A stretch of 35,923 nucleotides of DNA from Dehalococcoidia bacterium (lineage in GTDB: Bacteria > Chloroflexota > Dehalococcoidia > UBA2979), in NCBI GenBank assembly GCA_019694855.1, contig JAIBBD010000020.1, positions 1 to 35,923 on the forward strand, read 5' to 3'. The translations under genes and the position numbers were made by a program. The notes below the pieces were generated by a model. That model saw only the letters and a list, made by a program, of their open reading frames with translations, had not been told where the DNA came from and ran no database searches. This document shows positions 1 through 35,923 of the stretch, piece by piece; position 1 is the stretch's first letter; the number at the start of each line of letters is the position of its first letter.

Positions 1-498
1 GAGACGCTGGCGGCGGTGGATTTGCTGCGTCAGCACCTGCCGGAGCTGAAGGTACGCGTCGTCAACGTCGTCGATCTCATGCGCCTGCAGTCCGAGTCGG
101 AGCATCCGCACGGCCTCTCCGACCTCGAGTACGACACGCTGTTCCCGCCGGACGTCCCGACGGTGTTTGCCTTCCACGGCTACCCCTGGCTGATTCATCG
201 TCTGACGTACCGACGGCATGGAGAGGACAACCTCCACGTGCGCGGCTACAAGGAGGAAGGCACGGTCACCACGCCCTTCGACATGGTGATGCTGAACGAC
301 CTCGACCGCTTCCGCCTCGTCATCGACGTCATCGACCGGGTGCCCGGCCTCGGCTCACGTGCCGCCCACCTGCGACAGCGCATGGTGGACGAGCGGCAGC
401 GCGCTCGCGCCTATACGAGGCAATATGGCGAGGACATGCCCGCAATCGCCGACTGGACCTGGCCCCATGGGCTCACCTCAGAGGCCGAATCCCAATGA
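1..498 (+). CDS. xfp: Phosphoketolase, C-terminal part (5' end outside window)
   Basis: This is the C-terminal ~165 residues of a xylulose-5-phosphate/fructose-6-phosphate phosphoketolase, the cytoplasmic ThDP enzyme that cleaves ketose phosphates with phosphate to give acetyl-phosphate. The frame is open from base 1, so the gene starts upstream; the GTG at 16 is internal. The family-typical C-terminal stretches are visible: [45 protein letters not shown] and [17 protein letters not shown], ending in a WPHG-type tail. The stop overlaps the acetate kinase start (ATGA), so the two are probably translated together; acetyl-phosphate made here is the substrate of the next gene. The N-terminal catalytic ThDP site lies outside the window, so activity cannot be judged. 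Confidence 0.93.
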
Positions 499-1616
499 AC
501 AGTGCGCACGCCGCCGGCATGATCCTGGTTGTGAACGCGGGGTCGAGCAGCCTGAAGCTGCGAGTCCTCGATGCACACGATCAGGTCGTGGAGCAGGCGG
601 ATCTGCCCGCAATCGCCGGCGCGAGCGACCTCGAGGCGGTTCGCGGGCTGCTGGCGCGGCATCCCGGCATCCGTGCCATCGGCCACCGCATGGTGCACGG
701 CGGCCCTGAGTTCCAGACCAGCACGTTGATCACCGGCGATCTGCTCGAGCGCCTGCGCGCGGTGTCCGACCTCGCGCCGCTGCACAATCCGTCAGCGCTC
801 GCGGGGCTCGACGCGATGATCGAGGGGGCGCCCGGCCTCCCCAACGTCGTGTGCTTCGACACGGCATTCCACGCCTCGCTGCCAGCCGCGGCGGCGACGT
901 ACGCCATTCCGCGGCAGTGGACCGAGGCGTGGGGCATCCGCCGCTACGGCTTCCACGGCCTGAACCACTCCTACCTCGCCCGCCGCGTCCCTGAGCTGCT
1001 CGGACGGCCTTCCGAGGGGCTGCGACTCGTCAGCTGTCACCTCGGCGCGGGCGCGTCGCTCGCCGCGATCCTCGACGGCCATTCCATCGACACGACGATG
1101 GGCTTCACGCCGCTGGAAGGCCTCGTCATGGCGACGCGGTCGGGCTCGCTGGACCCCGGCATCCTCATCCACATGCAACGCCACCACGGCCTGTCGGTCG
1201 ACGAGCTCGAACGCGTGCTCGACGAGGAATCCGGCCTGCGCGGGCTCTCAGGCAGCAGCGGCGACATGCGGGCGGTCGAGCGGGCCGTGGACGAAGGCGA
1301 CCCTCTCGCTGCGCTGGCGTTCGAGGTGTACGTGCACCGCCTCGCGGGCGCGATCGCAGCGATGGCCGCCTCCCTCGGGGGAGTCGACGCCATCGCGTTC
1401 ACAGGCGGCGTGGGCGAGGGATCGGCGCGCGTGCGGCACGCGGCCGCCGCACGCCTCGCGTTTCTCGGCGTCACAATCGACGAAGCCACGAACGAGCGCG
1501 CGGGCGACGAGGACGGCGTGCTTTCGCCCGAGGGCGCCGCGGTGCCCGTGCTGCTCGTCCATGCGCGCGAGGACCTCGAAATCGCGAGAGAGGTGCGACG
1601 GACGCTCGCCCCATGA
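495..1616 (+). CDS. ackA: Acetate kinase
   Basis: Converts acetyl-phosphate and ADP to acetate and ATP in the cytoplasm. At 373 residues it is a little shorter than the usual ~400. ASKHA-fold signatures are in order: [12 protein letters not shown] near residue 13 (phosphate loop), HRMVHGG, FDTAFH (catalytic Asp), [42 protein letters not shown] and FTGGVGEG near the C-terminus. The ATG at 495 overlaps the phosphoketolase stop; an in-frame ATG at 519 immediately before [10 protein letters not shown] is an alternative start. Placed after phosphoketolase, it would harvest ATP from the phosphoketolase shunt. No phosphotransacetylase is visible nearby. Confidence 0.95.
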
Positions 1617-1776
1617 CAGCGAGGCCAGGGGCGTAGGCTGGAAGCCCTCGATCCGGGCGGGTACCATCGTCGGGTCGTTTCCGAGTGCGGGGCGTGCTCG
1701 TCGTTGCCTTCGCGGTCGCTCCCCAGGGTGGCTGTGCGCGGTCGATGGGCCGTGACTGCGCCCACTGGCGGAGCTG

Positions 1777-3459
1777 ATGTCAGTCGTAGCCTACTTCTCG
1801 ATGGACCTGGCGCTGGAGTCGGATATCCCGACGTACAGCGGCGGGCTCGGCGTGCTTGCGGGAGACGCGCTGCGTTCTGCCGCAGACCTCGGCCTGCCGC
1901 TTGTCGGCGTGTCCCTGCTGTACCGCAAGGGATACTTCCACCAGCACCTCGATGCAGCGGGCAACCAGACCGAGACGGACGACGGGTGGCAGCCCGCCGG
2001 TCGACTGACCGAGCTGCCGGCGCGCGTCACCGTGCATATCGAGGGCCGCGAGGTCTGCCTGCGCGCGTGGCGTTACTGCATCCGAGGCGTGCGCGGCCAT
2101 GAGATCCCCGTCTTCCTGCTCGATAGCGACCTGCAGGACAACGAACCCACCGATCAAGGACTCACGGATCACCTCTACGGCGGCGACCATCGCTACCGTC
2201 TCGCGCAGGAGGTCGTGCTCGGCATCGGGGGCGTGCGGCTACTGCGCGCGCTCGGGTACGTCGACACGACGACGTTCCACATGAACGAGGGTCACTCCGC
2301 ATTGCTCGCGCTGGCCTTGCTCCAGGAACGGCTCGGCGGACGGCCCACTGCGCACGCCGACGCGGCCGACCTCGAGGCCGTGCGACAGCAGTGCGTCTTC
2401 ACCACACACACGCCGGTTTCCGCGGGGCACGACAAGTTCCCGTGGGACCTCGTTCATCACGTCCTGGGCGAGGAGCACGCTTCGTTCCTGCAGCACACGG
2501 GGAGCCCAGGCGACCGGCTGAACATGACTCACTTGGCGCTTCGCTGCTCGCGCTACGTGAACGCGGTGGCGATGCGTCATGCCGAGGTCTCGCGCGAGAT
2601 GTTTCCCGGCCAAACGATTCACGCGATCACGAACGGCGTCCACGCGGCGACATGGGTTGCTCCCTCGTTCCAGCGTCTGTACGACCACCACCTGCCGGAC
2701 TGGCGGCTCGACAGCAGCAACTTCCGCCACGCGGTCGGCATCCCGCTGCACGAGATCGATCTCGCGCATGTGGAGGCGAAGCGGCGGCTCCTGCACGAAG
2801 TGGCCAACCGCACGGATCAGATGCTCACTCCCGGCACCTTCACGATCGGGTTTGCACGGCGCGCGGCGGCCTACAAGCGAGCAGACCTCGTGTTCACCGA
2901 CCTCGAACGGCTGCGCCGCATCACCGATCACGTCGGGCCGGTCCAGTTCATCTACTCGGGCAAGGCGCATCCCCAGGACGTCGGAGGGAAGGACGTCATC
3001 CGGCGGGTTTTCGAGGCGCATCGAGCGCTGCGCGACGAGATCCCGATCGTCTACCTCGAGGACTACGACATGGAGCTGGGCGGGCTCGTCTGCGCGGGCG
3101 TCGACCTCTGGCTCAACACACCAGAGCAGCCCCTCGAGGCGTCCGGTACCAGCGGCATGAAGGCCGCGCTCAACGGCGTGCCAAGCCTCAGCGTCCTCGA
3201 CGGCTGGTGGATTGAAGGGCACATCGAAGGCGTCACCGGGTGGTCGATCGGGCACAGCCCGTGGGAGGGTCGCTCCGACCCCGCCGCCGAGGCCGACTCG
3301 CTCTACACGAAGCTCGAGTCGAGCATCGTGCCGGCGTTCTACGGCGCGCGCGAACGCTACAACGAGGTCATGCGCTCAGCGATCGCAATCAACGGCTCGT
3401 TCTTCAACACTGAGCGCATGGTGCGGCAGTACGCCTCGAGCGCGTACGCCCTCCGCTGA
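1777..3459 (+). CDS. glgP: Alpha-glucan (glycogen) phosphorylase, short type
   Basis: Phosphorolytic release of glucose-1-phosphate from glycogen or maltodextrin, PLP-dependent, cytoplasmic. The 560-residue length and the N-terminus VVAYFSMDLAL...PTYSGGLGVLAGD match the short bacterial/archaeal alpha-glucan phosphorylase family rather than the ~800-residue MalP/GlgP type. Further support: MNEGHSALLAL, FTTHTPVSAGHDKF, ITNGVHAATWVAP, FARRAAAYKRADL, and the PLP-lysine region EASGTSGMKAALNG (Lys about 462) followed by LSVLDGWWIEG. The start fits the family N-terminus; a GGAG lies close upstream. It follows ackA after a 160-base gap and ends 6 bases before the stop of the convergent phosphatase. 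With the preceding genes it suggests glucan-to-acetate conversion. Confidence 0.95.
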   Translation: MSVVAYFSMDLALESDIPTYSGGLGVLAGDALRSAADLGLPLVGVSLLYRKGYFHQHLDAAGNQTETDDGWQPAGRLTELPARVTVHIEGREVCLRAWRYCIRGVRGHEIPVFLLDSDLQDNEPTDQGLTDHLYGGDHRYRLAQEVVLGIGGVRLLRALGYVDTTTFHMNEGHSALLALALLQERLGGRPTAHADAADLEAVRQQCVFTTHTPVSAGHDKFPWDLVHHVLGEEHASFLQHTGSPGDRLNMTHLALRCSRYVNAVAMRHAEVSREMFPGQTIHAITNGVHAATWVAPSFQRLYDHHLPDWRLDSSNFRHAVGIPLHEIDLAHVEAKRRLLHEVANRTDQMLTPGTFTIGFARRAAAYKRADLVFTDLERLRRITDHVGPVQFIYSGKAHPQDVGGKDVIRRVFEAHRALRDEIPIVYLEDYDMELGGLVCAGVDLWLNTPEQPLEASGTSGMKAALNGVPSLSVLDGWWIEGHIEGVTGWSIGHSPWEGRSDPAAEADSLYTKLESSIVPAFYGARERYNEVMRSAIAINGSFFNTERMVRQYASSAYALR

Positions 3460-3465
3460 CCCCGC

Positions 3466-4272
3466 CTACGGCTCCACTCGCTGGCCGATTCCGCGCAACA
3501 CCCGCAGGCACGCCTCACGCTGCCCCGCGGCATACGGCGGCACGTGTACCTGGCGAGGTGAGAGTGGAAGCGGCCTCCCGTTCGGCATGAGCAACGTGCC
3601 CCCCACGCCCTCGAGGATGGCCGCCCCGCCGGAGACGTCCCAGATCGACCGCGGCCCCGTGGAGAGGTAGACGTCCGCCGATCCGTCCGCAGCATGCACG
3701 AGCTTCACCGCCGCCGATCCGGCCGGATACACCTCGAACGGGATCTGGTAGTGCAGACGTCGGCGCTCGTAGTCATGCCGCGAGACGACGACGCGACGGA
3801 CCTCGCCGTCGGTCGCCAGCGCCGGCAGCGGCTGCCCGTTCTTGCGGGCCTCTCGGCGCTCCTCGGTCACGATGGCCGAATACACATCTTCCGTCCCGGG
3901 AAGCGCGACGGCCCCGAGGGTCAGCCGGTCGTCGAGGAACAGGCCTACCGTCACTCCGTACTCGGGCAGCCCCCGCAGAAACTCTCGCGTCCCGTCCAGC
4001 GGGTCGACGACCCAGGTGGGCTCGCCGTGGAGCAACGGCGCCACCTGCTCGGACTCCTCGGACAGCCACTGTGCCCCCTGGATGAGGGGCATCAGCCGCT
4101 CGTGCAATGTCTCGTCGGCGGCGTAGTCGGCCTCAGTGACGGGGCCCTCGCCCCACTTGTGGCCGACGCGCATGTCACCGCGCGCGACCACATCGAGGAT
4201 CGCCGCGGCTGCGGCACGCACCGCCTCCTCGAGCGCATCGCGCAGGGCGTCGAGGTCGAGTCCGTCCGCCAA
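3466..4272 (-). CDS. Inositol-monophosphatase family phosphatase (CysQ-like)
   Basis: Mg-dependent, Li-sensitive-type phosphomonoesterase of the IMPase superfamily; closest in motif style to 3'(2'),5'-bisphosphate nucleotidases (CysQ), but histidinol-phosphate or inositol-phosphate substrates are possible. Metal-site motifs are all present: LSEESEQ, WVVDPLDGTREF (first DPLDGT signature), and IWDVSGGAAILEGVGG (WDxxxG second signature). I place the start at a TTG (4270-4272 on the + strand reading CAA): it gives 268 residues, normal for the family, and has AAAGGGG five bases upstream; the frame stays open far upstream but that part is antisense to glcD. Convergent with glgP, divergent from glcD across only 51 bases. 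Confidence 0.88.
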   Translation of the reverse strand: MADGLDLDALRDALEEAVRAAAAAILDVVARGDMRVGHKWGEGPVTEADYAADETLHERLMPLIQGAQWLSEESEQVAPLLHGEPTWVVDPLDGTREFLRGLPEYGVTVGLFLDDRLTLGAVALPGTEDVYSAIVTEERREARKNGQPLPALATDGEVRRVVVSRHDYERRRLHYQIPFEVYPAGSAAVKLVHAADGSADVYLSTGPRSIWDVSGGAAILEGVGGTLLMPNGRPLPLSPRQVHVPPYAAGQREACLRVLRGIGQRVEP

Positions 4273-4307
4273 CGTGTCCCCTTTCGAGGGCTCCCGGAGG
4301 CCGATGC

Positions 4308-4313
4308 TACACT
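4308..4313 (+). promoter_or_regulatory. -10-like hexamer for glcD
   Basis: TACACT lies 10 bases before the glcD ATG. With the usual 6-8 base spacing, transcription would start within a few bases of the ATG, giving a leaderless or near-leaderless mRNA. No good -35 hexamer is seen at 16-18 bases upstream, so this is a weak call. Confidence 0.3.
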
Positions 4314-4323
4314 CCGGGGCGAA

Positions 4324-5802
4324 ATGCGCATCTCGCTCCCGTTCCGCCAGCACGCGACGCCACGCACGCCGCTCGTGCGGGCGCTTGAGGCCGCAGTGGG
4401 CTCGGCGCACGTGCTGCATCTGGCGGAAGACCTGCTGGCGTACGAGTACGACGCCACCATCGAGCGACGGCGACCGGACGCCGTCGTCTTCCCGCGGAGC
4501 ACCGAGGAGGCCGCCGCCTGCGTCCGCATCGCGAACGAGCACAACGTGCCAATCGTCCCGCGCGGCTCGGGCACCGGTCTCGCCGGCGGCGCTGTGCCGG
4601 CACAGGGCGGCCTCGTGGTGGTGTTGACGAGGATGAACCGCATCCTCGAGCTGGACCCGCGCGACCGCATCGCGGTGGTGCAGCCCGGCGTCATCAACCT
4701 CGCCCTGCAAGAGGCGTGCGCGCCCCACGGACTGCTCTACGCGCCCGACCCGTCCTCGCAGCGCATCTGCACGCTCGGCGGCAACATCGCGAACAACTCG
4801 GGCGGCCCGCACACGCTCGCGCACGGTAGCACGGTCAACCACGTGCTGGGCCTCGAGGTCGTGCTGCCCGATGGGCGCGTCACGTGGCTCGGTGCCCGCC
4901 AGCTCGACGCCCCGGGAGTGGACCTGCGTGGCCTCTTCGTGGGCTCCGAGGGCACCCTGGGAATCGTGACGCAGATCTGCGTCCGTCTCGTGCGAGCGCC
5001 GGAAGCGGTGCGCACGATGCTCGCCATCTTCGAGACGATCGACGAAGCCACGGAAGCGGTGTCGGCGATCATCCGGCGCGGCATCATCCCGGTCGCGCTC
5101 GAGATGCTCGACCAGGAGATCATCCGCGCCGTTGAACCGCAGCTCCACGTCGGCTACCCGCTCGATGCGGGCGCCGTGCTGCTGATCGAGGTGGAAGGGC
5201 TGCGCGAGACAGTCCTCGAGGACGAGGCAGCGGTGATCGGCGTCTGTCGCGAACTCCATGCCCGCGAGGTGCGCACGGCGGCTTCGGAGGACGAGCGGGC
5301 TCGACTCTGGGAAGGCCGTAAGGGCGGCATCGGCGCGATCGGGGCGGTCAGCCCGAACTTCTACATCCTCGACGGCGTCGTGCCTCGCACGCGGCTGCCA
5401 GAAGTGATGCGCGAGGTCATGCGGCTGTCCGAGGCGGCCGGCTTCCGCTGCGCGAACATCTTCCACGCGGGCGACGGCAACCTGCACCCGAACATCATGT
5501 TCGACGAACTGGAGCCCGGCGCGATCGGTCGCGTCCTCGACCTGGGCGGCCAGATCATGCGCGTGTGCGTGGACGCCGGCGGATCGATCACCGGGGAGCA
5601 CGGCGTCGGCCTCGAAAAGCGGTCGTACATGGAGTGGATCTTCGGCCCCCCCGACCTCGAGGCGATGGAGCGCGTCCGGGTCGCCTTCGGCGGCGCCGAC
5701 CGCTTCAACCCGTGCAAGCTGCTGCCCACTGGCCGGGGTTGCGGGCATGCCCATGCCACCGAGCTGCTCCGGCACCTCGAGACGCCGGGGGTGTACGTGT
5801 GA
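4324..5802 (+). CDS. glcD: FAD-linked oxidase, glycolate/D-lactate dehydrogenase subunit
   Basis: FAD subunit that oxidises a 2-hydroxyacid (glycolate or D-lactate) and passes electrons to the membrane quinone pool with its partners. 492 residues. PCMH-type FAD domain at the N-terminus: LLAYEYDATIERRRPDAVVFP, IVPRGSGTGLAGGAVP, GGNIANNSGGPHTLAHGST, FVGSEGTLGIVTQICVRL; FAD-oxidase C domain: FHAGDGNLHPNIMFD, GSITGEHGVGLEKRSYM and RFNPCKLLPTG at the end. The ATG at 4324 begins right before LPFRQHAT; upstream codons in frame belong to antisense of the phosphatase. The stop overlaps the GTG of glcE. Sequence alone does not separate glycolate from D-lactate specificity. Confidence 0.93.
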   Translation: MRISLPFRQHATPRTPLVRALEAAVGSAHVLHLAEDLLAYEYDATIERRRPDAVVFPRSTEEAAACVRIANEHNVPIVPRGSGTGLAGGAVPAQGGLVVVLTRMNRILELDPRDRIAVVQPGVINLALQEACAPHGLLYAPDPSSQRICTLGGNIANNSGGPHTLAHGSTVNHVLGLEVVLPDGRVTWLGARQLDAPGVDLRGLFVGSEGTLGIVTQICVRLVRAPEAVRTMLAIFETIDEATEAVSAIIRRGIIPVALEMLDQEIIRAVEPQLHVGYPLDAGAVLLIEVEGLRETVLEDEAAVIGVCRELHAREVRTAASEDERARLWEGRKGGIGAIGAVSPNFYILDGVVPRTRLPEVMREVMRLSEAAGFRCANIFHAGDGNLHPNIMFDELEPGAIGRVLDLGGQIMRVCVDAGGSITGEHGVGLEKRSYMEWIFGPPDLEAMERVRVAFGGADRFNPCKLLPTGRGCGHAHATELLRHLETPGVYV

Positions 5803-7049
5803 CCGCCAGCCTCAGCAGCGACATCGAGTCGGTCCTTCCCATGGCGCGCCAACGGCCGCCGGCCGGCTACCCGATCGACGGCGTCACGCCTCGTGTCGCC
5901 TTCCGTCCGGAGACTCGTGACGAGGTGGCAGCGCTGCTGCAGGCAGCCGACGCGACCGGGTTCACGGTCGCGCCGCAGGGCAGCCGCACAACCCTCCGAC
6001 TCGGCCGGCCGCTGGCGGCGTATGACGTCGCGCTCGACTTGACCGGATTGTGCCGCGTGGTGGCGCATGAGCCCGAGGATCTGACCGTGACGGTGGAGGC
6101 AGGCATGACCCTCGCTGCGCTGCAGCGCCTGCTGGGCGAGCGAGGCCAGTACCTGCCGGTCGACCCGGCGCCCGATGACCGCGTGACGGTCGGCGGCCTG
6201 CTGGCGACGGCGCGCGCCGGCGCCTGGCGCGGCCACCTTCCCGCGGCGCGGGACCTCGTCCTCGGCGCCACCGTCGCCATGCCCGACGGCGCCCTCGTGA
6301 GGTCGGGCGGCCGAGTCGTGAAGAACGTCAGTGGTTACGACCTGCACCGCATGCACACCGGAGCGCTGGGCGCTTTCGGCGTGATCGTCGAGGCCTCGTT
6401 CAAAGTCGCTCCGTTGCCGGCTGGAAGGCGGAGCTTCGCGCTCCGCTGCACGAACCTCGAGCAGGCTTCGGAACTCGCGTTTGCGCTGTGGGACGAAGCG
6501 CTGCCGCTGTCCGCACTCGCCCTGCTCTCGCCGGGCGCGGCGGGCATGGCGGAGCTGCCCCCTGACCCGTACGTCCTCCTCGAAGCGATGGGGAACGACG
6601 CCATCATGAAGCGCGTCGCGGACGCGGTGAAGGTCCGGGCAGTGCTCGCTCACGCAAGCGGCGGCATCGAGACCGACTCGCAACCGTGGGCGCGCCTTCG
6701 CATGGCCGCGGGCGGCAACGACAGCGTTGTTCTCCGCCTCGGCGTCCCTGCCTCCCAGGTGTCGGCCGCAATCGAGGAAGCCGAGGGCGCCGGCTGCACC
6801 GCCTGGGGCTACCTCGCCGCGGGCGCCGTGCTCGCGTCCGCGCCGACGCTCCCTCCCGAGGAGGTTGTTCGTCTGCGTTCGTACGCGCGCAGTCTCGGCG
6901 GCTTCCTGCAGGTTGAATCAGCGGATGCCTCGTTACGTGCCGACGTCGACCCATGTGGCGAAGATGACGCGCTCCTCGTGCGTGCCCTCAAGGCCCAGTT
7001 CGACCCGCGGGGCACGATCAACCGCGGGCGGTGGATGGAGGCCCTGTGA
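5799..7049 (+). CDS. glcE: FAD-binding subunit of glycolate oxidase
   Basis: Second flavin-domain subunit of the GlcDEF complex. 416 residues from a GTG that overlaps the glcD stop (GTGA). A PCMH-type FAD fold is seen: VAPQGSRTTLRLGRP, LTVTVEAGMTLAALQRLLGE, GQYLPVDPAP, VTVGGLLATARAGAWRG, ARDLVLGATVAMPDGALVRSGG, VVKNVSGYDLHRMHTGALGAFGVI. It lacks the longer C-terminal FAD-oxidase domain of GlcD, as usual for GlcE. C-terminal QFDPRGTINRGRW corresponds to the family's FNPGRL-type ending. Its end overlaps the start of glcF, so D-E-F form one translationally coupled operon. Confidence 0.92.
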   Translation: MTASLSSDIESVLPMARQRPPAGYPIDGVTPRVAFRPETRDEVAALLQAADATGFTVAPQGSRTTLRLGRPLAAYDVALDLTGLCRVVAHEPEDLTVTVEAGMTLAALQRLLGERGQYLPVDPAPDDRVTVGGLLATARAGAWRGHLPAARDLVLGATVAMPDGALVRSGGRVVKNVSGYDLHRMHTGALGAFGVIVEASFKVAPLPAGRRSFALRCTNLEQASELAFALWDEALPLSALALLSPGAAGMAELPPDPYVLLEAMGNDAIMKRVADAVKVRAVLAHASGGIETDSQPWARLRMAAGGNDSVVLRLGVPASQVSAAIEEAEGAGCTAWGYLAAGAVLASAPTLPPEEVVRLRSYARSLGGFLQVESADASLRADVDPCGEDDALLVRALKAQFDPRGTINRGRWMEAL

Positions 7050-8443
7050 ACCCGGAATCGCGGAGCCCGGGGCGAGGCATGACGAACTTCCTCGGGTTCG
7101 TGGGGGAGGACCGTCCGGCCCTCTCCGACCTGCAGAACTGCGTGCATTGCGGCTTCTGCCTGCCGGTGTGCCCCACGTACATCGCGACCGGACAGGAGCT
7201 TGAGTCGCCCCGCGGCCGGTTGCATCTCATTCGGGGCGTCGTTGAGGGGCGCGCCGAGGTCACCCCGGCGCTGCTGGGGCACCTCGACCTCTGCCTCCAG
7301 TGCCGGGCGTGCGAGACGGCCTGCCCCTCCTCGGTCCCCTACGGCCGCATCATGGAGGACGCACGAGCCTCGACGATGGCGCGTGGCGTACGCCGCCGCC
7401 CGATCAGCTGGACGCTGCGCGCGCTAGTGCTGCGGCAGGTCGTCGCGCGGCCTCGCGTGCTGCGCGCGCTCTTCGTGGTCGGGCGGGCGTATACGCGGTC
7501 CGGGCTGCCACAACGGATGCGCGGCGACTGGCGACGGGCTCTCCCGCCTCGACTGCGCGCCCTCGAGGCCCAGGCGCCCGTGCTGGACGCGCGGCCCTAC
7601 CGCCGCACCGGGAACGTCGCTCGCCCCGTACAGCCACGCATGCGGGTCGCGCTGCTCCTCGGGTGCATGCAGGGCGAACTCTACCCGCGTGTCCACGAGG
7701 CGACCGTGCGCGTCCTCGAGCGCCTGGGCTGCGAGGTCGTCGCGCCGGCGGACCAATCCTGCTGCGGCGCCCTGCACGCCCATGCGGGCGACGCCGGAGC
7801 GGCCCGCTCGCTCGCCCGTCGCAACATCGCGGCCTTCGAGGCGGCACGTGTGGACGCGGTGATCGTCAACGCCGCCGGCTGTGGCGCGGCGATGAAGGAG
7901 TACGGGCGGCTGCTCAGGCACGACCCCGGCTGGAGCGAACGAGCGCAGGCCTTGTCCTCGAAGGTCCGAGACGTCCTCGAGTTCGTCGCGGATCAGCCCC
8001 CCGGGGACGGCCTTGGGCCCATCGACGCCGACGTGACCGTGCAGGACGCCTGCCACCTCGCGCACGCGCAGCGGATCCGCGAGGCGCCACGCGCGATCTT
8101 GCGCTCCATCCCAGGGCTGCGAGTGCGCGAAATGCACACCCCCGACCGCTGCTGCGGCGCGGCCGGGCTGTACACGCTGGTGCAGCGCGAGATGTCGCAG
8201 GCGGTCCTCGACGCGAAGCTCGACGACATCCGCGCGACCGGGGCGAGCGTCGTCGCGACCTCGAACCCCGGCTGCACGCTGCAGCTCGAGGGCGGGCTGC
8301 ACCGCGCTGGCGGCGACCTGCGTGTGCGACACGTCATCGAGTTGCTCGATGAAGCGTATCGTGAGGGCGACCGTCAGTCCGAGGCGACGCGCCAGAGCGA
8401 GCTGAGCCGCGACTCGTTGAACTCGAACGCATCGAACTCGTAG
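7046..8443 (+). CDS. glcF: Iron-sulfur subunit of glycolate oxidase
   Basis: Electron-transfer subunit of the GlcDEF complex. Two 4Fe-4S ferredoxin motifs: Cys32, 35, 38, 42 (CVHCGFCLPVCPTY) and Cys83, 86, 89, 93 (CLQCRACETACP). Two cysteine-rich CCG domains follow, with QSCCGALHAHAGD and DACHLAHAQR/DRCCGAAGLY. I chose the GTG at 7046 because it overlaps the glcE stop and has GGAGG five bases upstream; an ATG at 7079 is the alternative. 465 residues. The last ~23 residues, polar and Ser/Asn-rich, run 70 bases into the end of the convergent solute-binding protein gene, so the natural C-terminal tail is probably a low-constraint extension. Confidence 0.92.
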   Translation: MNPESRSPGRGMTNFLGFVGEDRPALSDLQNCVHCGFCLPVCPTYIATGQELESPRGRLHLIRGVVEGRAEVTPALLGHLDLCLQCRACETACPSSVPYGRIMEDARASTMARGVRRRPISWTLRALVLRQVVARPRVLRALFVVGRAYTRSGLPQRMRGDWRRALPPRLRALEAQAPVLDARPYRRTGNVARPVQPRMRVALLLGCMQGELYPRVHEATVRVLERLGCEVVAPADQSCCGALHAHAGDAGAARSLARRNIAAFEAARVDAVIVNAAGCGAAMKEYGRLLRHDPGWSERAQALSSKVRDVLEFVADQPPGDGLGPIDADVTVQDACHLAHAQRIREAPRAILRSIPGLRVREMHTPDRCCGAAGLYTLVQREMSQAVLDAKLDDIRATGASVVATSNPGCTLQLEGGLHRAGGDLRVRHVIELLDEAYREGDRQSEATRQSELSRDSLNSNASNS

Positions 8444-9966
8444 CCGCGAACCTCGGCGGCCAGTGACGCGTATTCCGGCGGCGCCGAAAGCGGGAACATC
8501 GCCGGCACCTGATCGAGCAGCACCATCTGTGCTTTGCGCGCTTCGTCGCCCCGCTCGCGCGGGTTGAGCTTCGTGAACACGGGGCGCAACGCGGTGTCGT
8601 ACACCGGATCGGAGTACCCCCAGAGCGAGAAGTTGCCGGTCAGCCCGCCCGTCAGGTGCAGCCGCAGGCCGATATCGGGCGTCCGCAGGTCCTCCAGCTC
8701 GAACAGCGCCGCCTCGAAGTCGCCAGCGAAGAACAGCGGGGCCCAGCTATCGGGCGGCAGCAGGTTGACGCGCGGTGCGAGGCCCGCCTCACGCAGGTTC
8801 AGGTCGACGATCTGGGCGATGTTCCGCATCGTGGTGGTGTTGGGCCCCTCGACGCCAAACTCGAGCCCCGCTTTGCCGGCCGCGTCGAGCAGCTTCTTCG
8901 CCTCGGCCACATCGCGCTGGTAGAGCGGATGCTTGAGCAGATCCGCCTCGGAAAGTGCATCGCCGGCGTGGGCGGGCCCGATGGGTCCGCTGAGATAGCC
9001 GTCATCGACCTTCGCGATGGCCGCGCGGTCGAGGGTCAGCGAAATCGCGCGGCGGACACGGACATCCTGGAATGCCGCGACGAAACGCACGTTGCCCCCC
9101 GCCGGGCCCGACTTCTGCGGGAACAGCGACAGCCCCAGGCCACGCATGCGCCTTGACGGTCGCTTGGCGATGGTGGCTCCGGCGCGGGTGCCGGCCGCGC
9201 CGGGCTGAGCATCGCGAGGATGCACGCGCACGTCGAGATCGCCGGCCACGAACGCCGCGTCGAGGTCGCGGTCGACCGGGGTGTCAGCTACGAGCAGACC
9301 CTCGAGCAGCGGCTGATGCGCTCGGTAAAACAGCGGATGGGCCGCCATCGCAAGACCGGAGGCATCTCGTTGCGTGGGCACGAAGGGGCCGCTCCCGAGC
9401 CTCGCGTTGACTGCCTGGTAGCGCGTCTGCGACCGCACGCTTGCCGTGAGCGGGTCGGATAGGTAGTCGAACAGGAGGTTGAACGGGGCTCGTAGTCGGA
9501 GCACCACCGTCTCGATGTCGGGCGCCTCGACGCGGTCGATCACGTTCGCGAACAGGAACTCGCGGTCGGCGGACCGCTCCTGGAAGTCGTGCTGCACGTC
9601 CTGGGCCGTCAGCGCCGCCGCGAGGTTCTTGCTGTCCGGGTGGAAGCGGATGTTGTCCCTCAACTTGAAGGTGATCGCGAGGTTGTCACCCACCTCGGCG
9701 CTGCGGGCCAGGTCTCCGGAAAGGCGGTTCCTCCTTGGGTCGAAGGCCACGAGCGTCGAGTACACGAGGCCCGCAGGCCCCGCCGGCGAGGCTGTCCCGC
9801 TCCCCGGCGCGATCCGCAGCGTGCCCGCCCGGTCCTTCTGCGATGGGGCTTTGGGCTGGTCGCCCAGCAGGCCGCCGTTTCCACAGGCGGCGAGCAACAT
9901 GCCGAGCGCCGAAGCCCCGCCGAGGCGCAGCAACTCGCGGCGGCCGTAGAGCCGGGATACGGACAT
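8374..9966 (-). CDS. Peptide/oligopeptide-type solute-binding lipoprotein (SBP family 5), orphan
   Basis: Extracytoplasmic substrate-binding lipoprotein of the DppA/OppA type (SBP_bac_5), 530 residues. N-terminus: twin arginines at 9-10 (GRRELLRLGG), hydrophobic stretch, and a lipobox LLAAC with Cys28, so it looks like a Tat-exported lipoprotein. Family features: LVYSTLVAFDP, ITFKLRDNIRFHPDS, LTAQDVQHDF, VVLRLRAPFNLLFDYL, DVRVRRAISLTLDRAAIAKV and AKKLLDAAG. No ABC permease or ATPase gene lies next to it, so its ligand and partner transporter are unknown. The ATG at 9966 fits the signal peptide; upstream in-frame codons show no protein-like continuation. The 3' end overlaps the end of glcF by 70 bases. 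Confidence 0.9.
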   Translation of the reverse strand: MSVSRLYGRRELLRLGGASALGMLLAACGNGGLLGDQPKAPSQKDRAGTLRIAPGSGTASPAGPAGLVYSTLVAFDPRRNRLSGDLARSAEVGDNLAITFKLRDNIRFHPDSKNLAAALTAQDVQHDFQERSADREFLFANVIDRVEAPDIETVVLRLRAPFNLLFDYLSDPLTASVRSQTRYQAVNARLGSGPFVPTQRDASGLAMAAHPLFYRAHQPLLEGLLVADTPVDRDLDAAFVAGDLDVRVHPRDAQPGAAGTRAGATIAKRPSRRMRGLGLSLFPQKSGPAGGNVRFVAAFQDVRVRRAISLTLDRAAIAKVDDGYLSGPIGPAHAGDALSEADLLKHPLYQRDVAEAKKLLDAAGKAGLEFGVEGPNTTTMRNIAQIVDLNLREAGLAPRVNLLPPDSWAPLFFAGDFEAALFELEDLRTPDIGLRLHLTGGLTGNFSLWGYSDPVYDTALRPVFTKLNPRERGDEARKAQMVLLDQVPAMFPLSAPPEYASLAAEVRGYEFDAFEFNESRLSSLWRVASD

Positions 9967-10008
9967 CGACTCGATCGTCCCGTTCGCGCTGCTGGGGGGC
10001 GGGAGGTC

Positions 10009-10014
10009 ATAGTA
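10009..10014 (-). promoter_or_regulatory. -10-like hexamer for the solute-binding protein gene
   Basis: Reading the minus strand, TACTAT occurs 42 bases upstream of the ATG at 9966, in the 105-base divergent gap shared with the Rieske-like gene. No convincing -35 hexamer is at the expected distance, so the call rests on one hexamer. Confidence 0.3.
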
Positions 10015-10071
10015 CGGAGGGGAGCAGACGCCCGCTAGCCGCTGTGCGTGGTCGCGGGAGACACTGGCCTC

Positions 10072-10626
10072 GTGGATGAACGCAACGAGGTGCAGCGGCC
10101 ACGCAGCAGGTTGAAGCTGCTTGCCAGCCTGCTGCTCGCACTCTTCGCCGGGCTGGTGCTGGTCGGCGCCTGCCTGTCGCTCGTGGTATCGAGCACGCCG
10201 CGACACACGCTTGAAGTGCCGACGGGCGAGCTGTCGGCTGGAGCACCACGCTTCTACGCGCAGCCAAGCTTCGGGGCGGACGCGAACGGCCGCACCTATG
10301 GCGTGTGGGTGCTGGTGCCCGATCGGGGCGCGACACGCGCCTTCGCTTCGCGCGCCGCCGGTAGTGATTGCTCCGTCAGCTGGCGTGCTGAGGTGGCGGC
10401 GGGCGAGGTGACCGGGGTGTTCCAGGACGCGTGCGACAACAGCAGCTATGACGCCGATGGAAGGCTGCTGGCTGGACCGGCCCTGCGCGGGCTCGATCGC
10501 TTCGACGTCGAAGTCACGGCATCGAGGGTCGTCGTGGACCTCGAGAACGCGCACGCCGGAACCTGCCGCCCGGATCCGGCGCCGGGCGTTCCTTGCTCAC
10601 CGGAACCGACGGCAACGGCCCGCTGA
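10072..10626 (+). CDS. Membrane-anchored Rieske-like protein lacking all cluster ligands
   Basis: Unrecognised by name. 184 residues from the GTG at 10072; another in-frame GTG at 10048 would add 8 residues, and a GGGAG lies 11 bases before 10072. Basic N-terminus (RPRSRLK), one membrane segment (about 14-39), then an extracytoplasmic domain. Residues 89-148 align by eye to the cluster-binding half of a Rieske domain: the CPHxGCTVxW region reads RAAGSDCSVSW and the CPCHGSxFDxxGRxxxGPAxRxLDR region reads DACDNSSYDADGRLLAGPALRGLDR. All four ligand positions (Cys, His, Cys, His) are substituted, yet Cys100 and Cys121 match the structural disulfide pair of bc1-type Rieske proteins. So the fold is likely, the 2Fe-2S cluster unlikely. 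Function unknown. Lies between a lipoprotein gene and the convergent SUF operon. Confidence 0.7.
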   Translation: MDERNEVQRPRSRLKLLASLLLALFAGLVLVGACLSLVVSSTPRHTLEVPTGELSAGAPRFYAQPSFGADANGRTYGVWVLVPDRGATRAFASRAAGSDCSVSWRAEVAAGEVTGVFQDACDNSSYDADGRLLAGPALRGLDRFDVEVTASRVVVDLENAHAGTCRPDPAPGVPCSPEPTATAR

Positions 10627-10652
10627 GGTGGACCGGGTCGTGGGTGTGAGCG

Positions 10653-11006
10653 CTACCAGATCCCCAGCATCATCTTGACCTCCTCGGAGGCCATCGTGCG
10701 CGGGTCCCAGGGCGGCTCCCAGACGAGGTTTACCTCGACGTCCTCGACGCCGTCTATCTGCGTGAGCATGTGGTAGGCCTGACCCTGGATCATCGGACCG
10801 ACGGGACAGCCCGGCGAGGTGAGCGTCAGGTCGATCGTGACCAGGCCCTCATCGTCGATGTCCACGTGGTAGACGAGGCCCAGGTCCACGATGCTCATAC
10901 GGAGCTCGGGGTCCTGGATCTGGCGGACGACCTCCCAGAGCTCCTCGACGGTGGGCAGCCCCTCGGACGTCTCGGTCGTGTCCGTGGTCGTGTCGGTGTC
11001 AGCCAT
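10653..11006 (-). CDS. sufT: SufT/MIP18-family (DUF59) Fe-S assembly protein
   Basis: Small DUF59 protein acting in Fe-S cluster maturation; last gene of the SUF operon, as sufT commonly is. 117 residues: a Thr/Asp-rich N-terminal ~18 residues, then the domain VEELWEVVRQIQDPELRMSIVDLGLVY, the conserved SPGCPVGPMI loop with its Cys, and VEVNLVWEPPWDP. The start at 11006 has a strong AAAGGAG ribosome site and overlaps the sufU stop by one base. PaaD, another DUF59 member, is a less likely identity given the neighbours. Confidence 0.9.
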   Translation of the reverse strand: MADTDTTTDTTETSEGLPTVEELWEVVRQIQDPELRMSIVDLGLVYHVDIDDEGLVTIDLTLTSPGCPVGPMIQGQAYHMLTQIDGVEDVEVNLVWEPPWDPRTMASEEVKMMLGIW

Positions 11007-11473
11007 CACTGGCTCCTTTCGTCCGTCGTCACCGGGACGCGGGCGGATTCGCTCGACAGTGCCTGTTCGAGGGTCTTCCAGGCGAGCGAGGCGCACTTGA
11101 CGCGCACCGGGAACTTCGCGACGCCCACGAGCGCCTCGATGTCGCCGTACTCCTCGCCGAGCGGCTCGCCCTCGACCATCATGCGCTGGAACGCCTGGAT
11201 GCCGTCGTGCGCCTCCTCGACGCTGCGGCCCTTCACGTACTCGGTCATCATCGAGGCCGATGCCTGCGAGATGGAGCAGCCGTTGCCATCGAAGGCGATG
11301 TCCGCGATGCGGTCGCCGTCGAGAGTGACGTCGAGGGTGATCTGGTCGCCGCACAGCGGGTTGGCGCCGTCAGCGCTGCACGAGGCGGCGCCAAGGCGTC
11401 CGCGATTCCTCGGATTGCGGTAGTGGTCGAGGAGGATGTCCCGGTAGAGGTCCTCGAGGTCAGACGCGGGCAT
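11006..11473 (-). CDS. sufU: SufU zinc-dependent sulfurtransferase / scaffold
   Basis: Accepts persulfide sulfur from SufS for Fe-S cluster building. 155 residues. The metal ligands and acceptor cysteine occur at Cys41, Asp43 (CGDQ), Cys66 (GNGCSISQAS) and Cys127 (RVKCASLAWKTL), almost the same numbering as described for Bacillus SufU (41, 43, 66, 128). N-terminal LEDLYRDILLDHYRNPRNRG is typical. I start at the ATG at 11473, which gives MPASDLEDLYR; a longer frame upstream is antisense-free but lies inside sufS. Overlaps the end of sufS by 14 bases and abuts sufT. Confidence 0.94.
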   Translation of the reverse strand: MPASDLEDLYRDILLDHYRNPRNRGRLGAASCSADGANPLCGDQITLDVTLDGDRIADIAFDGNGCSISQASASMMTEYVKGRSVEEAHDGIQAFQRMMVEGEPLGEEYGDIEALVGVAKFPVRVKCASLAWKTLEQALSSESARVPVTTDERSQ

Positions 11474-12743
11474 GGCCGAAGAACCTCGCTGCTTCCGTGA
11501 TTGCCTCGGCGAGGGCATCGACCTCGTCGGTGGTGTTGTACATGTAGAAGGACGCTCGGGCCGTCGCGGGAATGTGCAAGTGCGTCATGACCGGCTGGGC
11601 ACAGTGGTGGCCGGTGCGGATGGCGACGCCGTGCGTATCGAGCACCTGACCGATGTCATGCGGATGCACGCCTTCGAGGCCGAACGAGACGACGCCGCCC
11701 CGCTGATCGAGGTCCGTCGGGCCGTACAGCGTGATGCCGGGCAGGTCGACCAGCTTCGTGACAGCGTACTGGAGCAGCTCGCGTTCGTGCCGGCGGATCT
11801 GGTCCATGCCGAACGACTGCAGGTAGTCGAGCGCCTTGCCGAACGCCACGACGTCCGCGATGTTGGGCGTGCCCGCCTCGAACTTGTAGGGCAGCTCGTT
11901 CCAGGTCGACTGCTCCATGGAGACGGTGAGGATCATGTCGCCACCGCCGAGGAAGGGCGGCATCGCCTCGAGGAGTTCGCGCCGGCCCCAGAGCACGCCG
12001 ACCCCGGTCGGACCGAGCATCTTGTGCGCGGAGAAGGCAAGGAAGTCGGCGCCCAGGGCTCGCACGTCCGTCGGAAGGTGGGGCACGCTCTGCGCGCCAT
12101 CCACGAGCACGACCGCGCCATTGCGGTGCGCCAGCTCGATCAGCTCCTCGAGCGGCACGATCGTGCCGAGAGCGTTCGACATCTGGGTGATGGCGAGCAG
12201 CTTCGTGCGAGGGCCGATGAGCCGACGCGCCTCCGCAAGGTCGAGTGTGCCGTCGTCGAACATCGGAATGTAGCGGAGCACGATGCCGCGCTCATCGCGC
12301 AGCATCTGCCAGGGCACGATGTTTGAGTGGTGCTCGAGCTCCGAGATCACGACCTCGTCGCCCGGTTGCAGGAACGTGCGCCCGTACGAGTGCGCGACGA
12401 GGTTGATCGACTCGGTCGTGTTTCGCGTGAAGACGATCTCGGCAGTGTGGTAGCCGTTGATGAAGGCGCGCACCTTCTCGCGGGTCGCCTCGTAGGCATC
12501 GGTCGCTTCCTGCGAGAGCGTGTGGACGCCCCGGTGGATGTTGGCGTTGAAGTCGCGGTAGTAGCGCGTGATCTCGGCGATCACCTGCACGGGCTTCTGC
12601 GACGTCGCGGCGTTGTCGAGGTACACGAGTGGACGCCCGTTCACCTCGCGGCGCAGCACCGGGAAGTCACGGCGGATGGACTCGAGGTTGAACTCGCGCT
12701 CGCCTGCCGCGGCATCCGGATCGTAGACATGGGGCGTGCTCAC
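11460..12743 (-). CDS. sufS: Cysteine desulfurase SufS
   Basis: PLP-dependent class V aminotransferase-fold enzyme that removes sulfur from cysteine for the SUF machinery. 427 residues. Key features: YLDNAATSQKP near 41, TTESINLVA, ELEHHSNIVPWQ, DGAQSVPH, PLP lysine Lys241 in FSAHKMLGPTG, and the persulfide Cys381 in RTGHHCAQPVM. GTG start at 12743 forms a GTGA overlap with the upstream Rieske gene stop. The pairing with a SufU (downstream) rather than SufE is the SufS-SufU arrangement of Gram-positive-like lineages. Confidence 0.95.
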   Translation of the reverse strand: MSTPHVYDPDAAAGEREFNLESIRRDFPVLRREVNGRPLVYLDNAATSQKPVQVIAEITRYYRDFNANIHRGVHTLSQEATDAYEATREKVRAFINGYHTAEIVFTRNTTESINLVAHSYGRTFLQPGDEVVISELEHHSNIVPWQMLRDERGIVLRYIPMFDDGTLDLAEARRLIGPRTKLLAITQMSNALGTIVPLEELIELAHRNGAVVLVDGAQSVPHLPTDVRALGADFLAFSAHKMLGPTGVGVLWGRRELLEAMPPFLGGGDMILTVSMEQSTWNELPYKFEAGTPNIADVVAFGKALDYLQSFGMDQIRRHERELLQYAVTKLVDLPGITLYGPTDLDQRGGVVSFGLEGVHPHDIGQVLDTHGVAIRTGHHCAQPVMTHLHIPATARASFYMYNTTDEVDALAEAITEAARFFGHARV

Positions 12744-13063
12744 GGCGCACGACCTCCCTCGCAGTCGATGTACACCTCGTCGCCGTCGACCGTGACTGGA
12801 TAGGAGTGGACGCTGCGCACAGCGGGGAGCGTCAGCACGCGGCCCGTACGAGCGTCGAACGCCGCGCCGTGACGAGGGCAGATGATGCGGTCGCCTCGGA
12901 GCGTGCCTTCGCCGAGCGGGCCGTTGTCATGGGTGCAGCGGTTGTCGATGGCGTACAACGTGCCGTCGACGTTGCTGACCGCGAGCGAGCGCGCGCCACA
13001 CTGCACAACGCGGACCTCGCCGGCCGGGATATCCGCCGCGCTCGCCACGCGCTCCTGCGTCAC
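12740..13063 (-). CDS. Rieske-type 2Fe-2S ferredoxin in SUF operon
   Basis: Soluble 107-residue Rieske ferredoxin of the NirD/oxygenase-ferredoxin type. Both ligand boxes are intact: Cys43-Thr-His45 (CTHDNGPLGEG) and Cys62-Pro-Arg-His65 (CPRHGAAFD). GTG start with GTGA overlap to the sufD stop; its own stop overlaps the sufS start. Rieske ferredoxins embedded between sufD and sufS are known from other SUF operons; an electron-donor role in cluster assembly is inferred from position, not shown by sequence. Confidence 0.92.
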   Translation of the reverse strand: MTQERVASAADIPAGEVRVVQCGARSLAVSNVDGTLYAIDNRCTHDNGPLGEGTLRGDRIICPRHGAAFDARTGRVLTLPAVRSVHSYPVTVDGDEVYIDCEGGRAP

Positions 13064-14277
13064 AGATCCGCCGTCTGCAGCTTCGCGAACACGCGCTCCT
13101 CGAGCTGCTCGCCGAAGCCCTCGAGGGGGAGCTCGCCGACGACCGACTGGAAGAAGCCGGCCACGAGCAACTGCAGCGCCTGCCGGCGGTCGAGCCCGCG
13201 GCTCTGGAGGTAGAACAGCGCTTCCTGGTCGACCGGGCCCACCGTCGCGCCATGGCCGCAGCGGATGACGTCCGCGGTCAGGATCTCGAGGACCGGGTCG
13301 GAGTCCGCCTTCGCCGAGCCGGACAGGAGGAGGTTCTTGTTCGCCTGATCGGCGTTGGCGCCGTGGGCGCCCTCGCCCACGCGCGTGATGCCGTAGTAGA
13401 CGGAGCGCGAGGCCCCGGCGAGCGCCGACTTCACCTCGACCTCCGAGGTCGTGCGGGGCCCGATGTGATCCTGCAGCGTGACGAAGTCGAAGTGCTGATC
13501 CGCGTTCCCCAGCGCGACCGCGCGGATGACGGACGTCGCTCCCTCACCCTCGAGGAGTACCTCGACCGTCTGCTTGAGCAGCTGTCCGCCGATAGCGACC
13601 GACGCGACCTGAAGGTCGGCGTCCTTGGCGAGGCGTGCCCGCACCCAGGTGAAGTCGCGCGTCGCCTCGCCCCACTGGTCGTCGAGCAGCAGCTTCACTC
13701 GTGCGGCCTGGCCGGCGATGACCTCGACGACGCCGATCGCGAGGAGGGGATCCGCGCCCGAACGCGTCCGCAGCACGATGGTGACCTCACCCTGCTCTTC
13801 AGCGACGACGAGCACGCGCGGGTACACAGCGGCCGAAGCGAGCCCGGCTGCGTCGATGGTGACGACCACGGGTTGCTCGAAGGCCTGACCACGTGGCACG
13901 TGGACGAGGACGCCGTCCTCCCACTGCGCGGCGTTCGCCGCGATGAACTTGCCTTCAGTCGTGGCAACGACGGAACCGAGGTGCTCCCGGGCGACCTCGG
14001 CGGGGCCGCCGGTAAGACGACCCGCGAAGCCGCCAGCGGGGGCCGTGCCCTCGACAGTGATGGCTGCCGGGTGCGGCGGGAACGCCTCGAGGTCGAGGCC
14101 CTGGAGATCCGTGTAGCGCCACGGCCGCAGTGCGGCGGTCGGCATCGGCAGCGCCGAGGTGGCGCGTGCCGCCTCGGCGCGTGCCTCCTGCAACCATTGG
14201 GGCTCGCCGCGCTCGATCGAGGCGGCGGCGACCTGCGACTCGGTGTAGCGCTCGGCGGTAGCCGTGCGATCGGTCAT
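13060..14277 (-). CDS. sufD: SufD, Fe-S cluster assembly scaffold subunit
   Basis: Paralogue and partner of SufB in the SufBC2D scaffold complex. 405 residues. N-terminal alpha region (LPMPTAALRPWRYTDL), central beta-helix, and the conserved C-terminal section TSEVEVKSALAGASRSVYYG, HGANADQANKNLLL and IRCGHGATVGPVDQEALFYL, including the CGHGA motif whose His contributes at the SufB interface. Followed by GLDRRQALQLLVAGFF. ATG at 14277; stop overlaps the Rieske gene start. 28 bases separate it from sufB. Confidence 0.94.
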   Translation of the reverse strand: MTDRTATAERYTESQVAAASIERGEPQWLQEARAEAARATSALPMPTAALRPWRYTDLQGLDLEAFPPHPAAITVEGTAPAGGFAGRLTGGPAEVAREHLGSVVATTEGKFIAANAAQWEDGVLVHVPRGQAFEQPVVVTIDAAGLASAAVYPRVLVVAEEQGEVTIVLRTRSGADPLLAIGVVEVIAGQAARVKLLLDDQWGEATRDFTWVRARLAKDADLQVASVAIGGQLLKQTVEVLLEGEGATSVIRAVALGNADQHFDFVTLQDHIGPRTTSEVEVKSALAGASRSVYYGITRVGEGAHGANADQANKNLLLSGSAKADSDPVLEILTADVIRCGHGATVGPVDQEALFYLQSRGLDRRQALQLLVAGFFQSVVGELPLEGFGEQLEERVFAKLQTADL

Positions 14278-14305
14278 GAGCGTGTCCTCGTATCCGTTTG
14301 CGGCG

Positions 14306-15721
14306 CTAGCCGACGGAGCCTTCCATCTGGAGCTCGATGAGCCGGTTCAGCTCGATCGCGTACTCCATCGGCAGCTCCTTGACGATCGGCTCGACAAAGC
14401 CGTTCACGACCATCTTTGCGGCCTCCTCCTCGGGGATGCCGCGCGCCATCAGGTAGAACAGCTGGTCCTCGCCGAGCTTCGAGACGGACGCCTCGTGGCC
14501 GATCTGCACGCGCTCCTCGTCCACCTCCATGGTGGGGTAGGTGTCCGAGCGCGACAGCTCGTCGAGCAGCAGTGCGTCGCAGCGCACGGTCGAGGAGGCG
14601 TTCTCGGCGCCCTCGTACACCTTGAGCAAGCCGCGATACGAGGTACGGCCGTTCCCGCGCGAGACCGACTTCGAGACGATGGCGCTCGAGGTGTTCGGCG
14701 CCACGTGCACGATCTTGCCGCCGGCGTCCTGGTGCTGGCCGTTGCCGGCGAAGGCGAGCGAGAGGATCTCGCCGTGCGCGCCCTCGCCCATCAGGTAGAC
14801 GGACGGGTACTTCATCGTCAGTTTCGAGCCGAGGTTGCCGTCGACCCACTCCATGACGGCGTTCTCGTAGGCGTACGCCCGCTTCGTCACGAGGTTGTAG
14901 ACGTTGTTCGACCAGTTTTGGATCGTCGTGTAGCGGACGCGCGCGCCCTTCTTGATGACGATCTCGACGACCGCCGAATGCAGCGAGTCCGTGCTGTAGA
15001 TCGGCGCGGTGCAGCCCTCGACGTAGTGCACGTACGAGTCCTCGTCCGCGATGATCAGCGTCCGCTCGAACTGGCCCATGTTCTCCGTGTTGATGCGGAA
15101 GTAGGCCTGCAGCGGGATCTCGACGCGCACGCCCTTGGGCACGTAGATAAACGAGCCACCCGACCACACGGCCGAGTTGAGCGCCGCGTAGCGGTTATCG
15201 CCCGCCGGAACGACCGTCCCGAAGTACTCCCGCACGAGGTCCTCGTGCTCGGCGAGGCCCTGGTCCATGCCCAGGAAGACCACGCCCTGCTTCTTCAGGT
15301 CCTCGCGGATGTTGTGGTAGACCACCTCGGAGTCGTACTGGGCGCCGGCGCCCGCGAGGAACTGGCGCTCCGCCTCGGGGATGCCGAGCTTGTCGAAGGT
15401 GTCCTTGATGTACTCCGGGACATCCTCCCACTTCGTGGCGTCACGGTCGGTGGCGCGCACGTAGTAGTGGATGTTGTCGAAGTCGATGGCCTGCAGCAGC
15501 TCAGGGCTGCCGGCCCAGGTCGGGTCGTGCAGCTGGCGGAAGGTCGCGAGCGCCTCGAGGCGCTGCTCGAGCATCCACTCCGGCTCACCCTTCATCTTCG
15601 ACATACCGCGGATGACGTCTTCGTTGAGGCCCTTCTCGGCGATAAAGAGCGGCTGCTCCTCGTCGTGGAAGCCCCACTTGTATTCGCCGACCGCTTCGCG
15701 GGCCTGGATGTTCGTCGTCAT
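14306..15721 (-). CDS. sufB: SufB, Fe-S cluster assembly scaffold subunit
   Basis: Core scaffold on which SUF assembles Fe-S clusters. 471 residues, normal length. N-terminal KYEWGFH-like motif reads [13 protein letters not shown]; further [75 protein letters not shown]. The functional Cys lies in [12 protein letters not shown] and the Glu in [10 protein letters not shown]-terminus [19 protein letters not shown] overlaps the sufC stop (ATGA). Conserved residues suggest full activity. Confidence 0.96.
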
Positions 15722-16509
15722 CGGGCGGCCGCCTCTTCCTTCTCACGGCTGAGACCGAGCTCCTGCAGGATCGGGTCGTAGCCGGTCGTCTCGATCTGCT
15801 TCGCGAGGCTCGCGTCGCCGGAGCGGACGATGCGCCCGTTCACGAGCACGTGCACGAAGTCAGGCTGGATGTAGTTCAGGATCCGCTCGTAGTGGGTGAT
15901 GAGCAGAATGCCCATCTCCGCCGTACGCAGGGCGTTCACGCCCTCGGCGACTGTGCGCAGCGCGTCCACGTCGAGGCCGGAGTCGGTCTCATCGAGGATG
16001 GCGAGGTCCGGCTTCAGCATGCCGAGCTGGAGGATCTCGGCGCGCTTCTTCTCGCCGCCGGAGAACCCGTCGTTCACGTAGCGGCGAGCGAAGGACTCGT
16101 CCATCTTCAGCTGCCCGAGGGTGGACCGCAGCTCGACAAGGAACTCGCGGGCCGGGACCTCCTGGCCACGCCGCGCCTGGAGGGCCGCGCGCAGCAGGTT
16201 CACCATCGTCACGCCGGGGATCGGCGTCGGGTACTGGAAGGAGAGGAAGAGGCCGTTGCGGGCTCGCTTATCGGCGCTCCATTCGGTGACGTCCTCGCCC
16301 TTGAAGAGAATCTGGCCGGCGTCGACGGAGTACGACGGGCTGCCTGCGATCGTGCTCGCGAGCGTGCTCTTGCCGGAGCCATTTGGCCCCATGAGCGCGT
16401 GCACTTCGCCACGGCCGACCGTGAGGTCGACGCCCTTGACGATATGGATCTCCGGCTTGTCCGCGATGCTGACCTGCAGGCCGCGCACCTCGAGGATGGG
16501 TTCACTCAT
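15718..16509 (-). CDS. sufC: SufC, SUF ABC-type ATPase
   Basis: ATPase that powers SufB-SufD conformational change. 263 residues. Walker [13 protein letters not shown] signature FSGGEKKR, Walker [13 protein letters not shown], switch His in [10 protein letters not shown]. Ends with a charged Glu/Lys-rich tail ([10 protein letters not shown]). First structural gene after the regulator, 24 bases downstream of it; sufC-first order is common outside the Actinobacteria. Confidence 0.96.
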
Positions 16510-16533
16510 CGGCTCGGTTGCCCTTCCGTTCGA

Positions 16534-17232
16534 CTAGTTCCGCACCAGTTCGGGGTGCGCCTCGAGGACGTCCACGTCCTCGTCCTGTTCCTGGTGGTTG
16601 CGAACAACGAGGTACTCGCAGGTCGGCGAGCCCTCGACGATCGTTGCGACCTGTTCCACCGACTCGCCCAGCAGCAGCTCGATCGTCCGCCGGTCCGCCG
16701 CGCATGCGACATGCGTGCCCTCCGCGGTCGAGCGGTACGGACATCCGATGTTGCGCAGCCGGATGCGCTCCCCCTCGTCGACGACATCGTTGAGGATGCC
16801 TTCGGCACGGAGGACGTCCGCCACCTGCGCCACGCGGTCATCGAGGTTGCTCGCGCTGATCCGAGGCGCGTACGCGCGGGCGATATCCTCCGCGACGCCG
16901 TTGAACACCTGCTCCAGCACCCAGACGCCGTTGTGGCCCGACACCGCGTCGGCGGGGAGCCTCGTCAGCGCGGGATAGAGCCGGTCCAGGAGTCGCGCGT
17001 AGTGCGCGGCAGCCGAACGCTCCTCGCCCGCCTCGCTCAGGAAATACCTCGTAACGGGGCGCCCTCGCGGCTGCCGCTCGAGGCGCATCTCGACGAGGCC
17101 CTCGGCGATCATGATGTCCATGTGCCGCCGCACCGAGCCCGATGACACGCCAATCGCCTCGGCGACTTCCGCCACCGAGGAGGGGCCACGGTCATGCAGG
17201 ATCCGTACGACTTCGTCGCGAGTTCGTTCCAC
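16534..17232 (-). CDS. sufR: SufR-like Fe-S-sensing transcriptional regulator
   Basis: DNA-binding repressor expected to sense Fe-S status and control the SUF operon it heads. 232 residues from a GTG. N-terminal winged helix-turn-helix (about 1-60: VRILHDRGPSSVAEVAEAIG, SSGSVRRHMDIM). C-terminal sensor carries three cysteines, Cys164 (IGCPYR), Cys177 (VACAADR) and Cys205 (SPTCEY); spacing C-x12-C-x27-C is close to the three-Cys set I recall for cyanobacterial SufR. The remaining sequence after Cys205 is acidic. No fourth candidate Cys is present. Promoter and palindrome lie upstream (separate entries). Confidence 0.88.
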   Translation of the reverse strand: MERTRDEVVRILHDRGPSSVAEVAEAIGVSSGSVRRHMDIMIAEGLVEMRLERQPRGRPVTRYFLSEAGEERSAAAHYARLLDRLYPALTRLPADAVSGHNGVWVLEQVFNGVAEDIARAYAPRISASNLDDRVAQVADVLRAEGILNDVVDEGERIRLRNIGCPYRSTAEGTHVACAADRRTIELLLGESVEQVATIVEGSPTCEYLVVRNHQEQDEDVDVLEAHPELVRN

Positions 17233-17303
17233 CGCAGTGCTCGCAGTCTGCCGGGGGGATCGCCAGGCCCTCGGCGGTGTCGCTGGCTTCGCAGGTCGAG
17301 TCC

Positions 17304-17332
17304 AGTGTCTGCCCGCGCCGAGCCTATGTCAA
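17304..17332 (-). promoter_or_regulatory. Promoter of the SUF operon
   Basis: On the minus strand a perfect TTGACA (17332-17327) is followed after 17 bases by GACACT (17309-17304), a weak -10. This would start transcription near 17297, about 65 bases before the sufR GTG. The surrounding 25 bases are unusually AT-rich for this window. Confidence 0.5.
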
Positions 17333-17341
17333 TGATTCTTT

Positions 17342-17351
17342 CAATTAATTG
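17342..17351. promoter_or_regulatory. Palindrome upstream of sufR, candidate operator
   Basis: CAATTAATTG is a perfect 10-base palindrome placed 10 bases upstream of the sufR -35 hexamer. A TCAAT element recurs at 17329-17333 and 17341-17345, 12 bases apart. The place and AT-rich nature suit a SufR or other regulator site; known cyanobacterial SufR sites are also CAA...TTG palindromes. Regulator identity is inferred. Confidence 0.4.
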
Positions 17352-17369
17352 CGAAAAAGTCCCGGAAAG

Positions 17370-17393
17370 AGCCCCCGGGCGCGATCGGGGGCT
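17370..17393 (-). terminator. Probable intrinsic terminator upstream of the SUF promoter
   Basis: Perfect 8-base inverted repeat (17370-17377 with 17386-17393, AGCCCCCG/CGGGGGCT) around an 8-base loop. On the minus strand it is followed by CTTT and, 8 bases later, ACTTTTT. It would stop minus-strand transcripts coming from the small gene at 17644-17802 before they enter sufR. Confidence 0.45.
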
Positions 17394-17460
17394 TGCCGGC
17401 GCGCTTGCTGCGCGAGGCAGAATGGTTCGAACGCAGGAAACATGATGAGGAGAGTTAGTT

Positions 17461-17631
17461 ATGTCGCATCACGGGAGACCCGGACACGAATCCGCGCCGA
17501 AGAACCGCCGCGAATCCGACCGCGACGAGGAGCAACAGGGCGAAACGGTCGAGGACAAGGGCGGCTCAGGTGCGCCCCAGGGCGGCCAGATCGACGGCCG
17601 CCAGGGCGACCAGCAGGGGCTCAAGCGTTAG
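17461..17631 (+). CDS. Small Gly-rich hydrophilin-like protein
   Basis: A 56-residue protein not matching a family I can name. Strong support for translation: GAGGAGA seven bases before the ATG. Composition is that of a hydrophilin/disordered protein: 11 Gly, 11 acidic and 9 basic residues, many Gln, no Cys or aromatic residue, and only one each of Val, Ile and Leu. Starts MSHHGRPGHESAPKNRR and ends GDQQGLKR. No signal peptide or membrane segment. It faces the next small gene tail-to-tail across 12 bases. A role in desiccation or osmotic stress would be a guess from composition only. Confidence 0.65.
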   Translation: MSHHGRPGHESAPKNRRESDRDEEQQGETVEDKGGSGAPQGGQIDGRQGDQQGLKR

Positions 17632-17643
17632 ACCGACCGGCCG

Positions 17644-17802
17644 TCAGTGACCACGCGTCCCGCTGCTCGCGTTTGAGTCGCTGCCACTGCGGCCGGAACG
17701 AGGTCGGCGGCTGCGCGTGCTGCCACCTTCGGCAGCCTTCTTTTCGCGTGTCTGCTCGGTCTTGCTCGTCTTGCTCGGTTGATGCTGACCCTGCTTCGCC
17801 AT
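17644..17802 (-). CDS. Small basic Ser/Arg-rich disordered protein
   Basis: A 52-residue protein with no family I recognise. GGAGGT lies five bases before its ATG, an almost ideal ribosome site. It contains no Ile, Leu, Val, Phe, Tyr, Trp or Cys at all; 12 Lys/Arg against 4 acidic residues, about 10 Ser and 7 Gly. N-terminal half is Lys/Thr/Gln-rich (KTSKTEQTREKK), C-terminal half Arg/Ser/Gly-rich (TRSRRPRSGRSGS). Nucleic-acid or anion binding would suit the charge, but this is inference. Convergent with the acidic-neutral hydrophilin-like gene. Confidence 0.65.
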   Translation of the reverse strand: MAKQGQHQPSKTSKTEQTREKKAAEGGSTRSRRPRSGRSGSDSNASSGTRGH

Positions 17803-17883
17803 GACGCACCTCCGGTGGCTATGGTTCTAGTCTAATGAACCCGTGATCCATGGCAGGGGGCGAAGGGCCTCGGATCGAGGTGA

Positions 17884-19020
17884 CTAGCCGCAGGCCTCGC
17901 GCAGGGCGGCCGCCATCTCGGCCATGCGCCGGGTCACGATGCCGGGCGCCTGTAACCCGTTGGTGATGTACGCCACCGCCAACCCGTAGCGGGGGTCGGC
18001 GTAGCCGACGGATGACTGCTGCCCGGCATGTCCGAACACCCCCGGCCCCTCGTGGTAGTCGAACGGGTCGCCCCGCAGACCGCTGACGTAGAACCCGAGG
18101 CCATAGCGCTTCGGGACGTCCTGCGTCCGGTCGCGAGCCGTCTCAACCTGCTCCCTCGTGGACTCCTCGATGGTCGCAAGGCGTAGCAGCGGTCGACCGG
18201 GAGCACTGGGCAGCAGTGCGGCGTAGAAGCGCGCGAGCGCGCGCGCCGTGCCGTACGCGTTCACCGCCGGCGCCTGTGCCCTCGCCATCGCCTCCGTGTT
18301 GAACACCTCAACGATTCTTGAAGTTGCGCCGAGCGATCCCGTCGGGTCATGCCGCGTCTCCTCCGACATCGCGTACACCGGCACCCGGTCGGCAACACGC
18401 GCGCCGGAGAGACCGAGCGAGATCGAGTCGGCAATCCCGAGGGGCGCGAACACCTCGTCCCGCATAAACTCTCGTGGCAGGCGGCCGTCGATGCGGCGCA
18501 CCACCTCCCCCAACGCCCACCCGTACGTGATCGGGTGGTATCCCACGGCGGTGCCGGGCTTCCAGGCCGCGGAAATGGACGCCGTCTGCGCCGTCACATA
18601 CGCCCAGTCATCGACGCGGCCCCAGTCGAAATCGTGAGCGAGCTGTGGGAAGCCTCCCTGGTGAGTCAGCACGTGGCGCACCGTCGCGGCGCGCTTGCCG
18701 CCGTGCGCGAACTGGGGCCAGAACGAGGCCACGGGGGTGTCATAGGACAGCCGTCCGCGTTCATGCAGCAGGTGGACGCAGGCGGCGGCGATCGGCTTCG
18801 TCGCCGAGAACAACAGCATCGGGTCGTCGCGTGTCAGGCGGCGGCCGGGAGCAGCGAGGCCGCCCGTGAGTTCGAGGGCCAGCACGCCGTCGCGGAACAC
18901 CGCGAGCTGCGCCCCCGGATGCCATCCAACCGCGAGCTGCTGCTCGAACAGCGACTCCACTCGCGCGATGCCATCCGCGCTCATCCCGCGGGCGGAAGGC
19001 GACGCCGGAGCGGACGTCAT
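17884..19020 (-). CDS. Beta-lactamase-fold serine hydrolase (copy 1)
   Basis: Serine hydrolase of the class C beta-lactamase/esterase EstB family (PF00144 type); cytoplasmic in appearance, no signal peptide. 378 residues. Catalytic Ser72-x-x-Lys75 in FSATKPIAA; the Tyr motif is in GYHPITYGWALGEVVRR; the third motif (KTG equivalent) is FGHAGQQSSVGYADP. HVLTHQGGFPQ is typical of the esterase branch. ATG at 19020 overlaps the stop of the upstream paralogue (ATGA), so the two are co-translated. Substrate unknown: carboxylesterase or amidase more likely than antibiotic hydrolysis. Confidence 0.88.
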   Translation of the reverse strand: MTSAPASPSARGMSADGIARVESLFEQQLAVGWHPGAQLAVFRDGVLALELTGGLAAPGRRLTRDDPMLLFSATKPIAAACVHLLHERGRLSYDTPVASFWPQFAHGGKRAATVRHVLTHQGGFPQLAHDFDWGRVDDWAYVTAQTASISAAWKPGTAVGYHPITYGWALGEVVRRIDGRLPREFMRDEVFAPLGIADSISLGLSGARVADRVPVYAMSEETRHDPTGSLGATSRIVEVFNTEAMARAQAPAVNAYGTARALARFYAALLPSAPGRPLLRLATIEESTREQVETARDRTQDVPKRYGLGFYVSGLRGDPFDYHEGPGVFGHAGQQSSVGYADPRYGLAVAYITNGLQAPGIVTRRMAEMAAALREACG

Positions 19021-20114
19021 TCGCAAGCCGCCCGCGCCGCGGCCACAACGTCCTCGATGCGGCGCATGTAGTTCGCGGGGTCCTGCAGCCCGTTCGTCAC
19101 GTACGCCAGGGCAAGACCACGGGACGGGTCGGCATAAGCAACGGCGCACTGCTGCCCGCCATGACCGAAGACGCCCGGCGTGCAATACGGTTCCCAAATA
19201 CCGCCTGCCATGAAGCCCAGGCCGTACGAGGAGGGCAATCCGCTGGTGCGGTCGGCCACGGCCTCGGCGTGCACCCGGGTCGCCTCGGCGACCGTACCCG
19301 CTTCGAGGATGCGCCTCCCGCCGAGCGCGCCCCCGCGCTCGAGCATCGCGTAGAAGCGCGCCAACGCCTCGGCCGTTCCGATGGCGTTCGCGGCCGGAAT
19401 CTGCGCCTGCAGCGTAGTCGGACGGTTGAACCGTTCCACCATCTCCGAGGTGCGTCGCTCGCTCCCCTCGGGGTCGTCGAACGTGACTTCGGACATCGCC
19501 TCGACCTGCACCACGCGAGCCAGTCCGGCCTCATCGACGCCGAGCGATGCGTCCATGCGCAGCGGCTCGAACAGCTCGTCCCGCATGAAGTCCCGTGGCA
19601 TGCGCCCATCGGCGCGCCGGATCAGCTCGCCCAGTGCAAACCCATAGGTCACGGGGTGGTACCCGACCGCGGTCCCCGGTTCCCATTGCGCCTCGACGCC
19701 GGCGACCGGCGCGATGACCGCATCCCAGTCGCCGATGTCCACCCAGTCGAACTCGCGAGGGAAGACCGGGAAGCCGCCTCTGTGCGTCAGCACGTGCCTC
19801 GGCGTGCAGGATGCCTTGCCGCCCTGCCCGAACTCGGGCCAGACCTCGGCAATCGGCCGGTCGAGGTGGATCGCCCCGCGCTCGACCAGCATCAGGATGC
19901 ACACAGCGGTCAGCGGCTTCGTCGCCGAGAACCAGAGCATGCGCGCGTCCTCACCGGCAGCCGTCCCGAGGCGCTCGTCGAGCTGCAACTCACCGTCGCG
20001 GTACACCGCGAGCTGGGCTCCCGAATGCAGGCCCCGATCGAGGTGCTGGCGGGCGACGCCAGCCAGCGCACGAAGGCCCGAAGGGCTGAGGGGACGGGGC
20101 CGGGTGAGCGTCAC
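19017..20114 (-). CDS. Beta-lactamase-fold serine hydrolase (copy 2)
   Basis: Tandem paralogue of the downstream gene; 365 residues. Ser63-x-x-Lys66 in FSATKPLTA, Tyr motif GYHPVTYGFALGELIRR, third motif FGHGGQQCAVAYADP, and HVLTHRGGFPVFPREFDW. GTG start at 20114; an ATG seven bases upstream is out of frame and hits a stop after three codons. No ribosome site precedes the GTG, and a TAGAAT hexamer ends six bases before it, so the mRNA may be leaderless. Divergent from the Fur-family gene. Two coupled but diverged copies suggest a heteromeric or two-substrate esterase activity, which the sequence cannot decide. Confidence 0.88.
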   Translation of the reverse strand: MTLTRPRPLSPSGLRALAGVARQHLDRGLHSGAQLAVYRDGELQLDERLGTAAGEDARMLWFSATKPLTAVCILMLVERGAIHLDRPIAEVWPEFGQGGKASCTPRHVLTHRGGFPVFPREFDWVDIGDWDAVIAPVAGVEAQWEPGTAVGYHPVTYGFALGELIRRADGRMPRDFMRDELFEPLRMDASLGVDEAGLARVVQVEAMSEVTFDDPEGSERRTSEMVERFNRPTTLQAQIPAANAIGTAEALARFYAMLERGGALGGRRILEAGTVAEATRVHAEAVADRTSGLPSSYGLGFMAGGIWEPYCTPGVFGHGGQQCAVAYADPSRGLALAYVTNGLQDPANYMRRIEDVVAAARAACE

Positions 20115-20120
20115 CCGTCC

Positions 20121-20126
20121 ATTCTA
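20121..20126 (-). promoter_or_regulatory. -10 hexamer giving a leaderless serine hydrolase mRNA
   Basis: Minus-strand TAGAAT (5 of 6 to TATAAT) ends six bases before the GTG at 20114, so initiation at the usual distance would fall on the start codon itself. No clear -35 is visible in the very GC-rich stretch upstream. Confidence 0.45.
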
Positions 20127-20190
20127 GGCGGCGCGCCCGCCGGAGCGGCGCGCGTTGACAGCCCGTTTACGCGAGGAAGACCATGTCCGC

Positions 20191-20619
20191 ATGGTCAGCC
20201 TCGAGTCCCTCGAACGGGATGTCTCGCGCAGCGGATACCGGGTCACGGGTCCTCGACGCGAACTCCTTGCGACGCTACAGGAGATGGGCGACCACTTCAC
20301 CGCGGAGGGCCTCGTTGCCGCCGTCCCCGGAGTGGGACGCGCCACCGTGTTCCGCACGCTGCGGCTGCTGCAGGACATCGGCACGCTGTGCCAGGTCGTC
20401 CTCGATGACGGCACGCTCCAGTACCGGCTCACGAGCGGCGGCCACCACCATCACGTCGTCTGCTCGCGCTGCGGAGCCGTGAACGACTTCTCGGCCTGTG
20501 ACATCCAGGGGCTGCTCGACGAAATCGCCGAGCGTACGGGCTACGTCATCGATGGCCATCGCCTCGAGGTGTACGGCCGCTGTGCGGACTGCAAAGAGGT
20601 GCTCACCTCCGAAACGTAG
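20191..20619 (+). CDS. Fur/Zur-family metalloregulator
   Basis: Metal-dependent DNA-binding repressor of the Fur family, 142 residues. N-terminal winged helix: GYRVTGPRRELLATLQEMGDHFTAEGLV and GVGRATVFRTLRLLQDIG. C-terminal metal and dimerisation domain: HHHH at 85-88 and the structural zinc CxxC pairs Cys91/94 and Cys131/134. I start at the ATG at 20191; the frame opens at a TTG at 20155, but that base run is TTGACA and is more likely a -35 element. The metal (Fe, Zn, Mn or peroxide sensing) is not decidable, but a metal ABC transporter 2.6 kb downstream with a Fur-type box makes Zur or a manganese/zinc role attractive. Confidence 0.88.
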   Translation: MVSLESLERDVSRSGYRVTGPRRELLATLQEMGDHFTAEGLVAAVPGVGRATVFRTLRLLQDIGTLCQVVLDDGTLQYRLTSGGHHHHVVCSRCGAVNDFSACDIQGLLDEIAERTGYVIDGHRLEVYGRCADCKEVLTSET

Positions 20620-20702
20620 CCCGCACGAGCGACGGCTGCGCGGTGCCCAACCATCGTCATTACACTACGCGTCGAACCGCTGGAAGGAGCCCGCCTCCGG
20701 CC

Positions 20703-22247
20703 ATGCAGACGCGTCCCCGAAACCAGGCAGGCGTCGACGTTGTCGTCCGCCTGCTCGCGGTGCTGACACTCGTGCTCGCCGCGAACTACGTCGCGTGGCG
20801 CTGGACGGACTCTGTGGCGTGGGGCGCCTGGCCTCTGTCGGTCCCCTTCGTGCTGGCCGAGACCCACGCCGGACTGTGTCTCGTCCTGCTCTGCCTCACC
20901 CTGTCCCGCACGACCCGTCGCATCCCGCCGGCGCCCCCGTCCGGGCTCAGCGTTGACGTCTTCGTCACGAGGTACGACGAACCCGTCGAACTCCTGCGCC
21001 GGACCGTGCGCTCGGCCGTCGCGTTCGCCTACCCGCACCGCACATACGTCCTCGACGACGGCGCGGCACCCGAGGTGGCCTCGATGGCCCGATCCGAGGG
21101 AGCCCACTACCTCGCCCGGACGCGCGCGCCTGAGGGCGCACACGTCGACGCCAAGGCTGGCAATCTCAATCACGCATTACGGCACACGGCGGGTGATTTC
21201 GTGCTGGTCCTGGACGCCGATCAGGTGGCGCACCCGGACTTCCTCGACCGCACGCTGGGCTACTTCGACGACCCACAGGTCGTGTTCGTACAGACGCCGC
21301 AATGGTCGTACAACGTGCCACGTCCGGATCCACTCGGGGCACAGACGCCGTTCTTTAATGGGCCCGTCCAGCGGGGAAAGGACGCCTGGAACGCCGCGCT
21401 GTTCACCGGCTCAAACGCCGTGCTCCGACGCCGCGCCCTGCAGCATGCGCGCGACGAGGGCATCGCTACGTACTCGCTCACCGAGGACCTGGCCACGACC
21501 ATCCGCTTGCATGCCGCGGGCGGGCGGGGCGTCTACCACGACGAAGTGCTCGCGGAAGGCCTCGCGCCGGGCGACCTCGAGGCGCTCCTTTCGCAGCGCC
21601 GGCGATGGGCGGTCGGCGCACTCCAGGTCCTGCGCCGGGAAGCCCCCTTGACCGCGCGAGGGCTCAGCGTTGGCCAGCGGTTGATGTACCTCGAGACGGT
21701 GCTGCGCTACTTCTCCGGATTCGCAACGGCCACGCTTGCGATCGTCACGGCGCTGGCGCTCACATTCGGCTGGTGGCCGGTCGACTCCTACGACGCGAGT
21801 CTCCTGGCGCGGGCGATTCCGCTTGCGCTCGCTAACGAGGTGTTGCTGCTGACGGCGATGCGCGGGCCCGGTGCCGTCCGTGAGCGGCAGCTCTCGATCG
21901 CCCTCTGGCCGGTCTGGATCGAGGCCGCATGCACCGCGCTCGCACCGGCGCGTGCCCCTGCTACGCCATCATTCGAGGTGACTCCAAAGGATGGCGCAAC
22001 GCGCCGGGCATCGCTGAAGCTCCTGCGCTGGCAGCTCGGCGCGGCTGCGCTGCTCATCGGGAGCGTCCTGGTCGCGGGGATCCGGCTGGCCGCGGGCGTC
22101 GAGGACGACTTGAACGCCGTGGTCGTGCACCTCGCCTGGGCGGCTTACCTGCTCGGTGGGCTGGCTATGCTGCCCGCCGCGTGGGCTTATCGGCGCAACG
22201 CCGTGCCGTCGTCAGCACCGGCACTCGAGCGAGAGATGCCTCGCTAG
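20703..22247 (+). CDS. Cellulose-synthase-like membrane glycosyltransferase (GT2)
   Basis: Membrane processive-type family 2 glycosyltransferase, 514 residues. Two N-terminal membrane helices (about 13-31 and 45-67), cytosolic GT-A domain with the full BcsA-type signature: DD at 118-119, DAD at 171-173, TED at 260-262 and QRRRW at 298-302; then several C-terminal helices (from about 325 onward). No PilZ domain and no bcsB, export or glycan-modifying genes adjoin, so the polymer is unknown. ATG at 20703 is preceded by GGAAGGAG at 13 bases, farther than usual; a GTG at 20643 would add 20 residues. Its stop shares the tetranucleotide CTAG with the convergent arsM stop. Confidence 0.88.
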
Positions 22248-23086
22248 CAGCAGGATGGGTCGTCGAGGCTGCAGCAGTCCGCCGTGTCGAGGCCCGCCGG
22301 CGCAAGCAACTCGATCGTCGGCCCGCTGAACTGCCACCCCCGCCGAGGGGCGCCCCCTCCCGGGCGGCGAGCGTTAATGAGCGCGCTCGCCCAGGCGTCC
22401 GTCGGGTTGGCTTCCACGGCGATCTCGACATCCTCGAACCCCGCAGCGGCAAGGCGAGACCGGTAATCGTCGAGGTGGAGCGCCCCGGACTTGCAGCCAG
22501 ACCACAGGTCGAGGTCCGCGCGCTCTTCGTTGCTGATCTCGCGCAGCAGTACGACATCGGACACCTGGAAGCGGCCGCCCGGCCGCAGCACGCGGAATGC
22601 CTCGCTGAAGACGGCGTCCTTGTCTGTCGACAGATTGATCACGCAGTTCGAAATGATCACGTCGACCGCTGCGTCATCGAGCGGAATGGCCTCGATCAGT
22701 CCACGCCGGAACTCGACGTTCGCAACGTGAACGCCCGCAGCCAGCAGCCGCGCCCGGTTCGTTTCGGCGAGCGTCAGCATGTCGTCGGTCATGTCGACGC
22801 CGATCACGCGCCCGCTCGGCCCCACCTGCCGCGCTGCAAGGAAGCAGTCGAGGCCCGCGCCGGAACCGAGGTCGAGCACGGTCTCACCCGCCTGTAGTTG
22901 AGCGATCGCGACGGGATTCCCGCAGCCGTACGACACCACGCCTGCCGGCAACGAGTCCGCCTCCGCGTACAGCTTCGACGCCACACCACCGGCACGATCC
23001 CCCGGCGCTCCCGACAGCACCTCGCGTGCTCGCTCGCCGTAGGCGCCGCGTACAGCGTCCCGAATCGTCTCGGCATCGGTGGTCAT
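22244..23086 (-). CDS. arsM: Arsenite S-adenosylmethionine methyltransferase
   Basis: Cytoplasmic SAM-dependent methylation of As(III), detoxifying by forming methylated arsenicals. 280 residues. SAM motif [20 protein letters not shown] (about 70-89); arsenic-binding cysteines Cys55 (SYGCGNP), Cys148 (ISNCVINLS) and Cys198 (WSGCKSGAL), the three-Cys set of ArsM. The C-terminus adds two CC pairs (Cys271-272 and Cys279-280), seen in some bacterial ArsM. Strong GGAGGGA ribosome site seven bases before the ATG. No arsR, arsB or acr3 is nearby. Divergent from the metal ABC operon. Confidence 0.93.
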
Positions 23087-23131
23087 GACCGTCTCCCTCC
23101 GCGTTGTCTTCGCATGGTACTCGCTCGTGCC

Positions 23132-23146
23132 GCCACCGAGGGTGGC
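23132..23146. repeat. Inverted repeat in arsM / metal-transporter divergent region
   Basis: GCCACC-GAG-GGTGGC, a perfect 6-base inverted repeat with a 3-base centre, 46 bases upstream of the arsM start and 16 bases before the transporter -35. It could be a small operator or part of the arsM leader; nothing in the sequence decides. Confidence 0.35.
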
Positions 23147-23161
23147 CCCGACCAGCGCTTA

Positions 23162-23190
23162 TTGACACTTTGTCTCATCTCATCTATAGG
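23162..23190 (+). promoter_or_regulatory. Promoter of the metal ABC transporter operon
   Basis: Perfect -35 TTGACA (23162-23167), 17-base spacer, -10 TATAGG (23185-23190). Initiation near 23197 leaves a leader of about 24 bases containing GGGAAGG before the GTG at 23221. Confidence 0.65.
23163..23177. promoter_or_regulatory. Fur/Zur-like inverted repeat overlapping the promoter
   Basis: TGACACT-T-TGTCTCA has the 7-1-7 layout of Fur-family boxes, with 5 of 7 symmetric positions matching (TGA.AC on both arms). It covers the -35 and the start of the spacer, where a repressor would block polymerase. The Fur-family gene at 20191 is the obvious candidate regulator. Confidence 0.4.
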
Positions 23191-23220
23191 TACCAGGTAT
23201 CAATTGGGAAGGTGTGCACC

Positions 23221-24129
23221 GTGACAGGCCTGGTCCGCCTCGCCGGCCTCTGCGCCGTCTTCGCGACGATGCTCCTTGCCCTCAGCTGCGGGGGCGGGAC
23301 GGAGAGCCAGAGCGACGTCGTGGCGACGACGGTGCAGATCGGTGCACTGACCAGGGAGGTCGCCGGCGACCGCCTCACCGTGCACATCCTCGTCGGGCCG
23401 GGCGTCGACCCGCACGACTTCGAGGCAAGCGCGAATGACCTGCGGCAGATCTCAGGGGCCAGGCTCGTGCTGCGCAACGGCATTGGTCTCGATGACTTCC
23501 TCGACCGCGCGATGAAGAGCGGAGGCGCGAGGCAGGTGGTGACGGTCACCGATGGCATCACGGTGCGCCGGGCCGCCGACTCCGATGGAGGCCGGGGCGA
23601 CGAAGACCCCCACGTCTGGCACAACCCCCTCAACGCGAAAGTGATGGTCGACGACATCGTGCGCGCGCTCTCAGATGCCTATCCCGAAGATGCCGCGACA
23701 TTCCGCGCAAACGGGGACTCCTACAAGGCAACGCTCGATGAGACGGACGCGGAAATCCGTCGCCTCATCGACACGATCCCGCCCGCGAATCGCAAGATGG
23801 TCACGAACCACGACGCCTTCGGCTACTTCATCGAGCGATACGGCCTGACCTATGTCGGCGCCGTGATCCCGGGCCTCTCCACCCAGGGCGAACCGTCCTC
23901 CAAAGAGATCGCCACCCTCGAGGACACCATCCGCCGCGAAGACGTGAAGGCGATCTTCGCCGAAAGTTCGGTCGACCCGAAGGTCGCCCGCGAGATTGCG
24001 CGCGACACCGGCGTACGTATCGTCGACGACCTCTATGGCGACTCGCTGGGAGACCCGGGCACGGAGGCCGCGACGCTGGACGGCATGTTGCTGGCAAACG
24101 CCCGCAAGATCGCGGACGCGCTGCGATGA
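23221..24129 (+). CDS. Metal-binding lipoprotein of zinc/manganese ABC transporter (cluster A-I)
   Basis: Extracytoplasmic metal-binding subunit of the TroA/ZnuA/PsaA family, 302 residues. Lipoprotein signal with lipobox LALSC, Cys23. Metal ligands by alignment: His65 (VDPHDFE), His131 (EDPHVWHNP), the His of NHDAFGYF and the Asp of LYGDSLG, i.e. the His3-Asp set of TroA, which binds Zn or Mn. No long His-rich loop as in many ZnuA. GTG at 23221 fits the ribosome site GGGAAGG and the lipoprotein signal; upstream in-frame codons precede the predicted transcription start. Overlaps the ATPase gene by ATGA. Confidence 0.92.
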   Translation: MTGLVRLAGLCAVFATMLLALSCGGGTESQSDVVATTVQIGALTREVAGDRLTVHILVGPGVDPHDFEASANDLRQISGARLVLRNGIGLDDFLDRAMKSGGARQVVTVTDGITVRRAADSDGGRGDEDPHVWHNPLNAKVMVDDIVRALSDAYPEDAATFRANGDSYKATLDETDAEIRRLIDTIPPANRKMVTNHDAFGYFIERYGLTYVGAVIPGLSTQGEPSSKEIATLEDTIRREDVKAIFAESSVDPKVAREIARDTGVRIVDDLYGDSLGDPGTEAATLDGMLLANARKIADALR

Positions 24130-24869
24130 GTCAGCAAGCGCTCGCCAATGGCCCGCTCCGCCTCGACCACGTAGCCGTCGGCTACGACTCGACGTTCGTG
24201 CTTTCGGACGTGAGTTTCGAGGTCCAACCAGGCGACGTGGTCGGTGTGATCGGGCCGAATGGCGGCGGAAAGAGCACGCTGCTCAAGGCCATCGCGCGCG
24301 TCCTCCCGCTGCGCGCCGGGCACGTCACGCTCGCCGGCCGCGGCATCGAGGAGTACGCGGGGCGCATCGCCTTCGTGCCGCAGCGGGAGGAAGTCAACTG
24401 GGACTTCCCGGTGACCGCGCTGGACGTCGTCCTGATGGGTCGCTATCGAGGCGCGGGCTGGCTGCGGCGTCCCTCACGAGCGGACCGCGAGCGTGCGGCC
24501 GAGGCGCTGGAGCGCTTGGGCCTCGGGGGAATGGGTGGCCGCCACATCAGCCAGTTCTCAGGCGGCCAGCAGCAGCGCATCTTTCTCGCGCGAGCGCTCG
24601 TGCAGGATCCACTCGTCGTACTCCTCGATGAGCCGTTCACCGGCATTGACGCCGCCAACCGCGCCGTCTTCCACGAGGCAATCGCCGCCTTCGCTCGCCA
24701 GCAGGTGATCGTGTTGATGGCCACGCACGACCTCGAGGAAATGGCGGCCACCTGCTCGTACGTCTGCTGCGTGAACCAGCGGCTGGTCGCGTTCGGACCC
24801 ACGAGGGACACCTACACCCCCGAGGTCATCAGGGAGACCTTCGCGGGCCGGTTGGCGGTGTTCTCGTGA
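24126..24869 (+). CDS. ATPase of zinc/manganese ABC transporter
   Basis: ATP-binding subunit (ZnuC/TroB/MntB type), 247 residues. Walker A GPNGGGKST (about 43-51), Q-loop VPQREEVNWDFPVTALDVVLMGRY (characteristic of metal importers), signature FSGGQQQR, Walker B LVVLLDEPFTGID, switch MATHDLEEM. Overlaps both neighbours, so the three subunits are coupled. Confidence 0.94.
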   Translation: MSQQALANGPLRLDHVAVGYDSTFVLSDVSFEVQPGDVVGVIGPNGGGKSTLLKAIARVLPLRAGHVTLAGRGIEEYAGRIAFVPQREEVNWDFPVTALDVVLMGRYRGAGWLRRPSRADRERAAEALERLGLGGMGGRHISQFSGGQQQRIFLARALVQDPLVVLLDEPFTGIDAANRAVFHEAIAAFARQQVIVLMATHDLEEMAATCSYVCCVNQRLVAFGPTRDTYTPEVIRETFAGRLAVFS

Positions 24870-25765
24870 TCGGCTGGGTGACCGACCCGCTGCAGTACCC
24901 GTTCATCCAGCGGGCGCTGATCGAGATCGCGATCGTGGGTGCGCTCTGCGGCCTGCTGGGCTGCTTCGTCGTCTTGCGTGGCCTCGCGTTCATCGGCGAT
25001 GCGCTGGCGCACGCCGTGTTCCCGGGCGTCGTGCTCTCCTACCTGGCCGGACGCAGCATCCTGATCGGCGCGTTCGTCTTCGGGGGGCTGACCGCCCTCG
25101 GCATCGGCGTGCTCTCGCGGAGCCGTCGCGTCAGCGAGGACACGGCCATCGGCGTCATTTTTGCCGCCTTCTTTGCGCTCGGCGTCGTCCTGCTCAGCCG
25201 CCAGACCGGGTTCCGTCGCGACCTTGGCTCGTTGCTGTTTGGCAGCATCCTGGGCGTATCCACGCAGGACGTCGTGGTCTCGGCGCTGATCGCCGCCGTC
25301 GTCGTGGTCGTGCTCTTCGCGCTGATGAAGGAGTTCACCCTCGTCGCGTTCGACGTCACGCTCGCGAGGTCGCTCGGCTACCCCGTGTTCCTGCTCGACC
25401 TCGTGCTGCTGCTGCTCGTGTCGGCCACGATCGTCGTGAGCCTACAGACGGTCGGCAACATCCTCATCCTCGCGTTGATCGTGACCCCGCCCGCCACGGC
25501 TCGGCTGCTCACCGACCGCCTCGGCCGCATGCTCGCCATCAGCGCGACGACTGGGGTCGCGAGCGGCGTCGCCGGTCTCTACATCTCGTACCACGCCGGG
25601 ACCGCTGCCGGCGGCACGATCGTGCTGACGGCCACTGCCTGCTTCCTCGTGGCCCTGGTGCTCGCGCCCAACCACGGACTGCTCAGTGCGCGGCTCCAGC
25701 GGAGACGCGGGCGTCACCACGTCCATCACTACCACCCGGCCGGCGAGGACACCGGCCCCGCCTGA
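24866..25765 (+). CDS. Permease of zinc/manganese ABC transporter
   Basis: Membrane subunit of the ABC-3 family (ZnuB/TroC/MntC), 299 residues, with about eight or nine hydrophobic segments. Typical stretches: ALCGLLGCFVVLRGLAFIGD, ALAHAVFPGVVLSYLAG, AIGVIFAAFFALGVVLLS, SLLFGSILGVS, VGNILILALIVTPPATARLL. The hydrophilic C-terminal tail is His-rich (HHVHHYHP), a possible cytoplasmic metal-binding tail. GTG start overlaps the ATPase stop. A hairpin follows directly after the stop codon. Confidence 0.93.
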   Translation: MIGWVTDPLQYPFIQRALIEIAIVGALCGLLGCFVVLRGLAFIGDALAHAVFPGVVLSYLAGRSILIGAFVFGGLTALGIGVLSRSRRVSEDTAIGVIFAAFFALGVVLLSRQTGFRRDLGSLLFGSILGVSTQDVVVSALIAAVVVVVLFALMKEFTLVAFDVTLARSLGYPVFLLDLVLLLLVSATIVVSLQTVGNILILALIVTPPATARLLTDRLGRMLAISATTGVASGVAGLYISYHAGTAAGGTIVLTATACFLVALVLAPNHGLLSARLQRRRGRHHVHHYHPAGEDTGPA

Positions 25766-25767
25766 CG

Positions 25768-25786
25768 ACGGCGTCGGTGACGCCGT
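25768..25786 (+). terminator. Hairpin after the metal transporter operon
   Basis: Perfect 8-base stem ACGGCGTC/GACGCCGT with a GGT loop, beginning three bases after the permease stop. Only two T follow, so it may be a weak or factor-assisted terminator or a 3'-end protecting hairpin. Confidence 0.45.
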
Positions 25787-25825
25787 TCCAGCGCACGAGA
25801 CCGCCACGAGCCCCCGGTGAGGCAG

Positions 25826-25866
25826 GCGGCGGGCTCGGGAGAGGGGGGTGGACCCGAGCCCGCCGC
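25826..25866. repeat. Perfect 14-base inverted repeat with 13-base loop
   Basis: GCGGCGGGCTCGGG (25826-25839) and its exact reverse complement (25853-25866) flank a purine-rich loop (25840-25852, AGAGGGGGGTGGA). It is the strongest hairpin in the window and lies in the 276-base gap between the transporter and the DNA glycosylase. No T tract follows on either strand. The rest of this gap shows no convincing coding sequence; an additional CCACCG/CGGTGG pair lies just downstream. Confidence 0.6.
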
Positions 25867-26004
25867 GAGGATCCTGCAGCGCCCACCGCGCCCCGAGCGC
25901 CGGTGGAGCGGGACGGCCGAGCTGCCCGATGCCCCGTCCTGCACCCAGCCTGCCCCGCGCGGCGTTACGTCCGCGTACAGTTGCCGTGAACTTCCTGTTT
26001 CAGG

Positions 26005-26025
26005 CCGCCTCCCCCGGCGAGGCGG
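26005..26025 (+). promoter_or_regulatory. Hairpin in the alkA-like leader next to the ribosome site
   Basis: CCGCCT (26005-26010) pairs with AGGCGG (26020-26025), six bases before the AGGAGG ribosome site of the glycosylase gene. The CCTCC inside the hairpin could instead pair with that GGAGG. A -10-like TACAGT is at 25976-25981. Possible translation control; weak evidence. Confidence 0.25.
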
Positions 26026-26041
26026 GCCGAGGAGGACAGCC

Positions 26042-26680
26042 ATGGCACGACGGCTGCCATTTTCCGTCCGGCGCGCGGAAGCCGCGTTGCGAGAGGCCGA
26101 TCCCGTCCTCGCGGCCCTCATCGAGGCGCACGGCCCGTTCCGCCCGCGACCGGGTGGCGACCCCTACTCCTCGCTGGTCCGTACGATCCTGTTCCAGCAG
26201 CTCGCGGGGCCGGCCGCGCGCGCGATCGACCGCAAATGGCGGGCGCTGTACAGCGATGACAGCCGCACCCCGACACCTCGCGAGATCCTCGAGACGGCCG
26301 ACGAGCAGTTCCGTGCCGCCGGCGTTTCGAGGCAGAAGGCCTCGTACCTCCGCGACCTGGCACTCCACGTCGCGGACGGACGCCTCGACTTCGATGCCAT
26401 CGGTCGACTGCCGGATGACGACGTCATCGCGCGGCTCACGGACGTGCACGGCCTCGGTGAGTGGAGCGCGCACATGTTCCTGATGTTCGAGCTCGGGCGG
26501 CCCGATGTGCTTCCAACCGGCGACACGGGGATGCGCAAGGGAATGCAGGTCGCCTATGGGCTGCCAGAGATGCCCACTCCGGTCCGGGCCCGCGACATCG
26601 CCGCCCCGTGGACGCCCTACCGCTCAGTCGGAGCCTGGTACATGTGGCGAGCCGTCGACACCTTCACCCCAACTTCTTGA
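26042..26680 (+). CDS. DNA-3-methyladenine glycosylase (AlkA-type, HhH-GPD)
   Basis: Base-excision repair glycosylase removing alkylated bases such as 3-methyladenine. 212 residues, the compact form without the N-terminal AlkA/Ada domain. Core: DPYSSLVRTILFQQLAGPAA (HhH-GPD start), helix-hairpin-helix about 131-145 (LTDVHGLGEWSAHMF), catalytic Asp161 in LPTGDTGMRKGMQ. C-terminal WTPYRSVGAWYMWRAVD is typical. Strong ribosome site AGGAGG six bases before the ATG. No ogt/ada neighbour. Confidence 0.92.
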   Translation: MARRLPFSVRRAEAALREADPVLAALIEAHGPFRPRPGGDPYSSLVRTILFQQLAGPAARAIDRKWRALYSDDSRTPTPREILETADEQFRAAGVSRQKASYLRDLALHVADGRLDFDAIGRLPDDDVIARLTDVHGLGEWSAHMFLMFELGRPDVLPTGDTGMRKGMQVAYGLPEMPTPVRARDIAAPWTPYRSVGAWYMWRAVDTFTPTS

Positions 26681-26688
26681 CGTCGAGG

Positions 26689-26715
26689 TGTCGATCGGGC
26701 GGCCCGCCGCGCGTC
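26689..26715 (+). promoter_or_regulatory. Candidate ECF42-type promoter for the DGPF-sigma operon
   Basis: TGTCGA (26689-26694) is followed after 17 bases by CGTC (26712-26715), 53 bases before the first DGPF start. As I recall, ECF42 sigma factors recognise TGTCGA at -35 with a CGA/TC-type -10 and often control their own DGPF cluster. The position and spacing match autoregulation by the sigma factor encoded at 27478. Confidence 0.5.
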
Positions 26716-26767
26716 GTCTTCTCAAAGGCACGAGAACACCTCGTGCGCTGAGCGAAGGGAACTGACC

Positions 26768-27127
26768 ATGAAGTACATGCTGCTGATTTACTCGGTCGAA
26801 ACGACCCGCGAGGCCGACCACCCCGACCAGGACGCGATGATGAACGAGTACTGGGCGTTTACGGAGAACCTGCAGAAGAACGGCCAGTACATTTCCGGCG
26901 ACGCCCTCCAGCCCACCATGACCGCGACGACCGTCCGCGTCCGTAACGGCGCGACGAACACCTCGGACGGCCCCTTCGCCGAGACGAAGGAGCAGCTCGG
27001 CGGCTACTACCTCGTGGAGGCGAAGGACCTCGACGAGGCGATCGGGTTGGCCGCACAGATCCCGGACGCCCGCAACGGCTGCGTCGAGGTGCGCCCTCTC
27101 ATGCAGTTCGACATGCCGCAAGGCTAG
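26768..27127 (+). CDS. YCII-related DGPF-domain protein 1
   Basis: Small dimeric alpha-beta-barrel protein of the YCII/DGPF family, 119 residues. Core KYMLLIYS at the N-terminus, the name-giving SDGPFAETKEQLGGYYLVEA, and a C-terminal VEVRPLMQF strand. Biochemical role of DGPF proteins is unknown; they are typical partners of ECF42 sigma factors. AAGGGAA precedes the ATG. Three bases separate it from the second DGPF gene. Confidence 0.92.
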   Translation: MKYMLLIYSVETTREADHPDQDAMMNEYWAFTENLQKNGQYISGDALQPTMTATTVRVRNGATNTSDGPFAETKEQLGGYYLVEAKDLDEAIGLAAQIPDARNGCVEVRPLMQFDMPQG

Positions 27128-27130
27128 CCG

Positions 27131-27477
27131 GTGCGGTACCTGCTGCTGGTCTACACGGACGAACGACTGCTGCCGCAGTTCATGACGCCCGAGGTGTTCG
27201 AGCAGTTCGAGGAGCTCGGCCGGGAGCTGTACGCGTCGGGGCGTCTCCTCATGACCGGAGGACTGGCTGACACCAGCTCCGCAACGACAGTGCGCGTCCG
27301 TGACGGCCAGGTGCTCGTCACGGACGGTCCGTTCGCGGAGACGCACGAGCAGCTCGGGGGGTTCTCGCTCGCCTCGTATGACTCGCTGGAACAGGCGGTC
27401 GCGATGGCGGCTCGAGTACCGACGGCAACGGTCGGTTGCATCGAGGTGCGACCGGTCGTGGAGATTCCGGCCCCGCC

Positions 27478-27481
<4 letters not shown>
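27131..27481 (+). CDS. YCII-related DGPF-domain protein 2
   Basis: Second DGPF/YCII protein, 116 residues, GTG start. [28 protein letters not shown] and IEVRPVVEI match the family and align with the first copy, so the pair is probably a tandem duplication that may form a heterodimer. Stop overlaps the GTG of the sigma factor gene (GTGA), coupling regulator and DGPF synthesis. Confidence 0.92.
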
Positions 27482-28728
<1,247 letters not shown>

Positions 28729-28757
28729 CCGGCCCTGCGTCGGCGCCCCTCGGGCCG

Positions 28758-28763
28758 TATCCT
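28758..28763 (+). promoter_or_regulatory. -10-like hexamer upstream of ald
   Basis: TATCCT (4 of 6 to consensus) lies 9 bases before a mini-ORF ATG at 28773 and 58 bases before ald. No clear -35 is present. Confidence 0.3.
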
Positions 28764-28772
28764 GACTCCGGA

Positions 28773-28805
28773 ATGAACGTCGCTGCAGCGCCAGCGGCCG
28801 GTTGA
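28773..28805 (+). CDS. Possible 10-residue leader peptide upstream of ald
   Basis: ATG AAC GTC, three Ala codons, CCA, two Ala codons, GGT, TGA: MNVAAAPAAG, five of ten residues Ala. It begins about where a transcript from the TATCCT hexamer would start and its stop codon overlaps the GAGGGGA ribosome site of alanine dehydrogenase, so its translation could influence ald. High Ala content is common by chance in GC-rich DNA, and no attenuator hairpin is obvious, so this is a weak call. Confidence 0.2.
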   Translation: MNVAAAPAAG

Positions 28806-28821
28806 GGGGATACGTCGCGCC

Positions 28822-29946
28822 ATGATCGTCGGCACCGTGAAAGAGACCAAGCTCGAGGAATACCGCGTGGCGCTGACGCCCGAGGGCGTCGCGGACATCG
28901 TGCACGCGGGTCATCGCGTCCTCGTCGAGCGCTCGGCCGGGATCGGCTCGAACTTCCAGGACGCTGAGTACGCCGCCGCAGGCGCCGAGCTCCGCGACAC
29001 GCCCGAGGAGGTGTACGCCGAGGCCGAGCTGATGTGCGAGGTCAAGGAGCCGCAACCCTCCGAGTACGGGCTCCTCCGCGAGGGCCAGCTGCTCTTCACC
29101 TACCTCCACCTCGCCGCGGAACCGCATGTCGCGGACGCGCTGATCTCCTCGAAGTGCATCGCCATCGGCTATGAGACGGTGCGGCGAGACGACGGCTTCC
29201 TGCCGTTGCTCGCGCCCATGTCCGAGATTGCCGGCCGCATGGCCGTCGAGGTCGGGGGCCATTTCCTCAAGCGTCCCGGCGCCGGCCGCGGCGTGCTCCT
29301 CGGCGGGCTCCCTGGTGTGCCGCCCGCGCACGTGGTTGTCATTGGCTCGGGAAACGTCGGCAAGAACTCGGTACGGGCGGCCGTGGGCGCCGGCGCGCGC
29401 GTCACCGTCGCCTCGAATAGCGAGGACCAGCTCCGCAGTCTCGAGGAGCTGTACGCCGGCCGCGTCGAGACGCTGCTCAGCGGCCCGCAGGCGCTGACGA
29501 AGGCCATCGAGGGCGCGGACCTCCTCATCGGCGCGGTGCTCGTCGAGGGACGACGCGCGCCCGTTGTCGTCACGAGAGAGATGGTCCGGTCGATGGGTCC
29601 CGGCGCTGTCATCGTCGACGTCGCAGTGGACCAGGGCGGATGCATCGAGACCACGCGGCCGACGGATCACGTGCACCCGACCTACGTCGAGGAGGGCGTC
29701 GTCCACTACGCCGTGCCGAACATGCCCGGAGCTGTGCCGCGTACCTCGTCCCGCGCGCTTACCGGGCTCACGCTGCCTTACATCCTGAAGGTCGCGAACG
29801 AGGGGTTCGAACAGGCCGTCCGCCGCGACCCGGCGCTGAAGCGCGCCGTCAACACCTACCGCGGCGCGATCACCCACGAGGGCGTCGCCGACTCCCTCGG
29901 ACGGCCGTACGTACCACTGGACAACCTGCTGACACCCTCGAAGTAG
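28822..29946 (+). CDS. ald: Alanine dehydrogenase
   Basis: NAD-dependent interconversion of L-alanine and pyruvate plus ammonium, cytoplasmic. 374 residues, full length. MIVGTVKETKLEEYRVALTP at the start, EVKEPQPSEY (substrate Lys), TYLHLAAEPHVADAL, Rossmann motif VIGSGNVGKNSVRAAVGAGA, DVAVDQGGCIETTRPTDH (NAD/active-site Asp region), and TSRALTGLTLPYILKVANEG near the end. GAGGGGA precedes the ATG by 11 bases. Followed after three bases by the HTH_42 gene, so the two likely share an mRNA. Confidence 0.95.
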   Translation: MIVGTVKETKLEEYRVALTPEGVADIVHAGHRVLVERSAGIGSNFQDAEYAAAGAELRDTPEEVYAEAELMCEVKEPQPSEYGLLREGQLLFTYLHLAAEPHVADALISSKCIAIGYETVRRDDGFLPLLAPMSEIAGRMAVEVGGHFLKRPGAGRGVLLGGLPGVPPAHVVVIGSGNVGKNSVRAAVGAGARVTVASNSEDQLRSLEELYAGRVETLLSGPQALTKAIEGADLLIGAVLVEGRRAPVVVTREMVRSMGPGAVIVDVAVDQGGCIETTRPTDHVHPTYVEEGVVHYAVPNMPGAVPRTSSRALTGLTLPYILKVANEGFEQAVRRDPALKRAVNTYRGAITHEGVADSLGRPYVPLDNLLTPSK

Positions 29947-29949
29947 GGC

Positions 29950-31080
29950 ATGCCGCTGCGGCTGAATCCTGAGGAGCTGCTCCGGCTGCGCGCCGCCGCA
30001 CACGGGTTCGCCACGGCCAGCCCGCGCAGCTTCCTCGACGTCGTCCGCGCCAGCGGCGGCCTGCAGGCGCAGGACGCGACGGCTGGAACGCTTTCGGCGC
30101 GGCCTCGGACGCGAGGCCTGACCGAGGCGGATGTGCGTCGGGCCCGCTTCGAGGAACGCAGCGTGGTCCGCACCTGGGCTATGCGCGGCACACTGCATTT
30201 CCTCCCCGCCAAGGACCTCGGGTGGCTGCTGCCGCTGCTCGGTCCAAACGCCATAGCGCGCGACCGCACACGCCTCATGCAGCTCGGATTAGATGCCGAT
30301 GCGGTCGAACGAGGCGTGACGGTGATCCGGGATGCCCTGGCCAGCCACGGCCCACTCACGCGCGACTCGGTCCGCGAGGCCCTCGCAGCGGACGGGCTGC
30401 CCGCCGCCGGCCAGGCGACGCAGCACCTCCTCTACGTCGCGGCACTGCGGGGCTTCATCTGCTGCAGCAACGACCGGGGCAGCGGCACGCACGAGTTCGT
30501 CCTGCTCTCCGACTGGGTCGAGCTCGGTCCGCCCCTGCCACGCGCGACGGCGCTCGCCGAACTCGCGAGGCGCTACCTCCATGCCGCCGGCGTCGCCACC
30601 GTCGAGGACTTCGCCGCGTGGTCCGGGCTGCCGCTACGCGACGCCCGCGAGGGGTGGGATGCGATCCGCGAAGAACGAGCCGAGGTAGAACTCGCTCGAG
30701 AACAGGCGTGGGCGCTGTCGAGCCGTCTCCCGGAACTCCTGGCAGCGCGCGAATATGCACCCATCGTGCGCCTGCTCCCACGGTTTGACAGCTACCTGCT
30801 GTCGTACCGTGGCCGCGACACCGCGCTCGATGAGCGCCATGCCCGGCACGTGCTGCCCGGCGGCGGCATCCTGAACGCTACCGTCCTCGTTGACGGGCGC
30901 CTCGTCGGAGTCTGGCAGCTTCACCGCGACAAGAAGCGGGCGACCATGACGGTCGCCCCGTTTGAGCCGCTGCCGCCCGAGATCTACGCCGCCATCGAGG
31001 TGGAAACGGACGACCTCGGACGGTTCCTCGACATGCCCGTCGCGGTCACGTTCGGCGCACCGCTCTCGAGCGGCAGCTAG
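29950..31080 (+). CDS. HTH_42 winged-helix DNA glycosylase-like protein (AlkZ/YcaQ family)
   Basis: 376 residues, member of the HTH_42 (YcaQ/AlkX, AlkZ) family of winged-helix DNA glycosylases, some of which unhook DNA interstrand crosslinks. The catalytic motif QxQ is present at Gln39-Ala-Gln41 (GGLQAQDA), as in the Streptomyces AlkZ-like branch; YcaQ has QxD. Other family stretches: VVRTWAMRGTLHFLPAKDLGW, repeated winged helices (about 130-210), LLPRFDSYLLSYRGRD, VDGRLVGVWQL. No biosynthetic cluster for a crosslinking antibiotic is in the window. Three bases after ald; its stop shares CTAG with the convergent thioesterase stop. Confidence 0.85.
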   Translation: MPLRLNPEELLRLRAAAHGFATASPRSFLDVVRASGGLQAQDATAGTLSARPRTRGLTEADVRRARFEERSVVRTWAMRGTLHFLPAKDLGWLLPLLGPNAIARDRTRLMQLGLDADAVERGVTVIRDALASHGPLTRDSVREALAADGLPAAGQATQHLLYVAALRGFICCSNDRGSGTHEFVLLSDWVELGPPLPRATALAELARRYLHAAGVATVEDFAAWSGLPLRDAREGWDAIREERAEVELAREQAWALSSRLPELLAAREYAPIVRLLPRFDSYLLSYRGRDTALDERHARHVLPGGGILNATVLVDGRLVGVWQLHRDKKRATMTVAPFEPLPPEIYAAIEVETDDLGRFLDMPVAVTFGAPLSSGS

Positions 31081-31535
31081 CCCCCGGCGCTGGCGCGGAA
31101 CGAAGCCAGCGCCCTGGCCTCATCCTCAGGGCTCATGCGCATGAACAGCGCCGAGGACTCGACGAGCACCTCGCCCGCTTCGTTCGTCAGGCTCGCCTCG
31201 ACCTCGATGCGCCGCCCGCGGCTGCGCATGATGCGCGCACGGGCCGTCACCGGCGCGTCGAGGCCAACCGCGCGGCGGAAGCGCACGTCCATCTTCGCGG
31301 TGACGGCAAAGACGCCATCCGCATACATCGCCCAGCCCATCGCCTCGTCGAGTAGCAGCGAGAGCAGCCCCCCGTGCATGACCTCGGGGAACCCCTGGTC
31401 CTCGGGACGCGGGTCATAGCGTGCGACGACCGCGTCGCCTTCGCGCTCGAACACGAGGTGAAAGCCAATCGGATTGTGCCGCCCGCACCCGAAACAGTAG
31501 TGCTCGCGGAGCGCGGGGTCCGTCCCGGTCGTCAT
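31077..31535 (-). CDS. PaaI-type hot-dog thioesterase
   Basis: Acyl-CoA thioesterase of the hot-dog fold, 152 residues. N-terminal YCFGCGRHNPIGFHL, then the active region PEVMHGGLLSLLLDEAMGWAM (HGG plus acidic residue), AVTAKMDVRFRRAV, and VEASLTNEAGEVLVESSALFM. ATG at 31535 overlaps the stop of the upstream MaoC-like gene. Last of five co-directional acyl-metabolism genes. Acyl chain specificity unknown. Confidence 0.9.
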   Translation of the reverse strand: MTTGTDPALREHYCFGCGRHNPIGFHLVFEREGDAVVARYDPRPEDQGFPEVMHGGLLSLLLDEAMGWAMYADGVFAVTAKMDVRFRRAVGLDAPVTARARIMRSRGRRIEVEASLTNEAGEVLVESSALFMRMSPEDEARALASFRASAGG

Positions 31536-31927
31536 GCCGACGTCCCACGAGAAACAGAGGCCGTCCCGGCGAGCAGCACCGTACCGTCTTCGGCCTCGCA
31601 ACTCACGTCATAGGTCGCCACGCCATCGCTCGAGGAGCGCAGCAGCGCCCGCGCGGACACATTGACCGGGGGGACCGCCGGCGCCCGCCAACGCACCTTC
31701 AGCGCTCCCGAACGTGCCCATGCCTCACCGAAAGCCGCGCTCATCAACTCGGACACCAGCGCGAGCACGAGCATGCCGTGGGCGATCCGCGTCCCGAACG
31801 GGGAGGCGGCCGCGAACACCTCGTCAACGTGGATCGGGTTGTGGTCGCGTGCGGCATCGGCGTAGGCGTCGACGCGCCCCTGGTCGATGAGGCGGACGAG
31901 GCGCAGTTCCTCGGGCGGCGTGCTCAT
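31532..31927 (-). CDS. MaoC-like (R)-specific enoyl-CoA hydratase/dehydratase, catalytic subunit
   Basis: Hot-dog hydratase of the MaoC/hydratase-2 family, 131 residues. Contains the catalytic Asp/His motif in AARDHNPIHVDEVFAA followed by GTRIAHGMLVLALVSELM. Overlaps both neighbours by ATGA. The upstream partner gene lacks the catalytic pair, so the two probably form a heterodimer like HadAB-type dehydratases. A longer open frame upstream of the ATG is antisense-like and not used. Confidence 0.9.
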   Translation of the reverse strand: MSTPPEELRLVRLIDQGRVDAYADAARDHNPIHVDEVFAAASPFGTRIAHGMLVLALVSELMSAAFGEAWARSGALKVRWRAPAVPPVNVSARALLRSSSDGVATYDVSCEAEDGTVLLAGTASVSRGTSA

Positions 31928-32328
31928 CCTGCCTCCGAGGTCGCCACGGGCGCCATCACCGTCGTGCGCCCGCGCAGCACGACACGTTCGCCCGCCTTCA
32001 GCTCGCTGGCGAAGACCACGATGTTCGAGCCCTGCCGCTCCGACTGCTGCACGACCGTCAGTTCCGCCTCGAGAGGCTCGCCCTGGGCCACCGTGTCGAG
32101 GAACTCGAATTCCTGCCCGGCGTGCAGCGCCCCGGGAGGCAGAGGCATCACCTCCATCAGTCCCGCGAGGATGTACGCCCCCAGCGCGAGCGGTGGAACG
32201 TGCGCCGACCACGTGCCCGCAGCCTCCCCCGTCGCCGCGAGATACGCGCGGACGTCCTCGAGGGTCACGGTGAACGCGATGGGCGGGAGCCGGTCGCCGC
32301 GCCTGAGCGCGTGGAAGTCGATGCTCAC
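31924..32328 (-). CDS. MaoC-like dehydratase, non-catalytic N-terminal-type subunit
   Basis: 134 residues of the FAS1-like/MaoC N-terminal dehydratase family: GDRLPPIAFTVTLEDVRAYLAATG, PPLALGAYILAGLMEV, LHAGQEFEFLDTVAQGEPLE, VFASELKAGERVVLRGRTTVM. The Asp and His of the hydratase motif are missing (AATGEAAGTWSAHVPPL), as in scaffolding partners such as HadA/HadC. ATGA overlap with the catalytic partner; 34 bases downstream of the GltD-like gene. Confidence 0.85.
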   Translation of the reverse strand: MSIDFHALRRGDRLPPIAFTVTLEDVRAYLAATGEAAGTWSAHVPPLALGAYILAGLMEVMPLPPGALHAGQEFEFLDTVAQGEPLEAELTVVQQSERQGSNIVVFASELKAGERVVLRGRTTVMAPVATSEAG

Positions 32329-32362
32329 TGGCCGCGATTATCCGGGGCAGGCCGGTGCGGCG

Positions 32363-33850
32363 CTACCAGCTTCGTTCCGGGTCGGCCAGGTAGAGCTCGA
32401 TCGCGGCGGCGGCCTTCTGGCCGTCGGCGAGCGCGGTCACGACGAGGTCCGCGCCGTTGACGTTGTCGCCGCCGGCGAACACACCCCGTTGCGAACTGCG
32501 CATCGACTCCGGGTCGACGACTACCCGCCCCCAGCGATCCCGGCGGACCTCCGGAGCGGAGTCGCCCCAGCTCGGGTCGGCGTTGTAGCCAATCGCCACG
32601 ACGATGGCGTTGGCCGGGAGGTCGAAGTCCGAGCCCTCGATCGGTTCGGGCCGCGCCCGGCCGCTTTCGTCCGGTTCGCCGAGTTGCATGCGACGGCAGC
32701 GCAGCCCGGAGACCGCCCCGGATTCGTCGGTCAGCACGGCGACCGGCATCGTGAGGAACTCGAACTGCACGCCTTCCTCGCGAGCGTGCTTCCGCTCCTC
32801 CACCCGGCCCTGCATCTCGGTCTCCGTGCGACGGTAGATCAGCGTCACCGTCTCGGCGCCGAGGCGGATCGCCGACCGCACGCAGTCCATCGAGGTGTCG
32901 CCACCGCCGATGACCACGACCTGTCGCAACTCCGGCAGCGGCTCGCGCATCTGCTCCGGGAGCGCCTCGCGAGGCAGGTTCGCCCGCACGAGGAACTCGG
33001 TCGCCTCGTGAACCCCGGGCGCCTCCTCGTTCGGGATGCCGAGGTGGGCGCTCTCGGGCGCGCCAAACGCCAGGAAGACCGCGTCGAACTCGTTCGCCAG
33101 TTCATCGAGTGAAAGCGCCTCACCGATGCGGGTGCCGGTCACCATCTCCACGCCGAGGTGCGACAGGTCATCGAACTTGCGAGCGACGGCCGGCTTGTTC
33201 AGCTTGAAGTTCGGAATGCCATACAACAGCAGCCCGCCGGGCCGCGGCCATGCCTCGTACATCACCACGCGATGCCCGGCGCGCGCGAGGCGCTCGGCGC
33301 AGCCGATCCCGGCCGGCCCCGTTCCCACGACTGCCACGCTGAACCCGCTCGCCGAAGCGACAGGCGTCACGTCCACCGAGGCGTGCTTGCGCTGCCACTC
33401 GGTCACGAACGTTTCGAGCTTGCCAATCGCGACCGGGGGCCCATTCTTGCCGACCACGCAGTGGCCTTCACACAGCCGCTCCTGCGGACAGAGCCGGCCG
33501 CACATCTCGGGAAGCGCGCTCGTCTCGCGGAACACGTCCGCCGCGGCCGCGAAGTCCCCCTGTTCGAGTAGCCAGAACGATCCCGGAATGTCGTTGTGCA
33601 CCGGGCACGCCCGCTGGCACGGGGCCGCGGGGCACTGGATGCAGCGCGTGGCCTCGATCTTCGCGATCTCGGGATCGAAGAGGAACGTCACCTCGTCCCA
33701 GTTGTGGATGCGCTCCGCGGGCGCCTGCTTCGCCGGGAGTTGCGCGGGCACCTTGAACCGTGCCTTGCGGTCGATCTCTTTCGGTTCGGGGCGCTGACGG
33801 ATCGGGCGTGAGGTAGCGAGGTCGGTCGTCCTCGGGTCCTGCTGAGTCAT
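32363..33850 (-). CDS. GltD-like NAD(P)H oxidoreductase (glutamate synthase small-subunit family)
   Basis: FAD/4Fe-4S flavoprotein, 495 residues, that transfers electrons from NAD(P)H. N-terminal double 4Fe-4S region: Cys70, 73, 78, 82 and Cys117, 121, 127, 131. FAD motif VVGTGPAGIGCAERLARAGH, then GGLLLYGIPNFKLNK; NAD(P) motif VVIGGGDTSMDCVRSAIRLGA; C-terminal FAD contact GVFAGGDNVNGADLVVTALADG. No gltB large subunit is in the window, so it may serve a distant GltB, act as a standalone enzyme, or be an NfnB/PreT-like electron carrier. ATG at 33850 is weakly supported by GGCGGCAG; in-frame codons upstream do not look coding. Confidence 0.88.
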   Translation of the reverse strand: MTQQDPRTTDLATSRPIRQRPEPKEIDRKARFKVPAQLPAKQAPAERIHNWDEVTFLFDPEIAKIEATRCIQCPAAPCQRACPVHNDIPGSFWLLEQGDFAAAADVFRETSALPEMCGRLCPQERLCEGHCVVGKNGPPVAIGKLETFVTEWQRKHASVDVTPVASASGFSVAVVGTGPAGIGCAERLARAGHRVVMYEAWPRPGGLLLYGIPNFKLNKPAVARKFDDLSHLGVEMVTGTRIGEALSLDELANEFDAVFLAFGAPESAHLGIPNEEAPGVHEATEFLVRANLPREALPEQMREPLPELRQVVVIGGGDTSMDCVRSAIRLGAETVTLIYRRTETEMQGRVEERKHAREEGVQFEFLTMPVAVLTDESGAVSGLRCRRMQLGEPDESGRARPEPIEGSDFDLPANAIVVAIGYNADPSWGDSAPEVRRDRWGRVVVDPESMRSSQRGVFAGGDNVNGADLVVTALADGQKAAAAIELYLADPERSW

Positions 33851-33906
33851 GTCTGCCGCCGTTACAGCTGCTCGAAACACGCGTATGTGAACTTCTGAAC
33901 GAGCGC

Positions 33907-33924
33907 TATGTCTAGGGTATGTCT
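33907..33924. repeat. Direct repeat TATGTCT upstream of the GltD-like gene
   Basis: TATGTCT occurs at 33907-33913 and 33918-33924, an 11-base period or one helical turn, 57 bases upstream of the GltD-like start. A palindrome ACCCTGAGGGT lies at 33942-33952. The 188-base gap 33851-34038 has no coding sequence I can support; the repeat may be a regulator site. Confidence 0.35.
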
Positions 33925-34038
33925 GGGCCGAAGGCGGCTCAACCCTGAGGGTAACGAGGCATGCCCGGCGAGCGCCCCCGAACGTCGCAGGAAGCGGCGA
34001 CTCGGCCCCGCACAGGAACGTCGAGGCTTGGCGAAGGC

Positions 34039-35703
34039 TTACACCACCGTCGGTGGCGTGTACTCGCCCCACTCGTCACGCAGCACACCGCACATCTCGC
34101 CGATGGTCGCGTACGTGCGCACCGCTTCGAGGATCGGCGGCATCAGCGGCTCGTCCCCACGGGCCGCCTCGCGTAGTCGGGCCAGCGAGGCGGCCACGGC
34201 GCCCTGGTCGCGCCCCGCCCGCACCTTCGCGAGGCGCGCGACCTGCTCGGCGCCCACAGTGGTGTTCGGCCGGAAGATGATCTGAGGCTGGTCCTCGACG
34301 TCCACGAAGTCGTTCACGCCGACGATGACGCGCTCTCCCGACTCGATCTCGCGCTGGTAGGCCACCGCGGCCTCCTGGATCTCGGACTGCATGTAGCCGC
34401 CCTCGATCGCCGCCACCGACCCGCCGAGGTCGTCGACGCGGTCGATGATCGCCTGCGCCTCACGCTCGAGCTCATTCGTCAGCCACTCGACGTAGTACGA
34501 GCCCGCCAGCGGGTCAATGGTGTCAGCGGCCCCGGTCTCGTGCGCGATGATTTGCTGCGTGCGCAGCGCCATCCGCTGCGCCTGCTCGGTGGGGATCGAG
34601 AGCGCCTCGTCGTAGCAGGACAGCGCCAGCGACTGCACGCCGCCGACCACGGCCGCGAGCGACTGGATCGAGGCGCGCACGATGTTGTTCAGCGGCTGCT
34701 GCGCCGTCAGCGTCGAACCGCCCGTCTGTGTGTGCGTGCGGAACATCATCGACTCGGCCTGCTGAGCGCCGAAGCGCTCCTTCATCAGCCGCGCCCACAT
34801 GCGCCGCAGCGCGCGGTACTTCGCGACTTCCTCGAAGAAATAGTTGTGCGTGTTGAAGATCCAGGAGATGCGCGGGGCGACGTCGTCGATGTTCGCGCCG
34901 CGCCGCTCGCACTCCGAGATGTACTCAATGGCATTCGCGAACGAGAACCCGATCTCCTGCGCCGCCGTCGCCCCGGCATCGCGGATGTGGTAGCCGGACA
35001 CCGAGATCGAGTTGAACCGCGGCGTCTCCGCCGCGCAGTACGTGATCAGGTCCGCCGCCAGCCGCACCGACTGCCGCGGCGGGAAGATGTAGGTCCCGCG
35101 CGCCACGTACTCCTTGAGCACGTCGTTCTGCGCCGTCCCGGTGATCACGCTCGCCGCGTGGCCCTGCTTCTCAGCCACCGCGATGTACATCGCGACGAGG
35201 ATCGCGGCGGGCGCGTTGATCGTCATCGAGGTCGAGATCTTGTCGAGCGGGATGCCGTCGAACATGTCTTCCATGTCCGCCAGCGTGTCCACGGCGACGC
35301 CGACCTGGCCCACCTCGCCGATCGCCATCTCGCTGTCCGAGTCGTAGCCGATCTGCGTCGGCAGGTCGAACGCGACCGAGAGGCCGGTCTGGCCGTCCGC
35401 CATCAGCTGCCGGAAGCGCTGGTTGCTCTCCTGCGCCGTGCCGAACCCGGCGTACTGGCGCATCGTCCACAGCCGCCCGCGATACATCGTCGGCTGCACG
35501 CCGCGGGTGAACGGGTACTGCCCCGGGAAGCCGACGTCACGCAGATAGTCGACGCCAGTCACGTCGTTCGGCGTGTAGAACCGCTTCGTCTCAGCAGACG
35601 AGGTGCGGAACTCGCCGCGACGCTCCGGGAAGCGCTTGAGGACGCGCGCGAGCGCTTCCTCCTCCCACGCCGCCTGCGCGCTGGTGATGGCGTCGTTCGT
35701 CAT
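34039..35703 (-). CDS. Methylmalonyl-CoA mutase, large (catalytic) subunit
   Basis: Adenosylcobalamin-dependent rearrangement of methylmalonyl-CoA and succinyl-CoA. 554 residues: the substrate-binding barrel without the C-terminal B12-binding domain, so the small subunit must come from another gene not seen here. Substrate residues typical of methylmalonyl- rather than isobutyryl-CoA mutase: Tyr84 in WTMRQYAGFGT, Arg214 in FPPRQSVRLAADL, and His239 in SVSGYHIRDAGAT. Also GLSVAFDLPTQIGYDSD and RTHTQTGGSTLTAQQPLNN. A TAGACT hexamer 14 bases before the ATG suggests a very short leader. Followed by GltD-like and hot-dog genes. Confidence 0.94.
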   Translation of the reverse strand: MTNDAITSAQAAWEEEALARVLKRFPERRGEFRTSSAETKRFYTPNDVTGVDYLRDVGFPGQYPFTRGVQPTMYRGRLWTMRQYAGFGTAQESNQRFRQLMADGQTGLSVAFDLPTQIGYDSDSEMAIGEVGQVGVAVDTLADMEDMFDGIPLDKISTSMTINAPAAILVAMYIAVAEKQGHAASVITGTAQNDVLKEYVARGTYIFPPRQSVRLAADLITYCAAETPRFNSISVSGYHIRDAGATAAQEIGFSFANAIEYISECERRGANIDDVAPRISWIFNTHNYFFEEVAKYRALRRMWARLMKERFGAQQAESMMFRTHTQTGGSTLTAQQPLNNIVRASIQSLAAVVGGVQSLALSCYDEALSIPTEQAQRMALRTQQIIAHETGAADTIDPLAGSYYVEWLTNELEREAQAIIDRVDDLGGSVAAIEGGYMQSEIQEAAVAYQREIESGERVIVGVNDFVDVEDQPQIIFRPNTTVGAEQVARLAKVRAGRDQGAVAASLARLREAARGDEPLMPPILEAVRTYATIGEMCGVLRDEWGEYTPPTVV

Positions 35704-35716
35704 GGTCGTGCTTCCC

Positions 35717-35722
35717 AGTCTA
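35717..35722 (-). promoter_or_regulatory. -10-like hexamer for methylmalonyl-CoA mutase
   Basis: Minus-strand TAGACT ends 13 bases before the ATG at 35703, leaving a leader of under ten bases. No clear -35 hexamer. Confidence 0.3.
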
Positions 35723-35738
35723 GCGGTCGGTGCTATCG

Positions 35739-35765
35739 AGGCCTGCGCGGCCTGTCCCCGGGGAC
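35739..35765. repeat. Adjacent inverted repeats between two acyl-metabolism genes
   Basis: AGGCC-TGCGC-GGCCT (35739-35753) directly abuts a perfect 12-base palindrome GTCCCCGGGGAC (35754-35765), in the 67-base gap between the MaoC-like gene end and the mutase start. No T tract, so an operator or mRNA-processing hairpin is as likely as a terminator. Confidence 0.4.
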
Positions 35766-35770
35766 TGCTC

Positions 35771-35923
35771 TTACGAGGGGTCCTCGATCATGACGAGGGC
35801 GTCCCCCGTGACGATCTCGGAACCATCCGCCCCGGTCACCTTCGTGTCGAGGTTCACGCGGCTCTTCTCCGCGTCGACCGCGGTCGCCGTGAGCGTCGCG
35901 GTGATCGTGTCGCCTGGCTTCAC
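35771..35923 (-). CDS. MaoC-like dehydratase, C-terminal fragment (start beyond window)
   Basis: Frame open to the window edge; 50 residues visible before the TAA. The sequence begins VKPGDTITATLTATAVDAEK and ends GDALVMIEDPS, the C-terminal strands of a MaoC/hot-dog acyl-CoA hydratase (KPGDT...G.A.V pattern). Catalytic residues lie outside the window. Co-directional with the mutase, so probably part of the same acyl-CoA gene group. Confidence 0.7.
   Translation of the reverse strand: MKPGDTITATLTATAVDAEKSRVNLDTKVTGADGSEIVTGDALVMIEDPS

Follow-up and report, generated by a model that had tools for sequence, protein, structure and literature searches.

A membrane-anchored Rieske-like protein without cluster ligands in Dehalococcoidia

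Results and discussion

We describe a membrane protein of 184 residues, encoded by a Dehalococcoidia bacterium, that almost certainly has a Rieske fold from which the cluster has been lost. Sequence comparison indicates that it arose by duplication of a bc-type Rieske subunit, and the substitution rates measured among its relatives indicate that the clusterless form is maintained by selection. The cluster is the textbook reason for a Rieske protein to exist; in the present case, a former electron carrier seems to have become a non-redox component, and our favored reading, which we hold somewhat more firmly than not, is that this component serves a membrane complex from outside the cytoplasm, as an accessory or structural subunit. 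Members of the same family occur throughout the class, and some lie in operons that point to quinone-linked complexes.

A Rieske fold with all four ligands replaced

The gene occupies positions 10072..10626 on the plus strand of the 35,923-nucleotide contig analyzed here (hereafter 'the window'), with a GTG start at 10072 and a stop codon at 10624-10626. An open frame on the opposite strand, 8374-10554, overlaps it. From sequence comparison, this frame is an extension of a solute-binding protein gene whose homologues start near 9996, and the conserved protein of the overlap is the plus-strand one. Promoter and terminator scans of the intergenic region gave no match, nor did an Rfam scan of the whole window.

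The protein comprises a transmembrane helix (residues 13-40; 10108..10191, plus strand), predicted by AlphaFold, followed by an all-beta domain of Rieske fold (residues about 46-161; 10207..10554, plus strand), delimited by the secondary structure of the model and by its Foldseek matches. According to the positive-inside rule, basic residues ahead of the helix predict an N-in topology, with the domain outside. Remnants of both cluster-binding boxes are recognizable on the plus strand. The first, at 10354..10371, reads A95-A-G97-S-D-C100 in place of the canonical C-x-H-x-x-C, and the second, at 10426..10437, reads D119-A-C121-D122 in place of C-P-C-H; in each box both ligands are replaced and the disulfide cysteine is kept. 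The initial annotation had placed Ala, Gly, Asp and Asp at the ligand positions, with Cys100 and Cys121 retained, and the sequence bears this out, the four residues being Ala95, Gly97, Asp119 and Asp122. The two cysteines would form a disulfide that ties the cluster-binding loops to each other. Judged from its residues, the protein is excluded from holding a [2Fe-2S] cluster in the Rieske way, all four ligands being gone, and [2Fe-2S] binding would be expected to fail given this loss.

Beyond the loop cysteines, three more, on which the initial annotation is silent, are invariant in an alignment of 18 sequences (A4): Cys34, in the membrane helix (codon 10171-10173), and the C-terminal pair Cys165 and Cys175 (10564..10596, plus strand). 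The C-terminal pair, which is missing from some paralogues, probably forms a second disulfide. An invariant cysteine within a membrane helix raised the question of a lipoprotein anchored at Cys34. The VGAC of the window protein fits a lipobox, but many orthologues have none at this place and carry V, T, Q, Y, I or M before the cysteine; in addition, the helix of the model continues to residue 40. Because the preceding residue is not limited to G, A or S, we reject a Cys34 lipoprotein for the family.

The Rieske pattern that had been noticed up to the DGRLLAGPALRGLDRF ending proves to be real and beyond chance. When the single sequence is searched against the PDB with phmmer, Rieske proteins rank first (9rk3, E 0.0018; 5cxm, E 0.0042), and the DGRLLAGPALRGLDRF ending aligns with these solved proteins. 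Comparison by hhalign of a profile of 19 orthologues (A1) with a profile built on seven canonical Rieske sequences from the same phylum gives an E-value of 4.8e-19 over 89 columns, and an hmmsearch of the PDB with the family profile (E 4.8e-9) retrieves 12 distinct sequences at E <=0.004, all of them Rieske. Pfam contains no Rieske match for the window protein; its weak match to DUF2749 (E 0.052, half of the cut-off) was ignored. The NCBIfam matches to PetC are all sub-threshold.

Neither of the two outcomes that the initial annotation named as refuting it is seen: structure prediction yields a Rieske fold, and the loop cysteines are conserved among homologues. The AlphaFold model, computed from 18 sequences (the window protein and those of named metagenome-assembled genomes), has a mean pLDDT of 89.2 and a pTM of 0.77. 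Its best PDB matches in Foldseek are all Rieske structures: 8hn2 (E 1.6e-5, target-normalized TM 0.68), 9rk4 (0.71) and 1rie (0.66). Query-normalized TM values are lower, about 0.45, because the helix and the N- and C-terminal parts are not present in soluble Rieske structures.

Conservation and selection among orthologues

All sequences considered here come from metagenome-assembled genomes; for the relatives, gene calls and neighbor names were derived from our own ORF prediction and BLAST clustering, with Pfam checks on representatives. Orthologues were found in 25 of the 35 other genomes searched of the family. Named relatives belong to Dehalococcoidia and other Chloroflexota, mostly from lakes and seas; the search for these used a closer subset, with a pattern, RP[RSA]N[PV]WPR, that restricts the matches to orthologues whose N terminus fits it.

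Cys100 and Cys121 are kept in 26 of 26 orthologues and are invariant in alignments A1 and A4. No orthologue has a cysteine at a ligand position (0/26), and a histidine is retained in box I in two of the 26 and in box II in two of the 26.

Complete ligand loss, combined with the sporadic absence of the gene within the family, could be the mark of a functionless Rieske gene decaying toward a pseudogene. Against this, all 26 orthologous frames are open at 20-43% identity to the window protein, their loop cysteines are invariant, and clusterless proteins are distributed class-wide. Furthermore, close orthologue pairs show dN/dS values of 0.13-0.53, that is, purifying selection, the upper values being due to pairs for which the automatically picked start lies too far upstream. 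Decay is scarcely credible in view of these data, and we reject it on the dN/dS values. The earlier argument that selection keeps the fold for a non-redox job is supported by the same values and by the loss of the Tat motif described below.

A conserved position beside the SUF operon

The clusterless gene is flanked by two genes whose adjacency is conserved. Divergent from it lies a family 5 solute-binding lipoprotein gene (SBP_bac_5; 8374..9996, minus strand; Pfam E 2.8e-32), and convergent with it lies the last gene of a SUF operon, which encodes a SufT/PaaD-like FeS_assembly_P protein (10653..10979, minus strand; Pfam E 1.8e-18). The whole operon (10653..17232, minus strand) comprises an HTH regulator, SufC, SufB, SufD, a Rieske ferredoxin, SufS, SufU and the SufT-like protein. 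This gene order is kept in 26 orthologous loci, except at contig ends and for one insertion of 2.5 kb; in genome G001, a clusterless tandem pair occupies the same SUF-linked place. In three genomes (G004, G025 and G030), the SUF operon runs straight into the solute-binding gene, with no clusterless gene in between. The position is therefore old, but neither the SUF operon nor the solute-binding gene needs the clusterless gene.

Adjacency in 26 of 26 orthologous loci, with the exceptions just given, might suggest that the protein works with the SUF operon to assemble Fe-S clusters or to sense that assembly. However, the clusterless gene lies on the strand opposite SUF, it is cleanly missing between SufT and the solute-binding gene in the three genomes above, its clusterless paralogues lie far from SUF, and its domain is predicted to face the outside, where SUF is not active. 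Antiparallel to the operon, dispensable at the locus and with its product predicted to lie outside, the gene is rejected as SUF machinery, and we consider any such joint role very improbable. The initial annotation had allowed that the SUF adjacency may be coincidence. This holds insofar as the gene is outside the SUF operon, but not insofar as its position is conserved in the family. Since the locus contains no co-directional partner gene and can lack the clusterless gene altogether, the SUF-linked neighborhood points to no partner.

The SUF operon of the window contains a Rieske protein of its own, a ligand-complete ferredoxin encoded between SufS and SufD (12743-13063, minus strand) and present in at least 17 loci. 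It shares with the clusterless protein a Rieske domain and the locus; it differs in being a soluble, dioxygenase-type protein with intact ligands (CTH...CPRH), and is no close relative.

A wider group of clusterless Rieske-like proteins

Our wider set consists of 65 clusterless Rieske-like domains examined within the phylum, for which part of the weak matches were inspected. The clusterless family is spread over the whole class. A profile search of the window's genome retrieves five clusterless proteins, namely the window gene and two tandem pairs, one on contig 39 and the other on contig 53, as well as one canonical Rieske protein in a cytochrome bc operon on contig 47. Across 21 diverse clusterless proteins (alignment A5), Cys100, Cys121 and Gly130 are the only invariant residues. 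The initial annotation had asked whether homologues always keep both cysteines and never show Cys or His at the ligand positions. The first part stands, and cysteine is indeed found at the two Cys-ligand positions in none of the 65 domains; histidine, however, survives in box I in 11 of the 65 and in box II in eight. To judge from the sequences, these partial remnants look like stepwise ligand loss.

The third ligand position, 119, is Asp in 49 of the 65 domains; in alignments A4 and A5, at least 90% of the sequences have Asp119, often enough to leave room for a ligand-binding role. The emptied pocket could bind a metal ion or a small ligand through Asp119 and its neighbors, which would make the protein a sensor or a binding protein, possibly acting with the adjacent lipoprotein, whose gene is a conserved divergent neighbor. 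Yet the remaining three ligand positions vary freely across the 65 domains, so that no substitute ligand set is conserved, and the solute-binding gene persists without the clusterless gene in G004, G025 and G030. We regard this alternative as unlikely.

The relationships of these proteins were analyzed in a tree of 97 domains from which the ligand columns had been removed; with 86 usable columns, its fine order is not reliable. The clusterless state requires few changes on this tree, and the Dehalococcoidia clusterless group lies beside the bc-type Rieske proteins of Dehalococcoidia. A second clusterless pair, from genus g226 of family f102, stands apart from this group and is placed, with full support, amid ligand-complete sequences. 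The main clusterless group includes a few three-ligand sequences, but a single clusterless clade is not rejected by an AU test (p 0.35).

Ligand state is mirrored in the export signal. An RRx(F/L/V/M/I) motif just ahead of the membrane helix, the Tat motif, is present in 25 of 27 ligand-complete proteins, in all five three-ligand proteins and in 5 of the 65 clusterless proteins; the window protein does not have it. The Fisher p-value of 2e-15 for this association is overstated, as the sequences are related by kinship. The signal does not depend on how the ligand positions are aligned. The Rieske protein of Paracoccus is inserted via Tat, as cited in PMC10924467. Read from these sequences, the joint loss of the Tat motif and of the ligands is consistent with a protein that has given up its cofactor, and the coupling provides a natural test of whether the Tat route is required because cofactor insertion precedes export.

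Outside the clusterless set, the Rieske proteins of family f84 (L161, L170, L178, L180) and of L066 (G041:C92) have Ser in place of the third ligand, a Cys, and keep the other three ligands and the Tat motif. These proteins are possibly Ser-ligated or cluster-free.

Clusterless genes in acyl-CoA/ETF and cytochrome bc operons

The tandem pair on contig 53 is co-directional with the genes of an operon (L114, 5897-18001, G000:C53) that encodes, in this order, an enoyl-CoA hydratase, two small proteins for which Pfam gave no match, a second enoyl-CoA hydratase, clusterless proteins A and B, an acyl-CoA ligase, a NarI-like/4Fe-4S/CCG membrane oxidoreductase, EtfB, EtfA, CoaE and a MoxR-type ATPase. 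The NarI, Fer4 and CCG domains of the oxidoreductase suggest an ETF:(mena)quinone oxidoreductase. In other families of the class (f59, f66 and f68, and partly f22), the second hydratase is likewise separated from the ligase by a single or double clusterless gene. Many clusterless copies are thus arranged as tandem pairs in an acyl-CoA oxidation operon, which is conserved; examples can be inspected at L114, L191, L192, L193, L194, L061 and L115-L119.

A different context is found in family f102. In genera g281 and g194, an operon encodes an NAD(P)-linked Fe-S oxidoreductase, cytochrome b, a ligand-complete Rieske protein with an RR motif and cytochrome c. Genus g226 differs: its Rieske slot, between cytochrome b and cytochrome c, holds a protein whose ligand positions read Ser, His, Ser and Asp and which has QR in place of RR and a dN/dS of 0.08; this is the only Rieske match in genomes G345 and G496. 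The g226 operons are found at L195 (G345:C2), 4657-9309, and at L203/L207 (G496), for comparison with L201 (G443) and L202 (G300). Given its place in the operon, the g226 protein plausibly continues to serve as a subunit in a bc-type complex. If confirmed, a bc operon with a clusterless Rieske protein would challenge our view of how a bc complex can work. A complex of the g226 type would then have to oxidize quinol without a Rieske cluster.

These observations bear on the possibility that the window protein is a subunit or supercomplex tether of the cytochrome bc complex of its own genome, either competing with the canonical Rieske protein or adding to it. Its descent from a bc-type Rieske protein, the canonical bc operon in the same genome (C47) and the g226 operon are all compatible with such a role. 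In none of the 26 orthologous loci examined, however, does a cytochrome b gene lie beside the window gene or its orthologue, and other clusterless copies adjoin the ETF:quinone oxidoreductase instead; we therefore give this possibility little weight. The bc-complex-like structural subunit proposed in the initial annotation receives indirect support from the clusterless Rieske protein in the bc-operon slot of g226, the exact job being a matter of inference.

Our preferred reading, a non-redox subunit of a membrane complex, may be outlined as follows. After duplication of a bc-type Rieske gene, all ligands would have been lost, while the loop disulfide, the fold and the membrane anchor were kept. 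As cofactor insertion in the cytoplasm was no longer needed, export would have shifted from Tat to Sec. The domain would then fold and oxidize outside the cytoplasm and would act through protein-protein contact within a membrane complex. Quinone-linked membrane complexes are the setting suggested by the sister genes in ETF:quinone oxidoreductase operons and by the bc operon of g226. For the window copy, candidate partners would be a quinone-linked complex encoded elsewhere or the neighboring solute-binding lipoprotein. A comparison of the surface between paralogues found it weakly conserved, with no shared contact site. More speculatively, and with considerable doubt, we may hypothesize that a group of Chloroflexota has repeatedly made the Rieske carrier of its quinone-oxidizing complex into cofactor-free, Sec-exported, disulfide-locked subunits, some of them paired in an ETF:quinone oxidoreductase complex, and that in at least one genus the sole Rieske protein of the bc complex is ligand-less.

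Comparison with known proteins

The Rieske subunit of bc1/b6f complexes (QcrA/PetC type) has in common with the window protein a single N-terminal membrane helix, the Rieske fold, two loop cysteines and a GP(A/S)xR(P/G)LDxF ending, and bc-type proteins of Dehalococcoidia are its nearest relatives in the tree. In contrast to this subunit, the window protein has none of the four ligands (0/4), no Tat motif and no Pfam Rieske match, and is encoded outside a cytochrome b operon.

Substituted cluster residues are also a feature of the NirD/NasG type. NirD resides in the cytoplasm as an unanchored subunit of an assimilatory enzyme; the NirD model, TIGR02378, gave no match to the window protein, being absent from the NCBIfam matches up to E 1. 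In one system, the nitrite reductase of Bacillus, NirD is reported to be a Rieske-type protein with Cys and His ligands replaced (PMC3475470), so that ligand loss in a Rieske protein is not wholly new as a kind. The closest working model is the plant mitochondrial mFDX-like protein of the complex I bridge domain, a structural complex I subunit that has lost its ligands and binds no cluster (PMC10069907). This is a conceptual parallel only, as the protein has an unrelated ferredoxin fold, is eukaryotic and lies on the matrix side.

A described family of clusterless membrane Rieske proteins was not found in the open-access literature searched, which does not prove its absence. Within that literature, no account seems to exist of a family that spans a class, is anchored in the membrane, retains the disulfide, has lost the Tat motif along with the ligands and includes tandem pairs. 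That a large family under selection drops all ligands and keeps the disulfide and the anchor illustrates how a fold can be reused as a non-redox part, as in the mFDX-like protein. Automatic annotation will either miss such proteins or mislabel them as Rieske iron-sulfur proteins. A further arrangement was seen at L185 (8558-10333, G143:C28), where a single frame reads through an aspartate-kinase-like sequence into a clusterless Rieske domain, either as a fusion or as the result of an assembly frameshift.
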